The notes beneath the pieces are model-generated. The model was not told the DNA's origin. It made no database searches and worked only from the letters and a program-made list of their open reading frames with translations. Shown piece after piece: positions 1-36,498 of a DNA stretch of 36,498 bases. Position 1 is the first letter of the stretch; the number at the start of each line of letters is the position of its first letter. This DNA is from Betaproteobacteria bacterium SG8_39 (GTDB lineage Bacteria > Pseudomonadota > Gammaproteobacteria > Burkholderiales > SG8-39), in the NCBI GenBank assembly GCA_001303445.1, contig LJTQ01000009.1, positions 1-36,498 on the forward strand, read 5' to 3'. Position numbers and translations under genes: made by a program.

Positions 1-549
1 TCGGCACGCGCCGGCGACAAACTGATCCTCGGCAAGCCCATCGGCGTCGGCATCCTGTCGGCGGCGCTGAAGAAAGGCACGCTGTCGGACGCCGGCTACG
101 CGACGATGATCGACTGGACCACGCGGCTCAACACCCCGGGCGAAGGGCTCGCAGCGATGCCCGAGGTGCACGCCATGACCGACGTCACCGGATTCGGGCT
201 TGCCGGGCATCTGCTGGAGATCTGCCGCGGCTCGAAGCTTTCGGCCCAGCTGCGCTGGGACGCGATCCCGGTGATTGCCGACGCGCTCGCATGGGCGAAA
301 CAGGGCGTCGCCACCGGCGCCTCGGAACGCAACTGGAAGGGCTACGGCCACGACGTCGATCTGCCCGCCGGCGCGCCCGCGTGGATGCAGAAGCTCATCA
401 CCGACCCGCAGACCAGCGGCGGGCTGCTCGTGGCCTGCGACCCCAAGGTCGAGGGCGAGGTGCTGGCGCAGTTTTCCAAGGGCGGCTTCGCCGAGGCGCG
501 GGTGATCGGCGAGCTGCAGGCCGGTGCAGCGCGCGTGCGCGTGGTGTGA
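1..549 (+). CDS. selD: Selenide, water dikinase (SelD), C-terminal part, truncated by window start
   Basis: Frame is open from the window start. Translation KLILGKPIGVGILSAALKKG...MTDVTGFGLAGHLLEI...LITDPQTSGGLLVA is typical of SelD. Confidence 0.93.
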   Translation, partial: SARAGDKLILGKPIGVGILSAALKKGTLSDAGYATMIDWTTRLNTPGEGLAAMPEVHAMTDVTGFGLAGHLLEICRGSKLSAQLRWDAIPVIADALAWAKQGVATGASERNWKGYGHDVDLPAGAPAWMQKLITDPQTSGGLLVACDPKVEGEVLAQFSKGGFAEARVIGELQAGAARVRVV

Positions 550-588
550 GTCCTCTGACCCGCGGTGCGACGGAGCGCGCGTGACGCC

Positions 589-1695
589 ATGACGTTGCGC
601 TTCCGCGCTGCCGTCCTGCATGCGGCGGGCGCCGCGCGGCCGTACGCACGCTCGCGACCGCTGTCGATCGAGCAGCTCGAGCTGCCGGCACCCGGCGCCG
701 GCGAAGTTCTGGTGCGTATCCACGCCGCGAGCCTGTGCCACTCGGACCTGTCCGTGATCAATGGCGACCGGCGCTGGCCTTTGCCCATCGTTCCGGGGCA
801 TGAGGCCGCGGGCGTCGTCGAAGGCATCGGCTCGGGCGTCGCCGCTTTCGCGCCCGGCGATCGCGTGGCGCTCATCTTCCTTTCGCAGTGCGGCAGCTGC
901 GCGCGCTGCATGGAGGGCAGGTCGTATCTCTGCGAACGCGGCACGCAGGCGAACCGCGAAGGGCGCCTCATCACCGGGGGGCCGCATCTGCGCCTCGCCG
1001 GCGCGCCGGTGCACCATCACATGGGCCTCGGCGCGTTTGCGGAATACGCCCTGGTCGCAGAAAAGTCGCTCGTCCGCATCCCCACGGGCATCGGGTTCGT
1101 CGAGGCCAGTCTGTTCGGCTGTGCGGTGATGTGCGGCGCCGGCAGCGCGCTCTACACGGCGCGCGTCGCCGCGGGCGAAAGCGTCGCTGTGGTCGGTCTC
1201 GGCGGCGTCGGACTCGCCGCGGTCATGGGCGCGCGGCTTGCCGGCGCGACGCGCATCGTCGCCATCGACCCGGTCGCCGGCAAGGCGGATCTCGCCCTCG
1301 CCTGCGGCGCCACCCAGTTCGCGCATGCCGACGACCTCGGACAGTTCGAAGCCGTGGACGTCGCACTCGAGGCGAGCGGTACGGTTGCCGGCTTCGAGCG
1401 CGCGCTGCAGATCACCCGGCGCGGCGGCCGTACCGTGACCACCAGCCTGCCGGCGCCCGACCAGAGCTTTCAGTTTCCCCTGGCGCGGCTGGTCGCCGAG
1501 GCGCGCACGGTTGCCGGCAGCTACATCGGCTCCTGCCTGCCGAACCGCGACATCCCGGCGTTCATTGCCCTGCACCAGCAGGGGCGCTTGCCGGTCGGGC
1601 GGCTGGTCTCGCGCACGATCGCGCTGGAGGACATCAACGCCGCGATGGACGCGCTGGCCGACGCCGAGGTGATCCGCCAGGTCATCGTCTTCTAG
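589..1695 (+). CDS. Zinc-dependent alcohol dehydrogenase, MDR family
   Basis: GHEAAGVVEGIG, CGSCARCMEGRSYLC structural zinc motif, VVGLGGVGLAAVMGARLAGA Rossmann motif. ATG at 589 preferred over the listed 565 start. Confidence 0.88.
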   Translation: MTLRFRAAVLHAAGAARPYARSRPLSIEQLELPAPGAGEVLVRIHAASLCHSDLSVINGDRRWPLPIVPGHEAAGVVEGIGSGVAAFAPGDRVALIFLSQCGSCARCMEGRSYLCERGTQANREGRLITGGPHLRLAGAPVHHHMGLGAFAEYALVAEKSLVRIPTGIGFVEASLFGCAVMCGAGSALYTARVAAGESVAVVGLGGVGLAAVMGARLAGATRIVAIDPVAGKADLALACGATQFAHADDLGQFEAVDVALEASGTVAGFERALQITRRGGRTVTTSLPAPDQSFQFPLARLVAEARTVAGSYIGSCLPNRDIPAFIALHQQGRLPVGRLVSRTIALEDINAAMDALADAEVIRQVIVF

Positions 1696-1766
1696 CGTCC
1701 CGCCCGGTCGAAGGGGCCCCGACGGCGGCGGCCTTTTGCGCCGTCTGGTGCACCGCACCGAATCAT

Positions 1767-1780
1767 TTGATTATCATCAA
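1767..1780. promoter_or_regulatory. FNR/ANR-type binding site TTGAT-TATC-ATCAA upstream of napF
   Basis: Exact match to TTGAT-N4-ATCAA read directly from sequence; about 95 bp upstream of the napF ATG. Confidence 0.85.
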
Positions 1781-1875
1781 GGCCCGCCATCCGCTAGGTG
1801 CGTAGGCTCGAGCCTACGAGCTTGATTGAAAAGGAAGTTGTGCCCGGCGAGAGAGGTGCTGCGGCGCAACGAGGA

Positions 1876-2193
1876 ATGAGCGGACTCAGTCGTAGAGCGT
1901 TCCTGCGCGGCACATGGAAACCGTCGCCGGACGTTGTTGACGCCGCGGCCAGCGGGCCCGTGGTGATCGGCCCTGCCTGCCTTGCGCTAAACAGTGTCGT
2001 CTGCCGCAGCTGCGCGGAACATTGCGAGCACCACGCCATCCACTTCCGGCTCGCGCCGGGCGGCATCGCAATACCGCTGGTGCGCGCCGAGCGCTGCAAT
2101 GCCTGCGGCGTCTGCGTCCCGATTTGTCCGACGTCCGCGATCACGCTGCAGGCGACCGCGGATTCCAACTTGGCCAACGAGGAGGCGGCATGA
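1876..2193 (+). CDS. napF: NapF-like ferredoxin-type protein
   Basis: MSGLSRRAFLRG N-terminus, CRSCAEHC and CNACGVCVPICP cysteine motifs, first gene of the nap operon. ATG 1876 preceded by GAGGA; the track extends to 1798. Confidence 0.8.
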   Translation: MSGLSRRAFLRGTWKPSPDVVDAAASGPVVIGPACLALNSVVCRSCAEHCEHHAIHFRLAPGGIAIPLVRAERCNACGVCVPICPTSAITLQATADSNLANEEAA

Positions 2194-2447
2194 AGGTAGC
2201 CAGTCTGGTGGTGCGCGCGCGGCCCGAAAGGGTCTTGCCGCTGCGGGCCGAGATCGACGCCCTGCCCGGCACCGAGGTGCATGCGGTGCAGCCGGAAGGG
2301 CGACTGATCGTGACGGTCGATGACAGCGACGGCGCATCGCCCGCGGAGAACATCGTGAAAGTTCACAACCTGGGGGGCGTCATCGGCGTGTCCCTAGTCT
2401 ACGAGTACTGCGACGACGACATCGGAACAGAGGAGCGCACGTCATGA
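2190..2447 (+). CDS. napD: NapD chaperone
   Basis: ATG at 2190 overlaps the napF stop. [15 protein letters not shown]...[24 protein letters not shown] is NapD-like; located directly before napA. Confidence 0.85.
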
Positions 2448-4939
2448 AGCTGTCCAGGCGGGATTTCATCAAGAGCAACGCGGCCGCCGCGGCCGCGGCC
2501 AGCGTCGGCCTGCCGCTCGCAGCGCCGCTCGCCCGTGCGGCGGGTCAGCAGATCCGGTGGGACAAGGCACCGTGTCGTTTCTGCGGCACCGGCTGCAGCG
2601 TCCTGGTCGGCACCAAGGACGGCCGCATCGTCGCGACGCAGGGCGATCCGGATGCCCCGGTGAACAAGGGCCTGAACTGCATCAAGGGCTACTTCCTGTC
2701 GAAGATCGTCTACGGCGACGATCGCGTGAAGACCCCGTTGCTGCGCAAGAAGAACGGTACGTACGACAAGAACGGCGAGTTCACGGCGGTGAGCTGGAAG
2801 GAAGCCTTCGATCTGATGGAGGAAAAGTGGAAGGCCGCCCTCAAGCAGCACGGCCCCGAGTCGATCGGCATGTTCGGCTCCGGTCAGTGGACCGTCTGGG
2901 AAGGCGTCGCCGCGGTCAAGTTGATGAAGGCGGGATTCCGATCGAACAACATCGACCCGAACGCGCGCCACTGCATGGCCTCCGCGGTGGCCGGCTTCAT
3001 GCGCACCTTCGGCATCGACGAGCCGATGGGCTGCTACGATGACCTGGAGGCCGCCGACACGTTCGTGCTGTGGGGCGCGAACATGGCCGAGATGCACCCG
3101 ATCCTCTGGTCGCGGCTCACCGACCGGCGGCTCTCCGCGCCGCACGTCAAGGTGGCGGTGCTCTCCACCTTCGAGAACCGCTGCTTCGAACTCGCCGACC
3201 AGCAGATCGTGTTCGCGCCGCAGACCGATCTCGCGATGCTCAATTACATCGCGAACTACATCATCCAGAACGGCAAGGTGAACAAGGACTTCGTCGCCAA
3301 GCACGTCAAGTTCGCGCTCGGCAACGCCGACATCGGCTACGGCCTGCGGCCGAACGATCCGCGCGAGCAGAAGGCGAAGAATGCGAAGAAGGCCGGCGGC
3401 GCGACGAAGATGAGCTTCGAGGAGTACGCCAAGTTCGTCTCCGAGTACACCGAAGAAAAGGTGTCCAAGCTCTCCGGCGTGGCCCCCAAGGACCTGCGCG
3501 CGCTCGCCGAGCTCTACGCCGACCCGAAGACCAAGGTCGTGTCCTACTGGACGATGGGGTTCAACCAGCATACGCGCGGCACCTGGGTAAACAACCTCAT
3601 GTACAACGTGCACCTGCTCACGGGCAAGATCGCCGAGCCGGGCAACGGCCCGTTCTCATTGACCGGTCAGCCCTCGGCCTGCGGCACGGCGCGCGAGGTC
3701 GGCACCTTCGCGCATCGCCTGCCCGCCGACATGGTGGTTGGCAATGCCAAGCACCGCGAGATCAGCGAAAAGCTCTGGCAGCTGCCGCCCGGACTGCTGA
3801 ACGGCAAGGTCGGCCTGCACGCGGTGGCGCAAAGCCGCGCGTTGAAAGACGGCAAGCTGAAGTGCTACTGGACTTCGACCACCAACAACATGCAGGCCGG
3901 ACCGAATATCAACGACGAGATTTATCCCGGCTGGCGCAACCCGGAAACCTTCGTCGTCGTCTCGGACGCCTATCCGACCGTCAGCGCGCTTGCGGCAGAC
4001 CTCATCCTGCCGACGGCGATGTGGGTGGAAAAGGAAGGCGCCTACGGCAACGCCGAGCGGCGCACGCAGTTCTGGCGCCAGCAGGTCAGCGCGCCCGGCG
4101 AGTCGAAGTCCGACCTCTGGCAGTTCATCGAGTTTTCCAAGCGCTTCAAGGTCGAGGACGTCTGGCCGGCGGAGGCCATCGCCAAGAAATCCGAGGTGAA
4201 GGGCAAGTCGCTCTACGACGTGCTGTTTACCAATGGCGTGGTCAACAAGTTCCCCTTGGCGGACGTCGAGAAGGTGAACGGCAAGGGCTACATGAACGAC
4301 GAGTCGAAGGACTTCGGCTACTACGTGCAGAAGGGCCTGTTTGAGGAGTACGCCCTGTTCGGCCGCGGCAAGGCGCACGACCTTGCCGATTTCGACATGT
4401 ACCACAAGGCGCGCGGGCTGCGCTGGCCGGTAGTCGACGGCAAGGAAACGCTGTGGCGCTTCCGCGAAGGCTACGACCCCTACGTCAAGCCCGGCGAAGG
4501 CGTGAAGTTCTACGGCAAGCCGGACGGCAAGGCGATCGTCTTCGCCCTGCCCTACGAGCCGCCGGCGGAAATGCCGGACAAGGAGTACGACCTGTGGCTC
4601 AGCACCGGCCGCGTGCTCGAGCACTGGCACACCGGCTCCATGACGCGACGCGTGCCCGAGCTGTATCGGGCATTTCCGGACGCGGTGATGTTCATGCACC
4701 CGGACGACGCGCGCGCGCGCGGCCTGCAGCGCGGCATGGTGGCCAAGGTGGCTTCGCGGCGCGGTGAGATCCAGCTGCGCGTCGAGACCAGCGGGCGCAA
4801 CAAGCCGCCGCGCGGGCTGGTGTTCGTGCCCTTCTTCGACGGCGGGCGCCTGATCAACAAGCTGACGCTCGATGCCACCTGTCCGATATCGCGCGAAACC
4901 GACTTCAAGAAGTGCGCCGTAAAGGTGGCGAAGGCCTAG
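2444..4939 (+). CDS. napA: Periplasmic nitrate reductase catalytic subunit NapA
   Basis: Tat signal [33 protein letters not shown] 4Fe-4S motif, [13 protein letters not shown] molybdenum-ligand Cys. ATGA overlap with napD. Confidence 0.97.
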
Positions 4940-4973
4940 CGCGCAAGGGCTGCGGCAGCACACCGACGTCATC

Positions 4974-5756
4974 ATGAGTGATCCGGGCACGTCTCCGACC
5001 GAAGCCGACGGTGCGCGTCGCTCAACGGCTGCGCGCCGCCGCTTCCTGTCGCAGGTCGCCGCCGCAGGCGGCGCGGCGCTGGTCGGCCTCGGCCTGGGCG
5101 CCTACGCCCGGCAAGCAAGCGCCCTGCCGGGGTTCGCCGTTCGCCCGCCCGGCGCCCTGGACGAGCGCGCCTTTCTCGGCGCCTGTGTGCGCTGCGGCCT
5201 GTGCGTGCGTGCCTGCCCCTATGACACGCTCAAGCTCTCGGCCTTCGGCGACGGCGTTGCGCCGGGGACGCCGTACTTCGAGCCGCGCAAGGTGCCCTGC
5301 GAAATGTGCCCGGACATTCCCTGCGTCGCAGCCTGCCCGACGGGCGCGCTCGATCGCGGGCTCGAGGACATCGGCAAGGCGCGCATGGGGCTTGCGGTGC
5401 TGATCGACCGCGAGACCTGCCTGAACTTCAACGGACTGCGCTGCGATGTGTGCTACCGCGTCTGCCCGTTGATCGACCGGGCGATCACCCTCGACATGCA
5501 GCGCAATCTGCGTACCGGCAAGCACGCGATGTTCATCCCGGTCGTGCACTCGGATGCCTGCACGGGCTGCGGCAAGTGCGAGCGCGCCTGCGTGCTGGAG
5601 GTCGCCGCGATCAAAGTGCTGCCCACGCGGCAGGCCAAGGGCGAGCTCGGGCACCACTACCGCCTCGGCTGGGAGGAAAAGGCGAAGGCGGGCCGATCGC
5701 TGCTGCCCCAGGACGTACTCGAATTGCCCGTGCGGCGGCCCGGGGGTGGCTCATGA
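4974..5756 (+). CDS. napG: Ferredoxin-type protein NapG
   Basis: Tat-like [19 protein letters not shown], multiple 4Fe-4S motifs ([45 protein letters not shown]). Confidence 0.93.
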
Positions 5757-6667
5757 CGCGGATTCCCGGACGCGAGGCCATCGCCAGAAAAGGCTGGCTG
5801 CGCGCGCACAAATGGCTGCTGCTGCGGCGCGCATCCCAGCTCGGCCTGCTGCTGCTGTTCGCGCTCGGCCCCTGGCTCGGCATCTGGGTCGTGAAGGGCA
5901 CGCTCACCTCCAGCCGAACCCTCGACACCCTGCCGCTGACCGATCCCTTCTTCCTGCTGCAGTCGCTTGCGGCCGGCCATCCGCCCTATCGCGAAGCGCT
6001 GATCGGCGCTGCGATCGTCATCGCCTTCTACTTGCTGGTCGGCGGCCGCGTGTATTGCGCCTGGGCCTGCCCGATGAATATCGTCACCGACGCGGCGGCC
6101 TGGCTGCGCCGCCGCCTCAAGCTGCACAGCGCGCGCGCGACTTCGCCCAGCATGCGCTACTGGCTGCTCGGCGCGATCCTGGTGGCCAGCTTCGCCAGCG
6201 GCACACTGGCCTGGGAGTGGATCAACCCGGTCTCGCTGCTGCATCGCGGGCTGCTGTTCGGCCTCGGCGCGGCCTGGGCCATCGTGCTCGGCGTGTTTCT
6301 CTACGACCTGCTGGTCGCCACCAAAGGCTGGTGCGGCCACCTCTGCCCGATGGGCGCGACCTACAGCCTGTTGAACGTGAGCGGGCTGCCCAAGGTCAGC
6401 GCCCTGCGCCGCGCAGCCTGCGACGATTGCCTCGACTGCTACGCGGTCTGCCCGGAGCCGCAGGTCATCCGCCCCGCGCTGAAGGGCGATGGCAGCCCCA
6501 TCGTTTCATCGATCAATTGCACCCATTGCGGGCGCTGCATCGACGTATGCGCCCAGGATGTGTTCCAGATGACGACCCGGTTTCATCACAGGAGAGATGG
6601 CCATGAGCAAGGCACCGATCACATTGCTGACCGTCTTGGCTGCGGCAGCGCTCGCCCTGTCCAGTAG
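5753..6667 (+). CDS. napH: Quinol dehydrogenase ferredoxin subunit NapH
   Basis: Start ATG 5753 in ATGA overlap with napG. Membrane helices, [37 protein letters not shown]-terminal 4Fe-4S motifs. The frame runs into napB. Confidence 0.92.
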
Positions 6668-7067
6668 CCTGCTGGCGCAGGACCGGCCGCAGTCGCTGCG
6701 CGGCGCGACGCCCATCACGGGCACGACAAAGGTCGACCAGCACCAGCGCGGCCCGGATCAAGGCCCGATTCCGCGCGACTACGTGCAGCAGCCGCCTCTC
6801 ATCCCGCACAAGATCGACGAATACCGCATCGATCTGAACTTCAACAAGTGCATGGACTGCCACGCCTGGAGCAAGGCGAAGGAGGCCGGCGCCACCAAGG
6901 TCAGCCTGACGCATTTCCGCGACCAGGCGAGCGGCGCGGAACTCGCCAACATTTCGCCCTCGCGCTACTTCTGCAACCAGTGCCACGTCCCGCAGGTCGA
7001 GGCCAAGCCGCTGGTCGGCAACAGCTTCAAGCCGGTCGACGCGCTTGCCCAGCCCGGGCGCAAGTAG
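6603..7067 (+). CDS. napB: Nitrate reductase cytochrome c-type subunit NapB
   Basis: Signal peptide and two CxxCH heme motifs (CMDCHAW, CNQCHV); PITGTTKVDQHQRGPDQGPIPRDYVQQPPLIPHKID is typical of NapB. Confidence 0.93.
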   Translation: MSKAPITLLTVLAAAALALSSSLLAQDRPQSLRGATPITGTTKVDQHQRGPDQGPIPRDYVQQPPLIPHKIDEYRIDLNFNKCMDCHAWSKAKEAGATKVSLTHFRDQASGAELANISPSRYFCNQCHVPQVEAKPLVGNSFKPVDALAQPGRK

Positions 7068-7112
7068 CGCGCAGTCTGACCGTAACGCCGATCGAGAAAA
7101 GGGAGCGGAACG

Positions 7113-7730
7113 ATGGCACAAGACAGACACAACAAAGGGCTCATCGGCCGGCTGTGGACGATGCTGATGCGCATCGGACCGTGGACTGCGCTCGGCCTGT
7201 TCGCCGCGGGCATCGTCTTCTGGGGTGGATTCAACTGGACGCTGGAGCTGACCAACACCGAGACATTCTGCATCTCCTGCCATGAGATGCAGGAGAACGT
7301 CTACAAGGAATACCGCGACACGGTGCACTACCAGAACCGCACCGGCGTGCGGGCCACCTGTCCGGACTGCCACGTGCCGAAGGAGTGGATCTTCAAGATC
7401 GCGCGCAAGGTCCAGGCGACAAACGAGCTGTGGCATCACTTCATGGGGACGATCGACACGCCGGAGAAATTCAGGGCGAAGCGCGGGGTGCTCGCGCAGC
7501 ATGAGTGGGCGCGCATGAAGGCCAACGACTCGCGCGAATGCCGCAACTGCCACGCCTACGGCTACATGGACTACAGCAAGCAGGCACGGCGCGCGAACCA
7601 GGCCCATCCGAAAGGCTTCGACGAGGGCAAGACCTGCATCGACTGCCACAAGGGGGTCGCGCACCGGCTGCCGCCCACCGAGCAAAACATCGGCGCACCG
7701 AAGAAGGCCGCAAAGCTCGAGACGCGTTAG
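7113..7730 (+). CDS. napC: Tetraheme c-type cytochrome NapC/NirT family
   Basis: N-terminal membrane anchor and four CxxCH motifs (CISCHE, CPDCHV, CRNCHA, CIDCHK). Confidence 0.95.
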
Positions 7731-7740
7731 CACACGACCC

Positions 7741-7766
7741 CGGGCCGGCGCTCTCGCGCCGGCCCG
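7741..7766. terminator. GC-rich hairpin after napC, possible end-of-operon terminator without a U-tract
   Basis: CGGGCCGGCGC-TCTC-GCGCCGGCCCG: perfect 11-bp stem with 4-nt loop, 10 nt after the napC stop. Confidence 0.65.
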
Positions 7767-7809
7767 CATGCGGCGAAGTCGCTAGAATGCAGCACTGGAG
7801 GCACGCCAC

Positions 7810-8919
7810 ATGCCCGCGCACATCACGCACGACCCCGCCTACGAGACGGTTCCGGCGGACGATTTCGCCTCGATGATCGACGTGCCGCGCTATGCGCGGC
7901 GCAGCGACGCGTTCGACGACATCATCGCGGCGACGCACGACCATTTCTGGGATCCACTCGATGCGCGCTACCTCGATTTCTCCGCGTCCTTTGACCTTGC
8001 GCAGGACACGGTGCTGCCGCGCGAGCAGGTGATCGAACTGCAGAGCGCGGTCGCGGATCGCCTCGACGAACCTCAGCAGATCGCGCTCGCCAACGAAGTC
8101 GCGCGCTGGAATCTGAGCGCCGTGCTGCACGGCGAGCAGGGGGCGCTGTCGCTTTCGGCCAGCCTGTGCGACATCCTGCTCGATCCCGGCGCCCAGGAGT
8201 ACGCCGCGAACCAGGCCCGCGAGGAAGCGCGCCACGTCGCCGCCTTTTCGCGCTACATCGCCGTGCGTTGGGGAACGCCCTACCCGGTCGGTGCCGCGTT
8301 CGGTACCCTGCTTGCGGAGCTCGTCGCAGCCCCCGAGGTCTACAAGAAGCTCGTTGGCATGCAGAAGCTGATCGAGGGCCTGGCGATGGGCACCTTCGCC
8401 AGCCTGCACGCGAGCGCACGCGACGCGCTGCTGCGCCGGCTGGTGCAGTTCGTCATGACCGACGAAGCCTTTCATCACACGTTCGGCCGCATCTGGGCTG
8501 CGCGTACCGTGCCAAAGCTGTCGCGTGAGGAGCACGAGCGCATCGAGGACTGGGCCGCAGCCTGTTTCGAAACACTGCTCTTCAATCTCAACAACATCCG
8601 CCAGAAACAGGTGATCTACGCGCGCTTCGGCCTCGACTGGGAATGGGTGCGGGCCGCCTGCCGCGAGATCTTCAGCGAAGCCGACCGGCGTCGCAGCCTC
8701 ACGTTGCCGACGAACGTGTTTCGTGTTTTGGTCAAGACCCTGGCGAACGCCGGCATCATTACCGAGCGGACGCGCCATGTGTACGCCGCCTGGATTGACC
8801 TTGATGGCCTCGAAGCCGAGGGCGAAGCCATGGTCGGCGACGCGATCGCCGCCGAGGGCATCGAAGCGCTGCGCGCGATCAACAGCGGACGCCGCCGCAT
8901 CGGTCCTGCCGTCGCCTGA
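7810..8919 (+). CDS. Ferritin/R2-like diiron carboxylate protein of unknown function
   Basis: Two ExxH motifs (REEARHVAAF, TDEAFHHTFG) plus candidate Glu ligands in HGEQG and LIEGLAMG: an E/ExxH/E/ExxH arrangement. Confidence 0.75.
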   Translation: MPAHITHDPAYETVPADDFASMIDVPRYARRSDAFDDIIAATHDHFWDPLDARYLDFSASFDLAQDTVLPREQVIELQSAVADRLDEPQQIALANEVARWNLSAVLHGEQGALSLSASLCDILLDPGAQEYAANQAREEARHVAAFSRYIAVRWGTPYPVGAAFGTLLAELVAAPEVYKKLVGMQKLIEGLAMGTFASLHASARDALLRRLVQFVMTDEAFHHTFGRIWAARTVPKLSREEHERIEDWAAACFETLLFNLNNIRQKQVIYARFGLDWEWVRAACREIFSEADRRRSLTLPTNVFRVLVKTLANAGIITERTRHVYAAWIDLDGLEAEGEAMVGDAIAAEGIEALRAINSGRRRIGPAVA

Positions 8920-11039
<2,120 letters not shown>

Positions 11040-11151
11040 AATGTTCGCTCCTCGATAGCCTGGCTGCGCCGCCGTGTTCGCGCGGGAAGGCAGAGGGTAA
11101 TCGAATTTCGCCCCGGCCTCCGGCCCGCGCTCGCAGCCGGCGGGGCATTGA

Positions 11152-12144
<993 letters not shown>

Positions 12145-12151
12145 GGCGGCG

Positions 12152-12760
12152 ATGACGAACATCGCACGGCTGCGCGGCTTCGTGCAGGACATGACGCGGC
12201 TCGTCGAGCGGCACGGCGCGAACGAGCCGCGAATGCTCGACGAGGGCGAGGCCTGTCTGCGCGCGCTCATCACGCACGACGACTGGCTGCCCGATGCCTT
12301 CGCCCAGCCCTCGCCCACGTCCTACCGCCAGTATCTGCTGTACTGCGATCCGCTGGAGCGCTTTTCCGTGGTGAGCTTCGTCTGGCTGCCGGGCCAGCGC
12401 ACGCCGATTCACGACCACACCGTATGGGGCCTGGTCGGCGTCATGCGCGGCGAGGAGCAATGCGACGAATACGCCGATCCGGGGCAGGCCGCCGGGCCGC
12501 TGCGCCCGAGCGGCACGCATCGCGTGAAATCCGGCGATGTCGACCGCGTCTCGCCGCGGATCGGCGATGTGCACGTCGTGTCGAACGCGGGCCACGACCG
12601 GCCCGCGATCAGCATCCATGTCTACGGCGCGAACATCGGCGCCGTGCGCCGCCACAGTTTCGATCCCGCAACCGGCGTGCCGCGCGCGTTCGTTTCCGGC
12701 TACCACAACACCACGCTTCCCAACCTCTGGGACCGATCGGCGGAGACGGAACCCCGCTAG
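12152..12760 (+). CDS. Cysteine dioxygenase-family (cupin thiol dioxygenase) protein
   Basis: FSVVSFVWLPGQRTPIHDHTVWGLVGVMRG cupin HxH motif and a later GHDRPAISIHVYG His. Confidence 0.85.
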   Translation: MTNIARLRGFVQDMTRLVERHGANEPRMLDEGEACLRALITHDDWLPDAFAQPSPTSYRQYLLYCDPLERFSVVSFVWLPGQRTPIHDHTVWGLVGVMRGEEQCDEYADPGQAAGPLRPSGTHRVKSGDVDRVSPRIGDVHVVSNAGHDRPAISIHVYGANIGAVRRHSFDPATGVPRAFVSGYHNTTLPNLWDRSAETEPR

Positions 12761-12764
12761 GCGA

Positions 12765-13166
12765 CTAGGCCTTCGGCAGGAAGGCGGCGTCGACCTCGAT
12801 GCGGTAGCCGTTCGCCAGTCGGTTGGTCTCGTTGGCCAGCCCGACAACCGCCATCAGCTCGGCGAACATCGCGTCGCTCATGCCCTTGGCCCGCGCACCC
12901 GCAGTATGCGAATAGCTGCAGTACTCGCAGCCGTTGGTCGCGCTGACCGCGACATAGATCATTTCCTTGATCAGCGGGTCCAGCGCGCCTGGCGCCATCA
13001 CCTGCTTGACGTTGCCCCACAGCCGCGCGAGCGTCGGCGGGTCGTTGGCGAGCACCTTCCAGAAATTGTTGATCCAGTCGGTGCCGCGCGTTTTCATGAT
13101 GTCGTCGTACACCGCCCTGACCTCGGGCGGCGCCTCCGCGTATTCGATCATCCCTACGAGCGCCAC
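12765..13166 (-). CDS. Carboxymuconolactone decarboxylase/AhpD-like family protein
   Basis: MIYVAVSATNGCEYCSYSHTAGARAKGMSD with CxxC motif typical of the CMD/AhpD fold. Confidence 0.87.
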   Translation of the reverse strand: MALVGMIEYAEAPPEVRAVYDDIMKTRGTDWINNFWKVLANDPPTLARLWGNVKQVMAPGALDPLIKEMIYVAVSATNGCEYCSYSHTAGARAKGMSDAMFAELMAVVGLANETNRLANGYRIEVDAAFLPKA

Positions 13167-13228
13167 GGTTTCCTCCTTTCCGTCACGGGGCTATAGTATC
13201 CGTCGAGGCGCACTGAGCGAGGGACCGC

Positions 13229-13636
13229 ATGGACGCGAAAACCGAGGACAAGGTGGTCAAGAGCGACGCGGAGTGGCAACGGCAGCTCACCCCCCAGCAG
13301 TTCAAGGTCGCGCGCCGCAAGGGTACCGAGCGCGCCTTCACCGGCGAGTACTGGGATCATCACGACGCCGGCGTTTACCACTGCGTGTGCTGCGGCGCCG
13401 AGCTGTTTTCCTCGGAGCACAAGTTCGACTCCGGCACCGGCTGGCCGAGCTACTGGCGTGCGATGGCCGACGCGAACGTTGCCACCGAGGAAGACTTCAG
13501 CTTCTTTATGAAACGCACCGAGGTGCACTGTGCGCGCTGCGACGCGCACCTCGGCCACGTGTTCGATGACGGCCCCGAGCCGTCGGGGCAGCGTTACTGC
13601 ATCAATTCCGCATCGCTCAAGTTCGAAAAAGCCTGA
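13229..13636 (+). CDS. msrB: Peptide-methionine (R)-S-oxide reductase MsrB
   Basis: [60 protein letters not shown]. Confidence 0.97.
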
Positions 13637-15114
13637 TCCGCGGGCTCGCGGCTGCCCTCGTCGGCCTGATAGCCGGCTGCGCGGCCCCCGAAGCCTACTT
13701 CCGATCCGCGCCCGACCCGCCGCCGGCCGCTCAGCCGCGGACGCTTGCGCAGTGGCCCTGGCAGGAACTCTGGACCGGCGTCGTGTTCAACGGCCAGAAA
13801 ATCGGCTTCACGCGCCTCGAAATGGGTGTCGCGGCAGGAGCGCCGGAGCGCTTTGAAATCGCTTCCGAAGCCGCAATCCGGCTGCGCTTTCTCGGCGTCG
13901 ACAAGCGCGTCAATCTGCGCGCGCTGGACCGGGTACGCCCGGACCTGACACTCGAGCGGTTTCGTTACCGCTACGAACTCGACGGCAGCCTGCTCGAAGT
14001 CGAGGGACACGCCGACGCAGAGGCGATCGTGTTTGTGGTCTTGGCCTCCGGCGTGCGCGAAGAGCGCCGCATCGCGCTCGATCGTGCCCTATACCCCGCA
14101 AGCGCCATCAACCTCCTGCCCGTGCTGCGTGGTCTGGCGCTCGAGCGCGAGTACCGCTACACCATCTTTCAGGGTGAAACGCAGACGCTCGCCGAGGTCG
14201 AACAGGCGATACGCGGCTGGGAATCGAGCGGCCTGTTTCCCGGCAGCGCCTTCAGGCTGCAGTCGCAGGTCGACGCGCTCGAGAGCACCACCTGGCTCGC
14301 GCCCGACGGGCGGCCGCTGCTCGAGCTTTCGCTCAGCGGGGTGCTGGTCTCCGCCCTCGAGGACGCCGACCGTGCACGGCGCGACCTGGTCACGGCGAGC
14401 CTCAACAAGCAGGAGGCATTGGTCGACTTCAGCCTGCTACGCGCCCCGCCCATCGAGGATGCCCGCCGCGTCTCGCGGCTCGCGATCGTCCTGGAAGACA
14501 TGCCGCCCCGTATCGCGGTTCCATCGGACCCCGGTCAGCAGTGCACCCGCGAGCTGCAACGGGTGCACTGCACGATCGACCGCAGTCGTTCCGGCGGTGC
14601 GCTCGACGATGCGGCACGCCAGCGTTATCTGCGGCCGTCGGTTGCCGTGAGCAGCCTGGACGGCGAGATTGTCGCGCTGGCGCACAGGCTGTCTGCAGGC
14701 GCCGACAGTGCGGAAGCGCGACTGCAGGCCATCGTGCACTGGATGGACGCCAACATCGAAAAGCAGGCCGTCGACGCGTTCACGGCGGTCGAGGTGCTGC
14801 GCGCGGGGCGGGCTGAATGTCAGGGTCACGCCTACCTGCTGGCCGCCCTGGCGCGGGCGATGGGCCTGCCGGCGCGCATCGTCAATGGCATCGTCTACTC
14901 GACCGAGCATGCCGGCTTTCTCTACCACAGCTGGAACGAGGTCTGGCTGTCCGCCGCCGGCTGGCGACCGGTCGATGCGACCTTCGGCCAGTCGCTCGCC
15001 GACGCGACGCACGTCAAGCTGATCGAGGGGGAGCGCCCGGGCGAACTGCTGCCGCTGGTCGGCATGGTGGGACGCACCCGCATCGGGTCCGTCGCCGCCC
15101 TGGCACGCTGGTAG
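13633..15114 (+). CDS. Transglutaminase-like domain lipoprotein, inferred CTG start
   Basis: [34 protein letters not shown] and WRPVDATF supply a Cys-His-Asp triad. Upstream open frame gives (M)[15 protein letters not shown], a lipobox signal peptide. The track starts at GTG 13783, inside the mature protein. Confidence 0.75.
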
Positions 15115-15129
15115 AATCGCGAAGCCTCG

Positions 15130-15672
15130 ATGAAGTTCCTGTTCGACCTTTTCCCGATCATTCTGTTTTTCGTCGCCTTCAAGCTGGCGGACATCTACGT
15201 CGCCACGGGGGTTGCGATCGCGGCGACCTTCGCGCAGGTCGGCTGGCTGCGGCTGCGCGGCCGGCGCGTCGACCCCATGCTGTGGGCGAGCCTTGCGATC
15301 ATCGTCGTCTTCGGCGGCGCGACCCTGTTGCTGCGCGACGAGACGTTCATCAAATGGAAGCCCACCGTGCTGTACTGGCTCTTCGCACTGACGCTCAGCG
15401 GCAGCCTGCTGTTCTTCCGCAAGAACCTGTTGCGCACGCTGCTCAGAAGCCAGGTCGTGCTGCCCGACTCGGTGTGGGCCCGCCTCAACTGGAGCTGGGC
15501 CGGTTTCTTTGCCTTCATGGGCGCGGCGAATCTGTACGTGGCCTACAGCTTCCCCACCGATTTCTGGGTCAACTTCAAGCTGTTCGGCGGTGTCGGGCTG
15601 ATGCTGCTGTTCGTGATCGCGCAGGCGTTCTTCCTCTCCAAGTACATCGAAGAAGGCGGCAGCGAAACGTGA
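15130..15672 (+). CDS. yciB: Inner membrane septation protein A family (YciB/IspZ)
   Basis: [30 protein letters not shown]...[16 protein letters not shown]...[21 protein letters not shown]. Confidence 0.96.
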
Positions 15673-15941
15673 GCGTCGAAGCCGAGATTCGCGCGCGCCT
15701 CGCGGGACTCGAGCCCGAACTGATCGAACTCGTCGACGAGAGTGAACGCCACAGGGGTCACGCGGGCTGGCAGCCCGGTGGCGGCACGCATTGGCGGCTG
15801 CGCCTCGTTTCGCCCCGCTTCGCCGGCAAGACGACCCTCGCCCGCCACCGCATGGTGTATCAAACGCTTGGCGATCTGATGCAGCACCCGATCCATGCGC
15901 TCGCCATCCAGGCGCGCGCACCCGGCGAGCCAGAGACATGA
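15669..15941 (+). CDS. BolA family protein
   Basis: GTG start in GTGA overlap with yci[35 protein letters not shown]...[38 protein letters not shown]. Confidence 0.9.
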
Positions 15942-15964
15942 TTCTTTCCAGGAAAAGGACCCCG

Positions 15965-16756
15965 ATGAACCGACCCCAGCTCTTGATCACGACCTTTTCG
16001 ATCGTCGCGGCGCTGTCGGCGCCCGCGCTGCATGCGCAAAGCGACGCGGTGGCAACGGTCAACGGCGAGAAGATTCCCGGCAGCTACATGGAATTCATGC
16101 TGAGCACGCAGGAGGGCAGGCCGGCGGCGCAGAACCCCGAGCAGCTGCGCAACGTGATTCGCGAGAACCTCATCAACCAGGAAGTCGTTGTGCAGGAGGC
16201 AAAGCGCAGCGGGATGCTGGACAAGCCTGACGTGAAGGCTCGGCTCGCAATCGGCGAGCGCCGTGCGGTTGCGCAGCTGTACATGCAGGAGTGGCTCAAG
16301 GCGAACCCGGTGACCGATGAGGACGTACGCAAGGCCTACGATGAGGCGCGCGCGCAAGCGGGCGGCAAGGAGTACCACGCGCGCCACATTCTGGTCGACA
16401 ACGAGGGCGACGCGCAGCGCGTCATTCGCGAGCTGAACGCGGGCGCGAGCTTTGAAACGCTTGCCTCGGAATCGAAGGATCCCGGCAGCAAGGCCCGTGG
16501 CGGCGATCTCGGCTGGGCGCTGCCGACGGTCTACGTCAAGCCGTTTGCGGACGCGATGGTGAAGCTCGACAAGGGCCAGACCACGTCCGCGCCGGTGCGC
16601 ACCCAGTTCGGTTATCACGTGATCCGCCTCGATGACGTGCGCGATGTCCAGGTGCCGCCGTTCGAAAAGGTCGAGCAGCGCATTCGGCAGCAGCTCACGC
16701 AACGCAAAGTCGCGACCCGCGTCAACGAGCTGCGCGACAAGGCGAAGATCGAGTAG
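15965..16756 (+). CDS. Periplasmic PpiC-type (parvulin) peptidyl-prolyl isomerase
   Basis: Signal peptide, YHARHILVDNEGDAQRVIRELNAGASFETLASESKDPGSKARGGDLGW, FGYHVIRLDDVR. Confidence 0.93.
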   Translation: MNRPQLLITTFSIVAALSAPALHAQSDAVATVNGEKIPGSYMEFMLSTQEGRPAAQNPEQLRNVIRENLINQEVVVQEAKRSGMLDKPDVKARLAIGERRAVAQLYMQEWLKANPVTDEDVRKAYDEARAQAGGKEYHARHILVDNEGDAQRVIRELNAGASFETLASESKDPGSKARGGDLGWALPTVYVKPFADAMVKLDKGQTTSAPVRTQFGYHVIRLDDVRDVQVPPFEKVEQRIRQQLTQRKVATRVNELRDKAKIE

Positions 16757-16773
16757 CCCGGTCGGCCGCGGCC

Positions 16774-17334
16774 ATGAGCGCGGAGATCCTGCACCGCGAG
16801 GACGGGCCGCAGGGCGCCGAATTCCTGGTCGTGCACGGCAACCTGCTGGAGGAGCCGGCGGACGCGGTGGTCAACGCCGCCAACGGGCGCCTCGCACACG
16901 GCGGCGGAGTTGCCGGCATCTTGTCGCGCGCCGCGGGGCCGGCGATGCAGGAAGAATCGGACCGCATCGTGCATGCACGCGGCCCCCTGCCGACGGGCAG
17001 CGCCGTCACCACCGGCGCGGGCCAGCTGCCATTCAAGGGCGTGGTGCACGCCGTCGGACCGCGCCAGGGCGAAGGCGACGAGGCCGGCCTGCTGCTGCGC
17101 GCCCTGACCGCGGCATTCGAGCAGGCCAGTGCGGCCGGCTGGTCCTCGCTCGCCTTTCCCGCGGTATCGAGCGGCATCTTCGCGGTGCCGGTCGGCGTCT
17201 GTGCGCACGCCTATGTGCGCGCCGCGCGCGACTGGCTGGCGCGCAGCCCGCGCCCTGCCCTAAGAACGCTGCGCCTGTGCCTGCGCGACCAGCCGCTGAT
17301 CGATGCGGTGCTCGCCGAGCTACGGCGCGCGTAA
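16774..17334 (+). CDS. Macro-domain protein
   Basis: VHGNLLEEPADAVVNAANGRLAHGGGVAGILSRAAG...FPAVSSGIFAVPVGVCAH. Confidence 0.92.
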   Translation: MSAEILHREDGPQGAEFLVVHGNLLEEPADAVVNAANGRLAHGGGVAGILSRAAGPAMQEESDRIVHARGPLPTGSAVTTGAGQLPFKGVVHAVGPRQGEGDEAGLLLRALTAAFEQASAAGWSSLAFPAVSSGIFAVPVGVCAHAYVRAARDWLARSPRPALRTLRLCLRDQPLIDAVLAELRRA

Positions 17335-17389
17335 GGTTGAGCGCGGTTCGCGCGACTGACAGGGGTCACCCCGACCGAGGCTTGATGAC

Positions 17390-17983
17390 ATGAACCGGAT
17401 CACCGCCCTGCTATTTGCCACCACCCTGCTCGCCAGTGCCCTCCAGCCTGCGGCAGCCGCAAGCGCGAAGGCCACGTTCGCCGCCGGCTGCTTCTGGTGC
17501 CTGGAAGAAGCGATGGACAAGGTTCCGGGCGTCCTCACGACGACGTCGGGTTACATCGGCGGCACGACGAAGAACCCGAGCTACGAGCAGGTGTCGAGCG
17601 GCCGCAGCGGCCATGCCGAAGCCGTGGAAGTCGTCTACGACCCGAGCAAGGTCAGCTACGAAACGCTGCTCGACGCGTTCTGGAAGAACCACGATCCGAC
17701 GGTGACCAACCGCCAGTTCTGCGACGTCGGCTCGCAATACCGGCCGGCGATCTTCTACCACGACGCGGAACAGAAGCGCCTCGCCGAAGCCTCCAAGGCC
17801 AAGGTCATTCAGACCAAGACATTTCCGCAGGCGGTGCACACGCCGATCGAGCAGGCGGGCACCTTCTGGCCCGCCGAGGACTACCATCAGGACTACTACA
17901 GGAAGAATCCGGCGCGTTACAAGTATTACGTCACCGGCTGCGGCCGCTACCGGCGTCTAGAACAGCTCTGGGGCAAGCGCTAA
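17390..17983 (+). CDS. msrA: Peptide-methionine (S)-S-oxide reductase MsrA, with predicted signal peptide
   Basis: N-terminal MNRITALLFATTLLASALQPAAAAS, then FAAGCFWCLEEAMDKVPGVLTTTSGYIGG, QYRPAIFYHDAEQ. Confidence 0.95.
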   Translation: MNRITALLFATTLLASALQPAAAASAKATFAAGCFWCLEEAMDKVPGVLTTTSGYIGGTTKNPSYEQVSSGRSGHAEAVEVVYDPSKVSYETLLDAFWKNHDPTVTNRQFCDVGSQYRPAIFYHDAEQKRLAEASKAKVIQTKTFPQAVHTPIEQAGTFWPAEDYHQDYYRKNPARYKYYVTGCGRYRRLEQLWGKR

Positions 17984-17984
17984 A

Positions 17985-18596
17985 TCAGAACTTGCGCACG
18001 CGCTCGATGTCGGAGACCCGCCCGCCGACGAAGGTGATCGTTGTAGTGAAGGGATCGGCGACAGTCGGCAGGTAGGTCCAGGTCGCGACCGACCAGCCCA
18101 CACGCGCGGGCCCGCGCAGGTAGGGACCGACCTGCACGGTCGAGGGCGCCGCGTAGGCGATGCCCTGGTCGGCGCCGAAATCGGGAGGGCCCGCATAACC
18201 GAGCACCTCGCCCTCGGTCATGCCGCGCTGGATGCTGATGTACTTGCGAAACTCCAGGCCGCGCGGCTCCGGCGGCTCGGCGGCCGCGCGCTCGGCTGCG
18301 AGCCGCGCGTCCTCGGCCTGGCGCGCCGCGATGCGCTTTTCCATGCGCTCGCCCTGGCAGCGGATCGTGTAGCACTCCTGGGTATCGGGCGAGGGCTCGC
18401 CCGGCTGCGCCTGGATGGCGATGCGCTCGGCGGTCACGCCCGGCGGCGGCGGAGAATTCGAAAAGTGCGTCGTGCCCGCGGCATCGACCCAGCGGTAGAC
18501 CTGTTGTGCCGCGACGTCGATCGTCGCCAGCGCGAGGCACAGCGCGACCCCAAGCAGACGCAGAGACGCTTGCAGTTTCCCAGGCCAATCAGACAC
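17985..18596 (-). CDS. DUF4124-domain protein
   Basis: Signal peptide followed by QQVYRWVDAAGTTHFSNSPPPPGV, characteristic of DUF4124. Tail-to-tail with msrA, 1 bp apart. Confidence 0.85.
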   Translation of the reverse strand: MSDWPGKLQASLRLLGVALCLALATIDVAAQQVYRWVDAAGTTHFSNSPPPPGVTAERIAIQAQPGEPSPDTQECYTIRCQGERMEKRIAARQAEDARLAAERAAAEPPEPRGLEFRKYISIQRGMTEGEVLGYAGPPDFGADQGIAYAAPSTVQVGPYLRGPARVGWSVATWTYLPTVADPFTTTITFVGGRVSDIERVRKF

Positions 18597-18818
18597 CTAG
18601 AACTCCATCCAGCGAGGCACAAGCAACTGCCGATGTCTGCAATGATATGCCAGCACGCCGCAGCTGCGGGGCGCTCACCCGCTTTGATCAATAGGTGCTA
18701 AATCCTATGTCGCCTCCTGCTGAGCGCCTGGCAAACGGTCGTGGACCACCGGCGCGGACGCGGCAAAGCCGGCGCAAAGGCCGCCGGTTTCGCCGGTCCG
18801 CAAACGGGAACTTCGCGC

Positions 18819-18983
18819 CTACTTCTTCTTCTCCTTGCAACTCGGGTCGTCGGGTGTCTTCTTGCAGTCCACCGGCGGTTTCTGTTGAGTGTCGCTCGAA
18901 CCCGCAAGCGCGGCGCCAACCGAGCCGCCAACGAGGCCGGCGGCGAGAAGCAGCAGCGCGAACTTGGAAAGTGCCTGTTTCAT
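18819..18983 (-). CDS. Small secreted protein, 54 aa, function unknown
   Basis: Translated by hand: MKQALSKFALLLLAAGLVGGSVGAALAGSSDTQQKPPVDCKKTPDDPSCKEKKK*. AGGAG upstream of ATG, clear signal peptide, two Cys. Not in the ORF track. Confidence 0.72.
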   Translation of the reverse strand: MKQALSKFALLLLAAGLVGGSVGAALAGSSDTQQKPPVDCKKTPDDPSCKEKKK

Positions 18984-19221
18984 CTGAGATCTCCTAACGA
19001 TCGGGATTGAGAAAGAGTCCGTCGGACTCGCCTGGCACTAAGCGCGCTTCGTGCCAGCCCATGGAAATCCCCTGGATTCAGCGAGTTGACGCACAGCGCG
19101 CGGTACGCCCGAGGGGCGCGCTGTCGCCCGCCCGTTGCAGCCCGCATTCGCGGGATGCGCCAAGCGACTGATTGGTCGACGTTAGTGCCTGTGACCCAAA
19201 ACAGACAGGAACAGCGCCTGG

Positions 19222-19968
19222 CTAGCGGCCACCGGAGACGTCAATCACCGCGCCGTGCACGTATGAGGCGGCGTCGGATGCCAGCCAGAGGACGGTTTCA
19301 GCAATCTCCTGCGGTGAGCCGGCGCGACCGATCGGCACCGTCGGAGCCACCGCGTCGATGGTCGCCTGGCCGCCGTGGGCTTCGTGAATGGCGGTCTCGA
19401 TCATGCCTGGACGAATCGCGTTGACGCGCACCCCCTCCTTGCCGACTTCCTTCGCCAGACCGACCGTCATGCTGTCCAGGGCGCCTTTGCTCGCCGCGTA
19501 AGGCGTCTCCGATGGCAGGCCGCCGTGGCGCGCGGCCACCGAGGATATCGTCACAATCGAGCCCCCCGTGCCGCCGTGCCGGGTCGACATGCGGCGCAGG
19601 GCCTCACGATTGCAGTAAAAGACGCTGAAGGTGTTGGCGGCGAAGACCTGCTCCAGCAGGCTCCGATCCATTTCGTCCGCGCGACATTGCCGTCCGATGA
19701 TGCCCGCATTGTTGACCAGCACGTCCACCCGGCCGAGCTGGCGGTCGACCTCGGCAAACAGCCGCTTGACCTCGTCGTCGCGGCTGACGTCGGCCTGCAG
19801 GGCGACCGCGCGCTGTCCCTGCGCGCGGATCTCGCTCGCGATCGCCTCCGCCGGTCCCTGGCTGCGCGCGTAATTCACGCAGACGTCATAGCCGCGCGCC
19901 CCGGCGAGCCGCGCAACCGCCGCGCCGATGCCACGTCCCGCGCCCGTCACCACCATGATTTTCGCCAT
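19222..19968 (-). CDS. SDR-family oxidoreductase
   Basis: VVTGAGRGIGAAVARLAG, VLVNNAGIIG, YAASKGALDSMTVGLAKEVG, VRVNAIRPGMIET. Confidence 0.95.
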   Translation of the reverse strand: MAKIMVVTGAGRGIGAAVARLAGARGYDVCVNYARSQGPAEAIASEIRAQGQRAVALQADVSRDDEVKRLFAEVDRQLGRVDVLVNNAGIIGRQCRADEMDRSLLEQVFAANTFSVFYCNREALRRMSTRHGGTGGSIVTISSVAARHGGLPSETPYAASKGALDSMTVGLAKEVGKEGVRVNAIRPGMIETAIHEAHGGQATIDAVAPTVPIGRAGSPQEIAETVLWLASDAASYVHGAVIDVSGGR

Positions 19969-19985
19969 GCTCTGTTCTGCTCCGT

Positions 19986-22319
19986 TCAGCGGCGCGCGAC
20001 GCTGATCGCGCGCCAGATCTTTTCACTCGTCAGCGGCATGTCGAGCGCCTTGACCCCGAGCGGCGCCAGCGCATCGAGCACCGCGTTCACCAGCGACGGA
20101 CAGGCGCCATGGGTGCCCGCCTCGCCGGCGCCTTTCGCACCCAGCGGGTTGAGCGCGGTCGGCGAATGCTCGTCGAACGCCGTCCGCATGACGGTCGGCA
20201 TGTCGCTCGCACGCGGCATGGCATAGTCCATCAACGAGCCCGTGAGCAGCTGGCCGCTCTCGGGATCGTAGACGCAGTGCTCGAGCAGCGCTTGGCCGAA
20301 GCCCTGCGCCATGCCGCCGTGCATCTGCCCCTCGGCGACCAGCGGGTTGACGACGGTCCCGATGTCGTCGACCGCCGTATGCCGGGTGATTTCCAGCACG
20401 CCGCTTTCGGGATCGATCTCCACCTCGCAAATCTGGCAGCCGTTCGGCCAGCTCTGCCCCCCAACCGTCTTCTCCGCGCGAGCGACGATCTGGCCGCCCG
20501 GCGCGCGCGAGGCGAGCGCGCGCAGCTCGATCGTCCGGTCGGTGCCGCCAACGCGAAAGGCGCCATCGGCGAACTCCAGATCCGCCTCCGCAGTCTCGAG
20601 TGCCTCCGCCGCCAGCGCGCGTGCGGCTTCGATGAGGGCCAGCGCGCCCTCGCGTACCGCGCTGCCACCGACTTGCAGGCTGCGCGAGCCTCCGGAGCCA
20701 CCGCCGGACACAATCAGGTCAGTGTCGCCCTGGATGGTGCGTACCACAGCCGGCTCGACACCGAGCGCATCGGCTGCGATCTGTGCATAGGCGGTCGCCA
20801 GGCCGGTGCCCATCGACTGCGTGCCGGAGTGCACCGTCACAGCGCCCGCGCCGTCGATCGACATGCGCACCTCCTCGACCAGCCGCGCGCTGCCGGTCAC
20901 TTCGATGTAGAACGCCAGACCGCGTCCGGCGAGGCGCCCGCGCCGTTGCGCATCCTTGCGGCGCTGCTCGAATCCGTCCCAGTCCGCCAGCTTGAGCGCA
21001 CGCCCGAGCAAGGCGGGAAAATCGCCGCTGTCGAAGACCGCGCCGACCGCGTTTTCGTAAGGCAGCTTCGCCGGCGGCACCAGGTTGCGCCGGCGCAGCG
21101 CGACCGGGTCGACCTCCAACTCGCGCGCGGCACGCGAAACCAGCCGCTCCATGAGATAGCCCGCCTCCGGGCGCCCGGCGCCGCGGTAGGCATCGACCGG
21201 CACCGTATGGGTGAACAGCATCCGCACTTCGTGGTCGATGAGTGGAATGTCGTAGGCGCCGGTCGCGGCACGTACGCCGGACATCGCCGGCACCGAGGCA
21301 CCGAAGTTGGAGACATAGGCACCGATGTTCGCCAGTGTGCGAATGCGCAATGCGAGAAAGCGGTGCTCGGCATCCAGCGCGAGCGCCGCCTGGCTCACGT
21401 TGTCGCGCCCGTGCGCTTCGGCGAAAAACATCTCGGAACGATCGCCGCGCCAACGCACCGGCCGGCCGAGCTGGTGCGCGGCGAACAGCAGCGCGGCGTA
21501 TTCCGGGGCACCATGGCCGCGCAGTCCAAAGGATCCGCCCAGATCGTTGCAGGTCACGCGCAGCTTTTCCTTGGCGATGCCGAGCGTGCCTTCGGCCAGC
21601 TGCAGGCGCAGCGCGTGCGTATTCTGTGTCGGGCAGTGCAGATGGTATTTGTCGGTCGCGGCATCGTACGTGGCGATCGCCGAGCGTGGCTCGAGGGGAT
21701 TGCCGACGACACGGTTATTGACCAGCGCGATCTCGACCACCTGCGTGGCGCGGGCAAAGGCCGCATCGACCGCCTTGGCGTCGCCCTTGCGGTAAACCGC
21801 TGCGATGTTGCCGTAGCCCGGGAGGAAGGCCTGCGGCCAGACCCGCGGCGCGTCGTCCTGTCCGCTCGCGGCAAGCTCGGTCACTGCGGGCTTCGGCGCC
21901 CAGTCGATCTCGATCCGCTCGGCCGCGTCGCGCGCCTGCTCGCGCGTCTGCGCCACCACCATCGCGACCGGATCGCCAACGTAGCGTGCCGCATCCGGCG
22001 TGAGTGCGTAGCGCGGCGCATCCCGCATCGGCTCGCCGTCCGGCCGTTTGTGCATGCGGTTGAACGGCAGCGGCCTGAGGCCGGCGGCAACGATGTCGTG
22101 CCCAGTGTACACCGCCAGCACGCCGGGCGCGGCACGCGCCGCGCTGACGTCGATCGTGCGAATCTCGGCATGCGCGTGCGGCGAGCGATGAAACACGGCA
22201 TGCGCCGCTCCCGGCGCGTCGAGGTCGTCGGCGTAGCGTCCACGTCCGCTCAGCAGCGCGTCGTCCTCGAGACGGCGCAGCGGGTGGCCGATCCACTGAC
22301 TGTGGGCGTGCTGCGTCAT
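19986..22319 (-). CDS. Xanthine dehydrogenase/CO dehydrogenase-family molybdopterin-binding (large) subunit
   Basis: GHPLRRLEDDALLSGRGRYADDL, GSFGLRGHGAPEYAALLFAA, VDAYRGAGRPEAGYLMER, NPLGAKGAGEAGT with the terminal Glu motif. Confidence 0.95.
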   Translation of the reverse strand: MTQHAHSQWIGHPLRRLEDDALLSGRGRYADDLDAPGAAHAVFHRSPHAHAEIRTIDVSAARAAPGVLAVYTGHDIVAAGLRPLPFNRMHKRPDGEPMRDAPRYALTPDAARYVGDPVAMVVAQTREQARDAAERIEIDWAPKPAVTELAASGQDDAPRVWPQAFLPGYGNIAAVYRKGDAKAVDAAFARATQVVEIALVNNRVVGNPLEPRSAIATYDAATDKYHLHCPTQNTHALRLQLAEGTLGIAKEKLRVTCNDLGGSFGLRGHGAPEYAALLFAAHQLGRPVRWRGDRSEMFFAEAHGRDNVSQAALALDAEHRFLALRIRTLANIGAYVSNFGASVPAMSGVRAATGAYDIPLIDHEVRMLFTHTVPVDAYRGAGRPEAGYLMERLVSRAARELEVDPVALRRRNLVPPAKLPYENAVGAVFDSGDFPALLGRALKLADWDGFEQRRKDAQRRGRLAGRGLAFYIEVTGSARLVEEVRMSIDGAGAVTVHSGTQSMGTGLATAYAQIAADALGVEPAVVRTIQGDTDLIVSGGGSGGSRSLQVGGSAVREGALALIEAARALAAEALETAEADLEFADGAFRVGGTDRTIELRALASRAPGGQIVARAEKTVGGQSWPNGCQICEVEIDPESGVLEITRHTAVDDIGTVVNPLVAEGQMHGGMAQGFGQALLEHCVYDPESGQLLTGSLMDYAMPRASDMPTVMRTAFDEHSPTALNPLGAKGAGEAGTHGACPSLVNAVLDALAPLGVKALDMPLTSEKIWRAISVARR

Positions 22320-22322
22320 CGT

Positions 22323-23120
22323 TCAGCGTCCGCGGAACACGGGCTTGCGCTTCTGCATGAACGCCGTGCGCCCCTCCCGGTAGTCCTCGCTGTTGAAGCA
22401 GGCGTCGATGCGCCGCTTGAGCTCGGCGAGATCGCGCGCCGACTCGGTCTCGATCACCTGCCGGATGCCGAACTTCACCTCCGACAGCGTGAGCGGCGCA
22501 TTTTCCGCCACCAGCGTGAGGTATTCGCCGAGCGCAGCATCGAGCTCGGCCACCGGCACCACGCGATTGACGAATCCCATGCGCAGCGCGTCCGCCGCGT
22601 CGAACTTGCGCGCGCTGAAGAAGATGTCTGCAGTGTTCGCCGCCCCCATGAGGTCGACGAAACGCTTCAGGCCGGGATAGTTGTAGCCCAGGCCGAGACG
22701 GCCGGCCGGCATGCGGAACACCGCATCATCCGCGGCGATGCGCAGGTCGCAGGCTGCCGCGAGCCCCAGGCCGCCGCCAAAGCAGATGCCGCGAATGCGC
22801 GCGATCACCGGCTTGTCGCAGCCGATGGGCGCGAGATAGGCCGCCTCCACCGACTTGTTGTACGTCGTCTGCGCCTCCGCGCTGGCGCGCGCGCTCTCGA
22901 ACTGGGAAATGTCGGCGCCCGAGATGAATGCCCGCTCTCCGTCGCCGGTGACCACGACCGCGCGCACCTCCGGATCGGCATTGAACGTTTGCATCGCCTG
23001 GGGGAACGCCTGCCACATGTCCTGGCTCACCGCGTTGTGCTTGGCGACGTTGGAAAACACGATCCAGCCGATCGCGCCTTCCTTGCGCGTGAGAAGTCTG
23101 CCTGCCTGCGGGGCGTTCAT
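22323..23120 (-). CDS. Enoyl-CoA hydratase/isomerase (crotonase) superfamily protein
   Basis: MNAPQAGRLLTRKEGAIGWIVFSNVAKHNAVS...ERAFISGADISQFE...GGGLGLAAACDLRIAADD. ATG at 23120; the longer listed ORF is an upstream read-through frame. Confidence 0.92.
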   Translation of the reverse strand: MNAPQAGRLLTRKEGAIGWIVFSNVAKHNAVSQDMWQAFPQAMQTFNADPEVRAVVVTGDGERAFISGADISQFESARASAEAQTTYNKSVEAAYLAPIGCDKPVIARIRGICFGGGLGLAAACDLRIAADDAVFRMPAGRLGLGYNYPGLKRFVDLMGAANTADIFFSARKFDAADALRMGFVNRVVPVAELDAALGEYLTLVAENAPLTLSEVKFGIRQVIETESARDLAELKRRIDACFNSEDYREGRTAFMQKRKPVFRGR

Positions 23121-24313
23121 CAGATCACCTTGTCCTTTTTCAGTTGCGCGAGATCCGCGTCGCGGTAGCCGATCTCTTTCAAGATTTCCTCGGTGTGCTC
23201 GCCGAGCTCGGGCGATGCACAGGCCATTGACGCCGGCGTACGCGTCAGCTTGACCGCCTGGTTGACGATGCGGAAATCGCCCAGCCGCGGATGATGCACG
23301 GTCGCCGCCGCCTCGAGATGCTGCACCTGCGGATCGCTGAACACCTGATCCATCTGGTAGATCGGCCCGCAGGGCACGCCCGCGGCATTGAGGATCTCGA
23401 CCCACTCGGCGGTGGTCTTCGTCACGGTCGCCTTCTCGATTTCGGCGTTGAGCGCTTTGCGGTTTTCGGCCCGGTTCGCCTGACCGGTGAAACTCGCCTG
23501 CTTCAGCATCTCCGGTCGCCCGAGCGCCTCGCACAGCCGCTGCCACATGCCGTCGCCCGAGGCCGCGATGTTCATGTGCCCGTCCCGGGTGCGATACGCC
23601 GAGGTCGGCATGCTCGTCGGATGGTCGTTGCCGACCTGCGGCGGCACCTCGCCCTTCATCACGAAGCGCGCCGATTGAAAGTCGTTCAGCGCGATCTGTG
23701 ACTGCAGCAGACAGGACTGCACCCACTGCCCTTCGCCGGACGCCTCGCGCTCGAGCAGCGCGGTCATGATGCCGAGCGCGGCGAATAATCCCGCCGAGAC
23801 ATCGGCGATCGCCGTGCCGGCGCGCATCGGTCCCTCGCCCGGACGGCCGGTGATCGACATGAACCCGCCCATGCCCTGTGCGATCTGGTCGAAGCCGGGC
23901 CGGTTGCGGTACGGACCGTCCTGGCCGAAGCCCGAAATCGAGGCCAGGATGATGCGCGGGTTGACGGCCTTCAGCGCGGCATAGTCGAAGCCGAGCCGCT
24001 GCTTGACGTCCGGGCGGTAGTTCTCGGCCAGCACGTCGGCGGTCTCTACCAGCTTCATCAGGATCGCGCGCCCCGCCTCGGTCTTCAGGTTGAGGGTGAT
24101 CGAGCGCTTGTTGCGATGCAGGTTCTGGAAATCGGGGCCGTCGCGATCGCCGCCCATGCCTTCGTTCGGATCGACGCCCGGCGGCGACTCGATCTTGATG
24201 ACGTCGGCGCCGAAGTCGGCCAGCTGCCGAACGCAGGACGGCCCGGCGCGCACGCGCGTGAGATCGAGAATGCGGAAGCGCGCCAGCGCGCTGGAGGCAG
24301 GTCGATGTGGCAT
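23120..24313 (-). CDS. CaiB/BaiF (family III) CoA-transferase
   Basis: FRILDLTRVRAGPSCVRQLADFGADVIKIESPPGVDPNEGMGGDRDGPDFQNLHRNKRSITLNLKTE; AIADVSAG Asp motif. ATGA overlap with the crotonase gene. Confidence 0.94.
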   Translation of the reverse strand: MPHRPASSALARFRILDLTRVRAGPSCVRQLADFGADVIKIESPPGVDPNEGMGGDRDGPDFQNLHRNKRSITLNLKTEAGRAILMKLVETADVLAENYRPDVKQRLGFDYAALKAVNPRIILASISGFGQDGPYRNRPGFDQIAQGMGGFMSITGRPGEGPMRAGTAIADVSAGLFAALGIMTALLEREASGEGQWVQSCLLQSQIALNDFQSARFVMKGEVPPQVGNDHPTSMPTSAYRTRDGHMNIAASGDGMWQRLCEALGRPEMLKQASFTGQANRAENRKALNAEIEKATVTKTTAEWVEILNAAGVPCGPIYQMDQVFSDPQVQHLEAAATVHHPRLGDFRIVNQAVKLTRTPASMACASPELGEHTEEILKEIGYRDADLAQLKKDKVI

Positions 24314-24432
24314 GGGGAACCCCGTAAAGCGCCCGATTATCGTGGGATCGATCGGCGAGCGGCAAGCCGTTTCGCTGCACACAAAGCACCCCAGCGCGCG
24401 CTCGGATAAGCTACCCGCAGGAAATCCCGGCC

Positions 24433-26175
24433 ATGCACGATCTCGTCATCCGGAATGCCACGCTGGTCGACGGCAGCGGCGCTGCGCGACGCAGCGTCGA
24501 CGTGGCGATCGACAGCGACCGCTTTTCCGCGGTGGCCGACGTCGTCGGCGCCGGGCGGCGCGAGATCGACGCAGACGGTCTGCTGCTGACGCCGGGCTGG
24601 GTCGACATTCATACCCACTACGATGGCCAGGCCACCTGGGATCCTCTGCTCACACCCTCGTCCTGGCACGGCGTCACCAGCGTGGTGTTCGGCAATTGCG
24701 GCGTGGGGTTCGCCCCGGTGAAGCGCGGTGCCGAGCGCTACTTGATCAACCTGATGGAGGGCGTCGAAGACATTCCCGAGTCGGTGCTGGCCGAAGGCAT
24801 CGACTTCCGCTGGGAGTCCTTCGGCGAGTATCTCGACGCGCTGGCCGCGATGCCGCGCATCATGGACGTGGGTGCGCAGATGCCACACGGCGCACTGCGC
24901 TTTTACGTGATGGGCGAGCGAGGAGCGGATCACGCGCAAGCGCCGAGCGCCGCGGAGATCGAGCGCATGGCGGGTCTGCTCGAAGAGGCGCTGGCACTGG
25001 GGGCGTTGGGGCTCACCACCTCACGCACCCTCAAGCACCGCGCCAAGGACGGCCGCTACACGCCGAGCCTGAGCGCCGCTGAGCCCGAGCTGGCCGGACT
25101 CGCGCATGCCATGCGCCGCGCCGGGCGTGGCGTGATCGAGGTGAATTCGGATTTCGAGGGCGGCGACTTCGAGCGCCTGCGCCAGGTCGCCGAGCTGTCG
25201 CAGCGCCCGCTCACGGTGCTGCTCCTGCAGATGCATCACGTCCCGGACCGCTGGCGCGAAACGCTCGCGGGCATCCGTGCCGCACGCGCCGCAGGGCTCG
25301 AGGTGACCGGCCAGGTCGGCTCGCGCGCCATCAACATCATGATGGGGCTCGAAGCCACCGTGCATCCGTTCGTGACGCATCCGCTGTGGACGGCGATGGC
25401 GGATCTCTCCCCCGTCGAGCGCAGCCACCGCATTCGCAGCGACACCGTGCTGCGACGCCGCCTGTGGGCCGAGCGCCCGGACGACAGCCACACGCGTTGG
25501 ATCGCCGGACTGCTGGAGCGCACCTTCCAGTTCAGCGAGCCGCTCGATTACGAGCCCGTTCCTGCGCGCAGCGTCACTGCGGTCGCGCGCGCAGCGAACC
25601 GCGATCCGTTCGAGGTGGCGCTCGACTGGCTGCTCGAGAACGAGGGGCGTGCGCTGCTGCTGCACACCTTCGAGAACTACTACGACGGCGACCTCGAAGT
25701 CATCCGCGAGATGCTGCAGGACCCGGCGACGATCAGCGGGCTCGCCGACGCGGGTGCCCACGTCGGCCTGCTCTGCGATGCGGGCGCACCCACCACGATG
25801 CTCACCCATTGGGCGCGCGACCGGACTCGAGGACCCCGGCTGCCGCTCGAGAGCCTGGTGAAAAAGCAGACGCGCGATACCGCGCTGGCCTACGGCCTGC
25901 GCGATCGCGGGCTCGTCGCCCCTGGATACAAAGCCGACTTCAACCTGATCGACTTCGAGCGCCTGCGCGCGCGACTCCCGCAATTGATCTACGACCTGCC
26001 GGCCGGCGGCAGGCGCTTGGTGCAGCGCGCCGACGGCTACCGATCCACCTTCGTCTCGGGCGTCGAAGTGATGCACGAAGGTGAGCCGACCGGCGAACTG
26101 CCGGGACGGCTGGTGCGCGGGCCCCAGGCCGACGCGCATGCGCGCGCCCCTTCGAGCGCGGCGGTCTCCGGCTAG
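24433..26175 (+). CDS. D-aminoacylase / N-acyl-D-amino-acid deacylase-like amidohydrolase
   Basis: MHDLVIRNATLVDGSG, LLLTPGWVDIHTHYDGQATWDPLLTPSSWHGVTSVVFGNCGVGFAPV, SGLADAGAHVGLLCD. Confidence 0.92.
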   Translation: MHDLVIRNATLVDGSGAARRSVDVAIDSDRFSAVADVVGAGRREIDADGLLLTPGWVDIHTHYDGQATWDPLLTPSSWHGVTSVVFGNCGVGFAPVKRGAERYLINLMEGVEDIPESVLAEGIDFRWESFGEYLDALAAMPRIMDVGAQMPHGALRFYVMGERGADHAQAPSAAEIERMAGLLEEALALGALGLTTSRTLKHRAKDGRYTPSLSAAEPELAGLAHAMRRAGRGVIEVNSDFEGGDFERLRQVAELSQRPLTVLLLQMHHVPDRWRETLAGIRAARAAGLEVTGQVGSRAINIMMGLEATVHPFVTHPLWTAMADLSPVERSHRIRSDTVLRRRLWAERPDDSHTRWIAGLLERTFQFSEPLDYEPVPARSVTAVARAANRDPFEVALDWLLENEGRALLLHTFENYYDGDLEVIREMLQDPATISGLADAGAHVGLLCDAGAPTTMLTHWARDRTRGPRLPLESLVKKQTRDTALAYGLRDRGLVAPGYKADFNLIDFERLRARLPQLIYDLPAGGRRLVQRADGYRSTFVSGVEVMHEGEPTGELPGRLVRGPQADAHARAPSSAAVSG

Positions 26176-26205
26176 CTGCGGGGTGGCGCGTTACTGCGCC
26201 TGCGA

Positions 26206-29200
26206 TCACGCGCCGAGTTCGAGCCTCGAGGCGATGCCGCCCTTGTCCGCGGTACTCGGCTCGACCTTTCCGATCGCGACCCGCGTGGCGTCGAGCGCGG
26301 TACCTTCGGTGAGCCCGCGCCGCACTTCGACCCCGCGCTGCTGCGCCAGTTGCGCGAGCGCCGCCTCGGGACGCGGCGCACGGCGCGCCAGGTCGTCGAA
26401 CAGCGCCCGGTAGAACGCCTCGTCCTCGCTGCCCTGGCCCACCAGGGCCAGCGCCGGATTCACCCGCTTCGCCGGACGCCCGGCAGACTGCTCGAACCTG
26501 GCCTGGAATGTCGCGACCGCGCCTTCCCCACCGCGCTCGGTCGCAATGGCCTCGAGCGCCCGCTGCGTCTTGGCATCGCGTAGCGCGGGCTGCACGGGAT
26601 CCTCGCCCGGCTCGAGCGTCACGCCGAGCTGGCGGGCGAGCGCCACGCGCAATGCGCGCTCGTTGATCGCGCGGCCGTCCGCCACAGGATCGACGCCGCC
26701 GTGCACGGTCAGCGCGTCCCGGATCGAAGGACACGGCATCGGCGGCACCGCCGTCGCCGTCGCCGAGCGCCGCCCCGAGCACGCGGAACGGCGCCGAGAC
26801 AAGCTTGCCGAGCACGTTGCCGAGCGCGCTCATGACCACGCCACCGATACTGAACTCGGGGTGGTCAATGTCGCCTTCCACAGGCACCGCCAAGTCGATC
26901 TTGCCCTCGCTGTCTTTCAGCAGCGCGACCGCCAGATCGAGGGGCAGGTCTTTCGCATCCGGACTGTCCACGCGCTCGCCGAGCGTAAAGTTGCGCAGCA
27001 GGATCGTGTTGTTTCCCTTGAGCGCGTTGTTCTCGATCTTGTACTGCAGGCCGACGTCAAGCCGCCCGGAGGCGATCTTGCGCCCGGCGAAGGTCGCCGT
27101 GTACGGCGACAGCGTGGTCATCTCGACGTTGCGGAACCCGACGCCGATATCGGTAAAGGCCTTCGGCTGAAACGGCGCGAGCTGGCCGTCGACCCGCACA
27201 TCGCCGTACTGCCCCACCCCGCCCTCGAACTTCAGCGTCGTACGGCTCTTCGGGTCAGAGGAGATCCGGCTCGCCGCGCCCTGCAACGTGTGGACCTTCG
27301 TCGCGAAGGGCAGCACCAGGCTGAGGTCCGCGAAGTCCACTGCCCCACTCTCGACGCGCACCCTGCCCACCGAAACCGCGGTCCCATTGGCGGCCGATTT
27401 GGCCGCTGTGCCCCCCTCCGCCGGGGGCGTCGGACTCGCGGCGTCGGCCTTGAGCACCTTGGTGAGATTCACGCTGCGATCCTTGAATACGACGATCTTC
27501 GCGCCCGGTTCGCGCAGCAGTACTTCCTGCACGTCGATGCGCGCGGGATCGCTGCTGTAGCGCACCCCCTTCGCCTCGAATGCCTTCCAGGCGAGAAAAC
27601 GCTCTTTGCTGTCTGCTTCCTCGAGCAGCAGGCGCGCGACCGTCAGCTCGCCCGCGGCAGAAAGCGTCGGGCGCTCGCCCGTCTTGCGGAACGTGACCTG
27701 CGCATTACCCGACACGTCGCCGGACTTGAGCCGCAGCACCGTGAGCTTGGAAACCAGCGGCGCCAACGGCTGGATCGAGATCTGCTCGAGCCCCACGCGC
27801 GCATCGGCGCTGTCCCCCGCAATCGCGAACCGCCCCGCCGCCTGGACCCGGCCCTCCTGGGCGAGAATCAGCTTCGCGTCATAGGAAACCACCGCCTTCG
27901 AGTCGTTGCTGATGTCGCGTAACGCGGCCGTGAAATCCTTGATACCCACGGCGAGCGGCGGCTGCGTCGTTTCGTCGCGATAGGACGCCTGGAACTGCTC
28001 GAGCGCCAGCTGCTCGAGCGAGAACGCCCATGGCCTGCCTTCCTCAGCTGCGCGGCGCCCGGCGGCGATCACCTCGCGCTGAATCTTGCCCTCGTCGGCG
28101 GGATCGAGCACGTTGATGCCGCGCACACTGCCGTCTGGCGCACGCACGATCTTGGTCGCGCCGCCTCTCACGACGACCCGCGGCAATCGAATCGTGCGCG
28201 CGCCGACGTCGATGCTGCCGTCCTCGAGCGCCACTCGCTCAAAGTGCAGCAGCGGGGCATCGCCCGTCGCGCCACCGGTCACCGCCGAAAGCTCGACGTT
28301 CAACCCGGTCAGCCTCAGCGCAGGATCGCTGCCGTCGGCCAGCTCCGCGTCCAGGGCAAAACGCAGGCCCGCCGAGGCGGCGCCGATCTCGCTTGGCGCA
28401 GCGCGGCTCGCGTCACGATAGCGGAAGCCGACCGATTCCACCCTCGCCTCGTCGACGCGGAGCTTCCATGGCGCGGCCTTGACGGATGCGGACGCCTGCG
28501 CGGTGTCCTGACCGCCGTCTGTGGTGCCGCGCCGGACGATCTTCTGCCAGTCGAGCACGCCTTGCCGATCGACGTCGAGCGAAACACGACCACCACGGAC
28601 GGACAGCACGGGAACCGTCAGCGCGCGCGCCGCGAGATCGAAGCGCGCGCCCTCGAGCTGCAGGCTTTCGAGCTCGAGCAGCGACTCCGCGGTATCCGCG
28701 AACGCAAGCCCCAGGCCGCTGAGCTGCGCCTTGAGCGGGTCGATCTTCAGCACCGGCCCGTCGCGCCCATAGCTCAATTGATAGCTGAGCTCGGCGTCGA
28801 GCGTGCCCCTGGGTTCCCGGAGCGCGAGCCGGTCGCGCAGCAGCGGCCAGGCCGACGCGAGCGTCACTGCCGTTGCGCGCAGACGCCCGGTCGATGCGAC
28901 GGGTTGCAGGGAGACTTCGCCCTCCCAGTCCAGCACACCGCCGCCTGGTAGCTTCGCATTGATGCGATACGGTCCCTTGCGCCCCGCCAGCGTGGAGATG
29001 TCGCTCAGCTCGATGTTCAGCGGCGAGATGTCCAAGCGCGCAGGCGCCGACCCCGAGCGGTCCGTCATGCCGAGACGACCGCCGGACACCGCGATGTGCT
29101 GCAGAATCGCGCGCGGCGGCGCCGAAGACGGCTCGACCTCAGACGACCCGGAGGCGGACCGATCGTCGGCCAGCTGCGCGAGGTTCAGACGGCCGTTCGC

Positions 29201-29590
29201 TCCGATGACGAGTTCCAGTGCGGGTCGCTCGAGCCGGATTTCCGCGACCGTCCAGGCCCAGCGCAGCAGGCTTTTCACCTCGAGGTCGACGAACAGCCGA
29301 TCGAACGCGGCGATCGGCTCGCCGTCCTGCTCCTGGAGCCTGAAATCCCGCGCGTCCAGGGTGAGGAGAAACGGATTGATGCGGACCCGGCCGAGCTGTG
29401 CCTTGCGCTTGAGGCTTTCCTGCGCGTAGACCGGAACGTAGTGCTGGACCAGACGCGGCGCGACCCAGAAGCCGAGCGCGGCATAAAGCGCGACCAGCAG
29501 GGCAAGGGCAATCGCCCAGCGGCGCCAGCGCCGTGGTCGTGACGGCCTGGGCGCTGCGTCGGAGGTGTCGGCGTGCTCGGCTGTGCTCAT
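26206..29590 (-). pseudogene. DUF748 (AsmA-like) protein gene with a probable frameshift/deletion near the 3' end
   Basis: Frame A (29590 to about 26720) is continuous to SFDPG. The expected C-terminus (ALTVHGGVDPVADGRAINERALRVALARQLGV...RVAIGKVEPSTADKGGIASRLELGA) is in a different frame ending at 26206. Confidence 0.7.
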
Positions 29591-29690
29591 GTGAAAAGGG
29601 ATTGTGCGGCGTGCAGTTGGAGGCGCGTCCGCGCCGCGAGGCGGCGCGGGCAGTCTACGGTCGGCGGCGCTTAGACAGATTCTCCCGCGT

Positions 29691-29885
29691 CTACTCGACG
29701 TCGTCGATCCAGGCCTGCTGGATCGCCTCGAGGATCTTCTCGCCGCTGCGCCTGGGGTCGTCGTCGAAGCCCGGCAGCTCCTGGACCCAGCCGTACAACT
29801 CGGTGAAGCGCACCGTCTTCGGGTCGACGTCGGGGTGCGCGTCGGACAAGGCGATGGCGATGTCCTGGATATCGGTCCACTTCAT
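29691..29885 (-). CDS. iscX: Fe-S assembly protein IscX
   Basis: MKWTDIQDIAIALSDAHPDVDPKTVRFTELYGWVQELPGFDDDP...ILEAIQQAWIDDVE. Confidence 0.95.
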   Translation of the reverse strand: MKWTDIQDIAIALSDAHPDVDPKTVRFTELYGWVQELPGFDDDPRRSGEKILEAIQQAWIDDVE

Positions 29886-29900
29886 GGCTGAGCCTCCTGC

Positions 29901-30239
29901 CTAGTGCTCCTCGCGGGCGTAGTTGATCGTGTACTTGGGGATTTCGATCACCAGGTCCGCGTCGCGCAGTTTGGTCTGGCATGAAAGGCGGGAGTTCGCC
30001 TCCAGTCCCCAGGCCTTGTCGAGCATGTCCTCCTCCTTTTCCTCCGCCTCGTCGAGCGAATCGAAGCCCTCGCGCACCACGACATGGCAGGTCGTACAGG
30101 CGCAGGACTTCTCGCAGGCGTGCTCAATCTCGATGCCGTTTTCGAGCAAGGCGTCGAGAATCGAGCTGCCCTCGGCTGCGTCGATCTCGGCACCCGCCGG
30201 GCACAGTTCGGCGTGCGGCAGGACTTTCAGCTTCGGCAT
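29901..30239 (-). CDS. fdx: ISC-type 2Fe-2S ferredoxin
   Basis: [25 protein letters not shown]...RLSCQT ligand pattern; between hscA and iscX. Confidence 0.95.
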
Positions 30240-32107
30240 CAGGCGTCGAAGTTCGCGATCTTCTGTCCTGCCAGCGCACGCTTCACACTGACATCCATGC
30301 GCCGCGCCGCGAAGGGCTCGGTCGTCCGGTTGAGCGCCTCCGAGGCACGCTTGATGGCGCGGTGATCACCCGATTCCATGGCGGCGGCCAACGCCACCCT
30401 GCTGCGGTCGATTTCGGCACGCTCCGCATCCTCCAGCAGCGTGCCGTCCGCGGCCAGTGCGGCGTCCACTGCAGCCAGCAAACGACGCGCTTCGACCGTC
30501 GCCTCCTGCAGTGCGCGCGCATGCATGTCGTCCTTGGCGTGCTCGACCGAGTCGCGCAGCATGCGCTCGATGTCGCGGTCGGCAAGCCCGTATGAGGGCT
30601 TCACACTCACCGACGCCTCGACGCCCGTCGTCGCCTCGCGCGCACTCACCGCCAGCAGGCCATCGGCGTCGACCTGAAAGGTCACGCGGATGCGCGCCGC
30701 ACCCGCCGTCATCGGCGGGATGCCGCGCAGCTCGAATTTGGCGAGCGAGCGGCAATCCGCGACCAGTTCGCGTTCGCCCTGCACGACGTGAATGCTCATC
30801 GCCGTCTGCCCGTCCTTGAAGGTGGTGAACTCCTGCGCCCGGGCCGCTGGAATCGTCGTATTGCGCGGGATGATCCGCTCGACCAGGCCACCCATCGTTT
30901 CGATGCCGAGAGAAAGCGGAATCACGTCGAGCAGCAGCCAGTCTTCGCCCTGCGGCTTGTTTCCGGCCAGCACGTTCGCTTGCATCGCCGCGCCCAGGGC
31001 GACGACCTTGTCCGGATCGAGGTTGTTCAGCGGGTCACACCGGAAAAAATCCGCCACCACGCGCTGAATTTCCGGCATGCGCGTCGCGCCGCCCACCATC
31101 ACCACGCCGTTCACGTCGGCGACCGTGAGCCCGGCGTCGCGCAGCGCCTTGCGCGTCGGCCCGAGGGTCTTCTGCACCAGCGTGTGGGTGATGCGGCAGA
31201 AGGTCTCGCTCTGCAGCGTGAGGTCGACCAGCTCGCCACTCGACAGGCGCGCCGTCAACGGCGCCTCGCCGTGCGCGGTCAGTGTTTCCTTTGCTTCGCG
31301 CGCCTTGCTGTACAGCAGGCGCGCGTCGCGCGGCTCGAGCAGCGACAGCCCTGCCGCCTCCAGCACCCAGCAGAAGACACGGTGATCGAAATCGTCGCCG
31401 CCGAGCGCGGCATCGCCGTTGGTGGCAAGGACCTCGAATACGCCGCGCGACAGTCGCAGGATGGAGATGTCAAAGGTGCCGCCGCCGAGATCGAACACCG
31501 CGTACACGCCCTCCGCCGCGTTTTCGAGGCCGTAGGCGATCGCCGCAGCGGTCGGTTCGTTCAGCAGACGCAGCACGTTAAGCCCGGCAAGCGTGGCCGC
31601 GTCCTTGGTCGCCTGGCGCTGTGCGTCGTCGAAGTACGCCGGCACCGTGACCACCGCGCCGCTCAGCTCGCCTCCGAGCGACGCCTCCGCGCGTGCGCGC
31701 AGGGTCTTGAGGATCTCGGCCGACACCTCGACCGGGCTCTTCACGCCCGCCACGGTCCGCAGCTGCACCATGCCCGGGGCGTCGACGAAGTCGTACGGGG
31801 CATTCTCGATGTGCGCGATGTCGCGCTGGCCGCGCCCCATGAAGCGCTTCACCGAGACGATCGTGTTCTTCGGGTCCGTGGCCTGGCTGACCTGCGCCGC
31901 ATAACCGACTTCGCAGCCACCGTCGCGGCGGTAGCGCACCACCGAGGGCAGTAGGACGCGCCCGCGCTCGTCGGGCAGAGTGACCGCCACGCCGTGCCGC
32001 ACGGTCGCGACAAGCGAATTGGTCGTGCCGAGATCGATGCCCACCGCGAGCCGGTGCTCGTGCGGCGCGGTCGACAGCCCGGGTTCGGAGATCTGCAGCA
32101 GTGCCAT
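30239..32107 (-). CDS. hscA: Fe-S protein assembly chaperone HscA
   Basis: Hsp70 motifs [45 protein letters not shown] 32107 chosen over the listed 32308 start. Confidence 0.96.
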
Positions 32108-32120
32108 GACGCCGTCCCGC

Positions 32121-32639
32121 TCAGGCCTCGATCGAGTCGTAGGCCGAGGCGATCTCCGCATCGAGCCGCTCGAGGAACTTGAGCTCACGCACCATCCCGG
32201 CCGCGCCGACGAAATCCCGGGCGGCGTCGATGCGCTCGGCCAGCTGCGCCTCGACCCGCGTGCGCTCCGCCCCAAGCTCGGCACGCAGGGCGTCGAGCGC
32301 GTCGGCATCGCGCCCCTCGGAGGCCGCTTCGAGCGCCTCGCGCAGGGTCATCTGTCGCTCGAGGAACTCGGTCGGCATCGCGGTGTTCGTCTCGAGCGCG
32401 ACGTCCACCCCGTTGAGTTCCAGCAGGTGCCGCGCGCGCTCGAGCGGATTCTGCAGCACGCGATAGGCCTCGTTGACCCGTGTCGTCCACTGCATCGACG
32501 CCCGGCGCTCTGCGTCGCCGGCGTGCGCGAAGCGGTCGGGATGGATGCGCCCCTGGATCTCGCGGTAGGCGCGGTCCAGCGCCGCGCGATCCAGCGCGAA
32601 ACCCGGTTCAAGTCCGAACAGCTCGAAGTGACTCTGCAT
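32121..32639 (-). CDS. hscB: Co-chaperone HscB
   Basis: J-domain HPDRF motif, [41 protein letters not shown]; directly upstream of hscA. Confidence 0.94.
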
Positions 32640-32644
32640 CAGCA

Positions 32645-32672
32645 CCAAAAACGAAGGGGCCTGCGCCCCTTC
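32645..32672 (-). terminator. Rho-independent terminator-like hairpin between iscA and hscB
   Basis: Minus strand GAAGGGGC-GCAG-GCCCCTTC-GTTTTTGG: perfect 8-bp stem, 4-nt loop, then T5. Confidence 0.75.
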
Positions 32673-32763
32673 CGATTATCCTCCTGGATCCGTTGCAGCG
32701 AACCACCGTGCGGCGCCGCGAGCGCATCTCGCTCGTCGGCCGCTCGCCCGGGGCTGCTGCAAT

Positions 32764-33087
32764 CTAGACGTTGAAACTCTCGCCGCAGCCGCACTCGTCC
32801 TTGACGTTGGGATTGCGGAACTTGAACCCCTCGTTCAGGCCTTCGCGCGCGAAATCGAGCTCGGTCCCGTCAAGGTAGGGCAGGCTCTTCGGATCGACCA
32901 CCACCTTCACGCCGTGGCTTTCGAAGGCAAGATCGTCCGGATTCATTGCGTCGGCGAACTCGAGCTTGTAGGCCATGCCCGAGCAGCCCGAGGTGCGAAC
33001 CCCGACACGCAATCCCACGCCCTTGCCGCGCTTGGCAAGGAATGTCTGCACGTGCTGTGCCGCGCGTTCGGTCAGCGTTACCGACAT
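32764..33087 (-). CDS. iscA: Iron-sulfur cluster assembly protein IscA
   Basis: [46 protein letters not shown]...[11 protein letters not shown]. Listed ORF start 33180 is too long. Confidence 0.96.
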
Positions 33088-33097
33088 CGGTCTGCTC

Positions 33098-33532
33098 CTA
33101 GCCGAGTGCGACTTTCTGCTCGGTCGCCGCTTCCGCCGCAGGGGCCACTTCTTTGCCGTGATGCTTGCGATAGTCCGCAATCGCGGCCTTGATGGCGTCC
33201 TCTGCGAGGATCGAGCAGTGGATCTTCACGGGCGGCAGTGCCAGTTCCTCGGCAATTTGGGTGTTCTTGATGCCCTCCGCCTCGTCGAGCGTCTTGCCCT
33301 TCACCCACTCGGTGACGAGCGAGCTGGAGGCGATCGCCGAGCCACAGCCATAGGTCTTGAAGCGCGCGTCCTCGATGACGCCGTCCGCACCGACCTTAAT
33401 CTGCAGCTTCATCACATCGCCGCAGGCCGGCGCGCCGACCATGCCGGTGCCAACCGACCCATCGCCCTTGTCGAACGAGCCGACGTTGCGTGGATTCTCG
33501 TAATGATCGATGACTTTGTTGCTGTATGCCAT
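33098..33532 (-). CDS. iscU: Fe-S cluster scaffold IscU
   Basis: [24 protein letters not shown]...[15 protein letters not shown]...[21 protein letters not shown]...[19 protein letters not shown]. Confidence 0.97.
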
Positions 33533-33603
33533 TTTTCTCTCCTGCCGAAAACTTGCGACTGCTTACTGTTCTTTCCGAAAGTCACGCACTGCGGCGCGGT
33601 TCT

Positions 33604-34839
33604 TCAGTGTGCCGCCCATTGCACCGAATTCAGATCGACGCCATCCTTGTACATCTCCCAGAGCGGCGACATCTCGCGCAATTTCGCCACCTTGGTCTTG
33701 AGGTGGTCAACGGTGTAGTCGACCTCCTCCTCGGTGGTGAAACGGCCGAGGGTAAAGCGAATCGACGAGTGCGCCAGTTCATCGGAGCGGCCGAGCGCGC
33801 GCAGCACGTACGACGGCTCGAGCGATGCCGACGTGCAGGCCGAGCCCGACGACACCGCGATGTCCTTTACCGCCATGATGAGCGACTCGCCCTCGACGAA
33901 ATTGAAGCTGACATTCAGGTTATGCGGCACGCGCTGCTCGACGTCGCCGTTGACGAAGGCCTCCTCGATCTCGGTGACGCCTTTCAGCAGACGGTCGCGC
34001 AACGCTCGGATGCGTTCGTTCTCGGTCGCCATTTCGAGTCGCGCAATGCGGAAGGCTTCGCCCATGCCGACGATCTGGTGCGTCGGCAGCGTGCCGGAGC
34101 GAAAGCCCCGCTCATGCCCGCCGCCGTGGATCTGCGCTTCCAGACGCACGCGCGGCTTGCGCCGGATATACAGTGCACCCATGCCCTTCGGGCCGTAGGT
34201 CTTGTGCGCCGAAAACGACATCAGGTCGACCTTCAGCGCCTTCAGGTCGATCGGGCACTTGCCCGTCGCCTGCGCCGAGTCGACGTGGAACAGCGCGCCG
34301 TGACGCTTGACGATCTCGCCGATCGCAGCAATGTCCTGAATCACGCCGATCTCGTTGTTGACGAACATCACCGAGACCAGGATCGTGTCCTTGCGGATCG
34401 CCGCCTCGAGCTGCCGCAGGTCCAGCAGCCCGTCCGGCCCCACGTCCAGGTAGGTCACCTCGAAGCCGCGGCGCTCGAGCTCGCGGCAGGTGTCCAGCGT
34501 CGCCTTATGCTCGGTCTTGACCGTGATGAGGTGCTTGCCCTTGGTCTTGTAGAACTCCGCCGCGCCTTTCAGCGCGAGGTTGATCGACTCGGTCGCGCCC
34601 GAAGTCCAGATGATGTCCTTGGCGTCGCAATTGACGAGTGCCGCGACCTGCGCGCGCGCATTCTCGACCGCCTCTTCTGCCTTCCAGCCGAAAGCATGCG
34701 AGCGACTCGCCGGATTGCCGAAGTGCTCGGTCAGATACGGAATCATCTTCTCGGCTACCCGCGGGTCGACCGGCGTGGTCGCCGAATAATCCAGGTAGAT
34801 GGGAAATTTCACGCTCTGCGTCCTCTGTCCGCTATCCAT
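33604..34839 (-). CDS. iscS: Cysteine desulfurase IscS
   Basis: [83 protein letters not shown]. An alternative GTG start at 34812 is possible. Confidence 0.97.
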
Positions 34840-34841
34840 CC

Positions 34842-35324
34842 TCAGGCCGCGATCGCCGGCTCCGGCTTCGACTCCGCATTCTCCGCGGCGCGCCAGTCAT
34901 GCAGCACCGCCACGTGCTTGCCGTGTTGATGCGCCACCAGATCGGCCAGCGTCACCGACGAAAGGTAGTCGTACATTTTCGCATTCAGCGTCGCCCACAG
35001 GTCGTGCGTCATGCAGCGCCGGTCATCGAGACAGTTCTCGCGCCCGCCGCACTGCGTGGCGTCGAGCGGCTCGTCGACCGCTGCGATGATGTCGGCCACC
35101 GATACGTCCTGCACCGGGACCGCGAGGTAATAGCCACCGCCCGGACCGCGCACGCTCTTGACCAGCGCATGGCGGCGCAGCTTGCCGAACAACTGCTCCA
35201 GGTAGGAAAGCGAAATCCTCTGACGCTCACTGATCGCCGCGAGCGTCACCGGGCCTTTCGCCTGGCGCATCGCCAAGTCCACCATTGCCGTCACTGCAAA
35301 ACGTCCTTTAGTGGTCAGTCTCAT
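34842..35324 (-). CDS. iscR: Rrf2-family regulator IscR
   Basis: [68 protein letters not shown]; Cys cluster [18 protein letters not shown]. Confidence 0.97.
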
Positions 35325-35340
35325 CGTTTCCTCGACCTCA

Positions 35341-35394
35341 ATACCCGATTAAGTTGCTCAACTATAACAAATTCCGACTAAATTAATCAACTAA
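35341..35394 (-). promoter_or_regulatory. iscR promoter with two IscR-like sites (35341-35365 and 35370-35394)
   Basis: Minus-strand sites ATAGTTGAGCAACTTAATCGGGTAT and TTAGTTGATTAATTTAGTCGGAATT. -35 TTGATT (35385-35390), 18-bp spacer, -10 TATAGT (35361-35366). Confidence 0.8.
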
Positions 35395-35425
35395 TAACAA
35401 AATAATTTTATTCAATAAGTTAGGA

Positions 35426-36157
35426 CTACTTAACCGCCCTGAGATTCTCCGCAGGGGTGGCCTGCGCCTCGTGTTCCGCGAGTTCCCGCTCGAGCTCGGC
35501 CAGCTTGCGGGTGAGCGTCGCGACCGACTCTTCGAGCTCGTGCGAATGGACCACCATTTCCTGAATCGCCTTGGCGTAGGGATCGTCCTGGTTCTGCACC
35601 ACGCCGTAGGCCGCAAAGCGTCGTGCCGCCGCGGGCTGGCCGGAGCTTGCCTCGACGATGCGACCGGGCACACCGACCACGGTGGCCTCATCAGGCACGT
35701 CCTTCACCACGACCGCGTTCGAGCCGACCTTGGCGCCGTCGCCCACGCGAATCGGGCCAAGAATCTTCGCCCCGGCACCGACCACCACACCCTTGCCGAG
35801 CGTGGGATGGCGTTTGCCCTTATTCCACGTCGTACCGCCGAGGGTCACCCCGTGGTACAGCGTCGTGTCGTCGCCCACCTCGGCGGTCTCGCCGATCACC
35901 ACACCCATGCCGTGATCGATGAACACGCGCCTGCCGATGGTGGCGCCCGGATGAATCTCGATCCCGGTCAGCCAGCGCCCAAAGTGCGAGACCAGCCGAC
36001 CCAGCCAGCGCAGCCCCGAAGACCACAGCCAGCTTGAGAGTTTGTGCAGATAGATGGCGTGCAGGCCGGGGTAGCAGGTCAGCACTTCCCAGGTCGAACG
36101 CGCCGCCGGGTCGCGCTCGAAGATCGTCCCGATTTCTTCACGCAGCTGCTTGAACAT
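35426..36157 (-). CDS. cysE: Serine O-acetyltransferase CysE
   Basis: [45 protein letters not shown]...[36 protein letters not shown] 36157 preferred over listed 36217. Confidence 0.96.
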
Positions 36158-36188
36158 GAACGGCTTTCTCTCTTTCACCGAAGACTCG

Positions 36189-36221
36189 ATCGTAGGGTGT
36201 CCGACTAGTTTAGTCAACTAT
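36189..36221 (-). promoter_or_regulatory. cysE promoter with embedded IscR-like site (36197-36221)
   Basis: Minus-strand ATAGTTGACTAAACTAGTCGGACAC. -35 TTGACT (36212-36217), 17-bp spacer, -10 TACGAT (36189-36194). Confidence 0.75.
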
Positions 36222-36498
36222 TTCTGGCGCGCGTTCCCCAGCAGTGCACGCAACAGTCCGCGCAGCACATTTACCTCCTCGCGCTCGAGCCGCGTACGGG
36301 CAAACAAGCGCCGCAGGCGCTCGCGGAATTTCATGGGTGCTGCCGGATCGAAGAAGCCCACGGCCTGCGCGGCCTCGGCAAAGTGGGCGTGCAGACCCTC
36401 GATATCGGCCGCGGTGGCGAGCAACTGGCCACGCTCGGGCGGTACGCCGGCGCCCGCCGCGACGCGCAGCTCGTAGGCCATGACCTGCACCGCCTGTG
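36218..36498 (-). CDS. trmJ: TrmJ-like tRNA (cytidine/uridine-2'-O-)-methyltransferase, C-terminal part, truncated by window end
   Basis: ...QAVQVMAYELRVAAG...MKFRERLRRLFARTRLEREEVNVLRGLLRALLGN; typical TrmJ C-terminus and located upstream of cysE/iscR. Confidence 0.82.
   Translation of the reverse strand, partial: QAVQVMAYELRVAAGAGVPPERGQLLATAADIEGLHAHFAEAAQAVGFFDPAAPMKFRERLRRLFARTRLEREEVNVLRGLLRALLGNARQK

Follow-up and report, generated by a model that had tools for sequence, protein, structure and literature searches.

A conserved predicted IscR site across the cysE promoter by which cysteine supply is probably switched together with Fe-S cluster building

The cysE promoter of Betaproteobacteria bacterium SG8_39 carries a predicted type-1 IscR operator over its -35 element, located near one end of the window, by which we mean the whole 36,498-nucleotide stretch of contig LJTQ01000009.1 that was analysed. 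We estimate a probability of about 0.8 that [2Fe-2S]-IscR represses cysE from this operator when clusters suffice and that cysE is derepressed on demand. When clusters are sufficient, [2Fe-2S]-IscR would occupy the operator and block RNA polymerase, and less serine acetyltransferase would be made. When cluster demand rises, as under iron limitation or oxidative damage, IscR would lose its cluster and leave the site, and cysE would then be derepressed at the same time as iscRSUA and a gene for a monothiol glutaredoxin. Derepression of cysE would thereby supply O-acetylserine, and then cysteine, to IscS. The first-pass annotation had placed a possible IscR operator within the promoter of cysE, and this proposal is supported by comparative evidence, namely conservation throughout the order, retention of the site without an adjacent iscR and an IscR with intact residues. 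From these observations, together with the sequence and the promoter geometry, we infer IscR binding, repression, the response to stress and the physiological purpose.

The putative operator, ATAGTTGACTAAACTAGTCGGACAC, is a 25-bp imperfect inverted repeat at 36197..36221 on the minus strand, identified by consensus, matrix and conservation; the annotation had given its sequence, strand and coordinates correctly. It agrees at 21 of the 25 positions (84%) with the published type-1 IscR consensus of E. coli, given as ATASYYGACTRWWWYAGTCRRSTAT in PMC3899308. The promoter-distal arm is weak, with GGACAC in place of RRSTAT, which counts against repression by IscR. The cysE site had also been described as matching the two iscR sites in the pattern AGTTGA-N6-TAGTCGG. 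This pattern is exact at the cysE site (36201-36219, minus strand) and, of the two iscR sites, only at 35374-35392 (minus strand); the other, at 35345-35363 (minus strand), has one mismatch, TAATCGG. All elements of the previously suggested sigma70 promoter were located on the minus strand: the -35 hexamer TTGACT at 36212..36217, inside the operator, and, after a 17-nt spacer, the -10 hexamer TACGAT at 36189..36194, which begins 2 nt past the operator, so that TTGACT-17-TACGAT runs from 36217 to 36189. The operator thus overlaps the core promoter, as is characteristic of type-1 IscR operators, with the -35 within it and the -10 two nucleotides beyond. The predicted transcription start lies about 25 nt ahead of the cysE ATG at 36157, where the annotation had placed it.

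Downstream on the same strand lies cysE itself (35426..36157), encoding a serine acetyltransferase of 243 aa that scores above the cut-off of TIGR01172 with 256.3 bits. Upstream is the 3' end of trmJ (36218..36498, minus strand), an open reading frame cut by the contig end and named from the annotation and from aligned upstream homologues. As the annotation had noted, its stop codon overlaps the site: the TAG at 36218..36220 (minus strand) falls inside the operator. Only about 60 nt separate the end of trmJ from cysE, and trmJ read-through may bypass the operator and soften repression. After a gap of about 100 nt, cysE is followed by iscR (34842..35324, minus strand; 160 aa; above the cut-off of TIGR02010 with 214.5 bits), whose own promoter has two IscR type-1 sites on the minus strand, site 1 at 35370..35394 (30.75 bits) and site 2 at 35341..35365 (32.98 bits). 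Next come iscS (33604..34839, minus strand), the cysteine desulfurase and cysteine consumer, and iscU (33098..33532, minus strand), the cluster scaffold; both are open reading frames whose translations were named from sequence and gene order.

The direction of control, repression by holo-IscR, is proposed because the site overlaps the -35 and because promoters footprinted in P. aeruginosa carry weaker sites. The footprinted type-1 sites there have 64-76% identity and overlap or flank the -35, and repression from them depends on the cluster ligands (PMC6599224). Repression by cluster-bound IscR was shown in the E. coli and P. aeruginosa systems (PMC3899308, PMC6599224, PMC12594620). The type-1 operators of these two species, at iscR, nfuA, tpx and erpA, resemble the cysE site in the 25-bp inverted repeat, the overlap with the core promoter and the same IscR ligands, but the gene targeted here encodes the enzyme for the first committed step of cysteine synthesis. 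According to sections of PMC12889586 and PMC11584013, iron-starved E. coli represses cysE through RyhB, a direction opposite to that proposed here.

The site was sought upstream of cysE at iscR loci drawn from 40 relatives and 80 genome records, nearly all betaproteobacterial. We scored candidates with a symmetrised matrix whose training set was 155 distinct sites in the iscR promoters of genomes other than the window genome and its genus. Of 59 distinct isc-linked cysE upstream regions of betaproteobacteria, 52 had a site scoring 15 bits or more, against 0.44 predicted from dinucleotide shuffles, and 46 of the same 59 reached at least 20 bits. Excluding the window's genus left 50 of 57 with a site. 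One locus with a mis-anchored cysE start (L031) had been removed from the final 59, and the only two of 186 segments to exceed the threshold in a coding-sequence control both came from that locus. Azonexus, Dechloromonas and relatives have cysE sites matching 24 of 25 consensus positions. In 30 of the 52 loci the 25-mer is followed at exactly 2 nt by a TANNNT -10 hexamer, compared with at most three at offsets +3 to +29, and the window thus shows the conserved promoter geometry. The operator contains or overlaps the trmJ stop codon in 33 of 43 related loci, indicating that the same bases act as stop and operator. The operator is thus conserved across the order in sequence, position and -10 spacing. 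Checking conservation upstream of cysE, as the annotation had suggested, gave a positive answer within the order, whereas outside it the same gene order usually comes without the site. Among 80 cysE loci sampled from the wider class, 63 were isc-linked, with cysE and iscR adjacent, and 17 unlinked; a site of at least 12 bits (uniform background) occurred at 11 of the 63 and at none of the 17, while most iscR promoters in those loci do reach 12 bits. That only 11 of 63 have the site counts against the proposal and makes the link between cysE and IscR lineage-specific. The association of operator and cysE holds strongly within this order but only sporadically beyond it.

The fixed geometry also bears on a different role for a genuine site, in which IscR activates or marginally tunes cysE and transcription comes mostly from trmJ read-through or from CysB control. 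Such a role would suit the short distance between trmJ and cysE, and CysB reportedly affects CysE in Burkholderia pyrrocinia (PMC10179380). The constant spacing of -10 and operator in 30 of the 52 loci argues instead for an active promoter under steric control, and we regard activation or mere tuning as rather unlikely.

We also considered that the operator serves mainly the isc operon, the cysE promoter being a distal promoter that reads into iscRSUA and the control of cysE being incidental. No terminator-like site was found between cysE and iscR, which means that the cysE promoter may add transcripts to isc; the short gap between the two genes and their adjacency in 63 of the 80 cysE loci of the class point the same way. 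Against this, iscR owns a promoter with two stronger sites, and the cysE site persists where iscR is not adjacent. In four relatives of the same order (L115, L121, L123 and L116) cysE is not followed by iscR yet still has a site upstream. Scored against a uniform background, these sites range from 15.5 to 26 bits, compared with 19.1 for the window site. In three of the four relatives trmJ still precedes cysE. The site is absent upstream of further unlinked cysE genes in the order, such as those at L114, L117 and L124. E. coli K-12, in which cysE follows gpsA far from isc, has a 30.4-bit site some 160 bp ahead of cysE, within the 3' end of gpsA (L112:4723-4747; 3782722-3782746), and its iscR-promoter sites score 36.3 and 34.6 bits on the same matrix. 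E. coli cysE therefore shares an upstream type-1-like site with the order, but this site is inside gpsA and further upstream, and RyhB also represses the gene. Retention in the four relatives and presence in E. coli indicate that the site serves cysE itself, so that a main role for the isc operon appears improbable.

Repression by IscR also requires a regulator able to read the site. The genome-encoded IscR shares 54% identity with E. coli IscR across 134 residues and retains the cluster ligands C92, C98, C104 and H107 as well as E43 (Glu43), as expected of the regulator of a type-1 operator. A different Rrf2-family regulator could read the cysE site in place of IscR, and the genome does encode a second, distant Rrf2-family gene (G000:C30:64764-65021), which scores 36.8 bits to the IscR model. 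The matrix that found the site was trained solely on iscR promoters of other genera and also scores the iscR and cysE sites of E. coli, making another reader very improbable.

On this matrix the cysE site scores 24.0 bits, and within the window it is surpassed only by the two iscR sites (33.0 and 30.8 bits). The next scores, at most 13.7 bits, belong to overlapping AT-rich positions of the iscR promoter, and the best outside the isc and cysE promoters is 7.8. Under independent bases at the GC content of the window, 0.018 sites of the cysE score are expected per 3.14-Mb genome, and 200 dinucleotide shuffles of the 200-nt cysE upstream region gave 13.9 bits at best. The pattern AGTTGA-N6-TAGTCGG with at most three mismatches matched 10 times where 3.6 matches were expected, and 100 shuffles all stayed below 10. 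A chance match, or one arising incidentally from coding constraint where trmJ ends, either of which the overlap with the stop codon might suggest, is barely credible given that the operator lies mostly beyond that stop, that iscR and a glutaredoxin gene have the motif in their promoters without trmJ, and that the expectation per genome, the conservation in 52 of 59 against shuffles and the fixed -10 offset (30 of 52) all disfavour it.

A review names mainly isc, erpA and nfuA as type-1 IscR targets (PMC8593673). In a 2021 study of Yersinia IscR, the regions ahead of iscRSUA, cysE, erpA and nfuA were searched for type I motifs (PMC8262890), so the link to cysE has already been considered and is not wholly new. 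We found no open paper demonstrating IscR control of cysE; the primary E. coli IscR papers were outside this search, and priority is uncertain. Judged from sequence, the cysE operator would be a well-supported and modestly novel addition to what a known regulator controls rather than a new system. A comparable case is the serine acetyltransferase of the Azotobacter nif cluster (nifP/cysE1), for which excerpts of PMC6006210 likewise cite the proposal that a dedicated cysE raises cysteine for Fe-S assembly; it differs in being nif-linked, and those excerpts describe no IscR control. If repression of cysE by IscR holds, cysteine, which donates sulfur to IscS, would be supplied in step with Fe-S cluster demand through the sensor of the assembly machinery itself, and the adjacency of cysE and iscR in many proteobacteria would gain a mechanistic reason. 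It also makes a testable prediction for cultivable betaproteobacteria with near-consensus sites, such as the Azonexus and Dechloromonas relatives (24/25).

A whole-genome scan for a pattern with 2 mismatches, which weaker sites may escape, yielded one further strong site (G000:C157:5494-5518, equivalent to L229:1500-1524; 29.5 bits). It immediately precedes a grxD-like gene for a monothiol glutaredoxin, a name based on sequence, not on a family search. An upstream site of at least 18 bits was present at this gene in about 20 of the 29 genomes searched, the window genome included. Strong predicted IscR targets found in the genome were only these three: isc, cysE and the grxD-like gene. The isc machinery, the enzyme of cysteine entry and the glutaredoxin would form a coherent regulon of Fe-S supply. 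We tentatively propose, at somewhat less than even odds, that isc, cysE and the monothiol glutaredoxin gene are the compact and conserved core type-1 regulon of the order, in which Fe-S status would directly control cysteine synthesis independently of CysB and derepressed cysE mRNA would be nearly leaderless in several relatives. At six loci (L003, L007, L009, L018, L028 and L034) the operator ends 14-15 nt before the cysE ATG with the -10 immediately after it, which places the predicted start at or beside the ATG and suggests a nearly leaderless cysE mRNA.
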